From positions 1,054,001-1,118,000 of the forward strand of contig NZ_JARKMR010000001.1 in assembly GCF_029350975.1 (NCBI RefSeq): a DNA stretch of 64,000 nucleotides. Reading direction: 5' to 3'. The translations under genes and the position numbers were made by a program. How positions within the stretch are numbered: position 1 is the first letter of the stretch; each line of letters begins with the position of its first letter. Positions 1-64,000 of the stretch are shown here, one piece after another. The notes below the pieces were generated by a model. It worked only from the letters and a program-made list of their open reading frames with translations, ran no database searches and was not told the origin of the DNA. The DNA comes from Maribacter zhoushanensis (GTDB lineage: Bacteria; Bacteroidota; Bacteroidia; Flavobacteriales; Flavobacteriaceae).

Positions 1-234
1 CTGAAAGAACCACGTATGCCATTAATGTTGGGGGAAAATATGGAAGAGCAGTGGTTAACATCATCTGCAGATTTTGAAAAAGAATTAGAAGGGCTGCTGA
101 GCTCAAATAATCATGTGGCATTGCAAGCACATACCGTGGGCAAACTCCGTGGTAAAAACTATGCAGGAAATATAGAATCAATTGCCCAAGAAGTAGTGTA
201 TAAAGAACTAGAACCAGAAGAACTTAATTTCTAA
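1..234 (+). CDS. SRAP family (YedK/HMCES-like) abasic-site protein, C-terminal part only
   Basis: The reading frame is open from the first base, so this is the 3' end of a gene that starts outside the window. The visible 77 residues contain the stretch PRMPLMLG followed by an acidic helix ending in EEQWL. This matches the C-terminal 'RMP-hydrophobic-L' segment of SOS-response-associated peptidase (SRAP) proteins. In that family the N-terminal Cys2 crosslinks to abasic sites in single-stranded DNA, but that residue cannot be checked here. The stop codon lies only 3 bases before the next gene, so the two are probably co-transcribed. The family call rests on a short conserved segment. Confidence 0.6.
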   Translation: MKEPRMPLMLGENMEEQWLTSSADFEKELEGLLSSNNHVALQAHTVGKLRGKNYAGNIESIAQEVVYKELEPEELNF

Positions 235-237
235 ACA

Positions 238-582
238 ATGGCATATAGTGAGTATTTAGCAGATAGGGTTAGACCTCGTTTAAAAGGTAAAGGTCATCTG
301 GAGGAGAAGAAAATGATGGGCGGACTCACCTTTATGGTCAATGGTAAAATGTGCATTGGTATTATGTTCGACAAAAAAAGCGAAGAAGATAAGTTAATGG
401 TGCGTGTTGGTAAATTGAATTATGAAGAACTACTAAACAAACCGGGTAGCAGACCAATGGACTTTACTGGCAAGCCAATTCGAGGTTTTTTATTTGTAGG
501 TCCCGATGGATTCGACACCGAAGATGATCTTGATTTCTGGGTAGAAAATGCTCTGGAGTTTAACAGACTTTTGAATCAATAA
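238..582 (+). CDS. TfoX/Sxy N-terminal domain protein
   Basis: A 114-residue protein consisting only of a TfoX N-terminal domain. The pattern EKKMMGGLTFMVNGKMCIGI (residues 23-42) is the family's typical core, followed by a second half with the GxxFVGPDGF segment. In gamma-proteobacteria TfoX/Sxy controls competence, but stand-alone N-domain proteins in Bacteroidetes have no demonstrated role. The ATG sits 3 bases after the stop of the SRAP fragment, which supports both the start and an operon. Family membership is fairly secure; the function is unknown. Confidence 0.75.
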   Translation: MAYSEYLADRVRPRLKGKGHLEEKKMMGGLTFMVNGKMCIGIMFDKKSEEDKLMVRVGKLNYEELLNKPGSRPMDFTGKPIRGFLFVGPDGFDTEDDLDFWVENALEFNRLLNQ

Positions 583-636
583 AGTAATGGTTTTAAAATC
601 TGATTTTATGCCCTTTGAAATGATTAAATTTGACCT

Positions 637-2385
637 GTGAAAAACATTTTCCCTTTTTTGGAATGGGTTTCAACCTATAAAAAAGCTTACTTCATTAAAG
701 ATTTGTTGGCTGGTCTTACTGTGGGTATCGTATTAGTGCCACAAGGTATGGCGTATGCAATGATTGCAGGGTTGCCGCCAGTTCATGGTCTATACGCTTC
801 TTTATTTCCGATTCTTACCTATGCACTTTTAGGAACCTCGCAAAAAATAGCCGTAGGACCTGTTGCGATGGATTCGTTATTGGTTGCCGTAGGTTTGGGG
901 ACATTGGCAATTACCGGAGTAGAAAACTACATTATAATGGTGGTATTGCTTACCCTGATGGTGGGTTGCATACAGTTTTTATTAGGTGTTCTACGAATGG
1001 GATTTTTGGTCAATTTTCTTTCTAAACCCGTTATTAGTGGCTTTACATCCGCGGCAGCGATTATCATTGTATTAAGTCAGCTGAAACATTTATTGGGTGT
1101 TTCTATACCAGGCAGTAATAAAATCTATGAAACCGTTTTTAATATCTTTTACAAACTAGGTGAAATCAATTGGGTAGATTTTAGTATTGGTATTGTTGGT
1201 ATAGCATTATTGCTGGGCTTTAAAAAATGGAATAAAAACATCCCAGGAATATTAATAATAGTAGTGCTAGGTATATTGGCTGTCTATCAGTTTCAGCTTG
1301 ATGTCTATGGAGTTAAATTAGTAGGTGAAGTCACTAGCGGATTTCCAACTTTTGTAATGCCAACATTAGATATTGTAGACATGGAAAAATTAGCACCTAT
1401 TGCAATTGCTTTGGCGTTGGTTGGGTATCTAGAAGCTATTTCTATTGGTAAGGCCATAGAAGATAAAACAGGTGAAGATACTATAGATGCTAATCAAGAA
1501 TTAATAGCTATTGGTTCGTCAAATATTGTTGGGTCTTTCTTTCAAGGTTACCCAGTTACCGCAAGTTTTTCTAGATCTGCAATTAGTTACGATGCTGGTA
1601 CAAAAACGAATCTTTCAGCAATATTCAGTGTTATATTGGTGGTACTGACCTTATTGTTTTTAACGCCGTTATTTCAATATTTGCCCAATGCAATCTTGGC
1701 AAGTATTATTATGGTATCTGTAGTAAAACTTATTGATATTGCTTACTTCAAACATTTATGGCTCAATAGAAAAGATGAGTTTTTTATAATGTTGATTACG
1801 TTTATAATCACGCTATTTATAGGTATAACAGAAGGTATTCTAATTGGAGTGTTATGCTCTTTATTGTTAATGGTATATAGAACGTCTAAACCGCATTTTG
1901 TGGAGATAGGTAACATTGGTAATTCTGACTACTACAAGAATGTTATTCGTTTTGCAGATGAGGTGGTGGTGCGTAATGATCTTTTAATTGTTCGATTTGA
2001 TTCGCAATTATATTTTGGTAATTCTGCCTATTTTAAAAAGCAGCTATTAAAACATATGAAAGCAAAAGGACCCCAATTAAAAGGAATAATCCTGAATGCT
2101 GAATCTATAAATTATATAGATGCTACCGCAGCAGATATGCTATCAAAGTTAATACATGATATTCGTGAAAGAGGACTTCAGTTTTTTATTGCAGGAGCAA
2201 TTGGACCAACGCGTGATATCATTTTTAATACAGGAATCATTAAAGAATTGCAACGGGAGTTTTTATTCGTAAAAACGAAAGAAGCAGTTGATTTCTTTGA
2301 TGACCCAAATGAAATTTCATTATTGGCTGCAAAAGTAGCTTATGAAAATAGTAGAATGGCTAAAGCTAAAAGAGGCTTAAATTAA
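637..2385 (+). CDS. SulP family inorganic anion transporter with STAS domain
   Basis: A 582-residue membrane protein. Residues from about 10 to 420 form the SulP transmembrane domain; the early segment VGIVLVPQGMAYAMIAGLPP is diagnostic. A C-terminal STAS domain lies at about 440-560, including the SINYIDATAADML segment. Family members move sulfate, bicarbonate or other anions, with Na+ or H+ coupling in bacteria. The substrate cannot be read from the sequence. The start is GTG at 637; the following KNIFPFLEW is the normal family N-terminus, so the start is well supported. The next gene, a persulfide dioxygenase-like protein, starts 54 bases downstream on the same strand, which hints at sulfate or sulfite transport (inference). 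Confidence 0.9.
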   Translation: MKNIFPFLEWVSTYKKAYFIKDLLAGLTVGIVLVPQGMAYAMIAGLPPVHGLYASLFPILTYALLGTSQKIAVGPVAMDSLLVAVGLGTLAITGVENYIIMVVLLTLMVGCIQFLLGVLRMGFLVNFLSKPVISGFTSAAAIIIVLSQLKHLLGVSIPGSNKIYETVFNIFYKLGEINWVDFSIGIVGIALLLGFKKWNKNIPGILIIVVLGILAVYQFQLDVYGVKLVGEVTSGFPTFVMPTLDIVDMEKLAPIAIALALVGYLEAISIGKAIEDKTGEDTIDANQELIAIGSSNIVGSFFQGYPVTASFSRSAISYDAGTKTNLSAIFSVILVVLTLLFLTPLFQYLPNAILASIIMVSVVKLIDIAYFKHLWLNRKDEFFIMLITFIITLFIGITEGILIGVLCSLLLMVYRTSKPHFVEIGNIGNSDYYKNVIRFADEVVVRNDLLIVRFDSQLYFGNSAYFKKQLLKHMKAKGPQLKGIILNAESINYIDATAADMLSKLIHDIRERGLQFFIAGAIGPTRDIIFNTGIIKELQREFLFVKTKEAVDFFDDPNEISLLAAKVAYENSRMAKAKRGLN

Positions 2386-2439
2386 ATAAATCTCGTACCT
2401 TAAAGGGGAAGGGGTATTTTGAAAATAAAAAAGTATAGA

Positions 2440-3849
2440 ATGAATATAGAACAGATATATACAGGTTGTTTGGCTCAAGGAGCATATTATATTGAGAGTG
2501 ATGGTGAGGTAGCAATAATTGACCCATTAAGAGAGGTGAGTCCTTATATTAAAAGGGCTGAGAACGACAATGCAAAAATCAAGTATATATTTGAAACCCA
2601 TTTTCATGCAGATTTTGTAAGTGGGCACGTAACCTTATCGAAAGAAACTGGTGCACCAATAATTTATGGCCCTACAGCAAACCCTTCTTTTGATGCTATC
2701 ATTGCCGAAGACGGACAAGAATTTAAATTGGGTAAGATTACTTTTAAGGTGTTACATACACCAGGGCATACCATGGAAAGTACTACCTATTTGTTGAGAG
2801 ATGAAAATGGTAAAGACCATGCTATCTTTTCTGGAGATACGTTGTTTTTAGGTGATGTAGGTAGACCAGATTTAGCACAGAAATCTGCAGACATGACGCA
2901 AGAGCAATTGGCAGGTACATTGTTTGATAGTTTACGTACTAAAATAATGCCGTTGGCAGATGATGTTATTGTGTACCCTGCTCATGGTGCAGGTTCTGCA
3001 TGTGGAAAGAATATGATGAAGGAAACGGTTGATACTTTGGGTAATCAGAAAAACATGAATTATGCTCTTAGGGCAGATATGACCAAAGAAGAATTTGTGA
3101 AAGAAGTAACCGATGGTCTGTTGCCACCGCCTAAATATTTTCCTTTGAATGTAAAGATGAATAAGGAAGGGTATGAAGATATTGGAGATGTACTTGATCG
3201 TGGTAATGTTGAATTGTCGCCCGATGAGTTTGAAAAAGCAGCGAACGATACGGAAGCTTTGGTATTAGATGTAAGACATCAAGATGAATTTGTAAAAGGT
3301 CATATACCGAGATCTATTTTTATAGGACTTAATGGTGATTTTGCTCCGTGGGTGGGCGATTTAATTGCCGATACCAAACAGCCTTTATTATTGGTTATAC
3401 CTGAAGGAAAGGAAGAAGAAGCAATTACTAGATTATCGCGTGTTGGTTTTGATTCTGCCATAGGATATTTAAAAGGCGGAATTGAAGCTTGGAAAACTGC
3501 TGGTAAAGAAATTGACCAAATAACATCTATAACAGCATCAGAAGCCAAAACCCTTATTGATAAAGGTAATGTTGGTATTTTTGATGTTCGTAAAGATGGA
3601 GAATATAAAAGTGAGCACTTAGTAGGTGCTGTACATACACCGTTGAGTGAATTGAACAAGCATTTATCTGAATTTCCTGAGAAAGGAGAATTTTTAGTGC
3701 ATTGTGCTGGCGGATATCGTTCTGTTATAGCATCGTCTATTTTAAAGAGTCGCGGAATCCACAATCTTATTGATGTAAAAGGTGGGTACGGAGCACTTAA
3801 AAATGAAGATTTAGAGAAGACAGACTATGTTTGTCCAACTACCTTATAG
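2440..3849 (+). CDS. CstB-like persulfide dioxygenase: metallo-beta-lactamase plus two rhodanese domains
   Basis: A 469-residue three-domain protein. Residues 1-240 are a metallo-beta-lactamase fold with the metal motif THFHADF (His54, His56, Asp58), TPGHT and SGDTLFLGDVGRPD, as in ETHE1-type persulfide dioxygenases. A first rhodanese-like domain follows (about 260-355); where the catalytic loop should be, it reads VIPEGKEEE without cysteine, so it is a pseudo-rhodanese. The last domain has an intact loop HCAGGYRS with Cys422. This order matches staphylococcal CstB, which converts persulfides to thiosulfate in sulfide detoxification. I chose ATG 2440 over the TTG 21 bases upstream because NIEQIYTGCLAQGAY is the family start. 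It follows the SulP gene closely. Confidence 0.85.
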   Translation: MNIEQIYTGCLAQGAYYIESDGEVAIIDPLREVSPYIKRAENDNAKIKYIFETHFHADFVSGHVTLSKETGAPIIYGPTANPSFDAIIAEDGQEFKLGKITFKVLHTPGHTMESTTYLLRDENGKDHAIFSGDTLFLGDVGRPDLAQKSADMTQEQLAGTLFDSLRTKIMPLADDVIVYPAHGAGSACGKNMMKETVDTLGNQKNMNYALRADMTKEEFVKEVTDGLLPPPKYFPLNVKMNKEGYEDIGDVLDRGNVELSPDEFEKAANDTEALVLDVRHQDEFVKGHIPRSIFIGLNGDFAPWVGDLIADTKQPLLLVIPEGKEEEAITRLSRVGFDSAIGYLKGGIEAWKTAGKEIDQITSITASEAKTLIDKGNVGIFDVRKDGEYKSEHLVGAVHTPLSELNKHLSEFPEKGEFLVHCAGGYRSVIASSILKSRGIHNLIDVKGGYGALKNEDLEKTDYVCPTTL

Positions 3850-3866
3850 GTAATGTAGTACTTAGC

Positions 3867-5231
3867 TTATAACGCAAATACGGCAGTAGGATTATTTCTT
3901 ACATAACTTTCAACAATACGCTGGGTTTCCAGCGTATTTTTTTGTGGTGTAATGAACATCTCAAGATCTTCAATTTGCTTTATGGCAACATCGGTAGGGG
4001 CGAACCCGTAACCGGCATAATTGTTTTCTCTGATGACAACAAATCCGTTTTCATCTAAAGTTCTGCCATTGGTTTTTATGACCAAGGTTGAAGCAACATC
4101 TTTAATACTTTGCAAAGCTTCTTGAACACGTTGGTTGTATTTTTCTACCATTTCTAGGTCAGAGCAAATACCAATGCACTGTTTAATTTTGTAATGAGAA
4201 CACACAGCTACATTTTCCTGAAGATGGCAATATTTTGGGCAAAGCTCAAAAGTGCTGCAAAGGGTTTCTAAATACTGTCTGGCTTCTGTAGGACTGTAAC
4301 AAATAGCAACCGGATTAGGAGTCATCTTAATTTTATTGAATGCCAAATGAATTATGCCATTGCGATCTTCATAGGTGAAAACACCATATTTCTGAATGGA
4401 TCTTTTTTGAGCACTGTTGTATTTAGGGTAGTGGTGTTTAATTTCTGCAGATTCCTTTAGTAAAGCAATAAGCTCGTTTCCGGTTTCATTAAAATCTAAA
4501 GATGCAGTTTCGGCACATAAAGTTATCTCTTTTGTTTTTTTATCATAGAAATGGCTCAACACTCTTTTTTTAATGTTCTTAGCTTTGCCTACATATATAA
4601 TCTTACCCTTTTGATCTTTAAAATAATAGACCCCTGCGGTGGTAGGGAGTTTAAGGTATTCTTCTTTTGGTAATCCTGGAGGTAAGGTTGCTTCTTGAGA
4701 TTTTGAATTCAAGAATTGTTTAAAAACAGTATCGGCATTTTCTGCCCTAAGTAATTTATGGAATAAAAGAACTGTGGCGTGTGCATCACCTCTTGCTCGG
4801 TGCCTATCAGTTAAAGGAATGCCTAATGCTGCGGTTAATTTACCTAAGCTGTATGAGTTGTAGCCAGGTAATAATTTTCTTGACAAACGAACCGTACATA
4901 ATTTCTTTCTTGAAAAATCATGACCTAATAGTTTAAACTCGTTTTTTATGACATTGTAGTCAAAATTGACGCTATGGGCTACAAAAATAGTGTCTTTGGT
5001 AATCTCTACTATCTGTGGAATTATTTCTTCTAGTAATGGAGCATTCCTTACCATGTCATTATCAATGCCGGTAAGTCCGGTAATAAAAACGGGTATCTCA
5101 CATTCAGGATTTACCAGAGATGTAAACTCATCTACAACCTCATGACCGTCATATTTAAATATTGAAATTTCGGTTATGCGATTACCTTTTATACCGTTTC
5201 CGGTAGTTTCTATGTCAATTATCGTATACAA
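3867..5231 (-). CDS. DEDDh exonuclease / GIY-YIG (UvrC-like) fusion nuclease
   Basis: A 454-residue fusion. Residues 1-165 are a DnaQ-type 3'-5' exonuclease: the first motif is IIDIETTG with Asp6 and Glu8, followed by HSVNFDYNV and the HRARGDAHAT motif. After a linker, about 195-275 is a GIY-YIG nuclease domain with GVYYFKD and YVGKAKNIKKR, similar to the N-terminus of UvrC or to Cho. The C-terminal 180 residues carry several cysteines (CPKYCHL, CSHYKIKQCIGIC) that resemble the Cys-rich part of UvrC/Cho. Such fusions are known in Bacteroidetes and Actinobacteria, presumably for DNA repair. The start is TTG; exonuclease motif I begins at once, and a -7 box lies just upstream. Confidence 0.85.
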   Translation of the reverse strand: MYTIIDIETTGNGIKGNRITEISIFKYDGHEVVDEFTSLVNPECEIPVFITGLTGIDNDMVRNAPLLEEIIPQIVEITKDTIFVAHSVNFDYNVIKNEFKLLGHDFSRKKLCTVRLSRKLLPGYNSYSLGKLTAALGIPLTDRHRARGDAHATVLLFHKLLRAENADTVFKQFLNSKSQEATLPPGLPKEEYLKLPTTAGVYYFKDQKGKIIYVGKAKNIKKRVLSHFYDKKTKEITLCAETASLDFNETGNELIALLKESAEIKHHYPKYNSAQKRSIQKYGVFTYEDRNGIIHLAFNKIKMTPNPVAICYSPTEARQYLETLCSTFELCPKYCHLQENVAVCSHYKIKQCIGICSDLEMVEKYNQRVQEALQSIKDVASTLVIKTNGRTLDENGFVVIRENNYAGYGFAPTDVAIKQIEDLEMFITPQKNTLETQRIVESYVRNNPTAVFAL

Positions 5232-5254
5232 ATAGTGAAGAATTTTTAGTACTG

Positions 5255-5262
5255 CAAAGTTA
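5255..5262 (-). promoter_or_regulatory. -7 promoter box for the exonuclease/GIY-YIG gene
   Basis: Read on the minus strand, the sequence is TAACTTTG, a perfect match to the Bacteroidetes -7 consensus TAnnTTTG. It lies 24 bases before the TTG start at 5231. I see no clear -33 TTTG at the expected distance. This box supports a start close to 5231 rather than further upstream. Confidence 0.5.
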
Positions 5263-5520
5263 CTAGAAAATGCTACAATATGATTGTATTGTATTTGGGT
5301 TTGATATTTGAATAATAAAGGATGCCTTGTTAGCTATTTAGGCCAATAAAATTAGAAGATGAAAAGTGAGTTTCTATTTTAATATTGTAATTAAAGAAAG
5401 AGAATTACGATATGCCGCTGATTGATATATGGTAATATATCTTATTAGAGTAAGTAAAGTTAAATTCACCGGTTTACTGAAACCGGACATAAACTTTTAT
5501 ATAAAAATAGAAAGTGTACT

Positions 5521-5724
5521 TTATTTACTTTGAGTGCTACTAGCGTTGCTAACGGTCATTCCAAAATTAGTGTTTTCAGAATCATTGTTAGTTATTTTTT
5601 CAACGTTATCTCTTACTACGTACTCTGAAACAAGGTCATAGTCTTTCCCACAAGAGGATAAACTTAAAAGAAATACAATGGCTGCTACAGGGACGAAAAA
5701 GGCTTTGGTAGGGTAAAATTTCAT
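5521..5724 (-). CDS. Small lipoprotein
   Basis: A 67-residue protein with an N-terminal hydrophobic stretch ending in the lipobox LSSC followed by GKDYDL, so it is predicted to be lipid-anchored after SpII cleavage. The mature part is only about 45 residues, polar and rich in Asn, Ser and Asp. I chose the ATG at 5724 because the upstream alternative is a GTG that adds 8 residues ahead of a normal signal peptide. I recognise no functional family. It is monocistronic, with long intergenic DNA on both sides. Confidence 0.55.
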   Translation of the reverse strand: MKFYPTKAFFVPVAAIVFLLSLSSCGKDYDLVSEYVVRDNVEKITNNDSENTNFGMTVSNASSTQSK

Positions 5725-5834
5725 GTAGTTGGTGGTAAAAATTATCACGCTATTTTATTAGCGCATTCCGAAAATATTTAAACTTTATTCATTAACGATG
5801 AAAAGTTGATTTTATTCGATGAAATGCACATAAA

Positions 5835-5861
5835 TGTTATTAACACCCTTTGTTAATAACA
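5835..5861. repeat. 10-bp perfect inverted repeat
   Basis: TGTTATTAAC, a 7-base spacer, then GTTAATAACA. It lies about 110 bases upstream of the small lipoprotein start (minus strand). There is no T-tract on either side, so an operator or a cruciform is more likely than a terminator. No function is assigned. Confidence 0.5.
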
Positions 5862-5936
5862 AAATGAGGGTAACTTATTAGTGTATTGACTTATATATTA
5901 TGTAGGAAATATTGATTTTTTAACAAAAAATAAAAA

Positions 5937-6008
5937 ACCAAGCCCTTCATTTTCATTGTTTCTCTAGTTCCCCCGATTTCGATCAACAATTACTATGAAG
6001 GGCTTGGT
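5937..6008 (-). terminator. Structured hairpin with T-tract downstream of a small ORF
   Basis: Perfect 14-bp arms, ACCAAGCCCTTCAT and ATGAAGGGCTTGGT, enclose a second 6-bp stem (ATTGTT/AACAAT) separated by a 4x4 internal loop, then a 24-base apical loop. On the minus strand the hairpin is followed by TTTTTTATTTTTT and it starts right after the stop codon of the 56-codon ORF. That is terminator geometry, but the stem-loop is much larger than a normal intrinsic terminator. Confidence 0.6.
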
Positions 6009-6179
6009 CTAAAAAATATCTAATATGTTATTGATTTTTTTGTTTTTTAAATGTCTGCCTCTATAATGGAGCTTAATAATTAGTAAAAGTTCAGATTCTG
6101 TTAGTTCATAGCTTGTCTTCAGCAACTCAATTTTTTTCTCTCCAATCTTTTCTAAAATTTGCAATACTTCTTTTTGCAT
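6009..6179 (-). CDS. Possible 56-residue small protein
   Basis: ATG at 6179, TAG at 6009-6011. The product is a charged, Leu- and Lys-rich 56-residue protein beginning MQKEVLQILEKIGEKK and continuing with ELTESELLLIIKLHYRGR, probably helical with an amphipathic first helix. I recognise no family. Support for a real gene comes from the context: a small hairpin sits just upstream and a strong terminator-like structure begins immediately after the stop. The alternative is that this is the middle of a non-coding transcript. Confidence 0.4.
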   Translation of the reverse strand: MQKEVLQILEKIGEKKIELLKTSYELTESELLLIIKLHYRGRHLKNKKINNILDIF

Positions 6180-6191
6180 ATGTATTAGTTT

Positions 6192-6222
6192 AAATCTGCC
6201 CTCTTGTGGGAAGGACAGATTT
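6192..6222. promoter_or_regulatory. Short hairpin just upstream of the 56-codon ORF
   Basis: Arms AAATCTG (6192-6198) and CAGATTT (6216-6222), with partial inner pairing of CCC/GG around the loop, and a run of Ts on the plus strand. On the minus strand it lies only 12 bases before the ATG of the small ORF, so it would sit in the leader of that mRNA. It could be a plus-strand terminator or a leader structure. Confidence 0.4.
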
Positions 6223-6297
6223 TTTTACAACAAACAATTCACTTTACTAACCATATTATATGTTAGTTAAAAATAGGAGTAGAGTTATATATAAACA

Positions 6298-6315
6298 ATA
6301 CCCAGTATTGGGTAT
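6298..6315. promoter_or_regulatory. Palindrome ATACCCA-GTAT-TGGGTAT, candidate operator
   Basis: Perfect 7-bp arms with a 4-base centre, in an AT-rich intergenic stretch about 120 bases upstream of the small ORF (minus) and about 135 bases upstream of the small-RNA candidate (plus). The symmetry and length are typical of a dimeric regulator site. No cognate regulator can be named. Confidence 0.35.
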
Positions 6316-6432
6316 ATTATATTGGTATTACTTGTAAAGATATTTATTAGAGAAAGTGTAAGGACTAGTTGTTTCAAAAACAGATTTTAAAAATAACAAA
6401 GAATTTAAACTTACCTTGATGTTAAGGTAAAG

Positions 6433-6525
6433 TTGAATTTAATAAATGAATGCATCTTTGCAGCGAGTTTAGAATAAGTTTGAGTTAGTTGAACAACCGA
6501 TACATCTTCATAATGTGTCGGTTTT
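6433..6525 (+). ncRNA. Candidate small RNA: promoter-like boxes followed by an intrinsic terminator
   Basis: A GTTG at 6432-6435 is followed 17 bases later by CATCTTTG (6453-6460), close to the -7 consensus TAnnTTTG. About 40 bases downstream is a 10-bp hairpin, ACCGATACAT-CTTCATA-ATGTGTCGGT, followed by TTTTTTG. There is no ORF of credible size between them. Transcription from about 6467 would give an RNA of roughly 55-60 nt. The -7 box deviates at its first base, so this is a candidate only. Confidence 0.4.
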
Positions 6526-6566
6526 TTGTTTCACCCATACTGGAAGATAAAATAGGGAACCGCAGT

Positions 6567-6797
6567 TTACAAAGAGACTTTTATGTCATTTATTTTAAAA
6601 ACCTGAATTCTCAATAAATTTTGAAAAATAAGTACAATTTTTTCTTGATTTTTTTCAGGAATACGACCACCTATAATCCAGTTCTTCTTAACAAACTTGG
6701 TGCTCTCCAAATTAAACTCTGACTTTAACAGTTGTAAAGCTTCCTCGCGAGTTTCGTCGTTCATTTTACTGAACATTTGTCTTATATTTTCGGTCAT
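6567..6797 (-). CDS. Small conserved-looking hypothetical protein
   Basis: A 76-residue soluble protein starting MTENIRQMFSKMNDETREE, followed by NLESTKFVKKNWIIGGRIPE and a hydrophobic helix. It is charged and probably mostly helical, with no signal peptide or membrane segment. I chose the ATG at 6797 over an upstream start at 6842, which would add a non-conserved hydrophobic leader. The pattern of a short acidic helix followed by a GGRIPE turn looks like a real folded domain, but I cannot name a family. It stands alone between the small-RNA candidate and the SIMPL gene. Confidence 0.6.
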   Translation of the reverse strand: MTENIRQMFSKMNDETREEALQLLKSEFNLESTKFVKKNWIIGGRIPEKNQEKIVLIFQNLLRIQVFKINDIKVSL

Positions 6798-6930
6798 TGG
6801 TGGTTTTGGTAGACTCCAAAAATAGATAAAAAAGTGGATCAACTGTGTTATTTAACAAAATAGATATGAGCAGGTTAATAACAAAGTTATTTACATTTTG
6901 CAGTTTAAGTTTTTAGTCTTGTAACTTCAA

Positions 6931-6967
6931 TATAAAAGAGCTGTTAAAGTATAACAGCTCTTTTATA
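6931..6967. terminator. Intrinsic terminator of the SIMPL gene
   Basis: Perfect 16-bp arms TATAAAAGAGCTGTTA and TAACAGCTCTTTTATA with a 5-base loop. The arms carry A- and T-runs at both ends, so it can work in either direction. It lies 19 bases after the stop of the minus-strand SIMPL gene. Confidence 0.85.
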
Positions 6968-6985
6968 TAATCTACATTGTATTCT

Positions 6986-7597
6986 TTAATTCATTTTATA
7001 TACAATACTAACGGTATATTGTTCTTGGTAATCAGTGTAGTAACTGACCCAATCTTCGTTGTTATATTGATTACTGCTTATTGATATGATTTCACCTACG
7101 CTTGTATCAATAGCATTACATAAAGTATCGGCATTTTCTTTTGCATCTTTTAGAGCTATATCTAAGGCAGATTTTATTTTTTCTTTTGACACATGTTGCT
7201 TTACTTGGAACTGTAATTGAACCCCTAATAAATTTGCCTGCATTAATTTCATGGCAACTTCTTTAGAGTCTGTTGTATAATACAAAATAGTACCATCACG
7301 TTGATAACCTAACGAGAAGTATTCTAATTCCTTTTCTTCAAATTTAGAGGTGTCAATATCTATTTGTTTTAACTCATCAAAATATTGTTTTTTCAACTGC
7401 GCTAAATTTTCAATCCTAGTATCGGCATAATAAACCTGATCCATGCTTAACGTAGCTTTTATTCGATAGTTTGTAATTGTCTTCTGTAATAGGGCACTAC
7501 CGGTTACGGTTACTGTTTTTTCTTTCTTATCGGTTTGAGCTTGTAAAGAGGTAAATGCAAAAAGGATAAAAAGTGAAATTAGGGTGATTTTCTTCAT
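6986..7597 (-). CDS. SIMPL domain (DUF541) periplasmic protein
   Basis: A 203-residue exported protein. A signal peptide (MKKITLISLFILFAFTSLQAQ) precedes a SIMPL domain that starts with KTVTVTGSA, the typical family opening, and contains the ALKDAKENADTLC helix seen in most members. The periplasmic or outer-membrane SIMPL proteins (for example BP26, YggE) have been linked to oxidative stress and channel-like oligomers, but no activity is assigned. I took the ATG at 7597 because the signal peptide starts there; a longer frame upstream has no such feature. It is followed by a strong terminator. Confidence 0.8.
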   Translation of the reverse strand: MKKITLISLFILFAFTSLQAQTDKKEKTVTVTGSALLQKTITNYRIKATLSMDQVYYADTRIENLAQLKKQYFDELKQIDIDTSKFEEKELEYFSLGYQRDGTILYYTTDSKEVAMKLMQANLLGVQLQFQVKQHVSKEKIKSALDIALKDAKENADTLCNAIDTSVGEIISISSNQYNNEDWVSYYTDYQEQYTVSIVYKMN

Positions 7598-7956
7598 CTG
7601 TAAATGTTGTTTAAGGTTTGTCAAATTTATTATGTTATTACCTTTTATGAGCATGATTATGGTCATTAGTTTATATTTAAAGTTCATTTGGATATCTAAT
7701 TTAGCTTTTGTGGTATTGTGATTTATTGACGGTAATTTTGCTTTTTTATTAGAACTGGTGATAGTTATTTTATTTTTCAATGTAAAAAGCCAAATTTCTT
7801 TTAAAAACGTCATTTCTTGAAGCTTCTTTTCAAGCTTTGACTATCGTAATTTATAATTAACCGATTAGGTATTGTATAATATTTTTTGTAAGTTTTATCT
7901 TGTTAAAATTATTTAACATTGATTTATTAGAAAAGTTTTCCCAAAAAAGAATTGAT

Positions 7957-8361
7957 ATGAAAGTTGACACTGTTTGTATTATTGACGATGATCCCATTTG
8001 TGTTTATGGCACTAAAATACTTTTGAATCACAATAATTTAGTGAGTGCTAATATTATGGTGTTTGAAGATGGTTTTGAGGCTTTGACCAATTTAAGCTCT
8101 TTCCTGAAAAACGGACAACGAATGCCAGACATAATCCTGTTAGATTTAAATATGCCCATTATGAACGGATGGGAGTTTTTAGATAAATTTCATAAATTAA
8201 CCTTTGTGAATAAACCACAGGTTTTTATTGTTAGTTCTCACTTTGATCAAGCTGAAATTGATAAAGGAAAGAGTTACCCGTTAGTTCGTGACTTTATTTC
8301 AAAACCTTTAATCACTAAAAACTTAAATGAAATTATAGTGATGAGTAAGCAGGCTGTTTAA
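7957..8361 (+). CDS. Orphan response regulator receiver protein (CheY-like)
   Basis: A 134-residue single receiver domain. The acidic pocket is IIDDDP near residue 10, the phosphoacceptor Asp is in ILLDLNMPIMNGWEFL (about residue 70), and the conserved Lys is in FISKPL near the end. There is no output domain, so signalling must go through another protein. This short receiver type is common in Flavobacteria beside or far from PAS-histidine kinases. No kinase gene is adjacent; the nearest in this window is at 39229. I chose ATG 7957 over a TTG 57 bases upstream because KVDTVCIIDDD is the usual family start. Confidence 0.85.
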   Translation: MKVDTVCIIDDDPICVYGTKILLNHNNLVSANIMVFEDGFEALTNLSSFLKNGQRMPDIILLDLNMPIMNGWEFLDKFHKLTFVNKPQVFIVSSHFDQAEIDKGKSYPLVRDFISKPLITKNLNEIIVMSKQAV

Positions 8362-8653
8362 AAACGAAAGCTTGGTTCTTTTTGTAAATAATTTGGAGCT
8401 GTTATCACTTTAAAGCAAAGTTCAAGTGTATGGTTGCAATATTTTTTCTTGGATATAAAGAAAAAATCTACCCTATGATAGTTCTGTATTTATGGAGCAG
8501 GTGGAATACGCTATGGTCTTCCCAAAAGCGTCCACTATGTAAATATAACTGACTGTCTGAATAAAAGGACAGGCGTTTTAAAACAAGAAAGTCCGAACAA
8601 GTAAACTTGTCGGACTTTTTATGTTCTATTCGTAAACTAATTACGCTTAATTG
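8362..8653. other. Intergenic stretch between receiver gene and ssrA
   Basis: About 290 bases. I see only one supported element, the ssrA terminator at 8589-8617. The rest has no credible ORF; short frames here are shadows of the tmRNA 3' end. Confidence 0.6.
8589..8617 (-). terminator. Intrinsic terminator of ssrA
   Basis: On the minus strand the sequence AAGTCCGACAAG-TTTA-CTTGTTCGGACTT forms an 11- to 12-bp stem with one bulge, followed by TCTTG. It lies about 37 bases beyond the mature 3' end of the tmRNA, as expected for its precursor. Confidence 0.75.
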
Positions 8654-9050
8654 TGGAGCCGGAGGGATTCGAACCCTCGTCCAAACAAGCAATTAAAATG
8701 CTTTCTACATGCTTAGAATCTGATTAATTTTCGATGTGTACCTGACCAGAAACCGCCCAATACACACTTATCTTCTTAAGATTTTGGTGGTGTCGCCAAA
8801 GTGAGCGGACACCCTTATGTTGACTTTTCTGGTGCTCCTATAAGAATCGCCATCAACAAGGGCTATTCAGGAACATCTCGCTTCCCTACCTTGTAGGGAC
8901 GAGGCTAATCTTACTATAATTCAGATTAAGCGGCAAGAGCGTAATTATTTTCGCCAATTAAAAGTGTGAAAAATGAGATTAACGAGCTGTTTCCCAGCGC
9001 TCGACATGCTTACATTCCAACTGGTCTCGCTGTCAAAACCGGTCGGCCCC
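8654..9050 (-). ncRNA. ssrA: Transfer-messenger RNA (tmRNA)
   Basis: The 5' end GGGGCCGACCGGTTTTGACAGCG and the 3' T-arm GAGGGTTCGAATCCCTC are the tRNA-like ends. The acceptor stem GGGGCCG pairs with CGGCTCC, with one G-U pair. The tag reading frame at 8926-8955 (minus) encodes GENNYALAA followed by TAA, so released peptides would end in (A)GENNYALAA. The bases after the discriminator A read CAA rather than CCA, so the 3' CCA appears to be added after transcription. tmRNA with SmpB rescues stalled ribosomes and tags the product for proteolysis. Confidence 0.97.
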
Positions 9051-9115
9051 AATATGTAAATGAACTTTAGTGTTAAATTATAGCTTTACATAAAAAGCTA
9101 ATAATTAACGGGCAG

Positions 9116-9123
9116 CAAAGCTA
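9116..9123 (-). promoter_or_regulatory. -7 box upstream of ssrA
   Basis: On the minus strand the sequence is TAGCTTTG, matching TAnnTTTG. It lies about 66 bases before the mature tmRNA 5' end, which implies a leader of about 55-60 nt removed by RNase P. No convincing -33 box is visible. Confidence 0.45.
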
Positions 9124-9216
9124 ACAAAACTTTAGCAACCACTATAATTTTTATTTGGACACTAAGCCAAGTGTTACTAATTGTATAATTTAGTGCAATA
9201 TTTATACCAAACCCAT

Positions 9217-10422
9217 ATGAAGTTCGGAATCATCAGAGAACGTAAGAATCCACCAGACAAGCGTGTTGTTCTATCGCCTAAAGCATGTCAAAAAGTCTTG
9301 AATACACATTCTAAGGCGCAAATTATTGTAGAGCCTTCTCCCATTAGGGCTTATGCAGACTCAGATTATCAAGATCTTGGCATTACGGTTGCAGATGAAA
9401 TGAACGATTGCGAGGTATTACTGGGCGTTAAGGAAGTGCCAATAGATGCGTTGATTCCGAATAAAAAGTACTTTTTCTTTTCTCATACCATTAAAAAGCA
9501 ACCTTATAACAGAGACTTGCTTCGCGCTATTTTAGAGAAGAATATAGAAATGTACGATCATGAGGTTATTACCAATAAACAAGAACAGCGTGTTGTTGCC
9601 TTTGGTAGATATGCTGGTATTGTTGGTGCCTATAACGGATTTCGTGCATACGGGCTTAAATACAATACTTTTCAGTTGCCAAAAGCAAATGATTTACCAG
9701 ATCAGCAAGCTTTAATTAACGAGCTCAAAAAACTTGAACTACCCAATATAAAGGTGTTGCTTACCGGTAGGGGTAGAGTAGGTAATGGATCTAGAGAAAT
9801 GCTAGATGGTATGGGTATGCGCAGGGTGAACGTTACGGAATATTTAGAAGAAACTTTTAATGAGCCGGTGTATTGTCAAATAGATGCGGGCGAATATAAT
9901 AAGCGTATTGATGGTGTTCGTGGTAATAAGGCTAACTTCTTTGCTCATCCAGAAGAATATAAGTCAAACTTTTTTAGGTTTGCCAAGGTGACCGATTTCT
10001 ACATTGCAGGTCATTTCTACGGGCAAGGCGCTCCTTATCTATTTACCAGGGAAGATGCCAAGGACAAAGATTTTAAGATTAGAGTTGTTGCCGATATAAG
10101 CTGTGATATTGACGGGCCGGTAGCTTCTACTATAAAACCATCAACTATTGCAGACCCCATTTATGGATATGAACCAGTAACGGAGTCTGAAACAGAATTT
10201 ACCAATGCTGATGCCATTGCGGTCATGGCAGTAGATAATTTACCGTGCGAGTTGCCTAGAGATGCAAGCGAAGGTTTTGGTGAGGCTTTCATAAAAAATG
10301 TGATTCCTGCTTTCTTCAATGAAGATAAAGACGGAGTTCTTGAGCGAGCACGGATGACACAAAACGGGAAACTGACTGAGCGTTATGCATACTTAAAGGA
10401 TTATGTAGATGGTAAAGAATAA
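9217..10422 (+). CDS. Saccharopine dehydrogenase-type NAD(P)-dependent oxidoreductase
   Basis: A 401-residue enzyme. The N-terminal domain opens with MKFGIIRERKNPPDKRVVLSP, typical of the alanine dehydrogenase/transhydrogenase N-terminal domain. A nucleotide-binding loop LLTGRGRVGNGS (about residue 190) follows, and ADISCDIDGPVAS lies in the C-terminal half, as in LYS1-type saccharopine dehydrogenase (L-lysine forming). It may act in lysine degradation through saccharopine or on a related substrate. I chose ATG 9217; a TTG 36 bases upstream would add a non-family extension. It is convergent with the DUF2809 gene only 14 bases away, with no clear terminator between them. Confidence 0.75.
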   Translation: MKFGIIRERKNPPDKRVVLSPKACQKVLNTHSKAQIIVEPSPIRAYADSDYQDLGITVADEMNDCEVLLGVKEVPIDALIPNKKYFFFSHTIKKQPYNRDLLRAILEKNIEMYDHEVITNKQEQRVVAFGRYAGIVGAYNGFRAYGLKYNTFQLPKANDLPDQQALINELKKLELPNIKVLLTGRGRVGNGSREMLDGMGMRRVNVTEYLEETFNEPVYCQIDAGEYNKRIDGVRGNKANFFAHPEEYKSNFFRFAKVTDFYIAGHFYGQGAPYLFTREDAKDKDFKIRVVADISCDIDGPVASTIKPSTIADPIYGYEPVTESETEFTNADAIAVMAVDNLPCELPRDASEGFGEAFIKNVIPAFFNEDKDGVLERARMTQNGKLTERYAYLKDYVDGKE

Positions 10423-10436
10423 AGATTGATTTTATT

Positions 10437-10829
10437 TTAGTTTATAGGGTTTTTTAATAGAAAACGGTTTTTAATTTCTAGACAGGTAACGGTAAGTATA
10501 CCTAAGGTGTATGCCAATAAATCTTGAATGCTAAAATAATTTCCGAAGATTAGATTCGCCCATTTAGAATGCTGTAGTCCAAAGTAACTAAGCATGTTCG
10601 TTAGCTGTAAAAACTCTATCACATATGCTATAAGTAAGGTAACAATACCGATGGCTATATCATTTGCCTTTACGAAGGATTTAAAAAAGAAAAACATCAA
10701 AATAACCACTAGATAGTCTCCGAAAGTGTGTCTAATAAATCCTGATTTTAAGAATATGGCAATTAAAATTTCTATTACTAGCAGTACTAGAAAGTAAATA
10801 AAATAGATGCGGCGGAATTTAAGTTTCAT
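10437..10829 (-). CDS. DUF2809 membrane protein
   Basis: A 130-residue protein with four predicted membrane helices. The conserved features are FGDYLVVILMFFFFKSF in the first half and AYVIEFLQL followed by the Gly/Asn-rich loop GNYFSIQDLLAYTLG in the second, as in DUF2809 proteins. Function unknown. It is the last gene of a minus-strand run, 12 bases after the previous stop, so it is likely co-transcribed with the two membrane-protein genes upstream. Confidence 0.75.
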   Translation of the reverse strand: MKLKFRRIYFIYFLVLLVIEILIAIFLKSGFIRHTFGDYLVVILMFFFFKSFVKANDIAIGIVTLLIAYVIEFLQLTNMLSYFGLQHSKWANLIFGNYFSIQDLLAYTLGILTVTCLEIKNRFLLKNPIN

Positions 10830-10841
10830 TTGTATTAATAT

Positions 10842-11138
10842 TTAAGCGGTTCTAAAATATAGGAATAGCAAACTCATTGGGAAATTCAGAATTAGTAAGG
10901 TAAAAGCCATGGTATGCTCATGTAAATCTTTTGAATACTTGAATACATTTACCAATAATATGACTAAGGCAATGCAAGTAATGAGGATATAACACAGAAA
11001 TAGTATAAGACCGACAAAGGCGACAATTTCAGTTTCTGGCATTAAGGTTATACACATTAGAAATGTAGAGAGCAGAAAATATATAGTGACTACTCTCACA
11101 ATTCTACGGTTCCATTTATGTTTAAATAATGCTATCAT
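10842..11138 (-). CDS. Small membrane protein of unknown function
   Basis: A 98-residue protein with a basic N-terminus (FKHKWNRRIVR) and three hydrophobic segments at about 17-35, 40-65 and 77-95. I recognise no family. Its ATG overlaps the stop of the DUF4173 gene by 4 bases, so the two are translationally coupled and very likely act together. Confidence 0.65.
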   Translation of the reverse strand: MIALFKHKWNRRIVRVVTIYFLLSTFLMCITLMPETEIVAFVGLILFLCYILITCIALVILLVNVFKYSKDLHEHTMAFTLLILNFPMSLLFLYFRTA

Positions 11139-12535
11139 TTTAAATCATTTTGAACCAACTGAACTAAGGTATATTCTTGCCATGTTTTTTCCGATTGTAG
11201 GGTTTTGTATGCTTTGTATTTATCTTGAATACTGATTTTAAGGTCGTAGTTTACATTCTTCTCTTTCGCATACTGGTACAATTGAATGCTATTGGTATCA
11301 CCTAAATCTATGAGGTAATGCATATCTGGTTTTTCAAGAGTGTTTAAATTATAATGGGTAATCGCTCTATCCCAAGGTATGGCTGCACTGATTATTAAAA
11401 ATGTAAATACTGTTGCAATGTTGGTGCGTACCAAATAGATAAAACTTTTTATCTCTGTCACTTTTATATATGCGGTTATTAAACCTGTTAGCGTAAGAAG
11501 AAGATATACGAATACACCGATACGTTTGTAAGTAAGACCTAGAGCTTCAACATATGTGAAATTTTTGAATGAAGTAAATACTATAAGTATAATGTTCAAC
11601 GATATCCAGATATAGGTTAATGTTTTTATTTGCTGGTTATTCTTGTAGAAATTAAGGTTGCCTCTAAAAAAGTAGAGAATTAGTATAATAGCCAAGACGA
11701 TAGAAAACATAAGGGCATAAACACCTTGGTGTACAGATGCCGAATATTCCGCATTAGAAATATCGGTTTTTTGAAAAATGTAGATTCCGTCTGTCACTAA
11801 AAAGAAGACCAGAAGAAAATTTAGGGCTATTAAAATGATTGACCCTAAGGTATGTTCATTTTCTAGCTGTTTTTTTTGCCCTATGATTTCTATTTCGGTA
11901 GGAGTTTCTAATTGGTTTTTTTGCGAAAGGTCTGTAGCTACAAGTTCTTGTGCATCTAACGGACGTAAAATATTTAGAAATAAGACGTAGCCAATACATG
12001 TAAAGAACACCCAAGGGATACTTATAAAATCAAAGCTGATTTGATCGATAAGGTTCCCAAAAACGGGATTGGCATTTTTATACAACGCAGTAAATAAAAT
12101 AAGCAATACCACTGCGAAGAATCCACCTTTTAAACGGTTTAATAATTTGGGCGAAGTTTCTTTTTTTGTTGTGTTTTCTTCAACAGCGTTTTGCTTTTGA
12201 ATAAAATTGGCAACAGAAGCGATAAAGAGGTTAATAAACCCTAATAGCCAAGTAAGGTACAAAGATGTCTTGCCTGAAATTGATTTACCTACATAAACCA
12301 TTAATGCCATAAAATGGACAAATACGGTAAACCCTGTTGGGTTGATAAATATAAAAACGGAGGTTAAAACATAGGTTAAGGCGTAGACCCAAGAAACGGA
12401 ACGTGTACCTTTCAGTGTAGAGATTAATACGACTACTAAAATAGATATTAAGAATAAATTTAGTCCAAAGCTTTTACTGTAGAATAGTAGGCTAAAGGCT
12501 AATGCGGATAAGATAGATTTTATGTGAACATTCAT
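11135..12535 (-). CDS. DUF4173 polytopic membrane protein
   Basis: A 466-residue membrane protein with about 11-12 hydrophobic segments and a soluble C-terminal tail (about 395-466). The segment YSASVHQGVYALMFSIVLAI and the later GLTYKRIGVFVYLLL are the recognisable DUF4173 motifs. A polar cytoplasmic loop at about 195-225 is rich in Glu and Gln. The function of DUF4173 is not known. It overlaps the downstream small membrane gene by 4 bases, and begins about 117 bases after the Coq4-like gene on the same strand. Confidence 0.8.
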   Translation of the reverse strand: MNVHIKSILSALAFSLLFYSKSFGLNLFLISILVVVLISTLKGTRSVSWVYALTYVLTSVFIFINPTGFTVFVHFMALMVYVGKSISGKTSLYLTWLLGFINLFIASVANFIQKQNAVEENTTKKETSPKLLNRLKGGFFAVVLLILFTALYKNANPVFGNLIDQISFDFISIPWVFFTCIGYVLFLNILRPLDAQELVATDLSQKNQLETPTEIEIIGQKKQLENEHTLGSIILIALNFLLVFFLVTDGIYIFQKTDISNAEYSASVHQGVYALMFSIVLAIILILYFFRGNLNFYKNNQQIKTLTYIWISLNIILIVFTSFKNFTYVEALGLTYKRIGVFVYLLLTLTGLITAYIKVTEIKSFIYLVRTNIATVFTFLIISAAIPWDRAITHYNLNTLEKPDMHYLIDLGDTNSIQLYQYAKEKNVNYDLKISIQDKYKAYKTLQSEKTWQEYTLVQLVQNDLK

Positions 12536-12652
12536 AATATGAAGTTTAATTGATTAATAATGATTTAATTTTCACTAAGGTTAGAAGGATATAAAACCCT
12601 GTAATTAGTTGTATGGTTGAGTATATTTTTTTGATTTTAGAGATGTAATAAT

Positions 12653-13114
12653 TCATATGTTTTTTGAAATTAAAAATGTGGATTTAATTCGTTCTATAGG
12701 CTGATGCAGTAGTTTTTGAAAATTTAATTGATGAAAGGGTAGGGCAGATCTTCCGCATTTGTATTTAGATTTGAAATACTGCCAATAATCAGGATATAGA
12801 ATAGTGCCAATACAGATTACCGTAAACAGGTAAATACTTCTTTTTCCATTACCTAATAAATAGAATTGCATGCTTATTTCATCTGGTACGGAAATACCAG
12901 TATCTGTGAGTACATGAAAAACATCATGGCTTTCAAGCTTCTCTTGTAATTGAAAGCTATTCTCGGTAAGGAATTGACCCATGTGATAACCAAGAGAGTT
13001 ACTTGGGTAGCGCTTTAAGTCATTGGCATTAAACTGCCAAGCTTCATTATTCTTGAAATACTGATAGGGTGCTACGCTCCAATCATATAATTTTTCTAAA
13101 ATGGCTGCTCTCAT
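12653..13114 (-). CDS. Coq4 family protein
   Basis: A 153-residue soluble protein. The metal motif HDxxHx11E of Coq4 is complete: His63, Asp64, His67 and Glu79 in HDVFHVLTDTGISVPDE. The C-terminal part carries the RSALPFHQLNFQKLLHQP stretch, also Coq4-like. In ubiquinone-making organisms Coq4 acts late in ring modification (reported as oxidative decarboxylation at C1). Bacteroidetes make menaquinone, so the substrate here is probably different. It lies downstream of a winged-helix regulator gene and has a 17-bp palindrome 20 bases before its ATG. Confidence 0.75.
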   Translation of the reverse strand: MRAAILEKLYDWSVAPYQYFKNNEAWQFNANDLKRYPSNSLGYHMGQFLTENSFQLQEKLESHDVFHVLTDTGISVPDEISMQFYLLGNGKRSIYLFTVICIGTILYPDYWQYFKSKYKCGRSALPFHQLNFQKLLHQPIERIKSTFLISKNI

Positions 13115-13133
13115 GTTTTATAATTTTAAAAGT

Positions 13134-13150
13134 ACTTTGAATTTCAAAGT
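13134..13150. promoter_or_regulatory. Operator palindrome upstream of the Coq4-like gene
   Basis: ACTTTGAA-T-TTCAAAGT, a perfect 8-bp inverted repeat. It is nearly identical to the site at 14126-14142. Its distal half overlaps a near-consensus -7 box (TTACTTTG on the minus strand, 13145-13152), so a protein bound here would block the promoter of the Coq4-like gene. The winged-helix protein encoded at 13170-13460 is the obvious candidate binder. Confidence 0.65.
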
Positions 13151-13169
13151 AAAAGAATAAAAAAATATA

Positions 13170-13460
13170 TTATTTGCCTATTAGCTTTTCTAAAGCATTA
13201 ATGTGTTTTTTGAACTGTGCCTTGCCAAGTTTAGTTGCTGAATAACGCGTGTTGGGCTTTCTGCCAATAAATGACTTTTCTACTTTTATATATTCTTCTT
13301 TTTCAAGGGCTTTGGTGTGGCTGGCTAAATTACCATCTGTTGCGCCAAGCAGTTCTTTCAGCATCTTAAAGTCGGCATAATCGTTGACCATTAGAATGGA
13401 CATAATGCCCAAACGTATTCGGTGGTCAAAAGCTTTGTTTATGTTATCAATTAAACTCAT
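13170..13460 (-). CDS. Winged-helix transcriptional regulator
   Basis: A 96-residue protein that is a single winged-helix DNA-binding domain (PF13601-like). The first helix begins FDHRIRLGIMSILM; the recognition region is LLGATDGNLASHTKALEKEEYIKVEKSF, followed by the wing GRKPNTRYSATKLG and a C-terminal helix likely for dimerisation. There is no ligand domain. It sits 21 bases after the membrane protein gene at 13482 and before the Coq4-like gene, and each of those two genes is preceded by the same palindrome, so it probably autoregulates the cluster. Confidence 0.8.
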   Translation of the reverse strand: MSLIDNINKAFDHRIRLGIMSILMVNDYADFKMLKELLGATDGNLASHTKALEKEEYIKVEKSFIGRKPNTRYSATKLGKAQFKKHINALEKLIGK

Positions 13461-13481
13461 ACAGCTGTAGCTAGGCTAATA

Positions 13482-14117
13482 TTAATTTCTATCGTACTTG
13501 TAATACATTAAAGAACCGTAGAGAATATGGCAAACGCCAAATCCTAAAGCCCAAAAATACAATCCATATCCTATAAATTGAGTACTAACTAATCCTATTC
13601 CTATAAATGCTAAACCCATATAGCGAACATCGCCCATGGTGTACTTGCTTGCGTTTACACAAGCCAAACCGTAAAAAATTAAGGTTGCAGGAGCAACTAG
13701 ACCTGCTGCGCCTTGTTGCATAAGTACTAAGCAAAAAATTCCGCCAACTATCAATGGTATGGCAAAGTTGAATACTAGTCGTTTACTGGTACTGTCCCAA
13801 ATTTTCTCGCCGCTTTTTTTAGACTTCTTTAGGGTCATGATGAATCCTGTTATTACCGCAGCAACCAGCACTGCAATGGCAATTAAAGTTAAATCACTAA
13901 CAACACTGGAACCTGATAGAGATGAAGACCTACCAGAAAAGTTTTCGTAATTGGCAGCTGAGGTATCTTTTAGTTTTACATAAGCAAAACCAGCTCCGAT
14001 CAAAGCATAGATCCCGGCAAGTACACCTGAGAGTCCGCTTAGGGAAATAAACCGTGAAGAACGATTCATTATATTCTTAATTTCAGTAATGTCGTTTAGA
14101 TACTTATTCGTCTCCAT
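13482..14117 (-). CDS. Membrane protein co-transcribed with the winged-helix regulator
   Basis: A 211-residue protein with a short cytoplasmic N-terminus (NKYLNDITEIKNIMNRSSRF), then about six hydrophobic segments. A Ser-rich extracytoplasmic loop at about 60-72 (SGRSSSLSGSS) separates the first helices. I recognise no named family, although small membrane proteins of this kind often sit next to this type of regulator in Bacteroidetes. It is the first gene of the run, directly downstream of an operator that overlaps its -7 box. Confidence 0.65.
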   Translation of the reverse strand: METNKYLNDITEIKNIMNRSSRFISLSGLSGVLAGIYALIGAGFAYVKLKDTSAANYENFSGRSSSLSGSSVVSDLTLIAIAVLVAAVITGFIMTLKKSKKSGEKIWDSTSKRLVFNFAIPLIVGGIFCLVLMQQGAAGLVAPATLIFYGLACVNASKYTMGDVRYMGLAFIGIGLVSTQFIGYGLYFWALGFGVCHILYGSLMYYKYDRN

Positions 14118-14125
14118 ATTAAAGT

Positions 14126-14142
14126 ACTTTGAAATACAAAGT
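14126..14142. promoter_or_regulatory. Operator palindrome at the head of the winged-helix cluster
   Basis: ACTTTGAA-A-TACAAAGT, an inverted repeat with one mismatch, 9 bases upstream of the ATG at 14117. It matches the site at 13134-13150 at 15 of 17 positions and overlaps the -7 box TAACTTTG (minus, 14137-14144). Both facts point to an autoregulatory operator for the winged-helix protein. Confidence 0.7.
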
Positions 14143-14144
14143 TA
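14137..14144 (-). promoter_or_regulatory. -7 promoter box of the winged-helix cluster
   Basis: TAACTTTG on the minus strand, a perfect TAnnTTTG match. A TTTG lies at 14167-14170, 22 bases upstream, slightly more than the usual 19. The expected transcription start is about 14130, giving a very short leader before the ATG at 14117. Confidence 0.5.
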
Positions 14145-14354
14145 AATTAAATATTTGAAATTATAACAAAGTATAGTCATAAAAGTGCAGTAAGTCTCCT
14201 TGATTAGAAATATGGTTTAGCCATGAAAGTACCATTCTAGCTATAGATATCGGTCTTAAAATTCAATAGAAATAATTATTTTTTTCGGAGTAATTAATGA
14301 GTCTATGACCTTAGAAACTGACCAATTTTATGAAAAAAAGTGTTTAAGTGTGCT

Positions 14355-15260
14355 TTAATTGATTAATGAAACTCCTAAGCCGAAAGTGGTTTGCCTATGG
14401 TTATAATCAATTAGGGTTTCACCATAACCATCAAACAATTGAAAATGACCGTTAAAATTTTCGAAAATAGGAAAAGACCAGTTCAGCTGTATGCTACCGC
14501 GACTTTTATCTCCTAGATTTAAAGAATGTCTAACAATGGCTCTAAAACGTTGTCTGCCCCAGTCATAACTTATGTCAGCTTCGCCACGACCAATAAAATC
14601 AGATATATTTTCATTGTCATCGATCTTACTTCCAATGCGTATCCACGGTTTTAGTGTTACCTGCCAGTTTCCTTTTTCAAATGCGGCATGAAAAGCAATA
14701 CGGTTCCAACTTCTAGAAATAGGATCAGACTGGCCGTTAGATTCATGAATAATAGCCGCACCTACCATTTTTGTTTCAAAGCCCAATATTGGAAACTTAA
14801 CGGGAAAGTTTGCTATGATTTCTGGCTTATAATTTAATTCACGAAAAGGTCTTGAACGTTCAGAATTATATATCTGCCAGTATGCCGTCTGTGAATAGCC
14901 CATCCATAAATCCATACGTCCGTCAAACATGCCATGAAAGATTTTGGTTTTAAGGCTAATCTGAAATTTTGACTCTACCGCATTAAGGCTGCTAGGTTCG
15001 TCTAAAACCTTATCTGAATTTTCTGCTTGCGGAAATTCATTGGGATTGGTAGAAAATTTTGCGGCAGTTATGTATATGGGTTTATATGAAGTTAGAATGA
15101 ACGTTCCTCTTTGATGCTCATCATCTAGCTCCCATAATTCGCTTAAACTTTTACTATTGTTAAAATACCAATTATGATCATGATCGTCTTGAGAGAAAGA
15201 CGAATGGCAGTAACATAGTATTAATGTGATTATTAAAACAGTAGTTGTCTTTTTAAACAT
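14355..15260 (-). CDS. pldA: Outer-membrane phospholipase A
   Basis: A 301-residue outer-membrane beta-barrel enzyme that hydrolyses acyl chains of phospholipids in the outer leaflet. A signal peptide (about 23 residues, ending SSFSQ) is followed by the barrel. The catalytic motif HESNGQ and the strand RSWNR give His172, Ser174 and Asn186. The Ser-Asn spacing of 12 equals that of E. coli OmpLA (Ser144, Asn156). The C-terminal YGETLIDYN stretch is also conserved in the family. It is monocistronic, with a possible -7 box (TAATTTTG, minus strand) at 15280-15287, about 20 bases before the ATG. Confidence 0.9.
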   Translation of the reverse strand: MFKKTTTVLIITLILCYCHSSFSQDDHDHNWYFNNSKSLSELWELDDEHQRGTFILTSYKPIYITAAKFSTNPNEFPQAENSDKVLDEPSSLNAVESKFQISLKTKIFHGMFDGRMDLWMGYSQTAYWQIYNSERSRPFRELNYKPEIIANFPVKFPILGFETKMVGAAIIHESNGQSDPISRSWNRIAFHAAFEKGNWQVTLKPWIRIGSKIDDNENISDFIGRGEADISYDWGRQRFRAIVRHSLNLGDKSRGSIQLNWSFPIFENFNGHFQLFDGYGETLIDYNHRQTTFGLGVSLIN

Positions 15261-15347
15261 TGATAAGTTATAAATGTGTCAAAATTATATATTTAAATAC
15301 ATATTAGTAAATGTATTCGTATCTTAATTAACGCAATTAAATTGATT

Positions 15348-15728
15348 ATGAAACCAGCAGAGGACTATATTTTTAACCAACCGGAACCGTACAGGGGCAT
15401 TTTAATGCATTTGCAAATGATGATCGAGACCACATTGCCAGAGGTTGAGCTGAAATTTAAATGGAATATTCCTTGTTTTTATATTGGTAAATCGCCCATT
15501 TGCTATCTGAACGCATCGCACAAAAAGAAGTTTGTGGATATCGCTTTTTGGAACTCTGCCCACCTTACAAAACATTTAAACGTACTTATTTCTGAAAACA
15601 GAAAAGTAGTACGTTCATTGCGATACGCTACACTAGAAGATATCGATAATGATATTCTAGTAGATGTTTTACAAGATGCTTATGCTGTTCGTAAAAATGG
15701 ATTTTATAAGCAGAAGGACTTACTTTGA
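15348..15728 (+). CDS. DUF1801 domain protein
   Basis: A 126-residue soluble protein of the DUF1801 (YdhG-like) fold: MKPAEDYIFNQPEPYRGIL, then EVELKFKWNIPCFYIGKSPICYLN with the FVDIAFWNSAHL strand and the C-terminal helix LVDVLQDAYAVRK. The fold resembles the iron-chaperone frataxin-like superfamily, but function is not established. The ATG at 15348 is preferred to a TTG 6 bases upstream. It stands alone, diverging from pldA. Confidence 0.8.
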   Translation: MKPAEDYIFNQPEPYRGILMHLQMMIETTLPEVELKFKWNIPCFYIGKSPICYLNASHKKKFVDIAFWNSAHLTKHLNVLISENRKVVRSLRYATLEDIDNDILVDVLQDAYAVRKNGFYKQKDLL

Positions 15729-15833
15729 TTGCAAATGTTTGTAATCCCTGAATTTTCTGTTTGTTACTAAAGTATTAAAAAGAAAATAGTAGTAGAATAA
15801 TTGATGCCAGTTTTAATTAATTCATCTTGTTTT

Positions 15834-16391
15834 TTAATTTAATTCGACCATTAAATTTGACTCAATTTTACCATCAATCAATAATTTGATTTCAAATTCA
15901 TTTTCGATTTTCAAATAAGTAAAATTAATTCGTCCATATTCACAAATACCCTTTACGATTTTACCAATTAATATTAGTAATGCTTTTTGAATTGTCTTGT
16001 TGTAGTGATTATAATTTGGAAATATTGCCAAGGCGTTCCATACTATTGATTCAATATTACTTGCATCTTTTTTATACTTGATATTTTCAGTATTTCTGGA
16101 ATCAGATTGGTATATAACAGAAGCCTTGAAATCGTTAGATTCAGTTCGTGAATCAATTTCTATTTTCTTTATCGGTTCTGGGACTTTTAAAAACAAAATT
16201 CCTCCGCTAAAGGTATTAAGAATTAGAAATTTTCCTTTCTTAGTAAATTTGTAGAAATCTTCTTTTAAGAGTTCTTTTTTGTCTGCTTCAAGAAAAGAAG
16301 AAATGAGTTTATATTCCTCACTTAGCTTAAAGCTAAAGTTAGGTCCAATTATAAATTCAAGATTCTTGATTTCATCAAATAGTTTGCTCAT
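15834..16391 (-). CDS. Hypothetical soluble protein
   Basis: A 185-residue protein with no signal peptide or membrane helix. It opens with MSKLFDEIKNLEFIIGPNF and is rich in Lys, Ile and Asn. Alternating hydrophobic residues in the middle and at the C-terminus (FTYLKIENEFEIKLLIDGKI) suggest beta strands. I recognise no family. Base composition is more AT-rich than in the neighbouring kdsA, and it has no visible functional link with it. The start is 31 bases after the kdsA stop, so it could be read from the kdsA promoter. Confidence 0.55.
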   Translation of the reverse strand: MSKLFDEIKNLEFIIGPNFSFKLSEEYKLISSFLEADKKELLKEDFYKFTKKGKFLILNTFSGGILFLKVPEPIKKIEIDSRTESNDFKASVIYQSDSRNTENIKYKKDASNIESIVWNALAIFPNYNHYNKTIQKALLILIGKIVKGICEYGRINFTYLKIENEFEIKLLIDGKIESNLMVELN

Positions 16392-16422
16392 ATACTAAAA
16401 CACACTCATAATAAAACAAAAC

Positions 16423-17241
16423 TTAAAACTCATTAACAACAGCTCTCAACGCCACTAAATCTGTCAATAGCTTTTTCATCAATCCTAAGTCTAACATATT
16501 GGCACCATCACTCTTAGCATTGGCGCAATCAAAATGTGTTTCAATGAAGAGTCCGTCCACACCTGCAGCAACACCTGCGCGTGCCATGGTCCCAATTAGT
16601 GCCGGTCTTCCGCCGGTAACACCAGAAGATTGGTTAGGCTGTTGTAATGAATGTGTTACATCTAGCACCACGGGAGCAAACTCTTTCATAGTAGGTACGC
16701 CCCTAAAATCTACAATCATATCTTGGTACCCGAACATGGTTCCACGATCTGTAATTATGGCTTGCTGGTTTCCGGTTTCGGTAACTTTGTTTACGGCATG
16801 CTTCATACTCTCAGGACTCATAAACTGCCCCTTCTTGATGTTCACCGTTTTACCTGTTTTTGCAGCGGCAACTACTAAATCTGTTTGGCGGGCAAGAAAT
16901 GCTGGTATCTGCAAAACATCTACATATTCTGCAGCCACTGCGGCATCTTGCTCTGTATGTATATCTGTTACTGTTGGCACTTTAAACGTTTCAGAAACTT
17001 TACGTAGAATTTTCAAAGCCTTTTCATCTCCAATACCCGTAAATGAATCTAACCGACTACGATTTGCTTTTTTAAAACTGCCTTTGAATACATAAGGTAT
17101 TTTAAGCTCGTCAGTAATAGTAATTATATGCTCTGCAATACGCATAGCCATGTCTTCACCCTCAATGGCGCATGGTCCAGAAAGTAGAAAAAAGTTATTA
17201 CTGTCAGTATGTTTTATTTGAGGTATAAGCGATAAGTTCAT
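16423..17241 (-). CDS. kdsA: 3-deoxy-8-phosphooctulonate synthase
   Basis: A 272-residue enzyme that condenses phosphoenolpyruvate with arabinose 5-phosphate to make KDO 8-phosphate, the first committed step of the KDO part of lipopolysaccharide. Conserved segments include LLSGPCAIEG, FKGSFKKANRSRLDSFTG, TDIHTEQDA, QIPAFLARQTDL, KKGQFMSP and DVTHSLQQPN. Its length is normal for the family. I chose the ATG at 17241; an in-frame upstream ATG at 17262 lies inside the -7 promoter box and would be non-coding. No other LPS gene is next to it. Confidence 0.95.
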   Translation of the reverse strand: MNLSLIPQIKHTDSNNFFLLSGPCAIEGEDMAMRIAEHIITITDELKIPYVFKGSFKKANRSRLDSFTGIGDEKALKILRKVSETFKVPTVTDIHTEQDAAVAAEYVDVLQIPAFLARQTDLVVAAAKTGKTVNIKKGQFMSPESMKHAVNKVTETGNQQAIITDRGTMFGYQDMIVDFRGVPTMKEFAPVVLDVTHSLQQPNQSSGVTGGRPALIGTMARAGVAAGVDGLFIETHFDCANAKSDGANMLDLGLMKKLLTDLVALRAVVNEF

Positions 17242-17259
17242 TCGTCGAATATTTTTAAA

Positions 17260-17267
17260 CAAAGATA
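17260..17267 (-). promoter_or_regulatory. -7 promoter box of kdsA
   Basis: TATCTTTG on the minus strand, a perfect TAnnTTTG match, 19 bases upstream of the kdsA ATG. It overlaps the upstream in-frame ATG at 17262, which decides the start at 17241. Confidence 0.6.
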
Positions 17268-17324
17268 CTATTTTAAGAAGCTTACTGTTCTATTAGGATA
17301 AGATTGTCGAAATCCCAAATCGAA

Positions 17325-17891
17325 ATGAAAATCAAACAGTTTTTTATAGTAATAATGTTTTTTGTTTTTGCAGGTAATGCATATGCTCAGTTCGGTAAAA
17401 ATTGCGAGTTAAGACAAGTGAAAATCAATCTACTTAACCCTGGGCTTGAATATGAAATGGCTTTGGGTACCAATACGACTCTTGATGTTAAAGCGGGTAT
17501 ACAAGTGGCTTTAGATCCTCTGTTGCCAGATGTGTATAGCGAATTTGGAGTATTTCCTGCCGTTGCCGCTCAATACCGCTATTACTATAATTTTGAAAAA
17601 CGTCAGCGTAAAAGAAAACAGATTTATGGTAATTCTGCCAATTATGTGGCTCCTGCGGTTGCCGTTTTCTTTCCAGGTTCAAGAACCATTGCCAATGAAA
17701 ACATAGAAGGCGCTTTTGGTTATGCCGGTTTGGTAACAGGTATACAACGTAGTTTTGATTCGGGTTTTAACTTTTCTGTAGATGTAGGTGCGGCATATTA
17801 TGACGGACAATTTGAAGGCGGCATTTATCCGGTAGCGAATTTAAGCATTGGCTTTATCATCAGTGAGAAGCGATGGTGCGTAGGTCGTTAA
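17325..17891 (+). CDS. Secreted beta-barrel-like protein, paralogue 1 of 3
   Basis: A 188-residue protein with a signal peptide ending AYAQ, followed by an amphipathic beta-strand pattern. It shares with the two following genes the opening K-I-N-L-L-N-P-G-L-E-Y-E segment, a YRYYYNF(E)KR(Q)RKRK strand, a NSANYVAP strand, GIQRSFDSGFNFSVD and a C-terminal SIGFIIS strand. These features suggest a small outer-membrane barrel. Function unknown. I took ATG 17325 because a TTG 21 bases upstream would extend ahead of the signal peptide. Confidence 0.7.
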   Translation: MKIKQFFIVIMFFVFAGNAYAQFGKNCELRQVKINLLNPGLEYEMALGTNTTLDVKAGIQVALDPLLPDVYSEFGVFPAVAAQYRYYYNFEKRQRKRKQIYGNSANYVAPAVAVFFPGSRTIANENIEGAFGYAGLVTGIQRSFDSGFNFSVDVGAAYYDGQFEGGIYPVANLSIGFIISEKRWCVGR

Positions 17892-17980
17892 TCACGTAAG
17901 TATTTTCTTAATATTTCTATAAATCAGGTGGATACTTTTTTTTAATCATGTAGTTTTAGTTGCAACATCAATCTAACTAC

Positions 17981-18565
17981 ATGAAAAAAATTACACTGAT
18001 TCTTCTATTCTTATCTATTACAACGGCACATTCCCAAATCAGGGATTTTTCTGAAAAAGGCAACGGACTCGTTAATCTAGAGCGACACCAATTTACAATT
18101 AACTTATTAGGACCGGGAATTAGATATGAGTTAGGTCTTTTTAAAAACGTAAGTGCATCTACCAGTTTTACACCGGCATTTGCTAGGTATCAAGAGGGGT
18201 ATGCCTTAGGTTTTGCTTGGCATACTAGAATTAGATATTACCATAATTTTCAAGAGCGTTTAGATGTGAATAAGAATGTAATAGGTAACTCTGCAAACTA
18301 CATTGGTCCTGCGCGTAGTATTTTCTGGGAGCCAGTACAGTTTACAGATAATATCTCTGACGGAAATAGTGATTATGCCTTTGTATTCTATGGTGGAGTA
18401 TACGGTATTCAGCGAACCAACAGAAAAGGTTTTAATGTAAATGCAGAAGTGGGTTATGGCTATTTTGATTCAAAAACTTTAGATAGTGGTCATGGCTTTT
18501 TGCTTCATGTTACCTTTGGGTGGGTAGCCACAAAAAGAAAATCTACAAAACCAACTTTTGAGTAA
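17981..18565 (+). CDS. Secreted beta-barrel-like protein, paralogue 2 of 3
   Basis: A 194-residue protein with a signal peptide (MKKITLILLFLSITTAHSQ) and the same block order as its neighbours: FTINLLGPGIRYELGL, TRIRYYHNFQERLDVNK, IGNSANYIGPA, GGVYGIQRTNRKGFNVNAEVGYGYF and a final HVTFGWVAT strand. The KR-rich loop after the second conserved strand is shared by all three. It starts about 90 bases after the first paralogue and is probably co-transcribed. No function can be named. Confidence 0.7.
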   Translation: MKKITLILLFLSITTAHSQIRDFSEKGNGLVNLERHQFTINLLGPGIRYELGLFKNVSASTSFTPAFARYQEGYALGFAWHTRIRYYHNFQERLDVNKNVIGNSANYIGPARSIFWEPVQFTDNISDGNSDYAFVFYGGVYGIQRTNRKGFNVNAEVGYGYFDSKTLDSGHGFLLHVTFGWVATKRKSTKPTFE

Positions 18566-18617
18566 TATGGTCTGATATTTGATATACATCCCAAATAAAA
18601 TCAAACCAAACTAAATC

Positions 18618-19163
18618 ATGAAAAAAATCATCTTTTTATCCATTGTTGTTTTGTCTACTTTTTATGTGAATGCACAATCTGTTGGGCAAGTTGAAGACGG
18701 ACTCTTTAAAATTAATGCATTAGCTCCCGGGGTGTCCTATGAATTAGGTATTGGTGCTAAAACTACCTTGAATGCAGAAGCGTTCTTTGGTTTTGCACTG
18801 AATGGTGGGTCAGATAGATCAACTAATTTTGGACTTTATCCAGGTTTAGAGGCAGACCTTAGGCAATACATAAATTTTGACAGAAGGTTGAGAAAAGGAA
18901 AAAATATAGCTAATAACACCGGTAATTATATCGCATTTTTAAATCAACTTCAATTTGGAACACCTATTATCGGTAATTTAGAATATGCCTCAGATTACTT
19001 TTATAATGCTGCTTTGGTATATGGTATACAGCGTACTTACAAAAAAGGATTCTATTGGGGCTTGGCTTTTGGTCCGGGTATTTTTGTTGATGATTTTTAT
19101 ACAGATGCGGGTATTTTAATAGACCTTAGACTTGGCTGGGTTGTAGGTGGTAGAAAAAAGTAG
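18618..19163 (+). CDS. Secreted beta-barrel-like protein, paralogue 3 of 3
   Basis: A 181-residue protein with a signal peptide ending YVNAQ and the blocks FKINALAPGVSYELGI, EADLRQYINFDRRLRKGKN, ALVYGIQRTYKKGFYWGL and the final DLRLGWVVGG. It is the shortest and most diverged of the three tandem copies: the asparagine-rich strand reads NNTGNYIAFLN instead of NSANY. Fifty-two bases separate it from paralogue 2. Downstream is typA, which has its own promoter. Confidence 0.7.
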   Translation: MKKIIFLSIVVLSTFYVNAQSVGQVEDGLFKINALAPGVSYELGIGAKTTLNAEAFFGFALNGGSDRSTNFGLYPGLEADLRQYINFDRRLRKGKNIANNTGNYIAFLNQLQFGTPIIGNLEYASDYFYNAALVYGIQRTYKKGFYWGLAFGPGIFVDDFYTDAGILIDLRLGWVVGGRKK

Positions 19164-19241
19164 TGTGCCAATAAGCGAACTATCTCAAAATCAATAAGAT
19201 AAAAATAACATAAGTTTAAGTGTGGCTATTATTATTTAAAG

Positions 19242-19249
19242 TATCTTTG
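19242..19249 (+). promoter_or_regulatory. -7 promoter box of typA
   Basis: TATCTTTG followed by C, an exact TAnnTTTG match, 22 bases upstream of the typA ATG. A TTTAAG at 19215-19220 may serve as a poor -33 element. Confidence 0.6.
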
Positions 19250-19270
19250 CACGCTTAAATAAGACCTTTT

Positions 19271-21073
19271 ATGTCCACTACTACAAAGAATATTGCGATC
19301 ATTGCGCACGTTGACCACGGTAAAACGACCTTGGTAGACAAAATAATGTACCACTGTAGCTTGTTTCGTGAAAACGAGAATACAGGTGATTTAATCTTGG
19401 ATAATAACGACTTGGAAAGAGAACGTGGTATTACCATTACTTCTAAGAACGTTTCCGTTATATATAAGGACACTAAAATAAATATAATCGATACTCCTGG
19501 TCACGCCGATTTTGGTGGTGAAGTTGAGCGTGTATTGAATATGGCAGATGGTGTTTTGTTGTTGGTAGATGCCTTTGAGGGACCAATGCCACAAACACGT
19601 TTTGTACTTCAGAAAGCAATTGACCTTGGTTTAAAGCCTTGTTTGGTAATCAACAAAGTAGATAAAGAAAACTGTACTCCAGAAGAAGTACATGAAAAAG
19701 TTTTCGATCTTATGTTTGAACTTGGTGCTGAAGAATGGCAGTTAGATTTCCCTACAGTATATGGTTCTGCTAAGAACAACTGGATGAGTACAGATTGGCA
19801 AAATGAAACTGAAAACATTGAGCCATTATTAGATATGGTAATTGAGCATATTCCAACTTTTGAACCAAAAGAAGGAAACACTCAAATGTTGATCACCTCT
19901 TTAGATTTCTCTTCATTTACAGGTAGAATTGCTATCGGTAGATTACAAAGAGGAACTTTAAAAGAAAATCAACAAATTTCTTTGGTAAAACGCGATGGTT
20001 CTATCGTAAAATCAAAAATCAAAGAATTATACGTTTTTGAAGGTCTTGGCCGTAAGAAGGTAGAAGAGGTTGAAACTGGTGATATTTGTGCTTTAGTTGG
20101 TGTTGAAGGTTTTGAAATTGGTGATACCGTTGCTGATATTGAAAACCCAGAAGCATTAAAGACTATTGCAATTGACGAACCTACAATGAGTATGTTGTTT
20201 ACTATTAACGATAGTCCGTTCTTTGGTAAAGATGGTAAATTTGTAACCTCTCGTCATATCAACGATAGACTTCAAAAAGAATTAGAAAAGAACTTGGCGT
20301 TACGTGTAAACGAAACTGATAGTGCAGATAAATTTTTAGTATTCGGTCGTGGTGTATTACACCTTTCAGTTTTAATTGAAACAATGCGTCGTGAAGGATA
20401 CGAATTACAAATTGGTCAGCCACAAGTAATCATTAAGGAAATTGATGGTGTTAAATGTGAGCCGGTAGAGGCATTGACTATAGATTTACCAGAAGCTGTT
20501 TCTGGAAAAGCTGTTGAGATGGTTTCTATGCGTAAAGGTGAAATGACCAGTATGGAAGCTAAAGGTGAGCGTATGATCTGTGAGTTTATAATCCCTTCTA
20601 GAGGTATTATAGGTCTGCGTAACCAATTGTTGACCGCTACCGCTGGTGAGGCTATTATGGCGCACCGTTTCTTAGAGTATCAACCAATGAAAGGTGATAT
20701 TCCACAAAGACAAAACGGATCTTTAGTTTCTATGGAAACTGGTAAAGCAATTCCTTATTCTATTGATAAATTACAAGATCGTGGTAAGTTTTTCGTTGAT
20801 CCAGGTGAGGATATTTATGAAGGTCAGGTAATTGGTGAAAACTCTCGTGGAGATGATATGACCGTTAACATTACAAAGACTAAAAAATTATCTAACGTTC
20901 GTTCTTCTGGAGCTGATGATAAAGCTAAAATTGTTCCTGCAATTAAATTCTCATTAGAAGAAGCTTTAGAATACATTCAGAAAGATGAGTATGTTGAGGT
21001 TACACCAAAGTTTTTACGTTTACGTAAAATCTACTTAACAGAAAATGATCGTAAGAGAAATAAAATAGCATAA
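19271..21073 (+). CDS. typA: Ribosome-associated translational GTPase TypA/BipA
   Basis: A 600-residue GTPase of the EF-G/LepA class involved in ribosome assembly and stress adaptation. The G motifs are complete: [13 protein letters not shown] (G1), ITITSKN (G2), [17 protein letters not shown] (G3) and [13 protein letters not shown] (G4). The BipA-specific C-terminal region includes [25 protein letters not shown] and [11 protein letters not shown]. Length and order are normal. It has its own promoter and a strong terminator and stands between the barrel paralogues and an SDR gene. Confidence 0.97.
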
Positions 21074-21106
21074 GTAGGTAGGGTTTTAGCCTTACTTATT
21101 TTACAA

Positions 21107-21136
21107 AAAAAAGCCACCTAATTAGGTGGCTTTTTT
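21107..21136. terminator. Intrinsic terminator of typA
   Basis: AAAAAAGCCACCTA and its complement TAGGTGGCTTTTTT around a short centre, followed by more T. It lies about 35 bases after the typA stop. Confidence 0.9.
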
Positions 21137-21356
21137 ATTTTCTATATTTCAAACTGCATACAATTGGGTATTTCGTGTTTTCTTGACAATTAATTTAAGT
21201 GCATATTAATTATTGGATTTTAAGAATTGCGTAAAAATTTATGACATAATTTCCTACATTCTTAATAATGTATTCATCTTCAATATTTCTTCGTTTCCGC
21301 ATAGATTTTTAGCTAATTTAAAGTAGAATTTTAACTCAACTGAAACTAACAATATT

Positions 21357-22145
21357 ATGCAACTAACAGGAAAAAATGTACTTATTACCGGGGGTACTCG
21401 GGGTATAGGAAAATGTATGGTTCAATACTTAATTGAAAAGGGTGTTACCAATATTGCGGTAATTGCTCGCGATAAACAAAACCTCAAAGATCTTTCATTA
21501 GCATATGCTGATGTAAACTTTATAAGAATTGCCGGTGACATTGCCAATATTCAAGTTTTACGCGATGCTGCGGCACGTATTGAAGATAAATGGGGTCATT
21601 TAGATATATTGATTAATAATGCAGGTATTGTCGCTGCTGGTCCTTTAGAAGATATACAAGATGAAGACCTGTATGATCAAGTAGCGGTAAACCTTACGGC
21701 AGTTATGTTATTGACCAAATACTGTATTCCGCTTTTAAAATTTTCTGAGGATGCTTATATCTTGAATATTTCATCGGGCTTAGGGTTGATCGGAATGCCT
21801 TTCTACGCAGTTTATGGGAGCACCAAAGCCGCTATACGACAGTTTTCAGATTCTATGAGAAGAGAACTGGCACCTTTTAATGTTGCTGTTACCTGTGCTT
21901 TCCCTACCGCTACGGATACAGAAATGATGCAAAAATTTAAAGGTAGAAAAATGGATGCACCGGAGTATGTGGCTGAACGTTCGCTAGAAGGATTATTTAA
22001 TAAAGAAATTCAAGTTATTTTTGGAGGTGAAGAACGACTCAAGGAAAATACCTTGAATTTTGAGTCACCCGAAGAGTTGGATAAGAAGGTCGCTGAACAT
22101 TATGAGGAACGAAAACTAGCTAGTTTAGATCACAAAGCCGTGTAG
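21357..22145 (+). CDS. Short-chain dehydrogenase/reductase (SDR)
   Basis: A 262-residue Rossmann enzyme. The cofactor loop is TGGTRGIG (residues 10-17), followed by NNAG (about 90), the catalytic Ser region NISSG and the pair Tyr-x-x-x-Lys in YGSTKAA. The substrate cannot be read. The ATG is the first in frame, and the enzyme has the normal classical-SDR length. A lipoprotein gene begins 34 bases after the stop on the same strand, so both may form one transcript. Confidence 0.9.
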   Translation: MQLTGKNVLITGGTRGIGKCMVQYLIEKGVTNIAVIARDKQNLKDLSLAYADVNFIRIAGDIANIQVLRDAAARIEDKWGHLDILINNAGIVAAGPLEDIQDEDLYDQVAVNLTAVMLLTKYCIPLLKFSEDAYILNISSGLGLIGMPFYAVYGSTKAAIRQFSDSMRRELAPFNVAVTCAFPTATDTEMMQKFKGRKMDAPEYVAERSLEGLFNKEIQVIFGGEERLKENTLNFESPEELDKKVAEHYEERKLASLDHKAV

Positions 22146-22179
22146 TCTTAACTGGTAAATAAACAAACGGCATAACACT

Positions 22180-23079
22180 ATGAAATTACTTTACAAACTA
22201 TCATTTTTATCAGTATTTGCAGTTATTGTTTCCTGTAAAGAAACATCTAAAAAAGTAAACGAAACCGCTAAAGAGGTGGTGACGGAAACTAACGTAATAG
22301 CTTACCCAGATTCTTGGGTGTCTTCTAGAGTTGCGAAAGCAAAAGAAAAGCTTAATGGCACAGAGGCAGGAAAAGTTATTTGGAATGCTATGGAAGCTCA
22401 TGGCGGATTGGATACTTGGTACGCTAACGGTCCTGTTACTTTTCGTTTCAACTATCAACCTTTAGATGGTAAAACTGCTAGAGATAGTTACCAAACGGTA
22501 GATACATGGAGCAACAGATCTGTACATACAAGTGCAACAGATAGTTCTGCAAAATTTGGTTGGACAGGTGAACAAGCTTGGATGAAGGCTAAAGATAGTA
22601 CAGCTTTTGCCTATGATACTAAATTTTGGGCGCTTACACCATTATGGTTTGTAGGGCATCCGTTTGTGTTAAGTGGAGAAGGGGTAAACCTAGAGCTACT
22701 AGAGCCAACTATTTTTAAAGAGGAAGATTATAATGTTGTCAAAGTTACTTTTGATGCCGAGACAGGTGATGCACCAGATGATTACTATATTTTATATATA
22801 AATAAAGAGACGAACAAAGTAGCGGTTATGAGATACATTGTTTCTTACCCTCAGTATTTTAAGGATGGTGGCCATGCACCAGAGAAATTCACTGAATTTA
22901 TTGGTGAGCAAACGGTTGACGGTATTACAATGCCTGGCGGATTTAAAACTTATTGGACGGTTAAGGGTAATCAACCGGGCGACTACATTACTAAAATTGA
23001 TTTTACAGATGTATCTTTTGAATCAGATTTACCAAAAGACTTTTTTGATGCTCCGGAAGGCGCTAAAATTCTAGAGTAA
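22180..23079 (+). CDS. Lipoprotein of unknown function (DUF6503-like)
   Basis: A 299-residue protein with a lipobox (VIVSC, Cys19), followed by a coiled, Lys/Glu-rich stretch and a soluble domain from about residue 60 that starts KVIWNAMEAHGGLDTW. Strands such as VTFRFNYQPLDGKTARDSYQTVDTW and FWALTPLWFVGHPFVL suggest a lipoprotein-carrier (LolA-like) half-barrel, as in DUF6503-type Bacteroidetes proteins. That assignment is from pattern only. It is probably co-transcribed with the SDR gene and ends before a strong shared terminator. Confidence 0.6.
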   Translation: MKLLYKLSFLSVFAVIVSCKETSKKVNETAKEVVTETNVIAYPDSWVSSRVAKAKEKLNGTEAGKVIWNAMEAHGGLDTWYANGPVTFRFNYQPLDGKTARDSYQTVDTWSNRSVHTSATDSSAKFGWTGEQAWMKAKDSTAFAYDTKFWALTPLWFVGHPFVLSGEGVNLELLEPTIFKEEDYNVVKVTFDAETGDAPDDYYILYINKETNKVAVMRYIVSYPQYFKDGGHAPEKFTEFIGEQTVDGITMPGGFKTYWTVKGNQPGDYITKIDFTDVSFESDLPKDFFDAPEGAKILE

Positions 23080-23113
23080 TATCTTTTAAAATTCCAGTTG
23101 TTTTCAACTAAAA

Positions 23114-23152
23114 AAAGCGTGTATCTAAAAATACTTTTTAGATACACGCTTT
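23114..23152. terminator. Bidirectional intrinsic terminator
   Basis: Perfect 18-bp arms AAAGCGTGTATCTAAAAA and TTTTTAGATACACGCTTT around a 3-base loop TAC. It lies between two convergent genes, with A/T runs on both sides, and serves both. Confidence 0.9.
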
Positions 23153-23174
23153 ATATTTAACTATGGTTTAAACT

Positions 23175-24725
23175 TTACTCGGTAGCGCAAGCATCATATG
23201 CCTGGCTGTAAGCTAAAAGTCCTTCTTTGGTGTTTTTATATTCGTTGGCCATAATTTTTGCTTTTACGGCTTCACATTCAGTACTTAATGCCGCTAGTTT
23301 CTTGTTGAAGCCAAAAACAAAATCTTTGCTCATTGTAGAAATACCGTCTTCAGTATTGGTATACTTTAAAACATATTCTTTGCCCATATGTTCGTACAAT
23401 GATATTTTGTCTCCTTGATAAATTGCTTTTGCAAATTTTGGAGCATTACTTTTATCGCTCGCAACAGAAGATGCAAAATTTACAACTTGGTAAATATCGC
23501 CGGTAGTCAATACAATTTGTTTACTGTCCGTAGCGGCAACTTTTTTAGCTTTGTTATTTTCGTCTAACATTTGTATTGCTGCGCTCGCCTTTGTTAATTC
23601 GTCAACAGCTACTGTTGTTTGTAAAGTATCGTTGGTAGCTGTTATTAAAAATGCTACAGCCTTTTCAGATTCTTCTGCTGGATCATCGGCATATACAATT
23701 TCTACATCTGGCTCATTAGAAAGGTCTTCGGTAACAACCTCAAAATGCCTTGTAGAAATTTCATTTATAGTAAAGTCTTTGATTAATTCTTCTGCATTTC
23801 TATTCAATCGCTTACCATCTTTTTTATCGTAATCATTGGCAATAAGTAGGTCTGCATATTCTTTAACTTTTTCAGGTAAATCTAAGTTTAGATAAATTTT
23901 TGCAATATTATAATAACTGGCATAACGTACTTTTTTATGCTGTTTGTCATCTTCGTTGTACCTGGTTACTACATCATTGAAATAATCTATCCATGGTTGT
24001 GCTTCAGTATATAGTTCGTCAACTGGTAAGTCATACTGCATTTTTGAAAATATCGCTTTTAAAGCTTCAGATGCCTCTTGGTGATTGGCAAATTCTGGAT
24101 GTTTTTTAGTTGCGATTATCCAAAAGTGTTGTGCTTGGTTAGATGTTACCGGAACATAACCGTATCTATAATTGATTTTGCTGTTTGTCTGGCTAATCAT
24201 GCTATTGCGATGCTTAGTACGATATTTATCTCTAATGCTGTAGCGATTATCATTATAGTAAGCGCTAGCCTTAGAATACGTCTTATGGCCAGTGCTAGCA
24301 TAATCGTCTTCTTCAGAGAGGGTAAAAGAAGTATTTTCTCCAGAATCTGAATTGCTGATTGAAACCGTTGCTGAAGAGGAATAACTACAAATTACGTCAT
24401 ACGTATAGGTGGTTTTAATAACATTTCCTTCTTTGTCTTTATCTTCGTGTTTATTTTTTTTGATATCAACTTCGCCTATTTCGGTTCCGTGAAAATTGAA
24501 TCTAAAATCAAGCGTTCCATTTTTTGCCACTCTAGAAAATCCTTCTAAAAATATATTACGGCTACTAGAGGTAAAGGTTCTTTTTGAATCATCTACTATA
24601 GGTATTGTAGGTAGATCTACATAAGAAATTTTAAAGTATTCGCGATCTAAATTTGCTCTCTGTGCCAATAATTTAGTGGTGGTAAGGCAACAGATAATTA
24701 CAAATAAACTAAGTGCTTTTTTCAT
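23175..24725 (-). CDS. Large secreted protein of unknown function
   Basis: A 516-residue exported protein with a signal peptide ending KLLAQ. Residues about 25-170 look beta-rich and contain a Ser-rich segment (SYSSSATVSISNSDSGENTS) and many charged residues. Residues about 195-320 have helical, TPR-like spacing (ASYYNIAKIYLNLDLPEKVKEYADLL). The C-terminal 170 residues hold a further beta domain. I recognise no family. It is monocistronic and runs into the shared terminator. Confidence 0.65.
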   Translation of the reverse strand: MKKALSLFVIICCLTTTKLLAQRANLDREYFKISYVDLPTIPIVDDSKRTFTSSSRNIFLEGFSRVAKNGTLDFRFNFHGTEIGEVDIKKNKHEDKDKEGNVIKTTYTYDVICSYSSSATVSISNSDSGENTSFTLSEEDDYASTGHKTYSKASAYYNDNRYSIRDKYRTKHRNSMISQTNSKINYRYGYVPVTSNQAQHFWIIATKKHPEFANHQEASEALKAIFSKMQYDLPVDELYTEAQPWIDYFNDVVTRYNEDDKQHKKVRYASYYNIAKIYLNLDLPEKVKEYADLLIANDYDKKDGKRLNRNAEELIKDFTINEISTRHFEVVTEDLSNEPDVEIVYADDPAEESEKAVAFLITATNDTLQTTVAVDELTKASAAIQMLDENNKAKKVAATDSKQIVLTTGDIYQVVNFASSVASDKSNAPKFAKAIYQGDKISLYEHMGKEYVLKYTNTEDGISTMSKDFVFGFNKKLAALSTECEAVKAKIMANEYKNTKEGLLAYSQAYDACATE

Positions 24726-24832
24726 TTTGGTTATTTTGGTTGGTTACGGGAATATATCGAACATGAAATACTCCACTTTGGTTTAAAGCGTATTAATAGG
24801 GTAATCTATGAATTTTATTTTTAACAGGATGG

Positions 24833-25567
24833 CTAGTGTAGTGTAGCTACGGCCGCTCCAATAATACCTGCATGGTTTTGTAGTGCTGCGGGTATAACTT
24901 TGGTTTCTATTTTGATTTTAGATTTAAATTCATCAAAATCTTTTGAGGCACCGCCACCAAGAATAATCAAGTCTGGTGAAACGATCAATTCAACATATTC
25001 TAAAAACGTATTGAATCTTTTACCCCATTTTTTATAAGATAAATTCTCGCGGTCTTTTGCCGATCCGGCAGCCCACTTTTCAATTTTAGAATATTTTTTA
25101 TAAGGTATTTGACCTAGCTCAAAGTTAGGAATTAGTCTGCCATCTAAAAAAGCACCACTACCTAAGCCTGTACCAATGGTAATCATAACTACGAATCCTT
25201 TTTCGCCTTTACCTATACCATAGTTCATGGTAGCGTAACCGGCAGCATCCGCATCATTGATAACGGTAAAATCAAGTCCGGTTTTCTTTTCCAATAATTT
25301 TTCGACATTCACACCTAGCCAGCTTTTATGCAAATTTCCAGTGGCTTTGCAAACTCCGTTTTTAATAATGGTAGGGAAACCACAACCAACTTTACCTTTG
25401 TAGTCGAAATGGGATACAATTTGCGCAATTACATCGGTCATTGCTTCTGGTGTTCTAGGTATGGGAGTAGGTATTCTATAACGTTCAGAAATCATTTCTC
25501 CGGTTTCAGAATTAACTAACGCTCCTTTAATTCCAGAACCACCTACATCAATACCTAGTAAAGTCAT
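24833..25567 (-). CDS. ppgK: Polyphosphate-glucokinase-like ROK family kinase
   Basis: A 244-residue ROK-type sugar kinase. The phosphate loop is LLGIDVGGSGIKGA (residues 3-16), the catalytic Asp lies in VINDADAAGYA (about 105), and the second loop is ITIGTGLGSGAFLDG. The segment PNFELGQIPYKKYSKIEKWAAG follows. The zinc-binding Cys motif of glucokinase-type ROK enzymes is absent, and the pattern fits strictly polyphosphate-dependent or dual polyphosphate/ATP glucokinases. The exact phosphate donor is inference. No sugar-pathway gene is adjacent. Confidence 0.8.
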   Translation of the reverse strand: MTLLGIDVGGSGIKGALVNSETGEMISERYRIPTPIPRTPEAMTDVIAQIVSHFDYKGKVGCGFPTIIKNGVCKATGNLHKSWLGVNVEKLLEKKTGLDFTVINDADAAGYATMNYGIGKGEKGFVVMITIGTGLGSGAFLDGRLIPNFELGQIPYKKYSKIEKWAAGSAKDRENLSYKKWGKRFNTFLEYVELIVSPDLIILGGGASKDFDEFKSKIKIETKVIPAALQNHAGIIGAAVATLH

Positions 25568-25676
25568 TTTATATTTTGTTATGAATTACAAAGAAACGAA
25601 AAAGATTCGGCTCTTTGAAGTGAGATTATTTTTGTGAATTTTGAGACCTTTTTCTATTTGGTCAAAGGCATAAAAA

Positions 25677-25696
25677 AAGGACCTTTTTAGGTCCTT
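25677..25696 (-). terminator. Intrinsic terminator of the 101-residue secreted protein gene
   Basis: AAGGACCT and AGGTCCTT around a 4-base T loop, with a run of seven As on the plus strand that becomes a T-tract on the minus strand. Confidence 0.8.
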
Positions 25697-25705
25697 GATG
25701 TATTT

Positions 25706-26011
25706 TTAAATTGGCATGAGCAAGCCGGTAATCGTGCTTACTTGAACTTCTTTATCATCTTCATCTATTTCAGAATCTACAGTGAAAGTTATAGAGAACT
25801 GTCTGCCTACAAACTTTTGACTATTTAAGTCGTAATTGGCGATTACTTCGCTGGTTACTTTGGTGAATTCTGTTTTGCTATCTTCATGATTAGAAAATAC
25901 GTAAACACCATTGATATAACCCTCGTACGTTCCGTTCATTTTGCTAGCTTCTTGACCAAAAGTAGTCATTGAAGAAACTGTTACGAACAATACAATTAAA
26001 AGTGATTTCAT
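25706..26011 (-). CDS. Small secreted protein of unknown function
   Basis: A 101-residue protein with a signal peptide (MKSLLIVLFVTVSSMTTFGQ) followed by a short beta-rich mature domain (NGTYEGYINGVYVFSN; KFVGRQFSITFTV) and an acidic stretch EIDEDDKEV. No lipobox and no family I recognise. It has its own terminator, which ends 10 bases after the stop. Confidence 0.6.
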   Translation of the reverse strand: MKSLLIVLFVTVSSMTTFGQEASKMNGTYEGYINGVYVFSNHEDSKTEFTKVTSEVIANYDLNSQKFVGRQFSITFTVDSEIDEDDKEVQVSTITGLLMPI

Positions 26012-26279
26012 TTTTTTCTTGTTAAATTAATTATCGATTTTTTTGTTCGGATTTTCTAGCATTTCTTAATGCTAAAACTGCTGATACAAATGAAATCTAA
26101 TTAGTTGAATAACGATTAATTTCATCTTTTTATTATGATGCTTATTCTATAAACTTAAACAACTGTAGCTAAGTTGGCTGTTTTTATTTGATTCAATAAA
26201 AATAATTTCAATTTCTATATGTACTATTTATGACCATAGGATATTGAATACTAAATCAAAGTTAAAAGTTTTTTTAAAA

Positions 26280-26295
26280 CAAAGCACTTGCTTAG
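26280..26295. promoter_or_regulatory. Operator palindrome overlapping the tetR-type gene promoter
   Basis: CAAAGCA-CT-TGCTTAG, an inverted repeat with one mismatch, matching the perfect copy at 26901-26916. It overlaps the -7 box TAGTTTTG (26293-26300) of the regulator gene, so binding would shut off that promoter. Confidence 0.65.
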
Positions 26296-26300
26296 TTTTG
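26293..26300 (+). promoter_or_regulatory. -7 promoter box of the TetR-type regulator gene
   Basis: TAGTTTTG, a perfect TAnnTTTG match, 18 bases before the ATG at 26318. Its left end lies within the operator palindrome. Confidence 0.5.
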
Positions 26301-26317
26301 TAGTGTAATTAGGAATA

Positions 26318-26881
26318 ATGGCGCGCAAAAAGCAATATAACGAAACTGAGGTCATAGAAAAGGCAATGCGTCTATTTTGGCGTAATGGCTATGAAAGTAC
26401 ATCGGTTCGTATGTTAGAGAAAGAAATGGGTATTAACCAATTCTCTATTTATGCTAGTTTTAAAAATAAAGAGGGCGTTTTTTTAGAAAGCATCAAACTT
26501 TATAACACCCGAATAAAAGCCATTACCGATACGCTTGAAAAGTCAAATAATGGTGTAGTAGGAATTAAAGATTACTTTTTAGATTTTTTAGATTTCTCTA
26601 GAGAAGGTGCAATTTTTAAAGGGTGTTTGGTTACCAACACGGTAAATGAAATAAAAGAAGATGCTAATCCCGTAATTATGGCGGCACTTAAGCGTTTTTC
26701 TTTAAATATTAGAGTATTATTTGTAAGGAACTTAAAACAAGACGACCAAAGGGGTGTTGAAGAAATAGAAGCACAGGCAGACTATTTAATGAACGCACTT
26801 TTGGGGCTATCGATTTCATCAAAAGTATTCAATGAAGCGCAGTTAAAAAGCATTATTAAAATTACGTTTTTACACTTGTAG
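26318..26881 (+). CDS. TetR/AcrR family transcriptional regulator
   Basis: A 187-residue regulator. The N-terminal 60 residues form the TetR helix-turn-helix: VIEKAMRLFWRNGYESTSVRMLEKEMGINQFSIYASFKNKEGVF. The C-terminal domain (about 65-187) is helical and presumably binds an effector; it includes IFKGCLVTNTVNE, as seen in regulators of redox and detoxification genes. Its two likely operators overlap its own -7 box and that of the next gene, so it is probably an autorepressor controlling the downstream CMD gene. The inducer cannot be inferred. Confidence 0.9.
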   Translation: MARKKQYNETEVIEKAMRLFWRNGYESTSVRMLEKEMGINQFSIYASFKNKEGVFLESIKLYNTRIKAITDTLEKSNNGVVGIKDYFLDFLDFSREGAIFKGCLVTNTVNEIKEDANPVIMAALKRFSLNIRVLFVRNLKQDDQRGVEEIEAQADYLMNALLGLSISSKVFNEAQLKSIIKITFLHL

Positions 26882-26900
26882 CATTTTTTTTAACCAATAA

Positions 26901-26916
26901 CTAAGCAGTTGCTTAG
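26901..26916. promoter_or_regulatory. Operator palindrome upstream of the CMD gene
   Basis: CTAAGCA-GT-TGCTTAG, perfect 7-bp arms. It lies 41 bases before the ATG at 26957 and touches a near-consensus -7 box (TAGATTTA, 26914-26921). It is the same motif as at 26280-26295. Confidence 0.7.
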
Positions 26917-26956
26917 ATTTAACATAAATATAGTAATTAATAGAAATAATAAGATT

Positions 26957-27505
26957 ATGACAACTTTAAAAGTACACAACATTGAAACTGCACCAGAAGG
27001 TAGCAAAGGATTATTGGAAAACTCTCAAAAATCATTTGGTATGATTCCTGGTTTACATGGGGTTTTGGCAGCTTCACCACAAATTCTAGAAGCATACCAA
27101 ACACTACATAAGTTATTTACCGAAACTTCTTTTAATGAAGAAGAACTAACGGTAGTATGGCAAGCCATAAATGTTGAGCATGCCTGTCATTACTGTGTAC
27201 CTGCACATACCGGTATTGCTAAAATGATGAAAGTTGATGATGAAATTACAGAAGCGTTACGTAATGAGACTCCATTGGCAGATGCAAAGTTAGAAGCTTT
27301 AAGAACAATGACGTTGACCATAGTACGCAACCGTGGTAATGTAACACAAGAAGATTTAGATGCTTTTTATGCAGCTGGTTACGGTGAGCAACAAGTATTG
27401 GAAATCATTTTAGGATTATCTCAAAAAGTGATTAGTAACTATACAAACCACATTGCACATACTCCAGTAGATGAGCCATTTAAGAAATTTGCATGGTCTA
27501 AATAA
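26957..27505 (+). CDS. Carboxymuconolactone decarboxylase family protein (AhpD-like)
   Basis: A 182-residue helical protein. The active motif is EHACHYCVPAHTGIAKMM: Glu74, His75, Cys77, Cys80 and His84, the AhpD-type E-x-x-C-x-x-C-x-x-x-H arrangement, so a peroxidase or disulfide-reductase activity is likely. I chose ATG 26957 because the upstream in-frame start at 26909 lies within the operator. It is the first target of the TetR-type regulator and ends before a terminator-like hairpin at 27554. Confidence 0.85.
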   Translation: MTTLKVHNIETAPEGSKGLLENSQKSFGMIPGLHGVLAASPQILEAYQTLHKLFTETSFNEEELTVVWQAINVEHACHYCVPAHTGIAKMMKVDDEITEALRNETPLADAKLEALRTMTLTIVRNRGNVTQEDLDAFYAAGYGEQQVLEIILGLSQKVISNYTNHIAHTPVDEPFKKFAWSK

Positions 27506-27553
27506 TTGAGGTTTCAATTCCCCCGAAACCATATGTTGATTGAGTGATTGTTT

Positions 27554-27583
27554 ATAGCCTTCTGTCTTAAGGCAGAGGGCTAT
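27554..27583 (+). terminator. Intrinsic terminator after the CMD gene
   Basis: ATAGCCTTCTGTC-TTAA-GGCAGAGGGCTAT, a 13-bp stem with two G-U pairs, followed by TTTATTTTTATT. It may end the CMD transcript before the GAPDH gene. Confidence 0.65.
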
Positions 27584-27611
27584 TTATTTTTATTAAACTA
27601 AATACACAGAA

Positions 27612-28604
27612 ATGAAAAAAATAGCAATAAACGGAATGGGGCGTATAGGTCGCGCTTCTTTAAAAGTAATCCTGGATAATCCGGAGTTAGACTTAGTAGC
27701 GGTAAACGATATTGTATCCATAGAAAACATAGCTTATTTATTGAAGTATGATTCGGTTTATGGAATTTATGAAAAAGAGGTTTCACATGATGAGAACAAC
27801 TTAATCATAGATGGTAAAAAAATTCAATATAATTCTCTACGAAACCCTGAGGATTTACCGTGGGCGGAGCATAAAATTGATGTGGTTGTTGAAAGTACCG
27901 GTTTTTTCACCAAAAGTGATGATGCAAAGAAACATATTAAAGCAGGAGCCAAATCTGTGATTATATCGGCACCTACCAAGAGTGAAGATATCCCAACAGT
28001 GGTACATGGCGTAAATACAGAAGCTGGTGAAACCAATATATTTTCTTGTGCTAGCTGTACCACAAATAACATTAGCCCTGTAGTAGAAGTTTTGGGTCGT
28101 AGAATAGGGATTAAAAAAGCTATTATGACTACTGTACACGCTTATACGGCATCTCAAGGTATTGTAGATGCGCCTTCTGAAAAGAATTTGAGAATGGGTC
28201 GTGCAGGTGCGGCGAATATTGTTCCTACATCGACAGGAGCGGCAATTGCGACAACTAAAGCATTACCAGAATTAGCCGGTAAGTTTGACGGTGTTGCGCT
28301 ACGTGTGCCAATTCCGGTAGGTTCAATGTCAGATTTAACCTTTGTTATGGAGCGCGATGTAACTCCTGAAGAAATTAATGCAATTTTTAAGGAAGAAGCA
28401 GCTACGTATAGATATAAAAACATTCTAGACACTACAGATCAGCCTTTGGTCTCTTCTGATATTGTAAAGAATCCGCATGCATCAACCGTAGATTTGGGAA
28501 TGACAAGAGTGGTAGATGGTGATTTATTGAAAGTTATGACTTGGTATGACAATGAGTGGGGATTCACCAATCAAATGATCCGTCAAATTTTGGCAGAAAA
28601 CTAA
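27612..28604 (+). CDS. gap: Type I glyceraldehyde-3-phosphate dehydrogenase
   Basis: A 330-residue enzyme. The NAD site begins KIAINGMGRIGR, the catalytic motif is ASCTTN with Cys149, and His176 lies in TTVHAYTASQ. After the catalytic motif the usual CTTNCLAP reads CTTNNISP, a variant position that often marks secondary GAPDH copies. It may therefore be an accessory isozyme rather than the main glycolytic one (inference). It stands in a run of redox and detoxification genes behind the TetR-type regulator, but a terminator separates it from the CMD gene. Confidence 0.93.
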   Translation: MKKIAINGMGRIGRASLKVILDNPELDLVAVNDIVSIENIAYLLKYDSVYGIYEKEVSHDENNLIIDGKKIQYNSLRNPEDLPWAEHKIDVVVESTGFFTKSDDAKKHIKAGAKSVIISAPTKSEDIPTVVHGVNTEAGETNIFSCASCTTNNISPVVEVLGRRIGIKKAIMTTVHAYTASQGIVDAPSEKNLRMGRAGAANIVPTSTGAAIATTKALPELAGKFDGVALRVPIPVGSMSDLTFVMERDVTPEEINAIFKEEAATYRYKNILDTTDQPLVSSDIVKNPHASTVDLGMTRVVDGDLLKVMTWYDNEWGFTNQMIRQILAEN

Positions 28605-28612
28605 ATTAAACG

Positions 28613-28647
28613 AGGTAGCTGATCTTAAGGTAAAAGAATGGCTACCT
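28613..28647 (+). terminator. Weak terminator-like hairpin after gap
   Basis: AGGTAGC and GCTACCT arms, 7 bp, with a 21-base loop, followed by TTATTTATAA. The loop is long, so partial read-through into the EthD gene is likely. Confidence 0.35.
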
Positions 28648-28674
28648 TTATTTATAAGCTTAAAAACACATAAA

Positions 28675-28989
28675 ATGATAAAAGTATCTGTAATGTATCC
28701 TAACGGTGAAGATGTTAAATTCGATGTAGACTACTATAAAAACACACACTTGCCAATGGTGCAGAAATTAGTGGGTGGTGCGTTGAAGGAATTGGAGTTA
28801 GATTTAGGTGTAGGTGGTAGAGCAGCGGGTGAAGCTGCGCCTTATGTAGCAATTGCACACTTGAAATTTGACGATGTAGCCTCTTTTCAGGCAGCCTTTG
28901 GTCCGCATGCAGCAACTTTTGCTGCAGATGTTAAGAACTATAGCAATGTGCAGGGAGCTATTCAAATTAGTAATTTGATAACATTTTAA
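28675..28989 (+). CDS. EthD family reductase
   Basis: A 104-residue ferredoxin-like alpha+beta-barrel protein. Typical EthD features are YYKNTHLPMVQKL near residue 23-35, followed by a Gly-rich turn and the AHLKFDDVASFQAAFG strand. The family was named from ether degradation but usually has no defined activity. The stop is 3 bases before the DsbA start, so these are co-transcribed. Confidence 0.8.
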   Translation: MIKVSVMYPNGEDVKFDVDYYKNTHLPMVQKLVGGALKELELDLGVGGRAAGEAAPYVAIAHLKFDDVASFQAAFGPHAATFAADVKNYSNVQGAIQISNLITF

Positions 28990-28992
28990 GAG

Positions 28993-29637
28993 ATGAAAGA
29001 AAAATTAAAAATAGATATAGTTTCTGATGTAGTATGCCCATGGTGCATTATTGGCTATAAACGTTTAGAAAAAGCAATTTCAGAACTAGGTATTAAAGAT
29101 CAAGTAGAGATTGAGTGGCAACCGTTTGAGCTGAACCCTGATATGCCACCAGAAGGTCAGAATATAACTGAACATATTACTGAAAAATATGGATCAACAT
29201 TAGAGCAACAAAAAGAGTCGCGTGAAAACATGACCAATATAGGTGAAGAACTAGGTTTCAAATTCGATTATTTTGATGAGATGCGCATGTCTAACACCTT
29301 TGAAGCTCACGTTTTATTAGAATATGCGAAAGAATTTGGTAAGCAGACCGAGTTGAAAATGCGATTGATTACTGCTTTTTTTAGTGAACGAAAAGATGTA
29401 TCTGATAAAGATGTTTTAAAACAAGCGTTACTAGATGTTGGTTTAAATGCAGATGAAGCACTGGCTAGATTAGACAGTGAAGAAGCACGTTACCACGTAA
29501 GAAACAAGCAGGGCGAATGGAAAAATATGGGTGTAAACTCCGTACCAACTATAGTTTTTAACATGAAAAGTGCGGTAACAGGTGCGCAACCAGTTTCTAC
29601 ATTTAAACAAATACTAGGAGAACTAATTGCCGAATAA
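28993..29637 (+). CDS. DsbA family (FrnE-type) disulfide oxidoreductase
   Basis: A 214-residue thioredoxin-fold protein with no signal peptide, hence cytoplasmic. The redox centre is CPWC (Cys15, Cys18), followed by the FrnE-type WQPFELNPDMPPEG and the late GVNSVPTIVFN loop that carries the cis-Pro. FrnE-type enzymes act in oxidative-stress responses and in polyketide isomerisation. Three bases separate it from the EthD gene and 20 from the next gene. Confidence 0.88.
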   Translation: MKEKLKIDIVSDVVCPWCIIGYKRLEKAISELGIKDQVEIEWQPFELNPDMPPEGQNITEHITEKYGSTLEQQKESRENMTNIGEELGFKFDYFDEMRMSNTFEAHVLLEYAKEFGKQTELKMRLITAFFSERKDVSDKDVLKQALLDVGLNADEALARLDSEEARYHVRNKQGEWKNMGVNSVPTIVFNMKSAVTGAQPVSTFKQILGELIAE

Positions 29638-29657
29638 AAAATATAAAATTCAATATC

Positions 29658-30320
29658 ATGAGTACAACAAATAAAGGCGATTTAGATACATTGCTTTCTG
29701 TAAAGAGAGCAGAGGCCGCCGGTAAATTTACCGAAGAAAAAAAGAAAGTATATGCAGATGGCATTACTAGTGTTGCAACATCTGGTGTGTTAGAAAATGC
29801 ATTGAATATTGATAGTAAAGCACCAGATTTTACCTTGAAAAACGCATTGGGAAAATCTGTTTCTTTATATGATGAATTAAAAAACGGACCTGTAGTTTTG
29901 ACTTGGTACCGTGGTGGTTGGTGTCCATATTGCAACATTACGCTACATTACTTACAAGAAAAATTACCGGAGTTTCAAAAAGCTGGAGCTACCTTAATAG
30001 CTATTACTCCAGAACTACCAGATAATTCTCTTTCTACTTCAGAAAAAAATAATTTAGAATTTACGGTTTTAAGTGATGTTGGTAATAAAGTAGGCAAAGA
30101 ATATGGTGTGGTGTTTACTTTGACCAAAGAGGTGGCCGCTATATATGAAGCAGGTTTTGGTTTAAGCGAGGTAAATGGAGACGATAGTAATGAGCTCCCG
30201 CTGGCCGCAACCTATGTTATAGATACTGATGCTACGGTGACCTACGCTTTTTTAGATGCTGATTATAGAGAAAGAGCAGAAGTAACTGAAATACTGGCAG
30301 CCCTAGCAAAATTGAAATAA
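29658..30320 (+). CDS. Peroxiredoxin-like AhpC/TSA family protein, copy 1
   Basis: A 220-residue thioredoxin-fold protein. After a helical N-terminus of about 50 residues comes APDFTLKNALGKSVSLYDEL, then the active loop RGGWCPYCNI (Cys89, Cys92) and a C-terminal ATYVIDTDATVTYAFLDADYR. The CPYC pair differs from classical PxxxTxxC peroxiredoxins, so thiol reductase or peroxidase activity is a guess. A paralogue of the same design lies at 34122. Confidence 0.82.
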   Translation: MSTTNKGDLDTLLSVKRAEAAGKFTEEKKKVYADGITSVATSGVLENALNIDSKAPDFTLKNALGKSVSLYDELKNGPVVLTWYRGGWCPYCNITLHYLQEKLPEFQKAGATLIAITPELPDNSLSTSEKNNLEFTVLSDVGNKVGKEYGVVFTLTKEVAAIYEAGFGLSEVNGDDSNELPLAATYVIDTDATVTYAFLDADYRERAEVTEILAALAKLK

Positions 30321-30350
30321 ATTCAAAGCCCAACGTAACCAACTAGAAAT

Positions 30351-30701
30351 ATGAAAATCAATAAAATAATTTATTACTTAGCTACGGGTCTATTTACCTT
30401 AGTGATGCTATTTTCGGCAGGTATGTATTTTTTTAACCATGAGTTTATTAAAAGTGCATTTACAAGCTTAGGTTACCCAACGTATTTAATTTACCCTTAT
30501 GCTACAGCAAAGTTGCTAGGTCTCTTCGCTATATGGAATCCTAATTTTAAGATTATTAAAGAATGGGCATATTCTGCATTTTTCTTTGCCATAACATTGG
30601 CATTTTTTGCGCATATAATGGTAAATGACGGTGGGCAGATGACCGCCATAATTGCCATGGTAGCTTTAATAGTTTCTTATATCTTTAGTAAAAGAATATA
30701 A
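30351..30701 (+). CDS. DoxX family membrane protein
   Basis: A 116-residue protein with four membrane helices (about 8-26, 43-62, 70-86, 94-112). LFSAGMYFFNHEFIKSAFTSLGYPTYL and AKLLGLFAIWN are typical DoxX-like segments. DoxX-type proteins are often next to thioredoxin-fold and stress genes and are thought to take part in quinone or thiol redox. Here it follows the peroxiredoxin-like gene by 30 bases, in line with that. Confidence 0.82.
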   Translation: MKINKIIYYLATGLFTLVMLFSAGMYFFNHEFIKSAFTSLGYPTYLIYPYATAKLLGLFAIWNPNFKIIKEWAYSAFFFAITLAFFAHIMVNDGGQMTAIIAMVALIVSYIFSKRI

Positions 30702-30725
30702 TTACAAGTTTAAAACACGGTGCTT

Positions 30726-31439
30726 ATGGATAATGAAATGGAACATAAAAAATCAAATATCACTAGACCAAAGGTTTTATTCTTTGATGTTAATGAAACG
30801 CTTTTGGATCTTACAAAGGTCAAAAAAGAAGTAGGCAATGCATTGGGAGGTAGGGAAGATTTGCTTTCCCTATGGTTTACGACCATGTTGCAATATTCAT
30901 TGGTGACCTCTGCCAGTGGTCAGTACAAACCTTTTGGGCATATTGGAGCTGCCGCATTACAAATGGTAGCGGCAAATCATCATATTAATTTGTCTGAAGA
31001 AGATGCACGTACCGTTATTTCTGAATCTATGGGAAATTTACCTGCACACTTAGAAGTAAAAGAGGCGCTTACACAATTAAAAGATGCCGGATATAAATTA
31101 GTAGCCTTTACCAATTCATCTAAAGACGGATTGAAAAAGCAATTTAAAAATGCCGGATTGACCGAGTATTTTGATGAAATGCTTAGTGTAGAACCAACGG
31201 GTAAATTCAAGCCTTTTACAGATACCTACACTTGGGGAGCAAAACAAATGGGAGTGGAGTTAGAGGAGTGTATGCTTATAGCTACCCATGGTTGGGATGT
31301 TGCCGGTGCCCTTTGGGCAGGGTGGCGCGCAGCGTTTATAGGTAGACCTGGGCAACAAGAATATCCGCTAGCACCAAAAACAGAAATTATAGTGTCAGAT
31401 TTGAAAAAAGCAGCAGATATTTTAGTGACGTATAGCTAA
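30726..31439 (+). CDS. Haloacid dehalogenase type II (HAD superfamily)
   Basis: A 237-residue HAD hydrolase. Motif I is LFFDVNETLLDL (nucleophile Asp), motif II is FTNSS, the Lys lies in GKFKPFTDTY and motif IV is THGWDVAGA, followed by AFIGRPGQ as in L-2-haloacid dehalogenases. The substrate is unknown. It is the last gene of the redox run. I chose ATG 30726 over a GTG 6 bases upstream. Confidence 0.88.
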   Translation: MDNEMEHKKSNITRPKVLFFDVNETLLDLTKVKKEVGNALGGREDLLSLWFTTMLQYSLVTSASGQYKPFGHIGAAALQMVAANHHINLSEEDARTVISESMGNLPAHLEVKEALTQLKDAGYKLVAFTNSSKDGLKKQFKNAGLTEYFDEMLSVEPTGKFKPFTDTYTWGAKQMGVELEECMLIATHGWDVAGALWAGWRAAFIGRPGQQEYPLAPKTEIIVSDLKKAADILVTYS

Positions 31440-31485
31440 AAAAATGGACCAGTTCTTTTTCAAATAAAAAGCATCTTAGAATATG

Positions 31486-31493
31486 TATCTTTG
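31486..31493 (+). promoter_or_regulatory. -7 promoter box of the coiled-coil lipoprotein gene
   Basis: TATCTTTG followed by C, an exact TAnnTTTG match, 29 bases before the ATG at 31522. Confidence 0.6.
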
Positions 31494-31521
31494 CGGTACC
31501 ATTAACTAAAGAAAGTAATTC

Positions 31522-32175
31522 ATGTTGAAAAGAACACTATTTGTTGCCCTAATTGCACTTACCTTAACTTCTTGTTGGAAAGATAAAAGTCCTGAAGACC
31601 TTATTCGCTTAAAAGATAAATTTAAGTCTCAGGTAGACGATTTTGAGAATAAGAAAGAGACCGCCAATAAAAACGTGAACAAAGGGCTAGAATCTTTGAA
31701 TGCATTAAAAAGTGCGCTAGAAGATACCAAGAATGAAGATAAAGAATTTGCTAAGGTATATGGCGATTGGGAGAAAGTAGATCGTCGTGTTAATAACTTG
31801 AATAAGGAGTACGAAGATTTAAAGGAGAAAGCTTCTAACCTGTTTACAGCTATGGAAACACAGACCAACAGTCTTAGTGACGAAAAGAGTAAAAAAACGC
31901 TTTTAGGAGCTATTGAAAAAGCCAGAACCAAGTATAACGCCACATTAGCGAACACTTCACAAGCGATAGATAAATTACGATTATTACATGGCGATGCCGT
32001 TGAGGTTGTAAAAGCCTTAGAAGTAGCTGCTGCGCTAAATTCATTTGATAATATCAATGATCAAATGAAAAGTATAGAAGGTCGTGTAGACGGCATAATG
32101 CAAGAATTGAACGTTGCCGTTGTAGAGAGTAAGAAACTATACGAAAAGAAAATTACCGAATTGGGAGAGGAGTAG
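31522..32175 (+). CDS. Coiled-coil lipoprotein
   Basis: A 217-residue lipoprotein: lipobox TLTSC (Cys18) and then almost pure charged heptads (Glu/Lys with Leu/Ala spacing) from about 25 to 210, with few breaks. It is therefore predicted to form a long helical rod or bundle in the periplasm. I recognise no family; DUF2959-like proteins have a comparable design. It has its own promoter and terminator. Confidence 0.65.
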   Translation: MLKRTLFVALIALTLTSCWKDKSPEDLIRLKDKFKSQVDDFENKKETANKNVNKGLESLNALKSALEDTKNEDKEFAKVYGDWEKVDRRVNNLNKEYEDLKEKASNLFTAMETQTNSLSDEKSKKTLLGAIEKARTKYNATLANTSQAIDKLRLLHGDAVEVVKALEVAAALNSFDNINDQMKSIEGRVDGIMQELNVAVVESKKLYEKKITELGEE

Positions 32176-32202
32176 CATTACACTTTCTTTATAAATATAA
32201 AC

Positions 32203-32234
32203 GCCAGTATTTTTTAAATACTGGCTTTTTTTAT
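32203..32234 (+). terminator. Intrinsic terminator of the coiled-coil lipoprotein gene
   Basis: GCCAGTATTT and AAATACTGGC around a 3-base loop, followed by TTTTTTTATTT. Confidence 0.85.
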
Positions 32235-32480
32235 TTGATAGTTTTAAATGAAATTAAGCTAAACTATAGTGAAATTGGCGATAATTTTAATGTTAAAAAG
32301 TAGAAGCTTGTAAAGCTGGTTACCGGGACTATTCAAAAAACACACATTTATATATGTCTTATATAATTTTGAAAAATATTACTTGACTCGAAAAATGATG
32401 TCTTTTAATAATTTTATATTTAGACTTATAATATTTACGTGTATTCCGCTGTTTCTTATTTAAATGGATAATACTATATT

Positions 32481-33353
32481 ATGAATGTGAAATTAAAATT
32501 GTTGGCTATATTTCTTTTAATGATAATTATATCATGTAACAGTTTTTCGAATAAAATTGTTGAGAATAGTTGGGTACAAGATAATTTAAGAGGAAAAGTT
32601 AAAAATTTTGAAGAAGTAAGTTCTGATGTAACCCAACTAAAGGGAAGAACAGAAAAGAAATTATTTTTTAATGAGTATAATGAGAAGGGATATGCTATAG
32701 AAAAAAGGGATTTTAGACTTCGGAATAAAAAAGTTTTTAAATATGATAATAAAGGAAATAGGGTTCAGAGGCTAGTCTATAGTTTAAATGACAATGGTTC
32801 TGGTCCAATGGATAAAATGATTTCTGAATATGATGATGATGGAAATCTCGTTACAACCAAATGGTCTAATTCATATAGCCAGGGAAAATGGATGTATAAG
32901 TATGACGAGAATGGAAACCAAATCGAATTTATAGAACACCACAGAGGTAAGGTTTATAAAAGAACTATTTATAAGTATAATGAAAAAGGTGAAATCATTC
33001 AGGAAACACTCTACAATACAGATAATTTACTAGTGGAAAGAGCAATTTTTGACTATGATAAAAATGGAAATAAAATACTGATTAACATGTTTGCGCCAGA
33101 TGAAAGAATACGCTTTAGGTCAGCTTATAAATATGATGATAGAAATAATAGAATAGAGGAAATAAACTTTCTAAAATTTGGCGATGATAAAGCAGATCTT
33201 GAATATGCTATTGCAAATGATCTAGATAAATATAAAGAACATTTTACTTATGCATATGAATACGATAATGAAGGCAACTGGGTAAAAAAAACTAAATATA
33301 ACAATGGTGAGGTAGTATTTATTTCTGAGCGTGAATATACCTATTATGAATAA
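32481..33353 (+). CDS. YD-repeat lipoprotein
   Basis: A 290-residue lipoprotein (lipobox IIISC, Cys19) with seven RHS/YD-type repeats from about residue 85 on: the unit is roughly Y-x-Y-D-x-x-G-N, for example FKYDNKGN, YKYDENGN, FDYDKNGN and YEYDNEGN, spaced 20-40 residues apart. Such short YD-repeat lipoproteins are common in Bacteroidetes. No toxin domain follows the repeats, so this is not a full RHS toxin. Function unknown. Confidence 0.7.
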   Translation: MNVKLKLLAIFLLMIIISCNSFSNKIVENSWVQDNLRGKVKNFEEVSSDVTQLKGRTEKKLFFNEYNEKGYAIEKRDFRLRNKKVFKYDNKGNRVQRLVYSLNDNGSGPMDKMISEYDDDGNLVTTKWSNSYSQGKWMYKYDENGNQIEFIEHHRGKVYKRTIYKYNEKGEIIQETLYNTDNLLVERAIFDYDKNGNKILINMFAPDERIRFRSAYKYDDRNNRIEEINFLKFGDDKADLEYAIANDLDKYKEHFTYAYEYDNEGNWVKKTKYNNGEVVFISEREYTYYE

Positions 33354-33512
33354 CGTTACCTCTATAAAATAAGGGGACAATTGTATATTGATTTAGGTTT
33401 GGTTTAAGAAAACAGTACTACAAATAGATTTCTTCTTAAAAGTGGTAGAAAATAAGTACATTTTTCACTAATTGTTTTTCAACTAAACCACTACAAATTA
33501 TTTCATTAAAAA

Positions 33513-34003
33513 TTGAATCAGTCTAAAAAATACGAAGCTCCATTTACGGAAGATGACTTAAGGGTTATTCGTTCTAAAAGCAAAAAATCTAATGTTGCAT
33601 GGTTTATTGCTAACATCATTTTAGGTGTTATTGCTATAGGGTTATTAAAACAACCAGGCTTTGGATTTATTGAGTTTTTAGCTTGTTTCTTCTTTGTTAT
33701 TTCTTTTTACCATATCTCCGTTTCTTTTATAAAGGTTCAACAGAGAAAGACTTAGAGGAAAAAATTAAAGTCTCTACAGAGTTAAGAATAAAATACAAGA
33801 GAAGGGACATGGATAACTTTTGTCATTATGAAATAGAATTTGAACAGAACCCGGATTTTAATAAATATGGTCTATTGAAAAAAGATTTTGAAAAAGTAAA
33901 TGTGGGTGACGTAATTTATATAGAGTTCTCAAAATATGGTCATTGGATTTTGAAAATTGAATGTAATGACCAAGACATTGAAAATCCTCTTAATGGACAT
34001 TGA
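33513..34003 (+). pseudogene. Membrane protein gene split by a probable frameshift
   Basis: Two overlapping frames look like one gene. From TTG 33513 the first frame encodes 80 residues with two membrane helices (NVAWFIANIILGVIAIGLL; FIEFLACFFFVISFYHISVSF) and stops at 33755 just after KVQQRKT. The second frame, one base back, continues with KDLEEKIKVSTELRIKYKRR and a soluble beta-rich domain ending NDQDIENPLNGH at 34003. A TAA lies just upstream of 33513 and no ATG precedes the first helix. A missing or extra base near 33690-33752 would join them. It could be a true inactivation, a sequencing error, or two separate small genes. Confidence 0.5.
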
Positions 34004-34121
34004 GATTAAACTAGAAATTAGATAAATTCAACTTACAATCTTATGTTAAATTAATAGGAAAGATTCTTTGTCAACTTTGGCTATTAATACCTTTATCCTT
34101 CATATCAATGAAATTAGAATA

Positions 34122-34772
34122 ATGAAAAGTTTAAAAGAACAAACTGACGCTAAAATTGCATCGGGTAGATTAGCGAAACCTGAATTCATGAAGGGTGTAG
34201 ATGAAGTAATTGAGGAAGCTAAAGCTTTTGAAAAAGGAGCAAACGCAGTAAAAATTGGGCAAAAAGCTCCAGATTTTAAGTTGCCTAATGTTGTGGGAGA
34301 ATCAATATCGTTGCATGATTTAAGAGAACAAGGAGCAGTTGTACTTACTTTTTATCGTGGAGATTGGTGTCCGTATTGCAATTTGCAATTGAGGGCTTTG
34401 CAAGCTAGGTTAAGTGAAATACAAGAGTTAGGTACTACATTGGTGGCTATAAGTCCGCAGGTACCAGATGGGTCATTGACAAAGAGTGAAATCCGTGAAA
34501 TGGATTTTATAGTATTGTCTGATCAAGATGCAAAAGTGGCTACTGAATACGGAGTAGCTTGGCAGGTGCCCGAATTTTTATTGGATCACATGCGTGTAGA
34601 TCGTAATCTTGATCTAGAAGCAATCAATAATGGCAAGGCAAATGTTCTGCCTATACCGGCAACATTTATTTTGGGTAAAGACGGTGAAGTAAAATGGAGT
34701 TATGTAAACGTTGATTACAGAACACGATCAGAACCTGAAGAGATCATAGAAGCTTTAAAGAATCTTGGTTAG
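34122..34772 (+). CDS. Peroxiredoxin-like AhpC/TSA family protein, copy 2
   Basis: A 216-residue thioredoxin-fold protein paralogous to the one at 29658. The segment APDFKLPNVVGESISLHDL is followed by the active loop RGDWCPYCNL and a C-terminal ATFILGKDGEVKWSYVNVDYRTRSEP. The Cys-x-x-Cys pair is retained. I chose ATG 34122 because the family start MKSLKEQTDAKIASGR begins there; an upstream start at 34068 adds an odd hydrophobic leader. It is separated from the redox run by about 2.7 kb of accessory genes. Confidence 0.82.
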   Translation: MKSLKEQTDAKIASGRLAKPEFMKGVDEVIEEAKAFEKGANAVKIGQKAPDFKLPNVVGESISLHDLREQGAVVLTFYRGDWCPYCNLQLRALQARLSEIQELGTTLVAISPQVPDGSLTKSEIREMDFIVLSDQDAKVATEYGVAWQVPEFLLDHMRVDRNLDLEAINNGKANVLPIPATFILGKDGEVKWSYVNVDYRTRSEPEEIIEALKNLG

Positions 34773-34800
34773 GGTATTAAGCTAGATAGCATTTAGAAAA

Positions 34801-35295
34801 ATGAATGACTCAGAGAAGAGATTTAAAACTAAAACAGGTTTTTGCCATATTTTACCTGAAGAAATTATACTAACTAGAGATGGTATAATTGGTAACATTT
34901 CAAAAATAACCGTAGGTTCAAGTATTTGGCGTGCAGTACTTATTTATGGAGGTCTTTCTATATTTCTACTCTACAATGCTTTTGATGGTTTTCAGCGCGG
35001 ACAAACTTTAACTTCAGTGTTTTTTGCTTTGTTCGGTCTCTTTTTAATTTATGGAATTGTCAAAAGTCTTAACAATTCAGCAACACCAATAATTAAAAAA
35101 GATAGGATTAAAAATGTAAAATTTAAAAAAGCAATATTCGGATTTACACGTGCTAGGTTTGAGGTGCTTTTTGAAGATGATAATCAAATAATAAAGAAAC
35201 GATTGATTATGCTGCCTGGGTCTTTAAATAACGGATCGAAAGAGACTGAGCTTGCTTTGCAAATAATGAGGGAAGAGAAATTACTGGATATTTAA
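34801..35295 (+). CDS. Hypothetical protein with two membrane helices
   Basis: A 164-residue protein. After 40 polar residues come two hydrophobic helices (AVLIYGGLSIFLLYNAF; SVFFALFGLFLIYGIVKSL), then a soluble beta-rich tail (NVKFKKAIFGFTRARFEVLFED). The layout resembles PH-like membrane proteins, but I cannot assign a family. It starts 29 bases after the peroxiredoxin-like gene. Confidence 0.55.
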   Translation: MNDSEKRFKTKTGFCHILPEEIILTRDGIIGNISKITVGSSIWRAVLIYGGLSIFLLYNAFDGFQRGQTLTSVFFALFGLFLIYGIVKSLNNSATPIIKKDRIKNVKFKKAIFGFTRARFEVLFEDDNQIIKKRLIMLPGSLNNGSKETELALQIMREEKLLDI

Positions 35296-35332
35296 GCTGA
35301 CTAAACTCTTTGCGATCACATCAAACACAAAT

Positions 35333-35869
35333 ATGAACACTACTATTAATTTTGATGAATTAAAAAACGAAATTGAACATGCTACAAGAATTTCTTTTAA
35401 GGAAAATGTTGAAAGGTTTGGGTCAGAAATTTGTGCTTTTTCGTTGATTAGTGATGATGGGGCAATGACAGTAGTACCCTATATAAACACTAAAAGTCAT
35501 CTAGATAAAATGCAGGCAGAAAATCTAGAGTATAAAGAAAGTTATGAATTTGAGCCTGCAGAGTGGTTTACATCAGGTGGAGCCAATACTGAGTTTAATG
35601 CCATATGTAAAACTCTTTGCGATGAAATTGATAATGATGAACTGGATTTTGAAGCTTTTAGAAAATCTTTGTTTGAAACATGTTTTCAGGTTTTAGAAAA
35701 ACTTCGAACAGAAGATTTTTTCCATAAAGAACTAGGTAAAGATATTTTGTTGATGTTCAGTATATCTGATACTTCTGAGCCTAAAGAAAACTTACTGCGC
35801 TGGATGCAGTGCCTTAATTCTACTAATAAGGGTAAACGCTTTGAAGAGTACATACATACCAATTACTAA
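35333..35869 (+). CDS. DUF4303 domain protein
   Basis: A 178-residue soluble protein. The DUF4303 signature is visible: an N-terminal helix (FDELKNEIEHATRISFKENVERFG), EICAFSLISDDGAMTVVPYINT, EYKESYEFEPAEWF and a late ILLMFSISDTSEP. Proteins with this domain are often found in small clusters of the polymorphic-toxin immunity type, but a role here is inference. Confidence 0.75.
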   Translation: MNTTINFDELKNEIEHATRISFKENVERFGSEICAFSLISDDGAMTVVPYINTKSHLDKMQAENLEYKESYEFEPAEWFTSGGANTEFNAICKTLCDEIDNDELDFEAFRKSLFETCFQVLEKLRTEDFFHKELGKDILLMFSISDTSEPKENLLRWMQCLNSTNKGKRFEEYIHTNY

Positions 35870-36022
35870 AATAGCGATATATTAAAATTGTTAAAGGCTA
35901 TTAATTCTACTAAAAAACAATTGCATCTAGTACGTATTTTGACAAAGCTATGTTATCTGTAGAAACAAGTGATTAAGCAATTTATTACACTTAAAAACGT
36001 TCTATAACGACTAAAACTAGTT

Positions 36023-36502
36023 ATGGGAATTTTTGATAAAATCTTCGGCTCAAGCATTGATTGGAATGAGATAAAGAACACGACTCACGTATACCCTAAA
36101 GATTCAATTTCATTATTACAACTCACTACTGAAAGTGGAGCTATCGGTACTGGCTGGATTAACAAGGGGTATCAAGATTATAAATATAAAAAGTTTACTC
36201 CTTATAATTTTCTTATAGTGGTGAATTTAGCTGATGATATTGCAGAAGCTAATTCAGAATTGAACATGGGTACAATCGAAGACTTCTTTACAGATGAAAT
36301 GAGAAAAATAGGTGTAGCCCATATAGTAGCTCGAGTAGTTACGGATGAAGGTTTAAATATTGAAATGTACATAGAGAATGTAAAAGATTCTTATGAAAAG
36401 CTTCAAGAATTTATAGAAGACCCAAAACGACTTGTAACATTTAATGTCGAAGTCAATGAGGATCCTAAATGGAGAGCGGTTAGAGATTTAATGAATATTT
36501 AA
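36023..36502 (+). CDS. DUF695-like protein
   Basis: A 159-residue soluble protein beginning MGIFDKIFGSSIDW, with a C-terminal half (NVKDSYEKLQEFIEDPKRLVTFNVEVNEDPKWRAVRDLM) that looks like DUF695-type domains. The N-terminal half is beta-rich (GAIGTGWINKGYQDYKYKKF). It resembles small immunity-type proteins in context only; no toxin gene lies nearby. It follows the DUF4303 gene by about 150 bases. Confidence 0.6.
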   Translation: MGIFDKIFGSSIDWNEIKNTTHVYPKDSISLLQLTTESGAIGTGWINKGYQDYKYKKFTPYNFLIVVNLADDIAEANSELNMGTIEDFFTDEMRKIGVAHIVARVVTDEGLNIEMYIENVKDSYEKLQEFIEDPKRLVTFNVEVNEDPKWRAVRDLMNI

Positions 36503-36529
36503 TGTTCGACCTTTAATCACATGTAATCC

Positions 36530-37174
36530 ATGAAAATCTCTACGAGCCTTATTTTTCTTCTATTCAATTTTGCTATTACGATCTGTCATTCTCAGCGCAA
36601 GCAACCAAATAATCCTAAAATGTCAAAAGAAGTAAATGAACTTGTTGAAATGGGTGAAGATGCTATTGTAGCATCAGCTTTAAAGTCAATAGGCGGTTCT
36701 ATTAGTCTTGAAAATTTTACATCTGTTACGGTTTTAACGAATGGAAAAGAAGTGTATGTTTCTTTTAGAAATCAATATAAGTTTCTTCCTTTAAATTCAA
36801 TATACTATTTTGATGTTGGAGTGAATGTTACTTTGAATACCATTTATAAAAACTCCATTGCAAATCCCTATGAATATACAAATGAAGAGACGATTCCGTA
36901 TTTTGAATTAACGGAAGACATTAAAAAACATATCGATTTTGTAAAACAGGCCATCGGTAATTTAGATGGTTTTGAAGATGAACTAATAATTCGAGAGAAT
37001 AAAGATTATTATGCTATTGAAGTAGTATCTGAATCTCAAGAGTCTAGTTATAAAATTAAAAAGAGCACGGGTGAAATTTATGATGAATTTCACGCACATC
37101 TTGAGCCAATTCCTTTTGATGTTGAAAGTGAGGAGGCATTTGAAGTTATCGATTTTTCTCTCATAGATAATTAA
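36530..37174 (+). CDS. Secreted protein of unknown function
   Basis: A 214-residue protein with a signal peptide (STSLIFLLFNFAITICHSQ), followed by a beta-rich domain (SGGSISLENFTSVTVLTNGKEVYVSFRNQY is similar in style, residues about 50-85) and an acidic C-terminus. I recognise no family. It starts 27 bases after the DUF695-like stop, so they may be co-transcribed. Confidence 0.55.
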   Translation: MKISTSLIFLLFNFAITICHSQRKQPNNPKMSKEVNELVEMGEDAIVASALKSIGGSISLENFTSVTVLTNGKEVYVSFRNQYKFLPLNSIYYFDVGVNVTLNTIYKNSIANPYEYTNEETIPYFELTEDIKKHIDFVKQAIGNLDGFEDELIIRENKDYYAIEVVSESQESSYKIKKSTGEIYDEFHAHLEPIPFDVESEEAFEVIDFSLIDN

Positions 37175-37220
37175 AATTACATTCGAATAGGCTGTTTAAT
37201 ACAAGTCTTGTACTACTATT

Positions 37221-37679
37221 CTAATATTCCAAATTATAACCAGTACTATCCTTTACAGAATTTAAAACAAATGAACTGTGTATGGTAGAAATACCGTCAA
37301 TGATAGATAGTTTTTCATTTATAAATTTATGAAACTCGGCAATATCATCTACCGCTATTTTTAATAGAAAATCAAAATTTCCAGATACTTGATGACATTC
37401 CATGATATCTGGTAATAACAGTATTTCCTTTTTAAATTTATCTGCCAATTTCTTTTGATGTTGAGATAAGGTCACTTGACAGTAAGCAATTAATTCTTTT
37501 CCAATTTTAGTTCTATCTAAAAGCGCAACATAAGACTTAATGATTTCTTGCTGCTCTAACTTTCTAATTCTTTCATAAGTGGGGGTAACGCTTAATCCTA
37601 CTTTAGCCGCAATTTCTTTGGTGTTTTGCTTTGCATTTTCTTGAAGTTGCATCAAAATTTTGTTGTCGATCGTATCCAT
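37221..37679 (-). CDS. Lrp/AsnC family transcriptional regulator
   Basis: A 152-residue regulator. The N-terminal helix-turn-helix is DNKILMQLQENAKQNTKEIAAKVGLSVTPTYERIRKLEQQ, and the C-terminal RAM ligand domain contains IMECHQVSGNFDFLLKIAV, the typical ligand region. It is transcribed away from the histidine decarboxylase gene, 166 bases apart. A 20-bp palindrome at 37704 lies between them. The likely target is that gene; the effector could be an amino acid. Confidence 0.9.
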   Translation of the reverse strand: MDTIDNKILMQLQENAKQNTKEIAAKVGLSVTPTYERIRKLEQQEIIKSYVALLDRTKIGKELIAYCQVTLSQHQKKLADKFKKEILLLPDIMECHQVSGNFDFLLKIAVDDIAEFHKFINEKLSIIDGISTIHSSFVLNSVKDSTGYNLEY

Positions 37680-37703
37680 GCCAGTTTATTTTTCTTTTAT
37701 ACA

Positions 37704-37723
37704 TGTTTATAAAAATATAAACA
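37704..37723. promoter_or_regulatory. Inverted repeat in the Lrp/hdc intergenic region
   Basis: TGTTTATA-AAAA-TATAAACA, perfect 8-bp arms with a 4-base AT centre, 25 bases upstream of the Lrp-type start codon. Its symmetry suits a dimeric regulator such as the adjacent Lrp protein. Confidence 0.45.
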
Positions 37724-37845
37724 GTAATTTAAAATCGTTAATTTAGATATAATAGTTCAATATTCTGTATTTGTTTTATATAAAGTAATTTATTATTAGT
37801 AATAGTAATTTTACAGTATTAAAATACGCCTAATAATAAGCAATT

Positions 37846-38988
37846 ATGAATAACGAACAACAGATAGATGAGCTGTTAACCAAGCTAATTCAAGAAAAGG
37901 ATAGAGTTATAGGTTACCCAGTAGCAAAAGATTTTGATTATTCAAGATTATACGAATTTTTAAAGCACCCAATAAATAATGTGGGCGACCCATATGAGGA
38001 TAATACCTATAAGGTTCAAACACATGAAATGGAACGTGAAGTGGTTGATTTCTTTGCTAAATTGTATAGAGCAGACCCTAACGATTTCTGGGGTTATGTA
38101 ACCAATGGAGGTTCTGAAAGTAACTTATATGGCTTGTATTTGGCTAGAGAATCTCACCCAAAGGCAATGGTGTATTTTTCTGAATCTACGCATTACAGCG
38201 TAAAAAAGAATATTCATTTACTGAATCTGCCTAGTATTACTATTAGAGCGCAAGAGAATGGCGAACTGGATTATGAAGATTTGGAGAATACTCTGCAATT
38301 AAATAGAGATAAGCCGGCTATTATTTTGACCACTTTTGGTACTACTATGACAGAGGCTAAAGATGATGTTTCTGAGGTGAAACGTATATTGAAAAAATTA
38401 GCCATTCAAAATCATTACATACATTGCGATGCTGCTTTGGCAGGATCTTACGGTCAATTTATAGAACCTCGTATTCCGTTCGATTTTCAAGATGGAGCAG
38501 ATAGTATTTCTATAAGCGGGCATAAATTTATTGGCTCTCCTTTTCCTTCAGGTGTTATTATTGCCAAGCGTTCGTTAAGAGACCGTATAGCTAGGGGTAT
38601 ATCATATATTGGATCTTTAGATACTACGATAACCGGTTCTAGAAACGGTCATAGTCCGCTTTTTTTGTGGTATGCGATAAAGAAAATGGGGGTAGAGGGC
38701 TTAGAGGCGCGTTACCGTCATAGTTTAGAAACTGCAGAATACTGCAAGCAAGAACTTATTAAAATAGGAATCGATGCCTGGATGAACAAAGGGGCAATTA
38801 CCGTAGTGCTACCGAAAGTATCAGATGCTATTAAAAAGAAATGGCAATTGGCTACAGATGATATTACGCATGTAATCTGTATGCCAAATGTTACCAAAGA
38901 TCAAATAGATGAGTTCATCAAAGATATAGTTGATGAGCAAGAAAAGTCTATGGTTGTAGAACAGCAATCTTTTGCGTTACAGGACTAG
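37846..38988 (+). CDS. hdc: PLP-dependent histidine decarboxylase
   Basis: A 380-residue group II decarboxylase that would convert histidine to histamine. The PLP-binding motif is SISGHKFIGSPFPSGV with the Lys at residue 227; upstream are HEMEREVVDFFAKLY and TNGGSESNLYG. Length and motifs fit the bacterial PLP-type histidine decarboxylase (Morganella type, 378 residues) better than glutamate or tyrosine decarboxylases. A histidine/histamine antiporter is not next to it; an APC permease lies 3.2 kb downstream. Its own terminator follows. Confidence 0.85.
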   Translation: MNNEQQIDELLTKLIQEKDRVIGYPVAKDFDYSRLYEFLKHPINNVGDPYEDNTYKVQTHEMEREVVDFFAKLYRADPNDFWGYVTNGGSESNLYGLYLARESHPKAMVYFSESTHYSVKKNIHLLNLPSITIRAQENGELDYEDLENTLQLNRDKPAIILTTFGTTMTEAKDDVSEVKRILKKLAIQNHYIHCDAALAGSYGQFIEPRIPFDFQDGADSISISGHKFIGSPFPSGVIIAKRSLRDRIARGISYIGSLDTTITGSRNGHSPLFLWYAIKKMGVEGLEARYRHSLETAEYCKQELIKIGIDAWMNKGAITVVLPKVSDAIKKKWQLATDDITHVICMPNVTKDQIDEFIKDIVDEQEKSMVVEQQSFALQD

Positions 38989-39006
38989 TTCCTTAAAATT
39001 GAATAC

Positions 39007-39040
39007 AAACCCCATTTCGTTTCATTACGAAATGGGGTTT
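39007..39040 (+). terminator. Intrinsic terminator of hdc
   Basis: AAACCCCATTTCGT and ACGAAATGGGGTTT around a 6-base loop, followed by TGTTGTTATT. Confidence 0.85.
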
Positions 39041-39228
39041 TGTTGTTATTTAGGTGAATTAGATATCATTATGGTCGCCATTATCGGATAAATTTCTTTG
39101 AACTTAAAGTTTACTGTGTATACAATCATATTTGTGTTGTTTATTCAATATGATAAACTTAAAATGCGGTATATTCATTCTTTGAAATTTTATGATTGGT
39201 AATACCCCCTTATAACTTGTTACTATAA

Positions 39229-41481
39229 ATGAAAAGTCTTTTTTCTAGTGAGATCATGCTGAAACTTAAGTCCCTTATCGGGTCTGCAAAAACCTATATT
39301 ATTCTGTTGATTTTGGCTGTCGCCTTGCTGTTGTATACCGTTAGTGTAGGTTATAATCAGGTGAATAGACTTCATAAAACCGGAGATTTAGTTTCACACA
39401 CGCTAGAGGTTCAGCGGGCAATAGTAGAGTTTTCTTCAAAATTTTTAGAAGTAGAGGCTATTCAGTTGAACAAGCTTTTTGAAGAACAAGAGACTGATCT
39501 TTCTTCAGTTGTAATAGCCGAGATGGGGCAGTCGTTAGATAGATTAAAAAACCTTACTAAAGATAATGAAACGCAACAAGAACGGGTTAAGGCTTTAGAG
39601 TTGTTATATGATAAGATCAAGAATGAAATAGATACTGCAATTGTGGCGGATAGCCTTTTTCCAAAAGATAGTGTAGTCATCAATTTTACTGATTTACCTT
39701 ATAAACGTAAAGAACGAATACGTAAAATTGTAGCAGAATCTCAGGTGATTAAAGATAGAATGTTGTCAGAGGAGAACTATCTTATGGTTGCTCGTAAAGA
39801 AGAGTATACCTCGCAATCTTTCTTAACCCCTATGTCCTCTCTATTGGTAGCCCTAACGGCTTTAGGAATATTTTTAATTGGTTTTATAAGTATCTATAAA
39901 CAGAAAGGTGAAATACAAGAAGTAAATAGTCAGGTTTATCTTCAAAATAAGAAATTACAAGAGACAGAAGCGTTTTTAAAGGGCGTGTATAAAAGCTCTA
40001 ACAATGTTATTAGTCATTTTGAACCTGTTTTAGATGCAGATAATACTATAATCGATTTTCAATTCAGATACACGTCAAATGCAATTGAAAAGGTAACAGG
40101 GGCTGAGCAAGATGATATTATTGGGGGTTCTCTTTTAAATATGTACCCCATGGTTTTGGAAAACGGACTTTTTGCTTTAATGAAGGAGTGTTACGTAACC
40201 GGAACCACACAAGAACACGAGAGCGTTTATACTTTTGAAGGGCAAAATAAATATATCTACAATACCATTGTAAAATCTGCCAACGGTATAACCAATACGG
40301 CTTGGGATACTACTAAGGTTAAGGAAGCTGAAAAAAATCTTCAAAAGCTAAATGAAGATCTAAGCCTTAAGAACACCATTTTTAAAGAAGCGGAAAATGT
40401 AGCGGGTGTAGGTAGTTTTATTTGGTATTTAGATGATGGTAGCGCTACTGTTTCTGATAATTTTTATAGAATTTTAGGTGTAGAGCCTAATAGCTTTGAG
40501 GTTACCTTTAACGCTTATAAAGAGTTTGTACACCCAGAAGATGTAGACATATTTGAATCTTTAAGTACTAATGATATAGAAAAAGGTGCTTCTACTGTTT
40601 TTACGTATCGCGTATTCACTAAGACAAAAAGTATTAAGCATTTAGATTTAAAAGGAAAATACGTAGAAATAAATAATAGACCGGTATCGGTAGGTATTGT
40701 TCAAGATATTACCAGTCGTGTTGAAAAAGACAGGGCATTGATTGATAGTTATGAGAAATTAAAGCTAAGTAATGAAGAGCTAGAATCTTTTAATAGAGTG
40801 GCAAGTCATGACTTGCAAGAGCCTTTACGAAAAATACAAATGTTCATCTCTAGAATAGAAGACGAGGGTGAAGAAAGTATATCTGACAGAAGTAAAAAGT
40901 ATTTCGCCAAAATTAAATCCGGCACTTTTAGAATGCGAGAATTAATACAGAACTTACTGTCATATTCCAGGATTGATAAGATCAATACAGAGTTTGAGCA
41001 TATTTCATTAGGTGATACCCTTGCTAAGGTTGAAGATGAATTATCTCAGCTTATTAGGGATACCGGTACTGTAATATTTTATGAAAATTTACCTGTTATT
41101 CTTGGTATTCCTTTTAAGATAGAACAGTTATGTACCAACCTTATAAGTAATTCTATTAAGTACAGTAAAAGTAATGTTCCTCCACAAATTTCTATCGTTG
41201 CTAAAAAACTTAGCAGTACTCAAATAACTGAAAATTTCAATAAAAATTCACCGTATTACTATGAGATATCTTTTATAGATAACGGTATTGGGTTTGAACC
41301 TGAATTTGCTACTAATATTTTTGAAGTGTTTCAAAGATTGCATTCTAAAACAGAATATTCAGGTACGGGCATTGGGTTATCTATCTGTAAAAAGATAGTA
41401 GAAAAACACCATGGGCACATTCATGCCATCGGTAAGAAGGATGAAGGCTCAACTTTTGTAATCTATCTGCCTGTAAACTAA
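39229..41481 (+). CDS. Membrane PAS-domain sensor histidine kinase
   Basis: A 750-residue kinase. Residues about 20-40 and 200-220 are membrane helices bracketing a periplasmic CHASE3-like helical domain (VQRAIVEFSSKFLEVEAIQLN). PAS domains at about 240-370 and 380-510 follow. The phosphoacceptor is SHDLQEPLRK (His527), with N-box NLISNSIKYS, G1 box DNGIGF and G2 GTGIGLSICKK. There is no attached receiver and no regulator gene beside it, so its partner could be an orphan receiver such as the one at 7957 (inference). Confidence 0.9.
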   Translation: MKSLFSSEIMLKLKSLIGSAKTYIILLILAVALLLYTVSVGYNQVNRLHKTGDLVSHTLEVQRAIVEFSSKFLEVEAIQLNKLFEEQETDLSSVVIAEMGQSLDRLKNLTKDNETQQERVKALELLYDKIKNEIDTAIVADSLFPKDSVVINFTDLPYKRKERIRKIVAESQVIKDRMLSEENYLMVARKEEYTSQSFLTPMSSLLVALTALGIFLIGFISIYKQKGEIQEVNSQVYLQNKKLQETEAFLKGVYKSSNNVISHFEPVLDADNTIIDFQFRYTSNAIEKVTGAEQDDIIGGSLLNMYPMVLENGLFALMKECYVTGTTQEHESVYTFEGQNKYIYNTIVKSANGITNTAWDTTKVKEAEKNLQKLNEDLSLKNTIFKEAENVAGVGSFIWYLDDGSATVSDNFYRILGVEPNSFEVTFNAYKEFVHPEDVDIFESLSTNDIEKGASTVFTYRVFTKTKSIKHLDLKGKYVEINNRPVSVGIVQDITSRVEKDRALIDSYEKLKLSNEELESFNRVASHDLQEPLRKIQMFISRIEDEGEESISDRSKKYFAKIKSGTFRMRELIQNLLSYSRIDKINTEFEHISLGDTLAKVEDELSQLIRDTGTVIFYENLPVILGIPFKIEQLCTNLISNSIKYSKSNVPPQISIVAKKLSSTQITENFNKNSPYYYEISFIDNGIGFEPEFATNIFEVFQRLHSKTEYSGTGIGLSICKKIVEKHHGHIHAIGKKDEGSTFVIYLPVN

Positions 41482-41641
41482 GGTGATCAGTTTAATGTTT
41501 TGTAAATGCGAATGATTTCTACAAGCTTATTTTATTTAGTTTTCTTCTGATTAAAATAGGAGGGTTTCATTTGCTCTGATCATTGGGTGGAAGGTGTTAG
41601 GAAAATAGTTATTTTTAAAGTAGCTCTGTGAATAATTCAGC

Positions 41642-42190
41642 ATGAAAAAACTTGTAATACAAACCGATAGATTAGTATTAAGACTAATTGAGCGTGAAGA
41701 CTTAGAAGTTATTCATCGTCTACATGTTATACCAGAAACAGATGAATTCAATACACTTGGTATTCCAAATAGTTTAGAGGAAACAAAGCAAGTCATTGAG
41801 CCATGGATTGTAGCGAACAATGAAGATGAAATCACTAATTATACTTTTGCTATTCAGCATAAGCAACGTAATGAGTTTTTAGGTTTGTTTGGATTACGAC
41901 TTGGTTCCAAGAAATACGGTAGAGCAGAAGTGTGGTATAAATTACATATTGATTATTGGAAACAAGGTTATGCAACAGAAGCTTTAAAAGCTATGCTAAA
42001 TTTTGGATTCAATAATCTTAATTTACATAGAATTGAAGCTGGTTGTGCGGTAGATAATATTGGTTCTGCAAGAGTGATGGAAAAAGTAGGAATGACGAAG
42101 GAAGGCAGAAAAAGACAGATTCTACCTTTAAAATCTGGATGGGCAGATAGTTTTGAATATGCCATCTTAGAAGGTGACACACGCAATTAA
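41642..42190 (+). CDS. GNAT family N-acetyltransferase (RimJ/RimL-like)
   Basis: A 182-residue acetyltransferase. The start IQTDRLVLRLIEREDLE and the end of the fold, KQGYATEALKAMLNFGF followed by NLHRIEAGCAVDNIGSARVMEKVGMTKEG, are typical of ribosomal-protein acetyltransferase-like enzymes, with the acetyl-CoA pocket at the Gly/Ala-rich turn. The substrate is unknown. It lies 24 bases upstream of the amino-acid permease gene, on the same strand. Confidence 0.88.
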   Translation: MKKLVIQTDRLVLRLIEREDLEVIHRLHVIPETDEFNTLGIPNSLEETKQVIEPWIVANNEDEITNYTFAIQHKQRNEFLGLFGLRLGSKKYGRAEVWYKLHIDYWKQGYATEALKAMLNFGFNNLNLHRIEAGCAVDNIGSARVMEKVGMTKEGRKRQILPLKSGWADSFEYAILEGDTRN

Positions 42191-42214
42191 AAATAACAGT
42201 TAAAGAACTTTAAG

Positions 42215-43501
42215 ATGGATAAGAAAATAGGATTAAAAGATGCTATTTCAATAGGTATTGGCGGTATGGTAGGCGGCGGAATTTTTGCTGTACTTGGTCT
42301 TGCCGTTTCTTTAGCAAAAGGAGCAACACCGGTTGCATTTCTTTGGGCAGGTTTAATTGCTTTATTAACAGCATATTCTTATGCCAAACTTTCAAAAAAA
42401 TATCCTGAAAATGGTGGTACGGTAAAATTTGTACACCAACAATTTGGTAGCGGTATTTTTGCCGGTGGTATCAACAATTTATTATGGGTCAGCTATATTG
42501 TTATGTTGGCATTATATGCATCGGCATTTGGGTCGTATGCCAGTGAATTAATTTCGCTTTCGGGTTCAAAAGAAATAGATACGCGCATATTTCAAACCGC
42601 TATTTTACTGATTGCCTTGTTAATCAATTACATGAGTGTAAAATTGGTCAGTGAAATCGAATCTTTAGCGGTCATTATTAAACTCTTCATTTTAATTGCA
42701 TTTATAGGTGTGGGCTTTTATGGGTTATCCATACATCCAGAGAATTTAAAGCAATTGTCTCCTAGTAATTGGGAGAGTCCGTTATTAATACTTTCCGGGG
42801 GTATGGTCATTTTTGTGGCTTATGAAGGTTTTGAGTTAATTGCAAATTCAATATCAGATTTAAGAGATAAAGAGAAGAATACAGAAAAAGCATATTTTGG
42901 CGCAGTAGGTTTTGTAATCGTCTTATATATACTAATAGCTATTGTTACTGTAGGCGCATTACCGTTCGATCAAATTGCAAATGCACAAGATTACGTATTG
43001 GCTAAGGCTGCAGAACCAACCCTTGGGCAAATTGGCTTTACTATTATAACTATTACTGCATTAATCTCTACCTTTTCAGCCATAAATGCAACTGTTTTGG
43101 GTAGTGGTAGGGTTAATTATGACATTGCTGAAGATGATGAACTACCAAAATACTTTTGCCATATGTTTTGGGGTAAACCTGTTGGGTTTTTAGTAACCGC
43201 AATACTTTCTATTGCCTTGGTCAACTCGTTTAATCTGCAAAGTATATCTACGGCAGGTAGTGCAGGATTTTTATTAATTTTTTGTATTGTTAATTACATC
43301 GGGTTTAAAAAGCATAAGGAGCTTGAATCTAGAAGTTATGTGCATTTATTTGCTTGCATACTTTGTTTTCTTGCTTTCATTACACTGATTGTTCAACAGT
43401 TTTCTGATAATAGAGTAGGGGTCATTACCGCATTAGGTATTATAGTATTCTGTTTTATTCTTGAATTTGTGTACAAAAAGACGAAGGTTAAAGCTGTTTA
43501 A
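42215..43501 (+). CDS. APC superfamily amino-acid permease
   Basis: A 428-residue membrane protein with about 12 helices. The first helix carries GIGGMVGGGIFAVLGLA, the substrate-binding motif of the APC family, and SGGMVIFVAYEGFELIANSISDL is the typical helix 6 unit. Substrate specificity cannot be read. It is close to the histidine decarboxylase and two Lrp genes, so an amino acid is plausible. The following 102-residue membrane protein starts 9 bases after its stop. Confidence 0.88.
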   Translation: MDKKIGLKDAISIGIGGMVGGGIFAVLGLAVSLAKGATPVAFLWAGLIALLTAYSYAKLSKKYPENGGTVKFVHQQFGSGIFAGGINNLLWVSYIVMLALYASAFGSYASELISLSGSKEIDTRIFQTAILLIALLINYMSVKLVSEIESLAVIIKLFILIAFIGVGFYGLSIHPENLKQLSPSNWESPLLILSGGMVIFVAYEGFELIANSISDLRDKEKNTEKAYFGAVGFVIVLYILIAIVTVGALPFDQIANAQDYVLAKAAEPTLGQIGFTIITITALISTFSAINATVLGSGRVNYDIAEDDELPKYFCHMFWGKPVGFLVTAILSIALVNSFNLQSISTAGSAGFLLIFCIVNYIGFKKHKELESRSYVHLFACILCFLAFITLIVQQFSDNRVGVITALGIIVFCFILEFVYKKTKVKAV

Positions 43502-43510
43502 TTCAAAAAA

Positions 43511-43819
43511 ATGAAGGAGCGTAAGTTTGCCGTTACTGGTATTGTCATAAGTTTAATAGTAATAGGTTCTTTGTATTATACAAATTCAATGGTAGGTTTT
43601 CCAGATGGTCATTTGACAGAATTTGATTGGTTTTATAAAAAGGTCATCTTCCCGATTTTTATGACCATTAATGTCTTGTTTTTAATGATTTTTTCAACCT
43701 TTATTTATGTTAAGAAAAAAGCGGGTTATTTATTGATTGCCCAGCTATTAGTATTAATAATCTATACTCTAGTGAATTACTATTTTTCCATACATCTAGA
43801 AAATGGACAAGGCGGATAG
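43511..43819 (+). CDS. Small membrane protein
   Basis: A 102-residue protein with three hydrophobic segments (about 7-25, 42-66, 70-94). No family recognised. Nine bases after the permease stop and on the same strand, it is likely co-transcribed and might be a partner of the permease. Confidence 0.6.
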   Translation: MKERKFAVTGIVISLIVIGSLYYTNSMVGFPDGHLTEFDWFYKKVIFPIFMTINVLFLMIFSTFIYVKKKAGYLLIAQLLVLIIYTLVNYYFSIHLENGQGG

Positions 43820-43901
43820 TTTAATCACACAAGAATTAAATCATTAAGAACAGTCTATACATATTCCAGATTGAACATAGTTTATTTGTGCTAACTAATA
43901 A

Positions 43902-44066
43902 CCTTTTGGTATAGAGATAGTAACAGGTATGTATAAAACTACTGTTGACGGTCTATACGCCTGTGGCGATAATTGTATAAAAATGTGTTCACTGGCAAAC
44001 TCCGTAGCATCGGGTACTATGGTAGGTGCATTTGTTAATATGGAGTTGGTTAAGGAACGGTTTTAG
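43902..44066 (+). pseudogene. C-terminal remnant of an FAD/NAD(P)-dependent oxidoreductase
   Basis: A 54-codon open stretch preceded directly by TAA (43899-43901) and without its own credible start. It encodes KTTVDGLYACGDNCIKMCSL and then ANSVASGTMVGAFVNMELVKERF, followed by TAG. This is the conserved C-terminal FAD-contacting segment of thioredoxin-reductase-like flavoproteins (the GLYACGDN motif and the A-x-x-x-G-x-x-A helix). The remaining 250 or so residues expected upstream are missing, so this is a degraded fragment. Confidence 0.75.
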
Positions 44067-44086
44067 AGGTTTATATATTTACAAAC

Positions 44087-44551
44087 CTATTGTAGCGGTA
44101 TAGCATATGAATGTTTTATGGTGCCTATTACAAAAGTACTATGTGCACTGCCTATGTTCTGTATGGCGCCAAGATCATTTATAACAAAAGATTGGTAGTG
44201 CTTCATGTCTTTAATTATGATTTTAAGAAGAAAATCATAATCTCCAGAAATGTTATAACACTCTGTCACCTCTTTTAATGAAATAATATCTTTTACAAAC
44301 TTGTTGCCTATTACCTTGGTGTGTTCTTTTAATGTGATATTACAGAAAACAGTTAATGTTCTTCCAATTTTTTCAGCTTCTATTATAGCAACATATTTCT
44401 TGATAACTTCACTTTTCTCTAATCGCTTTATACGCTCGTAAACCGGGGTAGGAGATAAATTTACCCTTTGCGCAATCTCTTTTGTGGTCAGTTTTCCGTT
44501 TTCTTGAAGTATCTCTAAGAGTTTCCAATCGGTAGCATCTAAATTGTTCAT
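44087..44551 (-). CDS. Lrp/AsnC family transcriptional regulator
   Basis: A 154-residue regulator, paralogous to the one at 37221. The helix-turn-helix is TDWKLLEILQENGKLTTKEIAQRVNLSPTPVYERIKRLE; the RAM domain includes VTECYNISGDYDFLLKIII. It diverges from metE, with 155 bases between the two starts, and is the probable regulator of that gene, with methionine or another amino acid as effector (inference). Confidence 0.9.
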   Translation of the reverse strand: MNNLDATDWKLLEILQENGKLTTKEIAQRVNLSPTPVYERIKRLEKSEVIKKYVAIIEAEKIGRTLTVFCNITLKEHTKVIGNKFVKDIISLKEVTECYNISGDYDFLLKIIIKDMKHYQSFVINDLGAIQNIGSAHSTFVIGTIKHSYAIPLQ

Positions 44552-44633
44552 AGATAGTTTTTCTTTTTTAAGATTATATGTGGGTTCTTTAAAGTGTTAT
44601 TTTCTTTAAATATTTTTAAATATAGTTAAATCA

Positions 44634-44657
44634 TCTTACTTTAATTTATATGTAAGA
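44634..44657. promoter_or_regulatory. Inverted repeat in the Lrp/metE intergenic region
   Basis: TCTTAC at 44634-44639 and GTAAGA at 44652-44657 with a 12-base AT-rich spacer. It lies 50-73 bases upstream of the metE start and is a possible Lrp-type site; evidence is modest. Confidence 0.3.
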
Positions 44658-44675
44658 AAATATATACATTATAAA

Positions 44676-44683
44676 TAGTTTTG
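44676..44683 (+). promoter_or_regulatory. -7 promoter box of metE
   Basis: TAGTTTTG, an exact TAnnTTTG match, 24 bases before the metE start. I see no SAM or cobalamin riboswitch in the leader, which is too short for one. Confidence 0.5.
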
Positions 44684-44706
44684 GTGGAAATTAAAACTTC
44701 ATCAAA

Positions 44707-47010
44707 ATGAAAACAATTGTATTGGGTTATCCTAGAGTAGGAGAGAAAAGAGAGCTAAAAAAGGCAACAGAAAGTTATTGGAAAAATGACATTTCTGAAG
44801 ATGATTTATCTTTAATAGCTAGTCAATTAAGAAAAAAAACATGGCGAACACAACAAGATCAAGGTATTGATTTGATTTCTTCAAATGACTTTTCTATGTA
44901 TGATCAGGTTTTAGATATATGCATTACCCTAGGTTGCATTCCTGAAAGGTTTAAAAACCTTAATGGCCTTGAACAGTATTTTGCCATGGCTAGAGGATAT
45001 CAAGCAAATGGTATTGATGTTACTGCTATGGAAATGACAAAATGGTTCGATACAAATTATCACTACATAGTTCCGGAGTTTGTTAAAAATCAGACATTTA
45101 ATTTAAATTCAGATAAAATAATTAATGAAATAAAAGAAGCTTTAAGTCTTGGTATTTCGTCAAAACCGGTAATCATTGGTCCAATAACTTTTTTACTACT
45201 AGGTAAAGAGAAAGAAGAAGGGTTTAATAGGTTAGAATTGTTAGATGAGGTGTTGCCAGTCTATCAAGAGTTGCTTTTAGAAATAGATAAACAAGGTGTA
45301 GAATATCTGCAAATTGATGAGCCTATATTGGCAACCGACCTTAGTTTTCAAGAGCAACAAGCCTTAAAAAAAGCATATAAATATTTCTCTGAAATTAAGG
45401 TTGATGTAAAGTATATATTGACAAATTATTTTGATTGCTATGGTGAAAATTTAGAGTTGGCATTGCAATTACCTGTTCAAGTATTGCATATTGATGTTGT
45501 ACGTTGTTCAATGCAATTAGATGATATTTTAAAAACAAATTTAATAGGCGACAAAATACTTTCTTTAGGTGTGGTCGATGGTCGAAATATTTGGATAAAT
45601 GATTTTGAGAAATCACTTCAATTAATAAAAAAGGCTCAGGCTAAATTGGGCGAAGACCAAGTTTGGTTGGGGACTTCATGCTCATTACTTCATGTGCCTT
45701 ATAACTTAGAATTAGAAGAGCATAACGCACAACTAAAAAGTGAAGTAAAACAATGGTTGGCTTTCGCAAAACAGAAGCTGCAAGAAATTATGGTTTTAAA
45801 GCAGTTAGCGTTGAATGAAAAAAATGATACAGCGATGTCTTTTTTTGTGAAGAATAAGAAGGCTAACAACAGTAGAAAAGTTTCCGCCTTAATTCATAAC
45901 AATGTGGTGAATCGGCGTGTAGATAATCTTAAACCTACTGATAGTGAAAGGGTATCGCAGTTTTCGGTACGACAGCAATTACAGCGAAAAGCACTAAAGC
46001 TACCATTATTTCCAACAACAACCATTGGCTCTTTTCCGCAAACTAAAGAGGTAAGACAAACACGTGCTAAATTTAAAAAAGGACAAGTATCGCAAGATGA
46101 GTATGATGCTTTTATTCAAAAAGAAACAGAAGATACCATTCGTTTTCAAGAAAAGATTGATTTAGATGTTTTGGTACATGGGGAGTTTGAGCGTAATGAT
46201 ATGGTCGAGTATTTTGGGGAACAGCTAGAAGGCTTCTCGTTTACAAAATTTGGTTGGGTACAAAGCTATGGTAGCCGTTGTGTTAAACCGCCAATAATAT
46301 TCGGAGACGTATCTAGACCAAAACCGATGACGGTAAAGTGGTCTTCTTATGCCCAATCTATTACCAAAAAATATGTAAAAGGTATGCTTACGGGGCCAGT
46401 AACCATTTTACAATGGTCTTTTGTTAGAAATGACCAGCCAAGATCGGTAACCTGTAATCAAATTGCATTGGCAATTCGTGATGAGGTACGTGACCTAGAA
46501 GATGCGGGAGTGAAAATTATTCAAATAGATGAGCCCGCATTACGTGAAGGTTTGCCATTAAGAAAGGAAGATTGGAAGGCTTATTTAGACTGGGCAATTA
46601 ATGCCTTTAAAATTTCAGCCAGTGTTGTTAAAGATGAAACTCAAATTCATACCCATATGTGCTATTCTGAGTTTAATGATATAATTGAAAGTATTGCGCA
46701 AATGGATGCTGACGTTATTACAATAGAAACATCACGTTCAGAAATGGAATTGTTGAAAGCATTTGTAGATTTTAAATATCCTAATGAAATAGGACCGGGT
46801 GTGTATGATATACATTCCCCTAGAGTACCTTCACAAGAGGAAATAGAGTATTTGTTAGATAAGGCATCAAGTCTTTTACCTTCTGGTAATATATGGGTGA
46901 ACCCTGATTGCGGATTAAAAACTAGAGATTGGCCAGAAACAAAAACAGCACTTAAAAACTTAGTGCAATCAGCCAATAGAATGCGAGAGAAAGTAACTAA
47001 TGTGGTGTAA
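44707..47010 (+). CDS. metE: Cobalamin-independent methionine synthase
   Basis: A 767-residue enzyme that transfers the methyl group from 5-methyltetrahydropteroyl-triglutamate to homocysteine. The N-terminal half starts TIVLGYPRVGEKRELKKATE; the catalytic half has the FPTTTIGSFPQTKEVR segment and the zinc ligands in IHTHMCYSEF (His650, Cys652) and the late NPDCGLKTRDW (Cys735). Length is typical. It has its own promoter and terminator and a divergent Lrp gene. Confidence 0.96.
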   Translation: MKTIVLGYPRVGEKRELKKATESYWKNDISEDDLSLIASQLRKKTWRTQQDQGIDLISSNDFSMYDQVLDICITLGCIPERFKNLNGLEQYFAMARGYQANGIDVTAMEMTKWFDTNYHYIVPEFVKNQTFNLNSDKIINEIKEALSLGISSKPVIIGPITFLLLGKEKEEGFNRLELLDEVLPVYQELLLEIDKQGVEYLQIDEPILATDLSFQEQQALKKAYKYFSEIKVDVKYILTNYFDCYGENLELALQLPVQVLHIDVVRCSMQLDDILKTNLIGDKILSLGVVDGRNIWINDFEKSLQLIKKAQAKLGEDQVWLGTSCSLLHVPYNLELEEHNAQLKSEVKQWLAFAKQKLQEIMVLKQLALNEKNDTAMSFFVKNKKANNSRKVSALIHNNVVNRRVDNLKPTDSERVSQFSVRQQLQRKALKLPLFPTTTIGSFPQTKEVRQTRAKFKKGQVSQDEYDAFIQKETEDTIRFQEKIDLDVLVHGEFERNDMVEYFGEQLEGFSFTKFGWVQSYGSRCVKPPIIFGDVSRPKPMTVKWSSYAQSITKKYVKGMLTGPVTILQWSFVRNDQPRSVTCNQIALAIRDEVRDLEDAGVKIIQIDEPALREGLPLRKEDWKAYLDWAINAFKISASVVKDETQIHTHMCYSEFNDIIESIAQMDADVITIETSRSEMELLKAFVDFKYPNEIGPGVYDIHSPRVPSQEEIEYLLDKASSLLPSGNIWVNPDCGLKTRDWPETKTALKNLVQSANRMREKVTNVV

Positions 47011-47033
47011 AATGTAATAAATTTTAATCTTAT

Positions 47034-47063
47034 AAGCAGTTTGAATATCCATTCAAACTGCTT
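47034..47063 (+). terminator. Intrinsic terminator of metE
   Basis: AAGCAGTTTGAAT and ATTCAAACTGCTT around a 4-base loop, followed by TTTAAGT. It starts about 24 bases after the stop. Confidence 0.85.
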
Positions 47064-47279
47064 TTTAAGTATTACATAGTTATGCTTTCCAAAATTTTAA
47101 ATGTTTCCAATTATTTAGAGCATAAATGTTATTTAGATTTAACTTGATAATTGAAAAGTAAATATTTTTTCAACAAATTGTAGCTTAGTTTTTCTTTAGG
47201 TTATTTACTGTTTTTTGTTCAGACCACTTTTATTTTTATAACTTTTACCAAAGAGTTTTTTCTAAAAATTGTGTCTACT

Positions 47280-47660
47280 ATGAATTTAAACCAAGTTACC
47301 GTACCATCTTTAGATGTTGCAAAAGCAATCAATTTCTACGAAAAATTAGGTTTAAGATTAATCGTAAAATCATTACCTAACTACGCAAGATTTGAGTGCC
47401 CAGATGGGACTTCTACATTTTCTATTCACTTAGTAGATACATTACCGGAAGGCAATGGTATCTACGTATATTTTGAATGCGAGCATTTAGATGAACAAGT
47501 GGCAACATTAAAGCATAAAGGAGTTCAATTTGATCAAGAACCCAGAGATGAAAGGTGGTTGTGGAGAGAGGCACGGTTAAAAGATTTAGATGGCAATCAA
47601 CTAATTTTGTTTTACGGTGGTGAAAACAGGTTAAATCCGCCTTGGCGATTAGAATCTTAA
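47280..47660 (+). CDS. VOC family (glyoxalase-like) protein
   Basis: A 126-residue single VOC domain: NQVTVPSLDVAKAINFYEKLGLRLIVKS, a central FSIHLVDTLPEGNGIYVYFECEHLDE, and the metal-ligand-bearing end LKDLDGNQLILFY. It is probably a dimeric lyase or dioxygenase-like protein of unknown substrate. ATG 47280 is preferred to a GTG 9 bases upstream. It is monocistronic. Confidence 0.82.
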   Translation: MNLNQVTVPSLDVAKAINFYEKLGLRLIVKSLPNYARFECPDGTSTFSIHLVDTLPEGNGIYVYFECEHLDEQVATLKHKGVQFDQEPRDERWLWREARLKDLDGNQLILFYGGENRLNPPWRLES

Positions 47661-47978
47661 CGTACTTTCATTCTAATATACACCTGTAGATTCCGTCATT
47701 CCTAACAATCTGTTATAAAAGACATATACTCTAGTAAAATGTAAATTATGATGTTCATAGTTTAGCTAAGTTAATTTTAACAAGTTAACAGTGTACTTCT
47801 CTATATTGTACAGATTAAGTAATACTAATCACTTGATGTCTACGTTAATCAATCTTATACTATAACAAATAGTATTTTTAATATGATATCCTGTTTGGAT
47901 ATTACATTTGTAAAACTTTTTAGATTGCCATTGCGCAATGAAAGTTGAAAAGAAAAGTGTATAATTCAAAAAGACTTT
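47661..47978. other. Intergenic stretch upstream of the GH63-type gene
   Basis: About 318 bases. The supported element is a -7 match TACATTTG at 47903-47910, 68 bases before the ATG of the glucosidase gene. I see no gene and no strong hairpin. Confidence 0.5.
47903..47910 (+). promoter_or_regulatory. -7 promoter box of the first GH63-type gene
   Basis: TACATTTG, an exact TAnnTTTG match. The expected start point is around 47917, with a leader of about 60 nt. Confidence 0.35.
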
Positions 47979-50606
47979 ATGGTCCATAAAAATGCAGAGG
48001 AAGAAAGATTAGCCACAGAGGATAATTATAAAAACTGGAAAAGATGGGGTCCTTATTTAGCTGAACGTCAGTGGGGAACGGTTCGTGAAGATTATAGTCC
48101 AGAAGGTCACGCTTGGAGTTTCGTTGGTCATGATAAAGCACGTAGCAATGCTTATAGATGGGGAGAAGAAGGTATTGGAGGCTTTTGCGATTCTAGAGAA
48201 ATTCTTTGTATGGCACCTGCCTTTTGGAACGGAAAAGATGCTATTTTAAAAGAGCGTTTATTTGGTCTAACCAATGATGAGGGTAACCATGGCGAAGATG
48301 TAAAAGAACTTTATTTTCATCAGGTTTCTACGCCTACACATTCTTACGCTAAATATTTATACAAATACCCACATAAGAAGTTTCCTTATACAGAGCTGGT
48401 AAAAAAGAATAAAAGTAGAAATAGGGAGCAATCTGAATTTGAAATTTTAGATACCAAAGCTATTGATAACAACACCTATTTTGACTGTTTTATAGAATAC
48501 GCCAAAGAAGATGTTGGTGATATTTTAATGAAAGTTACGGTAATCAATAGAGGTCCTAGGGCTGCAAACATTCATGTACTTCCACATTTATGGTTCCGTA
48601 ATTTCTGGAAACATAATAATAGGTTTGAACGCCCAGAGATGAAAGTCATTTCAGATGGTTCTGTACAATCGCGCAGTACACGAAATGGGCGTTACTATTT
48701 TTATCATGAAGAGGGTGAACAACTTTTCTGTGAGAACGAGACCAATAATCAACGTATTTACGGCGTGCCTAATGAGGTGCAATATGTAAAAGATGGTATA
48801 AACGACCATGTTATAGATGGTCAACCTACGGTAAACCCAGATAAGAAAGGTTCTAAGTTTGCCGTTTGGCACAAATTGCGATTAAAATCTGGCGAGGAGA
48901 AAACAATCAAAGTACGTCTAAGCAAGAAAAAACTTGATGATCCTTGGGGCAGTTATGATGCAATTTTTGAAAAGAGAATTCAGGAATGTGAAGAGTTTTA
49001 CGGTGATATTCTAAAAAAAGAACTTCCGGCACAACAACAGGAGATTGCTAAAAAAGCATTTTCAGGATTACTGTGGACAAAGCAATTCTATTACTACGAT
49101 GTATACAAATGGCTGTTTGGCGGTCCAGGAGAATCTAAGCCTTACAGAACAGATTCTAGAAATAAGCATTGGGAGCATTTGACCAATAGGCACGTAATTT
49201 CAATGCCCGATAAGTGGGAATACCCTTGGTATGCTGCGTGGGATCTCGCTTTTCATATGGCATCTTTCGTAGAAATAGATCCTTATTTTGCCAAAGAACA
49301 ATTGCTGTTGGTTTTGAAGGAAAGCTATATGCACCCTAATGGACAAATACCGGCATATGAATGGAATTTTAGTGATGTAAACCCTCCTGTACATTCATGG
49401 GCCGTGTGGACTGTTTATAAAAAAGATAAAAAGCGAACAGGTAAGGGAGACTATAGTTTTCTAGAAAAAGCTTATCAAAAACTATTGGTCAACTTTACTT
49501 GGTGGGTCAACCAAAAAGATAAAAGCGGAACCAACCTTTTTGAAGGCGGATTCTTAGGTTTGGATAATATTGGGGTATTCGATAGAAACCATATGCCAGA
49601 GGGTATTACCCGAATGCAACAGGCAGATGCCACTAGTTGGATGGCCATGTTTACCTTGAATATGCTGCGTATGTCATTAGAGATGGCAACAATCAATCCT
49701 AATTATGAGGAAAGTGTTGCCAAATTCTTTAGGCATTTCTTGAACATTGCATGGGCAATGCATCACATAGGGCAAAAAGATATTTCTCTTTGGGATGATG
49801 AAGATAATTTCTATTATGATGTAGTAGAAATGGACAACGGAAATACAGACCGATTAAAAGTAAGGTCATTGGTGGGTATTATACCAATGTTCGCGGTAGA
49901 GATCATTCATAAAGATTTGTTTGATGAGTTAAAGAATTTTAAGGTTAGGGCTGCAGAAATTGTAAGGACAAGACCAGATTTAGCTTCTTTGATTTCTAAT
50001 ATTGAAGAATTTAATTCTGATGGTAATTACTTGTTTTCCATTATGCGAGGCTTTCGATTAGAAAAATTATTGTGTCGCTTGTTAGATGAGAACGAGTTTT
50101 TGTCTGACTATGGTATTCGTTCACTTTCTAAATATCATGAAAAACACCCGTATGTGTTTAAACACAACGGTCATCACCAAATTTCATATGAATCAGGGGA
50201 AAGTCGCTCTAATATGTTCGGAGGTAATTCTAACTGGCGTGGACCAATTTGGTTACCTTTAAATTATATGATTGTACAATCGCTTCGTAAATACTATTCA
50301 TATTACGGTGATCAATATGTATATGAATTTCCAACAGGGTCTGGTAAGAAATTGAACTTGAATGAGATTGCAAATGAAATTTCAAAAAGATTGATAAAAT
50401 TATTTGAGCCTAATAAAGATGGTAAATTTGTATACCACTCAGAAGATACTAATAAAGTGTTCACCAATAATGAGCACTTTAAAAACGAACATTTCTTTTA
50501 TGAATTTTTTGATGGCGATTCTGGTAAAGGGCTTGGTGCTTCTCACCAAACCGGGTGGACTGCTTTAGTAGCTAATTTAATTATGGAGTTGGAGCAGAAC
50601 AGCTAA
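47979..50606 (+). CDS. GH63-type (MGH1-like) glucosidase, copy 1
   Basis: An 875-residue glycoside hydrolase related to GH63 and mannosylglycerate-hydrolase-type enzymes. The start KRWGPYLAERQWGTVREDYS is characteristic, as are GNHGEDVKELYF, the catalytic-region segments KWEYPWYAAWDLAFHM and PAYEWNFSDVNPP, GGNSNWRGPIWLPLNY and the C-terminal GLGASHQTGWTALVANLI. There is no signal peptide, so it acts in the cytoplasm. Substrate unknown. A paralogue of the same length lies convergently downstream, with a shared terminator between them. Confidence 0.85.
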   Translation: MVHKNAEEERLATEDNYKNWKRWGPYLAERQWGTVREDYSPEGHAWSFVGHDKARSNAYRWGEEGIGGFCDSREILCMAPAFWNGKDAILKERLFGLTNDEGNHGEDVKELYFHQVSTPTHSYAKYLYKYPHKKFPYTELVKKNKSRNREQSEFEILDTKAIDNNTYFDCFIEYAKEDVGDILMKVTVINRGPRAANIHVLPHLWFRNFWKHNNRFERPEMKVISDGSVQSRSTRNGRYYFYHEEGEQLFCENETNNQRIYGVPNEVQYVKDGINDHVIDGQPTVNPDKKGSKFAVWHKLRLKSGEEKTIKVRLSKKKLDDPWGSYDAIFEKRIQECEEFYGDILKKELPAQQQEIAKKAFSGLLWTKQFYYYDVYKWLFGGPGESKPYRTDSRNKHWEHLTNRHVISMPDKWEYPWYAAWDLAFHMASFVEIDPYFAKEQLLLVLKESYMHPNGQIPAYEWNFSDVNPPVHSWAVWTVYKKDKKRTGKGDYSFLEKAYQKLLVNFTWWVNQKDKSGTNLFEGGFLGLDNIGVFDRNHMPEGITRMQQADATSWMAMFTLNMLRMSLEMATINPNYEESVAKFFRHFLNIAWAMHHIGQKDISLWDDEDNFYYDVVEMDNGNTDRLKVRSLVGIIPMFAVEIIHKDLFDELKNFKVRAAEIVRTRPDLASLISNIEEFNSDGNYLFSIMRGFRLEKLLCRLLDENEFLSDYGIRSLSKYHEKHPYVFKHNGHHQISYESGESRSNMFGGNSNWRGPIWLPLNYMIVQSLRKYYSYYGDQYVYEFPTGSGKKLNLNEIANEISKRLIKLFEPNKDGKFVYHSEDTNKVFTNNEHFKNEHFFYEFFDGDSGKGLGASHQTGWTALVANLIMELEQNS

Positions 50607-50627
50607 AATTCATAAGATATTTTATAA

Positions 50628-50658
50628 AAAAAAGAGGCATTTTAAATGCCTCTTTTTT
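50628..50658. terminator. Bidirectional terminator between the two glucosidase genes
   Basis: GAGGCATTT and AAATGCCTC flanked by A-runs on the left and T-runs on the right, so it can terminate transcription from both convergent genes. Confidence 0.85.
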
Positions 50659-50727
50659 AATTTCTATTTTTTAAATAAAGTACTAGTAATGTAATTTACC
50701 GATAGTTAGGTGTGTAAATAAATCTCT

Positions 50728-53355
50728 TTAATCTTCTAATTGCTCAATAAGGTTGGCAACCAATGCCGTCCAACCTGTTTGGTGAGACGCGCCTAGACCA
50801 CGACCATTTTCTCCATGAAAATATTCGTAGAATAAGATCAAATCTTTAAAATTAGGGTCTTGGTAGTATTTCTCGTAGTTCTTATTGATAGCTCTATTAC
50901 CTTCTTCATCTTTCTCGAACATGTGGATCAAGCGTTTGCTCAACTCGTCGCTTACCTGTTTAAGATTTAATAATTTTGAGCTTCCCGTTGGGTATTCAAA
51001 AAGGAAATCATTACCGTCATACCATTGGTATTCACGTAGTGCCTGTATGAATAGATAGTTCATAGGCATCCAAATAGGTCCACGCCAGTTAGAGTTACCC
51101 CCAAAGAGTGATACGGTAGATTCTGCAGGTTCATAGTCAATGGAATAGTCTACACCGTCAATATGAATTTGATATGCCTTTTCGTGTACTTTAGATAATG
51201 ATCGTATGCCATATTCACTCAAAAATTCTTTCTCGTCTAAAAGCGCACTAACTAATTTTTGCATTCGATCTTTTGGAACCAATGATAAAAGCAAATCGCC
51301 ATCTGCTTCATATTGTTGAATCACCTCATACTTCAAAGTTTCTTTTCGATATTTTTTAAACCAAAGAACACTGGCTTTAAATTTTGGAAATTTATCTAGA
51401 ACACTTTTCTTAATGGTCAATACAGCGGCTAGTGATAACATGCCTGCAATTGATCGTACTTTTATGGTCGTAGATTGCCCGTTAGGCATTGTTAAACGGT
51501 CATAGAAAAATCCTTCGTCATCATCCCAAGTGTTTGCCTTATCGGTATCCATTTTGTTCAATGCCTCGGCAATGAATATAAAATGCCCAAAATACTTGGT
51601 AGCCATGTCTTCATAAGAATCGTCATGTTCGGCAATACGTAAACTGATCTCTAGCATGTTTAGGCTGTACATCGCCATCCAAGCGGTGCCATCAACTTGG
51701 TCTAATGATCCGCCGCCGGGTACGCCATGGCTTCGGTCAAAAACTCCAATATTATCCAAACCTAAAAATCCGCCTTGAAAAACATTGTTGTCATTTCTAT
51801 CTAAACGGTTCACCCACCAGTTAAAGTTCAAATTCAATTTATTGAACATTCGTTTTAAGAACTTGATGTCTGGTACGCCGGTGATAGATTTATCGGTGCC
51901 GTAAATTTGTAAAGTTGCCCATGCCTGAACTGGCGGATTCACATCACTAAAATTCCATTCATAGGCAGGTATCTGCCCGTTAGGTGACATGTACCATTCT
52001 TTGGTAAATAGCAAAAGCTGGTCTTTGGCAAATTCTGGATCTATAGAGGCGAACGATGCACAGTGAAAAGCAGAATCCCAAGCAGCATACCAAGGGTACT
52101 CCCAGGCATCTGGCATAGATAGAATATCATGATTCCGTAAAGTTTTCCATTGGCTGTTTCTACCATGTTTTCGTTCTTGTGGTGGTTTTGAAGTTTTGTA
52201 ATCTCCCTCTAACCATTTTTCAACTTCGTAATTATAGTATTGCTTCGTCCAAAGTAAACCTGCAAAGGCTTGTTTTAAAATCGCCTTTCTATCATCTGTT
52301 GCTTTTGGAGCTATTTCATCATAAAACTGAGCACATTCTTCTTGTCGTGCTTTAAAAATAGTATCAAAATCAGAGAAAGGCGCTTCAAGAGTTTCTTCTG
52401 TTAAGCGTAGTTGAAATGTTTTAGTTTCCCCACCACCAATAATCTCTTGGTATAACGGTGCAAATTTGGTGCCTGAACTGTTCTTGGTAGCTAGCTCAAA
52501 ATCATTGTTGCATACCGCATTGTTGAATATGTCTTTTTTAAACGGGTGGTCGTTCTTTTCTTTATATACTGTTTCTCTATTGGTTTCGTTTTCGGTAAAG
52601 AATAAATGTGCCGCTTTTTGAAAATAGAGATTGTAATTGCCCACGTAAGGATGGTCTATATGTACATAAGGATTGCTTTTGGTTCCTTTTTGAGTGATAA
52701 CAGGCTTTCTAGACATTTCTTTAAACGTCCAATGATTACGCATTACCATTTGCGGTAATAAAGTAATAGGTGCTGCTTTTGAATTTCTGTTGGTAATGGT
52801 AATGTGAATTAGAATATCGGTTTCATCACCTTTTGCATATTCTGTACTGACATCAAAATAGGTGTTGTCGTCAAAAATACCGGTATCCAATAACTCAAAT
52901 TCTAGTTCTCTTCTATTGCGGTTTTGATTCTCGTTAATCAGTTGCTCATACGGATATGCTTTCTGAGAATACTTGTACAAGTATTTCATGTAGGAGTGAG
53001 ACGGAGTATTCTCTAAATAGTAATACAACTCTTTTACATCTTCTCCATGATTACCCTGCGGACCTGTTAAACCGAATAAGCGTTCTTTAATTATGGGGTC
53101 TTTACCGTTCCACAAACCGATGCTGAAACACATGTTGCAATAACGATCACTAATACCTGCAAGACCATCTTCTCCCCAACGAAAAACACGACTTCTGGCA
53201 TGGTCGTGCGGAAAATAGTTCCAAGCATCGCCACCGGCACTATAATCTTCACGTACTGTTCCCCATTGACGTTCACTTAAATAGGGTCCCCATTTTAACC
53301 AGTCTTTTTCTTCTTTTTGTTGTTGGGATAAACGGATTTTTTCAGGATTTTTCAT
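50728..53355 (-). CDS. GH63-type (MGH1-like) glucosidase, copy 2
   Basis: An 875-residue paralogue of the gene at 47979, transcribed towards it. The same blocks are present: WGPYLSERQWGTVREDYS, GNHGEDVKELYYY, DAWEYPWYAAWDSAFH, PAYEWNFSDVNPPVQ, GGNSNWRGPIWMPMNYL and GLGASHQTGWTALVANLI. Large stretches differ, so the duplication is old; around half of the residues look identical by eye. No signal peptide. It begins 50 bases after the unrecognised gene at 53406. Confidence 0.85.
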   Translation of the reverse strand: MKNPEKIRLSQQQKEEKDWLKWGPYLSERQWGTVREDYSAGGDAWNYFPHDHARSRVFRWGEDGLAGISDRYCNMCFSIGLWNGKDPIIKERLFGLTGPQGNHGEDVKELYYYLENTPSHSYMKYLYKYSQKAYPYEQLINENQNRNRRELEFELLDTGIFDDNTYFDVSTEYAKGDETDILIHITITNRNSKAAPITLLPQMVMRNHWTFKEMSRKPVITQKGTKSNPYVHIDHPYVGNYNLYFQKAAHLFFTENETNRETVYKEKNDHPFKKDIFNNAVCNNDFELATKNSSGTKFAPLYQEIIGGGETKTFQLRLTEETLEAPFSDFDTIFKARQEECAQFYDEIAPKATDDRKAILKQAFAGLLWTKQYYNYEVEKWLEGDYKTSKPPQERKHGRNSQWKTLRNHDILSMPDAWEYPWYAAWDSAFHCASFASIDPEFAKDQLLLFTKEWYMSPNGQIPAYEWNFSDVNPPVQAWATLQIYGTDKSITGVPDIKFLKRMFNKLNLNFNWWVNRLDRNDNNVFQGGFLGLDNIGVFDRSHGVPGGGSLDQVDGTAWMAMYSLNMLEISLRIAEHDDSYEDMATKYFGHFIFIAEALNKMDTDKANTWDDDEGFFYDRLTMPNGQSTTIKVRSIAGMLSLAAVLTIKKSVLDKFPKFKASVLWFKKYRKETLKYEVIQQYEADGDLLLSLVPKDRMQKLVSALLDEKEFLSEYGIRSLSKVHEKAYQIHIDGVDYSIDYEPAESTVSLFGGNSNWRGPIWMPMNYLFIQALREYQWYDGNDFLFEYPTGSSKLLNLKQVSDELSKRLIHMFEKDEEGNRAINKNYEKYYQDPNFKDLILFYEYFHGENGRGLGASHQTGWTALVANLIEQLED

Positions 53356-53405
53356 AAGATATTTTTATGGCTATTCGCATAGCGGTACGTTTAATGCTAA
53401 TTTCT

Positions 53406-54083
53406 TTATTGAGACTCATCTTCATGAATAAAAGACAAGAACTTCTTGCCAAAAAGAGTAGTTCTCGAAGATTTCAATCCATTTGAAGTTATACCGACAT
53501 TTAGGTCGGCAGTATTTATTAGTCCAGATCTATAAAGGTCTGACCAAATTAAATCACAAAACTCTTTTCTCTCTTTTAGTTCGGAAAAGGCGTTAATGAG
53601 AATCTTAGATAATGGAGCTGAGGAGAATTTAGGAAAGTCAATTTCATTTTTAATAAACCAATTAGTAGGGTTGTCGAAAAGGTTTAAAATTTGGATATGC
53701 CAAATGGTAAATTCAGAAATAAATCGTGTAAATATGTTAACCTCGGAAATATCTAAATTTTCGAGTATAGCTGTGTTTATAAGAGCATTTTTAAAATATT
53801 TTAATTTTTCTTGTTCGCTAGTTTTTAGAGCTTCTGTTGATATTCTAATAACCGTGTCAATAAATATTTCTTTTTTAGATAATTCAGTCAATTTAATTGA
53901 ATTAGACTTTTCAAGACTTTTCAACTTTTCTCCAACTTCTTGCATCCAAAATTCTTTTCTTTTTTCAATTGGATTTTTCAAAATAAGAGGAAGTATTTCA
54001 GAGGCAGCACCTCCAATAATAGGAATAGAGGCTATACTCGCTTTTAAAAGTGTGTATGAAATTTCCTTTTTGTTTTTGGACAT
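53406..54083 (-). CDS. Hypothetical helical protein of unrecognised family
   Basis: A 225-residue soluble, mostly helical protein. It opens with a Lys-rich stretch and a hydrophobic patch (SIPIIGGAASEILPLIL), then EKRKEFWMQEVGEKLKSLE, a central YFKNALINTAILENLD and a WHIQILNLFDNPTNWF segment. It is probably a small folded helical domain. I cannot name the family. It sits between ftsE and the glucosidase gene on the same strand, and its AT-rich composition differs from both neighbours. A defence or phage-derived origin is only speculation. Confidence 0.5.
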   Translation of the reverse strand: MSKNKKEISYTLLKASIASIPIIGGAASEILPLILKNPIEKRKEFWMQEVGEKLKSLEKSNSIKLTELSKKEIFIDTVIRISTEALKTSEQEKLKYFKNALINTAILENLDISEVNIFTRFISEFTIWHIQILNLFDNPTNWFIKNEIDFPKFSSAPLSKILINAFSELKERKEFCDLIWSDLYRSGLINTADLNVGITSNGLKSSRTTLFGKKFLSFIHEDESQ

Positions 54084-54132
54084 ATAATTGAGTATTCCTA
54101 AAGGTATTTAAAACGAGATTTTAGAATTATAT

Positions 54133-54816
54133 TTAAACCGCCCTTTGCACCACTTCAAATACCTTATTGGCATCACATTTAATGGTCTTGGATGGGAATT
54201 TTAAAATCAACGCATAATCATGTGTCGCCATTAAAATGGTTCTACCAGATTTGTTGATTTCCTGTAAAACCTTCATGACCTCTACACTGGTTTGTGGATC
54301 AAGGTTTCCGGTAGGCTCATCGGCAATAATTAATTCTGGGTCATTTAACAAAGCTCTTGCAATGGCAATACGTTGTTGTTCACCACCAGAAAGTTCATGC
54401 GGAAATTTAAAACCCTTGGTTTTCATGCCTACTTTTTCAAGTACGTTAGAAACCCTGTCATCCATTTTTGCCTTATCGGTCCATCCGGTTGCCTTTAACA
54501 CAAAAAACATATTTTGGTTAATATTACGGTCTGGCAGTAGTTTAAAATCTTGGAAAACAATACCCAATTTTCTACGTAGAAATGGTATGTCTTTTTCCTT
54601 CAATGTTTTTAAATCGAACTCAACCACATGACCTTCACCTTTTTGCAAAGGTAAATCGCCATACAAGGTTTTCATGAAGCTACTTTTACCACTACCGGTC
54701 TTACCAATAAGGTATACAAATTCCCCTTTGGCAATCTTTAAACTTACTTCACTCAACACCAAGCTCTCCTTTTGAAAAATAGAGGCATCCTTAAGTTCTA
54801 AAACAATCTCTTCCAT
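54133..54816 (-). CDS. ftsE: Cell-division ABC ATPase
   Basis: A 227-residue ABC ATPase: Walker A GKTGSGKSS (residues 38-46), Q-loop region VFQDFKLLPDRNI, signature LSGGEQQRIAIARALL, Walker B LIIADEPTGNLDP and the H-loop ATHDYAL. The LLPDRNI segment is typical of FtsE, which works with FtsX at the divisome to regulate peptidoglycan hydrolases. No ftsX gene is in the window; Bacteroidetes often carry it elsewhere. It is divergent from the TPR gene. Confidence 0.88.
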   Translation of the reverse strand: MEEIVLELKDASIFQKESLVLSEVSLKIAKGEFVYLIGKTGSGKSSFMKTLYGDLPLQKGEGHVVEFDLKTLKEKDIPFLRRKLGIVFQDFKLLPDRNINQNMFFVLKATGWTDKAKMDDRVSNVLEKVGMKTKGFKFPHELSGGEQQRIAIARALLNDPELIIADEPTGNLDPQTSVEVMKVLQEINKSGRTILMATHDYALILKFPSKTIKCDANKVFEVVQRAV

Positions 54817-54971
54817 AACGTAAATGTTGTCATAAAAGTAATAAGTTCCATTTGATATTAGAGAACCCTTTTTTAAAATCTTTTATTTTGAGTGGGTATT
54901 AGATATACTTAGGTACAATTTTTGCCGTTATCACATGTGATAACGGTAGTACTAAATAGTAACAGAACACT

Positions 54972-57900
54972 ATGCTTAAAAAATATATCGCTTTTATTCC
55001 AATGGTATTCGGTATGGTCGGTTTGACCAATGCGCAAGAGACTAAAATCTATACCCATGAACAGAAGGCATTCCAAGACGCGCTTGCGCTTTACAATAAC
55101 GAACAATATCAAGCGGCACAGACTATTTTTGATAAGGTAAAGGTGTCCACAAAAGATGAGGAGACCGCTGCTAATAGCGCTTATTATTCTGCAAACGCAG
55201 CTGTGCGCTTAAACCAGATGGGTGCTGACCGATTAATGGAAGATTTCGTGGCAAAATACCCTACTTCTACAAAACGTAATTCTGCCTTTGCCGATGTGGC
55301 GGAGTACTATTTTCAAACAGGGAAATATCCGTACGCTTTAAAATGGTACAATAAGGTTGACCAAAGTTCTCTTTCTCGTGGAGAGATGGATAAGTTTAAC
55401 TTCAATTATGGGTATTCTTTATTTTCATCACGTAAAACAAAAGAGGCTGAAAAATATTTGGAGAAGGTAGCCAATTCACCGGTATACGGTTCTCAGGCAA
55501 AGTATTACCTGGGGTATATTTCTTATCAAGAAGATGACTATGAAACCGCAAACCAGCGTTTTGATCAAATTACGGATCAAAATGTATTGGAAGAAAAACT
55601 TAGTTATTACCAGGCGGACATGAACTTTAAGCTGGGCAAGTTTGACGAGGCTATTGCATTGGCAAAAAAGCAACTGCCAAAGGCAGACAGACGAGAAGTG
55701 TCCGAATTGAACAAGATCATAGGGGAGAGTTATTTTAACCTTAAGCAATATGAAAATGCTATACCTTACTTAACGGAATACAACGGTAAAGGTGGCAAAT
55801 GGAACAATACCGATTATTACTATTTAGGCTATGCTTATTATAAAGGTGGCGATTATGCCAATGCCATTGCGCAGTTCAATAAAATCATTGGTGGTACCAA
55901 TAGTGTAGCACAAAATGCGTACTATCATTTAGCGGAATGTTATTTGAAGTTGGATAAAAAGCAAGAAGCTTTAAATGCTTTTCGTAACGCATCGCAAATG
56001 GATTACAGTGCGGAGATTCAAAAAGACGCATTTTTAAATTACGCACGTTTAAGTTATGAGGTCGGTAACGCCTATGAGCCAGTTCCGCAGGTGATTACAA
56101 ATTACTTGAAGACCTACCCTAAAGATGAGCACCAAGAAGAGATGCAGACCTTATTGGTAGATTCATACATTACTTCAAAAAACTTTGAAGGTGCTATGAA
56201 GCTGCTAGAGGAAAATAAGAATTATGCTAGCAAATCGGTCTATCAGAAAGTGGCCTATTACGGAGGTATTGAACTTTTTATGGAAGGCGATTATAATGAA
56301 GCTTCTGAGAATTTTGCAAAATCATTGAGCAATGCAGAAGACATGTTGTTCAAGGCACGAGCAGATTATTGGAAAGCGGAGTCAGATTATTTATCTAACC
56401 GTTTTGAAGATGCAGTAAAAGGGTATACGGCGTTCAAGAATAATCCGTCAGCAAGTAATACGGACATGTATGCAGATGTTGATTATAACTTGGCATATAG
56501 CTACTTTAAACAGAAACAGTATACAGATGCCATTACCTATTTCAGTTCATTTACATCAAATGGAAATGTAGCGGTAGAGAAATTACATGATGGATATTTA
56601 AGATTAGGCGATAGTTATTATGCTACCAGTAAATACTGGCCAGCTATTGAAACATACAATAAGGCTTTGGCGTTGACAGGACCTGAAAAAGATTATGCGT
56701 TCTATCAGAAAGCAATGAGTTACGGTTATGTTGATAAAGGTGCTAGTAAAATTGAAAACCTAGAGGAGTTTGTTAGCCAGTACCCAAGATCAAGTTTTAA
56801 AGATGATGCCTTGTTTGAATTAGGAAACACATATGTTTCTCAAGGACAAGAAAATAAAGGTCTTGCCGCTTATGATCGCTTGATCAGCGAGTATAGAGGT
56901 AGTTCTTTGGTGCCACAAGCATTAATGAGACAGGGTCTTGTAAATTATAATGCAGCAAGAAACGAAGCTGCTTTGGCGAAATTTAAGACGGTTGTTCGTG
57001 ATTTTCCAAAAACACAAGAAGCTATTCAGGCTGTGGCAACGGCAAAATTGGTCTATGTAGATATGGGGCAGGTAAACGAATATGCAGCGTGGGTTCGTAC
57101 GCTTGATTTTGTTGAGGTGACCGATTCAGAATTGGACAACGCTACTTTTGATGCTGCGCAAAAGCAGAATTTAGAAGGTAATGTAGATGCCGCTATAAAA
57201 GGATACAAGAATTACATTCAGCAATTCCCTACCGGGTTACATGCGGTAGATGCCAACTTTAGTTTAGCGCAGTTGTACTTTGGTAAAGGCGAGAAAGAAT
57301 CTGCTTTACCATATTATAAATATGTTGCAGATAGAAGCACGAGCGAATATGCAGAGCAGGCATTAACACGTGTTTGTGAGGTTTATATATCTAAGGACGA
57401 TTACCAAATTGCATTACCATATTTATTGAAATTAGAGAGTCAGGCAAACATTCAGCAGAACAGAACTTTTGCACGTTCTAATTTAATGAAAGGGTATTAT
57501 GATCAAAAGAACTATCCAAAGACATTGGAGTACGCTGAAAAAGTATTGTCTACTTCAAACATTGATAATAGAATTAAGAGCGATGCGCATATTATGATTG
57601 CAAGGTCCGCCATTGCTACCAATGATGAGGTAAAAGCAGAATCTGCCTATGCCGAAGTTTTAAAGATTGCATCTGGGGCTACCGCGGCAGAAGCTTTGTA
57701 TTACAACGCCTATTTTGAAAATAAAGACGGATCATACGAAAACTCTAATGTAGCGGTACAGAAATTAGCAAAAGACTATGCGGCATACAAAGAGTGGGGC
57801 GGTAAAGGTTTGGTGCTTATGGCTAAAAACTATTATGCGCTAAATGATGCGTACCAGGCAACTTATATTTTGGAAAGCGTAATAACAAACTTTACGCAGT

Positions 57901-57989
57901 ACCCTGAGATTGTTTCAGAGGCAAGAGCAGAACTGGCAATCATAAAATCAAAAGAGGCAAAAAGTAACTCATCGGTAGATCCTAACTAA
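54972..57989 (+). CDS. Large exported TPR-repeat protein
   Basis: A 1005-residue protein with a signal peptide ending LTNAQ, then tetratricopeptide-type helix pairs almost throughout (for example ALALYNNEQYQAAQTIF, DAITYFSSFTSNG and AIETYNKALALTG). It is therefore a periplasmic solenoid that probably binds partner proteins. It lies 126 bases upstream of a TonB-receptor-like barrel gene on the same strand; such pairs with ftsE nearby are common in Bacteroidetes and may act in envelope assembly. Its exact role is unknown. Confidence 0.8.
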   Translation: MLKKYIAFIPMVFGMVGLTNAQETKIYTHEQKAFQDALALYNNEQYQAAQTIFDKVKVSTKDEETAANSAYYSANAAVRLNQMGADRLMEDFVAKYPTSTKRNSAFADVAEYYFQTGKYPYALKWYNKVDQSSLSRGEMDKFNFNYGYSLFSSRKTKEAEKYLEKVANSPVYGSQAKYYLGYISYQEDDYETANQRFDQITDQNVLEEKLSYYQADMNFKLGKFDEAIALAKKQLPKADRREVSELNKIIGESYFNLKQYENAIPYLTEYNGKGGKWNNTDYYYLGYAYYKGGDYANAIAQFNKIIGGTNSVAQNAYYHLAECYLKLDKKQEALNAFRNASQMDYSAEIQKDAFLNYARLSYEVGNAYEPVPQVITNYLKTYPKDEHQEEMQTLLVDSYITSKNFEGAMKLLEENKNYASKSVYQKVAYYGGIELFMEGDYNEASENFAKSLSNAEDMLFKARADYWKAESDYLSNRFEDAVKGYTAFKNNPSASNTDMYADVDYNLAYSYFKQKQYTDAITYFSSFTSNGNVAVEKLHDGYLRLGDSYYATSKYWPAIETYNKALALTGPEKDYAFYQKAMSYGYVDKGASKIENLEEFVSQYPRSSFKDDALFELGNTYVSQGQENKGLAAYDRLISEYRGSSLVPQALMRQGLVNYNAARNEAALAKFKTVVRDFPKTQEAIQAVATAKLVYVDMGQVNEYAAWVRTLDFVEVTDSELDNATFDAAQKQNLEGNVDAAIKGYKNYIQQFPTGLHAVDANFSLAQLYFGKGEKESALPYYKYVADRSTSEYAEQALTRVCEVYISKDDYQIALPYLLKLESQANIQQNRTFARSNLMKGYYDQKNYPKTLEYAEKVLSTSNIDNRIKSDAHIMIARSAIATNDEVKAESAYAEVLKIASGATAAEALYYNAYFENKDGSYENSNVAVQKLAKDYAAYKEWGGKGLVLMAKNYYALNDAYQATYILESVITNFTQYPEIVSEARAELAIIKSKEAKSNSSVDPN

Positions 57990-58114
57990 AAAATTACGTA
58001 CACTAATAAACAAACTCCGGGCAAGCCCGTGAAACATTAAATTGAAAATTTTATTTAGATTTCGACGCAAGCTTCGGAACATATAAATCTCGATTATCGA
58101 GGAAAAGAACGCCT

Positions 58115-59869
58115 ATGTACAACAAACATATATTTACGCTTATATTTTTAACGCTTGGTTTTCAAGTTGTTTTTGCTCAAGAAGAAGAGGAAAAAGATTT
58201 GGGTACGGAAACAGTAACGGTGACCAAAGCTTACACGCCAACCGTTTCAGATGCTTTTAAGATTAAGTCGGTTCCTAACATGAACGACTCTATCGTGCTA
58301 CAGAAAAAAACGATTACTTATAGCATATTTTCCGTTCCTGTAGCATCAACATTTACGCCTAATAAAGGCACGGCATCAAAAGTAGAAAGATTGCCACCGC
58401 CAGTATTGTATAACTCTTATGCCTCTTTAGGTGCGGGATTGTATGGTAATGTATTGGGTGAATTTTATACGAGTAGAACCATCAATAGAGATGAAAATTT
58501 TGATATTGGTTTTAACCATTTATCCTCGCGTGGAGGTATTGACGGTGTAGAATTGAACGATACGTTCTATGATACCAGATTAGATGCTTCTTATGCTAAG
58601 CGTGATCGCGATTTAGATTGGGGTGCGGCAATTGGGCTACAACACCAATTATATAACTGGTACGGTATAGAACCTGGTGTATTTAGTGAAACCGTGATTA
58701 ATGGTATAGACGAACGTCAAAACTATTATATGGGTGAAGTTAGCGGTCATATTAATTTAGAGGATGTTTATTTTAAAAGAGCAGATTTAAAATACCGTAG
58801 ATTTTTTGATGCCGTAAGTTCAGGGGAAAACAGAGCTATTTTTAATTCTGCGTTTGAGTTTCCGGTAAATGAAGAGACATTCAATGCTAATGTAAATGTA
58901 GATTACGTTGGTGGTACTTTTGAAAATACAGATGTTAATAGTAGTACCAATGATGGTGGCATTTCTTATGGGAATTTACAGGTAGGTGTTAATCCTTCGT
59001 TAACCATGTTGCGTGATGATCTGTCATTAAATTTGGGTGTGAATTTGGTTTACGGAATGGACTTGGAAAATAGTGAAAGCAACTTCTATATTTATCCTGC
59101 AGTGACAGCATCTTATAGATTGTTAGATGAAACGGTAATTGCATATGGTGGAGTAACGGGTGAGTTAAAACAAAATTCTTATTATGATTTGGTAGAAGGT
59201 AATCCGTTTGTTTCTCCAACATTAAATATTGCCCCTACAGATAGTCAATACAATGCCTACGTAGGTTTTAAGGGGCAGTTGCTGCCTAATTTAAGCTATA
59301 ATGTAAAAGGATCATATTCGGCAGAGAATAACAGACCGTTGTATACGTTGAACCCGAGAAATGATTTTAGGTCAGATGATAAAGGATACTACTATGGTAA
59401 TTCTTTCGGTGTGTTTTATGATGACATCAAGACCTTGGGGATTTTTGGGGAGTTGAATGTAGATGTGAACCGTAATTTTACGGCAGGTGTAAATGTTGAG
59501 GTGTATGATTATAATACTGAAACAGGTAATCCTGCTTGGAACTTGCCAAACTTACAAGCATCACTGTTTATGGATTATCAGATAGGTGAGAAGTGGTATG
59601 CAGGTGCTAACTTATTCTATGTTGGCGAGCGTGAAGATTTTTCATCATCGGTAGTACAAAATGTACAGCCAAGTGAATTTCCTGCTATACAAATTACCTT
59701 AGATGGTTATTTTGATGCCAATGCACATGTTGGATATAGATATACCGATCAATGGTCATTTTTTATAAAAGGGGCAAACCTTTCTAATAATGCGTACCAA
59801 CGTTGGGCTAATTTCCAAGTTCAGGGAATTCAGATTTTAGGGGGAGCGACTTATAAATTCGATTTCTAG
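58115..59869 (+). CDS. TonB-dependent-receptor-like outer-membrane barrel
   Basis: A 584-residue outer-membrane protein: signal peptide ending FQVVFAQ, an acidic run EEEEKDLGTETVTVTKAYTPTV, then about 500 residues of amphipathic beta strands ending GATYKFDF, a C-terminal barrel signature with a terminal Phe. There is no recognisable plug domain, so it is likely a barrel that works with the TPR protein rather than a classical receptor. Inference, from gene order and length. Confidence 0.75.
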   Translation: MYNKHIFTLIFLTLGFQVVFAQEEEEKDLGTETVTVTKAYTPTVSDAFKIKSVPNMNDSIVLQKKTITYSIFSVPVASTFTPNKGTASKVERLPPPVLYNSYASLGAGLYGNVLGEFYTSRTINRDENFDIGFNHLSSRGGIDGVELNDTFYDTRLDASYAKRDRDLDWGAAIGLQHQLYNWYGIEPGVFSETVINGIDERQNYYMGEVSGHINLEDVYFKRADLKYRRFFDAVSSGENRAIFNSAFEFPVNEETFNANVNVDYVGGTFENTDVNSSTNDGGISYGNLQVGVNPSLTMLRDDLSLNLGVNLVYGMDLENSESNFYIYPAVTASYRLLDETVIAYGGVTGELKQNSYYDLVEGNPFVSPTLNIAPTDSQYNAYVGFKGQLLPNLSYNVKGSYSAENNRPLYTLNPRNDFRSDDKGYYYGNSFGVFYDDIKTLGIFGELNVDVNRNFTAGVNVEVYDYNTETGNPAWNLPNLQASLFMDYQIGEKWYAGANLFYVGEREDFSSSVVQNVQPSEFPAIQITLDGYFDANAHVGYRYTDQWSFFIKGANLSNNAYQRWANFQVQGIQILGGATYKFDF

Positions 59870-59892
59870 AGTACGATTTTAAATAAATATAT

Positions 59893-59936
59893 AAACACCT
59901 AAGGCGTCAGAACCATCTGATTCTTAGGTGTTTTTT
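59893..59936 (+). terminator. Intrinsic terminator of the TPR/barrel operon
   Basis: AAACACCTAAG and CTTAGGTGTTT with an inner TCAGA/TCTGA pair around the loop, followed by TTTTGG. It starts about 24 bases after the barrel stop. Confidence 0.8.
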
Positions 59937-60028
59937 GGTTTTAGTATTTATTTAACAATTAAAACCAAACCCACTTTAGATCTCTTCGTAAGTATTCGTG
60001 GTTCAACTAATAAAACCTAAAATACAAT

Positions 60029-62041
60029 ATGAAAAAATCAATAATTTATTTAGCAATTTTAGCAGGCGCATTATTTGCAGCTTCATGTAGTGATGATGAC
60101 GATGCCTTGGTAGAGGTTACACCAGATGTAACCTGTGATGATGGTATTATGAATGGGGATGAAACCGGTATTGACTGCGGTGGTTCTTTTTGTGAGCCTT
60201 GTGGCGAGGGTATGACTGTTTTAGGTCGTAGAGCAGATTTGTTTGTAACAAATAATGATAACGGAAACATTTCTAGATACAGTGTAACCGGCGATTCTTT
60301 GGTTACCTTAATGACCACGACTACAGCTGCCGAAGGTATTTATTATGATGCTACTACAGATGTAGTTTATCAAGCGTCTAGAAGTGCACTTCAATTAGAA
60401 GCTTTTGCAGATGTAAGCGCTTTGATGGATGGCGATGCAGTTGCCGCTTCTTATACAGGTGGTGCAGATTTGGAGAGTCCAAGGGGATTAGCAGTTAGCG
60501 GATCTTCATTTGTAGTTGCTGATAATGGTGCTAACAAGTTCTTCGTGTATGAAAATACAGGGAGCGGATTTACATTGACGAGTACGGTTGAAGTGCCTTT
60601 CCCAGTTTGGGGTATCACTTTTAAAGGCGATGATTTATATGCTGTTGTTGATACGACAGGAGATTTAGCAGTGTATTACGATTTTCTTTCTAACGCTACT
60701 AGTGGTGTTTTAAATCCTTCTAAAAGAGTAACTATAGATGGTATTGTAAGAACACATGGTATTACTTATGATGGTACAGATGATGTTATGGTATTGACCG
60801 ATATTGGTGATGCTACAGATGCGAATACAGATGGTGGTTTTCACGTAATATCTGATTTCTCTTCTAAATTTGATGCGTTGTCTGATGGAGAATTATTACC
60901 AGTAGGTATGCAAGTACGCGTTGCAGGTTCTTCAACATTAATGGGTAACCCAATTGATGTTGCTTATGATTCTGAAACTGATGCGGTTTATGTTTCTGAA
61001 ATAGGAAATGGTAAAGTATTAGGATTTACTTCTATAGGTTCAGGTGGAGATTTGTCTCCGTCCTTCAATAAGGATTTAGCGATGGCTTCATCAATTCAAT
61101 TTAGTAGTGATGAAACTGACGGAAAAACAGGAGATTCTAGCGAGGCTAGGGCAACAAGATTATATGCAACAAGTACGGCTGACGGAAATGTAAGTGTATA
61201 TGATGGTTCTGGTGTGCTAACAAAAACAGTAGCTACAGGTTCTGATGCTACAGAAGGTATTTATTATGATGCGTTCAATGATGCTATTGTTCAGGCTTCA
61301 AGATCAGGCTTGGCTTTAGAAGCCTATGGTAGTTTTAACGCAGTTACAAATTTAGCAAGTATTTCAGCTGATTTTTCCGGTAGTGCAGAATTGGCTAGCC
61401 CGAGAGAGATTGCTGTTTTTGGTAACAAGGTGGTAGTTTCTAGTAATTCTGAAAACAAATTCTACGTATACGAGTACAACGGTTCTAGTTTTAGTCTATT
61501 AAATACTTTTGATGCCGGTTTTGACACTTGGGGTATTACGTTCATGGGGAACACTTTATTAGCTGTTGTGGATGCAACTAGTGATTTAGCGGTGTACGAC
61601 AATTTCTTGACCGACTTTTCTGCAGATGGTGACATTACACCAACAAAAAGGATTACTGTAGAGGGTATAGTAAGAACGCATGGTATAGATTATAGCGAAG
61701 CCGATGATGTATTGGTAATGACAGATATAGGAGATGCTGCCGATGTAAATACAGATGGCGGATTCCAAATTACACAAAATTTCTCAACAGTTTTAGCCGG
61801 TATAGAAGATGGTGGTTTGTTGTCATGGTTAGATCAATCTAGAGTTGCAGGTTCTTCAACAGAAATGGGTAACCCAATTGATGTTGCCTATGATCATAAA
61901 ACAAAAACAGTATTTATTGCAGAGATCGGTAATGGTAAAGTACTTGCCTTTTCAGATGCTTTGAATGCCAATGGCAATGTTGCGCCAGCTGTTAGTAATG
62001 ACTTAACTTCTGCTGCATCTATCTACTTATATAACAATTAA
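60029..62041 (+). CDS. Lipoprotein with two tandem beta-propeller-like halves
   Basis: A 670-residue lipoprotein: lipobox AASC (Cys20), an acidic DDDD stretch, a short Cys-rich module (NGDETGIDCGGSFCEPC) and two homologous halves of about 280 residues. Matching segments in the two halves are EGIYYDA, YQASRSALQLEAFADV/VQASRSGLALEAYGSF, VRTHGI, VMTDIGDA, GSSTEMGNPIDVAYD and EIGNGKVL. The NHL-like repeat pattern suggests two beta-propellers. It probably binds carbohydrate or protein at the cell surface. No enzyme motif is visible. Confidence 0.7.
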   Translation: MKKSIIYLAILAGALFAASCSDDDDALVEVTPDVTCDDGIMNGDETGIDCGGSFCEPCGEGMTVLGRRADLFVTNNDNGNISRYSVTGDSLVTLMTTTTAAEGIYYDATTDVVYQASRSALQLEAFADVSALMDGDAVAASYTGGADLESPRGLAVSGSSFVVADNGANKFFVYENTGSGFTLTSTVEVPFPVWGITFKGDDLYAVVDTTGDLAVYYDFLSNATSGVLNPSKRVTIDGIVRTHGITYDGTDDVMVLTDIGDATDANTDGGFHVISDFSSKFDALSDGELLPVGMQVRVAGSSTLMGNPIDVAYDSETDAVYVSEIGNGKVLGFTSIGSGGDLSPSFNKDLAMASSIQFSSDETDGKTGDSSEARATRLYATSTADGNVSVYDGSGVLTKTVATGSDATEGIYYDAFNDAIVQASRSGLALEAYGSFNAVTNLASISADFSGSAELASPREIAVFGNKVVVSSNSENKFYVYEYNGSSFSLLNTFDAGFDTWGITFMGNTLLAVVDATSDLAVYDNFLTDFSADGDITPTKRITVEGIVRTHGIDYSEADDVLVMTDIGDAADVNTDGGFQITQNFSTVLAGIEDGGLLSWLDQSRVAGSSTEMGNPIDVAYDHKTKTVFIAEIGNGKVLAFSDALNANGNVAPAVSNDLTSAASIYLYNN

Positions 62042-62078
62042 GAGTTGAAGTAAGGTTTGGTTTTTATTGTTAGTAAGG

Positions 62079-62107
62079 CCCTTCTTAGAGATGAGAAGGG
62101 TTTTTTT
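62079..62107 (+). terminator. Intrinsic terminator of the propeller lipoprotein gene
   Basis: CCCTTCT and AGAAGGG around an 8-base loop, followed by TTTTTTT. It lies about 38 bases after the stop. Confidence 0.8.
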
Positions 62108-62174
62108 GTGCGTTGAATTGGCAAGATTACCATGTTTTATCTTTTCTGTATTTTAGGCATTCTATTTAAAATAC

Positions 62175-63281
62175 ATGCACTTTAAAAGACAACATCATTA
62201 TTTTATATTGTTATTTCTGCAAAGTGTGCCTTTATTTTTGATAGGTCAGAATCTTGTTTTGAATCCTAGTTTTGAAAATTATAAGCAATGTCCGGTTGCT
62301 TTGGGTAATTTTGAAAAGGATGTGGTAGACTGGACTATGCCTACCCTGGGGTCTACAGATTATTTTAATGGGTGTAGTACGGCAATGGGTACACCTGAGA
62401 ACTTTAATGGAAAACAGCCGGCAAATTTCGGCGTGGGTTACATGGGGTTTTACATGTACGCCCCAAATGATTACAGAGAGTATATTCAAGCGGAACTAAG
62501 TAATACCCTAAAGCAAGGAGAACGCTACACTATTTCATTTTATGTGAGTTTAGCGGAACGATCAGATTTTGCGGTGAAGGAATTTGGTGTCAGGTTCACG
62601 GAATTTCCCGTTGAAGTTGAGACAAGCAAAGTTTTATCTGGTATGCATTTTTCTAAATTGAAAGGAAATACATCCGCAGCACTAGAAATATCCTATTCCA
62701 AATATTATTCCGATGAAATAAAATGGGTAAAACTGATGACGGAGTTTGTAGCCACAGGTACAGAGAACTATATGGTCATCGGCAACTTTAAAAACAATAA
62801 ACGCACACAGAAATATCAGACCAAAAGAAAAATTACAAAAGGGTCTTATTACTATCTAGATATGGTTTCTGTGAGCAAGGTGAAATCGAAACTTCAGAAT
62901 ACCGCTGTCACTCAAACAAGGGAATATGCTTTAGATAGTATTCATGTTTTTAAAGATGTTTATTTCAATTCTAATAAAGCTAAAATTAGGGGAAACCATC
63001 AGCAAGAAATGGAATCCTTACTTTCATATTTAACGATAAATCCATCTATTCATATTCAAATATTAGGGCATACAGATGATGTTGGTTCTGATACTTTTAA
63101 TCAAAAATTGTCCGTAAGACGAGCAAAAGAAGTAGTTGGCTGTTTGACGGAAAATGGCATTCAGAAAAATAGAATTTCGTCACAAGGCTTTGGTAGTTCA
63201 AAATCCATAGCCACTAATAAAACAAAAGCCGGTAGATTTCTCAACCGGCGTGTAGAATTTATATTGAGTAAACCAGATTAA
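62175..63281 (+). CDS. OmpA family protein with a lectin-like N-terminal domain
   Basis: A 368-residue exported protein. A signal peptide (about 25 residues) is followed by a beta-sandwich-like domain from about 28 to 235 that opens LVLNPSFENYKQCP, as in Bacteroidetes surface carbohydrate-binding-like domains. The C-terminal 110 residues are an OmpA peptidoglycan-binding domain (LGHTDDVGSDTFNQKLSVRRA and the late FLNRRVEF). It likely anchors a surface protein to the cell wall. Its stop overlaps the stop of the convergent NIPSNAP gene. Confidence 0.82.
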   Translation: MHFKRQHHYFILLFLQSVPLFLIGQNLVLNPSFENYKQCPVALGNFEKDVVDWTMPTLGSTDYFNGCSTAMGTPENFNGKQPANFGVGYMGFYMYAPNDYREYIQAELSNTLKQGERYTISFYVSLAERSDFAVKEFGVRFTEFPVEVETSKVLSGMHFSKLKGNTSAALEISYSKYYSDEIKWVKLMTEFVATGTENYMVIGNFKNNKRTQKYQTKRKITKGSYYYLDMVSVSKVKSKLQNTAVTQTREYALDSIHVFKDVYFNSNKAKIRGNHQQEMESLLSYLTINPSIHIQILGHTDDVGSDTFNQKLSVRRAKEVVGCLTENGIQKNRISSQGFGSSKSIATNKTKAGRFLNRRVEFILSKPD

Positions 63282-64000
63282 TAGTCTGAATATTCCGTTG
63301 GGTACAGCAAGTCAATATCAGCGTGGCTTACAGTATTTTGATATTTATCTATCACAGAAATTTCCTTCCATGTATCAGACGTTCCAAAATCCTTCCAAAG
63401 GGCATCCCTTTTTTCCATGTTCGTAAATGTGGTCATGTACATAAGGTTGGGCATTTTATCACCGGATATTACATCGGCATAGAAAACGGCATTAAATCCG
63501 AGGTTTTCAAAAAGTTCTACTTCACCACCTTCGTTGAACATATCAACTTTTCTGCGGTACATGGCTTCGGTTGGTCCTTCATAGCTTCTTAATTCATAGA
63601 CCCTATCTGCACGTGCACCTTCAACTTCACTAGGTTTCATTTTCGGCATATCAGGGAAGGCACGTAACAATACCGAACTAATTCTTTCAAAGGTTTTTTT
63701 GTCATGAGTGGCATGTATATATTTTGCACCAGCGGAAAGGTGGGTTTTATCTACCGCCAACATGGCTTCTAGTTTATCAAATTCAGCCAGAGATTGAAAG
63801 GGAATCAATACATAAATTTTATCGCTGACTTTAAATTTATCTGGTCGCACCTTAAAAACGCCAATATTTTCAATACCCATTCTTTTTAATGCAGGTAGGT
63901 ATGCGTTTTTTAAATAGTTATCTACCATATCTTCTTGGGCTTCATTTTTTATGGTGTAAGTTTTTAATTCGTAATATTCCTTTTCTTGTGCCAAGCTTGA
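63278..64000 (-). CDS. NIPSNAP family protein, truncated at the window edge
   Basis: The frame is open to the right edge, so the start lies outside. The visible 240 residues begin SSLAQEKEYYELKTYTIK; SSLAQ looks like the end of a signal peptide cut after Gln, so the protein is exported. Two NIPSNAP ferredoxin-like repeats follow: YYELKTYTIKNEAQ and, in the second half, DRVYELRSYEGPTEAMYRRKVDMF. The family role is unclear. It converges with the OmpA-family gene and shares 4 bases with it. Confidence 0.78.
   Translation of the reverse strand, partial: SSLAQEKEYYELKTYTIKNEAQEDMVDNYLKNAYLPALKRMGIENIGVFKVRPDKFKVSDKIYVLIPFQSLAEFDKLEAMLAVDKTHLSAGAKYIHATHDKKTFERISSVLLRAFPDMPKMKPSEVEGARADRVYELRSYEGPTEAMYRRKVDMFNEGGEVELFENLGFNAVFYADVISGDKMPNLMYMTTFTNMEKRDALWKDFGTSDTWKEISVIDKYQNTVSHADIDLLYPTEYSDY

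Follow-up and report, generated by a model that had tools for sequence, protein, structure and literature searches.

What do two nearly identical palindromes do on either side of a gene for a small winged-helix regulator? The question is raised by the window, a stretch of 64,000 nucleotides from Maribacter zhoushanensis, in which an earlier note had singled out ACTTTGAATTTCAAAGT (13134-13150) and ACTTTGAAATACAAAGT (14126-14142) as a pair of matching operators, each lying on a -7 promoter box, in a compact autoregulated unit that links a membrane protein with a Coq4-like protein. The sequence bears out that the palindromes share 15 of 17 positions, that the first lies 19 bases from the Coq4-like start (13114) and the second 8 bases from the membrane-protein start (14117), and that the gene between them encodes a winged-helix protein, a 96-codon member of HTH_34. 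Read along the minus strand, the locus runs in the order OP1, MEM, HTH, OP2, Coq4-like, DUF4153, a 98-aa membrane protein (p98) and DUF2809, with the following features.

14167-14169, minus strand: candidate -33 TTG, with a spacer of 22 in the window (from sequence).
14137-14144, minus strand: -7 box TAACTTTG, whose final six bases double as the left arm of OP1 (from sequence).
14126-14142, minus strand: Operator 1 (OP1), palindrome ACTTTGTATTTCAAAGT in minus-strand reading (from sequence; at most one mismatch in 73/74 family loci).
14121-14125, minus strand: ACTTT extension 3' of OP1, a third half-site-like element (from conservation in 73 family OP1 sites).
13482-14117, minus strand: MEM, a 211-aa membrane protein with a predicted N-terminal helix and six long helices.
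13170-13460, minus strand: HTH, a 96-aa one-domain winged-helix regulator of HTH_34 (PF13601, 104.2 bits).
13159-13165, minus strand: A-tract (T7 on the minus strand), which ends 8 bp 5' of OP2 and adjoins the HTH stop codon.
13134-13150, minus strand: Operator 2 (OP2), palindrome ACTTTGAAATTCAAAGT in minus-strand reading (from sequence; 71/74 family loci).
13129-13133, minus strand: ACTTT extension 3' of OP2 (from conservation; weaker outside the class).
12653-13114, minus strand: Coq4-like protein, 153 aa, with HDxxH-x11-E (PF05019, 32.3 bits, cut-off 22.9).
11135-12535, minus strand: DUF4153 membrane protein, a recurrent target (PF13687, 142.9 bits; stand-alone target in L341).
10842-11138, minus strand: p98, the 98-aa membrane protein, which recurs in the cluster (homologue cluster of 22).
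10437-10829, minus strand: DUF2809 membrane protein, final gene of the apparent operon (PF10990, 75.5 bits; homologue cluster of 43).

Two neighbours of the cluster deserve a record of their own. A phospholipase A1 gene (14355-15260; PF02253, 306.7 bits) lies upstream on the same strand as the cluster, and no relative of it was found in the 84 related stretches searched. Farther along, 17304-19163 encodes, one after another, three proteins of ~180-200 aa that look alike and whose starts resemble signal peptides, judged by eye to be perhaps tandem paralogues.

A palindrome this short invites the suspicion that it is common at random positions in the genome. In its exact form, ACTTTGNANTNCAAAGT occurs at only two places in the 4,257,159-base genome, both of them here, and a control pattern occurs at none. 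With up to two mismatches allowed, the count rises to 44 genomic places against 28 for the control pattern, and the loose pattern is expected 0.66 times in the window by chance, so that only the near-exact palindrome can be treated as specific.

The regulator itself belongs to HTH_34. Residues 15-94 of HTH align with the entire PF13601 profile (1-80 of 80) at 104.2 bits against a cut-off of 27, and HTH is the only match to this profile in the genome. Its nearest named relatives come from Maribacter (99% identity to M. ulvicola), and the only solved relative found with phmmer was 1ub9 (E 2e-8). Across 131 rows, conservation of the recognition-helix stretch DGN-ASH is 97% or more; a structure prediction of HTH was left out because its alignment was shallow and its pLDDT 53.8. 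Distant HTH_34 paralogues carry a GNLSIQ-like sequence at the recognition helix and sit in loci without the motif. Nine such loci (L091-L095 and L097-L100), at 33-43% identity, have the paralogue behind a different membrane protein, followed in four of the nine by ABC transporter-like genes when read by eye, and the palindrome was found in none of the nine within the fetched stretch. These paralogues hint at a wider type of module that pairs a membrane protein with an HTH_34 regulator.

The membrane protein is encoded upstream of HTH in 60/60 class loci, with an insert between them once or more, and in 24/24 phylum loci that hold either gene. Its model (pLDDT 78.5) comprises an N-terminal helix, placed with low confidence, and six long helices, and its first 40 residues are among the best conserved in the protein. 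Pfam offered no family over cut-off, only Pilin_N and DUF3169, both below it. Structural searches with the model yielded no usable match: the best Foldseek E was 0.28, and the best VIA match, to TMEM45A (Z 8.9, rmsd 4.9, 169 aligned), scores as the tool says that unrelated helical bundles do. HTH occurs without MEM in one genome, G119 (L084), where OP2 has one mismatch and is followed by no cluster genes. In four others (G367, G645, G710 and G752) the MEM match contains one in-frame stop each.

The conservation of palindrome and regulator was followed from family to class to phylum. Of 149 family genomes from 148 genera, 83 have the regulator at E <= 1e-5 and 75 at 60% identity or more, a truncated copy in G121 falling outside these 75 orthologue genomes. 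The pattern ACTTTGNNNNNCAAAGT occurs at two or more places in 69/75 genomes with the orthologue vs 3/74 without it (Fisher 3e-31, with genomes counted as independent of phylogeny and kinship ignored). Genomes with the orthologue hold 2.15 sites on average vs 0.64 for the control pattern, and those without it 0.28 vs 0.49. The three exceptional genomes contribute six sites, all without ACTTT; five of the six lie inside frames of at least 128 codons, and one site is followed by GCTTT inside a 702-codon frame.

Within the family sample of 84 fetched loci plus the window, we counted the 74 that have a full orthologue and MEM, leaving 11 out of the OP1 and OP2 tables: L084 (no MEM), L096 (truncated regulator) and the nine distant-paralogue loci. 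Sites were called at one mismatch or fewer to ACTTTGNANNNCAAAGT in the family and at two or fewer to ACTTTGNNNNNCAAAGT in the class. By these rules, OP1 is present in 73 of the 74 loci and OP2 in 71; among named loci, OP1 is exact in 80/80 and OP2 in 78/80. In most family loci OP1 stands a few bases before the MEM start; OP2 usually stands ~20 bases past the HTH stop, and some loci have further genes in this gap.

At the level of the class, the orthologue is found in 128/395 genomes at E <= 1e-16, and the 60 fetched loci of other families hold OP1 in 58 and OP2 in 49 at two mismatches or fewer (the class OP1 count below is 59 sites from these 58 loci, one of the sites, at -849 in L194 with 2 mismatches, being probably spurious). 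The combined pattern of A-tract, OP2 and extension occurs in 69/395 class genomes (control 0), all 69 of which, compared by eye, are among the 128 with the regulator. Across the phylum, MEM is found in 92/296 genomes, 40 of them outside the class, and 29 of these 40 contain the exact palindrome. Outside the class, the 40 genomes hold 35 palindrome sites vs 23 for the control pattern; the number is therefore not telling, and what tells is the position at MEM-HTH. Because MEM, HTH and the operator or operators occur together in 24/29 loci fetched around palindromes outside the class, the operator, judged by these sequences, is probably older than the class. Conservation and co-occurrence thus lend good support to the proposed compact autoregulated unit. 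Two absences may be recorded alongside: in G075, the second genome of the window's genus in the sample, neither regulator nor Coq4-like gene was found, and the unit may have been lost within the genus; in G121 (L096), the regulator match covers residues 2-38 only and the fetched locus lacks the operator, as expected if the pair decays together.

The two members of the pair are not operators of one kind, as had been supposed. A -33 element is part of Bacteroidota promoters, and OP1 has both a candidate -33 TTG and a -7 box that overlaps the operator. A box of the form TAnnTTTG or TAnnTTGY is found at 73/73 family and 45/59 class OP1 sites, and a TTG at -26..-23 at 41/73 and 44/59, respectively; the spacer, 22 in the window vs most commonly 19-20 in relatives, puts the window's own TTG one base outside this span, and it is not counted in the 41. 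The claim of a -7 box on each operator accordingly survives for OP1 (TAACTTTG) and fails for OP2, where the corresponding bases, TTACTTTGA, fit neither form. PMC9723704 gives the -7 box of a flavobacterium as TAnnTTTG with the variant TAnnTTGY, places it at -12 to -5, and ascribes the TAnnTTGY box to an alternative sigma factor; 56/73 family OP1 sites have this TAnnTTGY type. Table 2B of that paper includes a TAnnTTGY promoter ahead of THC0290_1009, which is annotated as a 'probable transmembrane protein of unknown function'. From the published box position, the start site would lie near operator base 11-12. The half-sites are 11 bp apart, which fits a dimer on one face of the DNA, and the arms are nearly invariant in sequence around a loop that varies. 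Directly downstream stands ACTTT, an extension common to both OP1 and OP2, whose bases are 96-100% conserved across the 73 family OP1 sites and which, read by eye, follows 21/22 OP1 sites outside the class.

We propose, with moderate confidence, that HTH is an HTH_34 autorepressor, signalled by MEM, that controls a set of envelope genes from two operators, the second acting as a roadblock. HTH very probably binds the operators, as a dimer on ACTTTG-N5-CAAAGT with the ACTTT extension at the gene side, and we hold with good confidence that it represses rather than activates. Bound at OP1, it would block initiation at the MEM-HTH promoter by covering its -7 box and start site; repression by occlusion is the plain reading because the OP1 operator covers both the box and the inferred start site. 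Bound at OP2, in the transcribed region behind HTH, it would halt RNA polymerase that has leaked from OP1, keeping Coq4-like, DUF4153, p98 and DUF2809 tightly off while low amounts of MEM and HTH are still made. A roadblock is the simplest role for OP2 since the site lacks promoter signals and polymerase must come from upstream, and we regard this part, a block to polymerase arriving from OP1, as tentative, falling just short of an even chance. Since HTH has no ligand domain, the signal probably passes through MEM, which its constant company with HTH makes the best sensor candidate; MEM as the signal partner is an evenly balanced call. In the simplest form, MEM would capture or release HTH at the membrane.

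An operator within an operon without a recognisable promoter is, by its sequence, unusual, and the most durable competing account would make OP2 an ordinary second repressible promoter in a plain two-promoter autoregulated cluster, which is how the earlier note took it. The start codon after OP2 often lies within 10-40 bases. A -7 box fits 29/120 OP2 sites (20/71 family, 9/49 class) and neither TAnnTTTG nor TAnnTTGY is found at the other 91, while a -33 TTG at the OP1 spacing is found at none (0/71 and 0/49; 0/120), so that OP2 does not qualify as a Bacteroidota promoter in the way that OP1 does. An argument for a second promoter comes from stand-alone sites: in three of nine OP2-type sites off the main locus, an exact TAnnTTTG stands at +27, 20 bp past the TTG (TTTG) of the left arm, so that the operator could serve as the -33 element. 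We count this against our preferred reading. An A-tract 5' of a -33 element would resemble a UP element. In these three sites the -33 element appears to lie within the operator, so that, in sequence terms, operator and promoter can be combined in two registers. At the main locus, the exact TAnnTTTG at position 27 is absent, and it is not enriched among the 71 family and 49 class sites. We therefore dropped a promoter downstream of OP2 for main-locus sites, and judge the two-promoter account unlikely, although it is the rival to be taken most seriously. An antisense promoter on OP2 found no support in the position table, read by eye.

What OP2 has in place of promoter signals is an A-tract. An A/T run of at least 7 without TpA lies in the 22 bases at -24..-3 of 69/71 family and 47/49 class OP2 sites; the same run is found at 16/73 and 8/59 OP1 sites. 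The tract lies 9-15 bp 5' of OP2, with TTT at -11..-9 in 94-100% of sites. It contains a TpA step in 1/70 family and 1/46 class all-A/T tracts and is nearly always of the form AnTm. A run of T6 within 24 nt past the stop codon follows HTH in 50/69 cases vs 8/285 for eight other cluster genes, and the tract stays with OP2 where genes have been inserted between HTH and OP2 (L123 and L128, for example). Outside the class, the AnTm tract is present at 19/19 OP2 sites; NCTTT follows 9 of these 19 and is missing from 10. We had considered the tract as a U-tract and gave that reading up because relatives have A-run/T-run tracts; the make-up of the tract and its avoidance of TpA point to DNA shape rather than to a weak RNA-DNA hybrid. 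An intrinsic terminator or RNA hairpin before OP2 was likewise ruled out as a main-locus rule by folding 52-nt stretches: the mean z was +0.13 in the family (z < -2 in 3/71) and +0.29 in the class (z < -2 in 1/49). Among stand-alone sites, L335 folds before the tract (z -5.4), and L301 has a hairpin by eye.

The same tract is the foundation of a second competing account, in which OP2 and the A-tract form a high-affinity or cooperative platform, of bent DNA and perhaps a nucleoid protein, that strengthens repression at OP1, for example by looping. Such a platform would explain an element that is structurally an A-tract (AnTm without TpA in 69/70 family tracts, 45/46 class tracts and all 19 outside the class) and that accompanies OP2 even behind inserted genes. 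It sits poorly with the mostly tract-free OP1, with a 96-aa HTH that has no apparent tetramer-forming part, and with the 10/60 class loci in which OP1 is kept and OP2 goes undetected. We consider it distinctly unlikely. The tract does not mark in-operon roadblocks alone, for it also stands at stand-alone sites, in one case (L341) beside a divergent gene. That HTH is an activator or dual regulator of the cluster is more improbable still: activation under some condition is compatible with all of the data here, but OP1 occupies the -7 box and the inferred start site, which is the position of a repressor. The idea that the palindrome works as an RNA hairpin (an attenuator or a processing site) instead of as protein-binding DNA is scarcely credible, for although ACUUUG and CAAAGU can pair around a 5-nt loop, the arms are conserved in sequence and not merely in pairing, the overlap of OP1 with the promoter would leave its left arm untranscribed, and the presence of the palindrome tracks that of a DNA-binding protein.

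The proposed targets of HTH were read from the genes behind OP2. The first frame of at least 60 codons after the site, in 72 family loci (L084 included; one representative per gene cluster was profile-scanned), encodes CreD in 33, Coq4 in 19, DUF4153 in 10 and other proteins in 10. Other genes that recur in the clusters are DUF2809, DUF1361, DUF218, an MpaB-like oxygenase and a 96-aa membrane protein, p96. The Coq4-like protein of the window matches PF05019 in its C-terminal part only (profile 117-218 of 221), and HDxxH-x11-E, the metal-site motif of Coq4, is kept in 29/29 clustered Coq4 homologues, that of the window included. At this locus a Coq4-like gene does follow OP2; across loci, as their gene content has it, Coq4 is one of several exchangeable targets, and the suggested link between membrane protein and Coq4 is not the essence of the unit.

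The proposal that the motif might occur only before this gene set came close to holding. At least 17 extra exact sites were among the matches listed for family genomes with the regulator; 14 were examined, those of G018 (two) and G057 (one) being left out. Nine of the 14 lack the extension, eight of them inside reading frames and one (L320) intergenic. The remaining five are intergenic with [AT]CTTT, and several precede the same gene families as the main cluster: L300 stands before a DoxX-like gene, L301 before a stand-alone Coq4 relative (PF05019 22.6, just below the cut-off of 22.9), L302 before exosortase K and an MSEP-CTERM protein, L316 before a stand-alone p96, and L317 has an MpaB-like gene on one side and, on the side that the extension faces, a divergent small membrane gene. 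The p96 and MpaB-like genes in these loci were named by likeness to gene clusters of the family loci.

Nine extended OP2-type sites off the main locus were listed as well (L333-L341). They precede Coq4 (L333), p96 with DUF2809 and MpaB-like (L334), MSEP-CTERM (L335; TIGR04286, 742.9 bits), p96 (L336, L338, L339 and L340), DUF4153 with a divergent gene upstream (L341), and a 414-aa protein without a family match in our scans (L337). Eight of the nine are thereby tied to the regulator by another locus, since the families before them also recur with the regulator elsewhere; the extended pattern was searched with the tract partly fixed, and the nine sites are therefore silent on how often the tract is absent. 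The extended operator precedes MSEP-CTERM at both L302, with exosortase K, and L335, loci that come from two distant families. Judged by its sequence neighbours, the regulon appears to be a set of cell-envelope genes that are little understood and that vary from locus to locus.

Both repressor roadblocks and autorepressors that have a membrane partner are kinds already known, and the comparison with known systems defines what would be new. By Pfam and phmmer, HTH belongs to the same family as PH1061 (PDB 1ub9), an entry titled hypothetical protein; here, a conserved operator, a partner and a regulon can be proposed for such a protein. In SdpR/SdpI of Bacillus subtilis, a membrane protein sequesters an autorepressor, and the present locus similarly joins, in a single autoregulated operon, a small putative autorepressor with a membrane protein of several helices. 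Unlike SdpR, however, HTH is not of the ArsR family (NF033788, 18 bits vs a cut-off of 55); unlike SdpI, MEM has no SdpI-family match over the Pfam cut-off; and no toxin is apparent here, the capture of HTH by MEM being a proposal from neighbourhood and co-occurrence. The CreBC/creD regulon of Enterobacteria is under two-component control; CreD is also the commonest first gene after OP2 (33/72), but would answer, if the present reading is right, to an HTH_34 regulator rather than to a two-component system. In the open-licence literature, the terms we searched returned nothing on this operator, on an HTH_34 regulator of CreD or on a Bacteroidota Coq4 regulon.

For elongation itself, PMC10310618 lists PurR, GalR, ArsR, CcpA and CodY as repressors that form roadblocks, and HTH on OP2 would, like them, stop RNA polymerase within the transcribed region. 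Unlike those roadblocks, the putative one at OP2 has a fixed A-tract that ends 8 bp upstream and is conserved across the phylum. A closer likeness, of anatomy only, is with RNA polymerase I terminators (Reb1/Nsi1/TTF1), at which, according to PMC12366685, the polymerase stops within T-rich DNA, 15 bp upstream of the roadblock, and termination also needs an upstream RNA hairpin. Both place a T-rich non-template tract ~15 bp upstream of a protein site; OP2 differs in having no RNA hairpin as a rule, in that some of its tracts are A4T3, and in facing a bacterial polymerase.

The widest version of our preferred reading is a phylum-wide Bacteroidota envelope circuit in which one repressor combines a promoter block with a dedicated A-tract roadblock, under a membrane sensor, with an anatomy like that of RNA polymerase I terminators and a handle on its target families; in this breadth it is possible, and we advance it as doubtful. 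If true, bacteria would have, in the in-operon element, an anatomical counterpart to the RNA polymerase I terminators that combine a roadblock with a T-rich tract. The contrast between OP1 and OP2 opens the direct question of whether dedicated protein roadblocks, each paired with a conserved DNA tract, serve bacteria as regulated stops within operons. The organism of the window is expected to use menaquinone, and its Coq4-like protein becomes testable as an envelope-response protein rather than as a ubiquinone enzyme. Operator, regulator and membrane partner stay constant across the phylum while the targets are exchanged, so that a single deletion strain could assign both a signal and a process to several families of unknown function at once. 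If the reading holds, this would be the first functional handle on the CreD, Coq4-like, DUF4153, DUF2809, MpaB-like and MSEP-CTERM/exosortase K genes.
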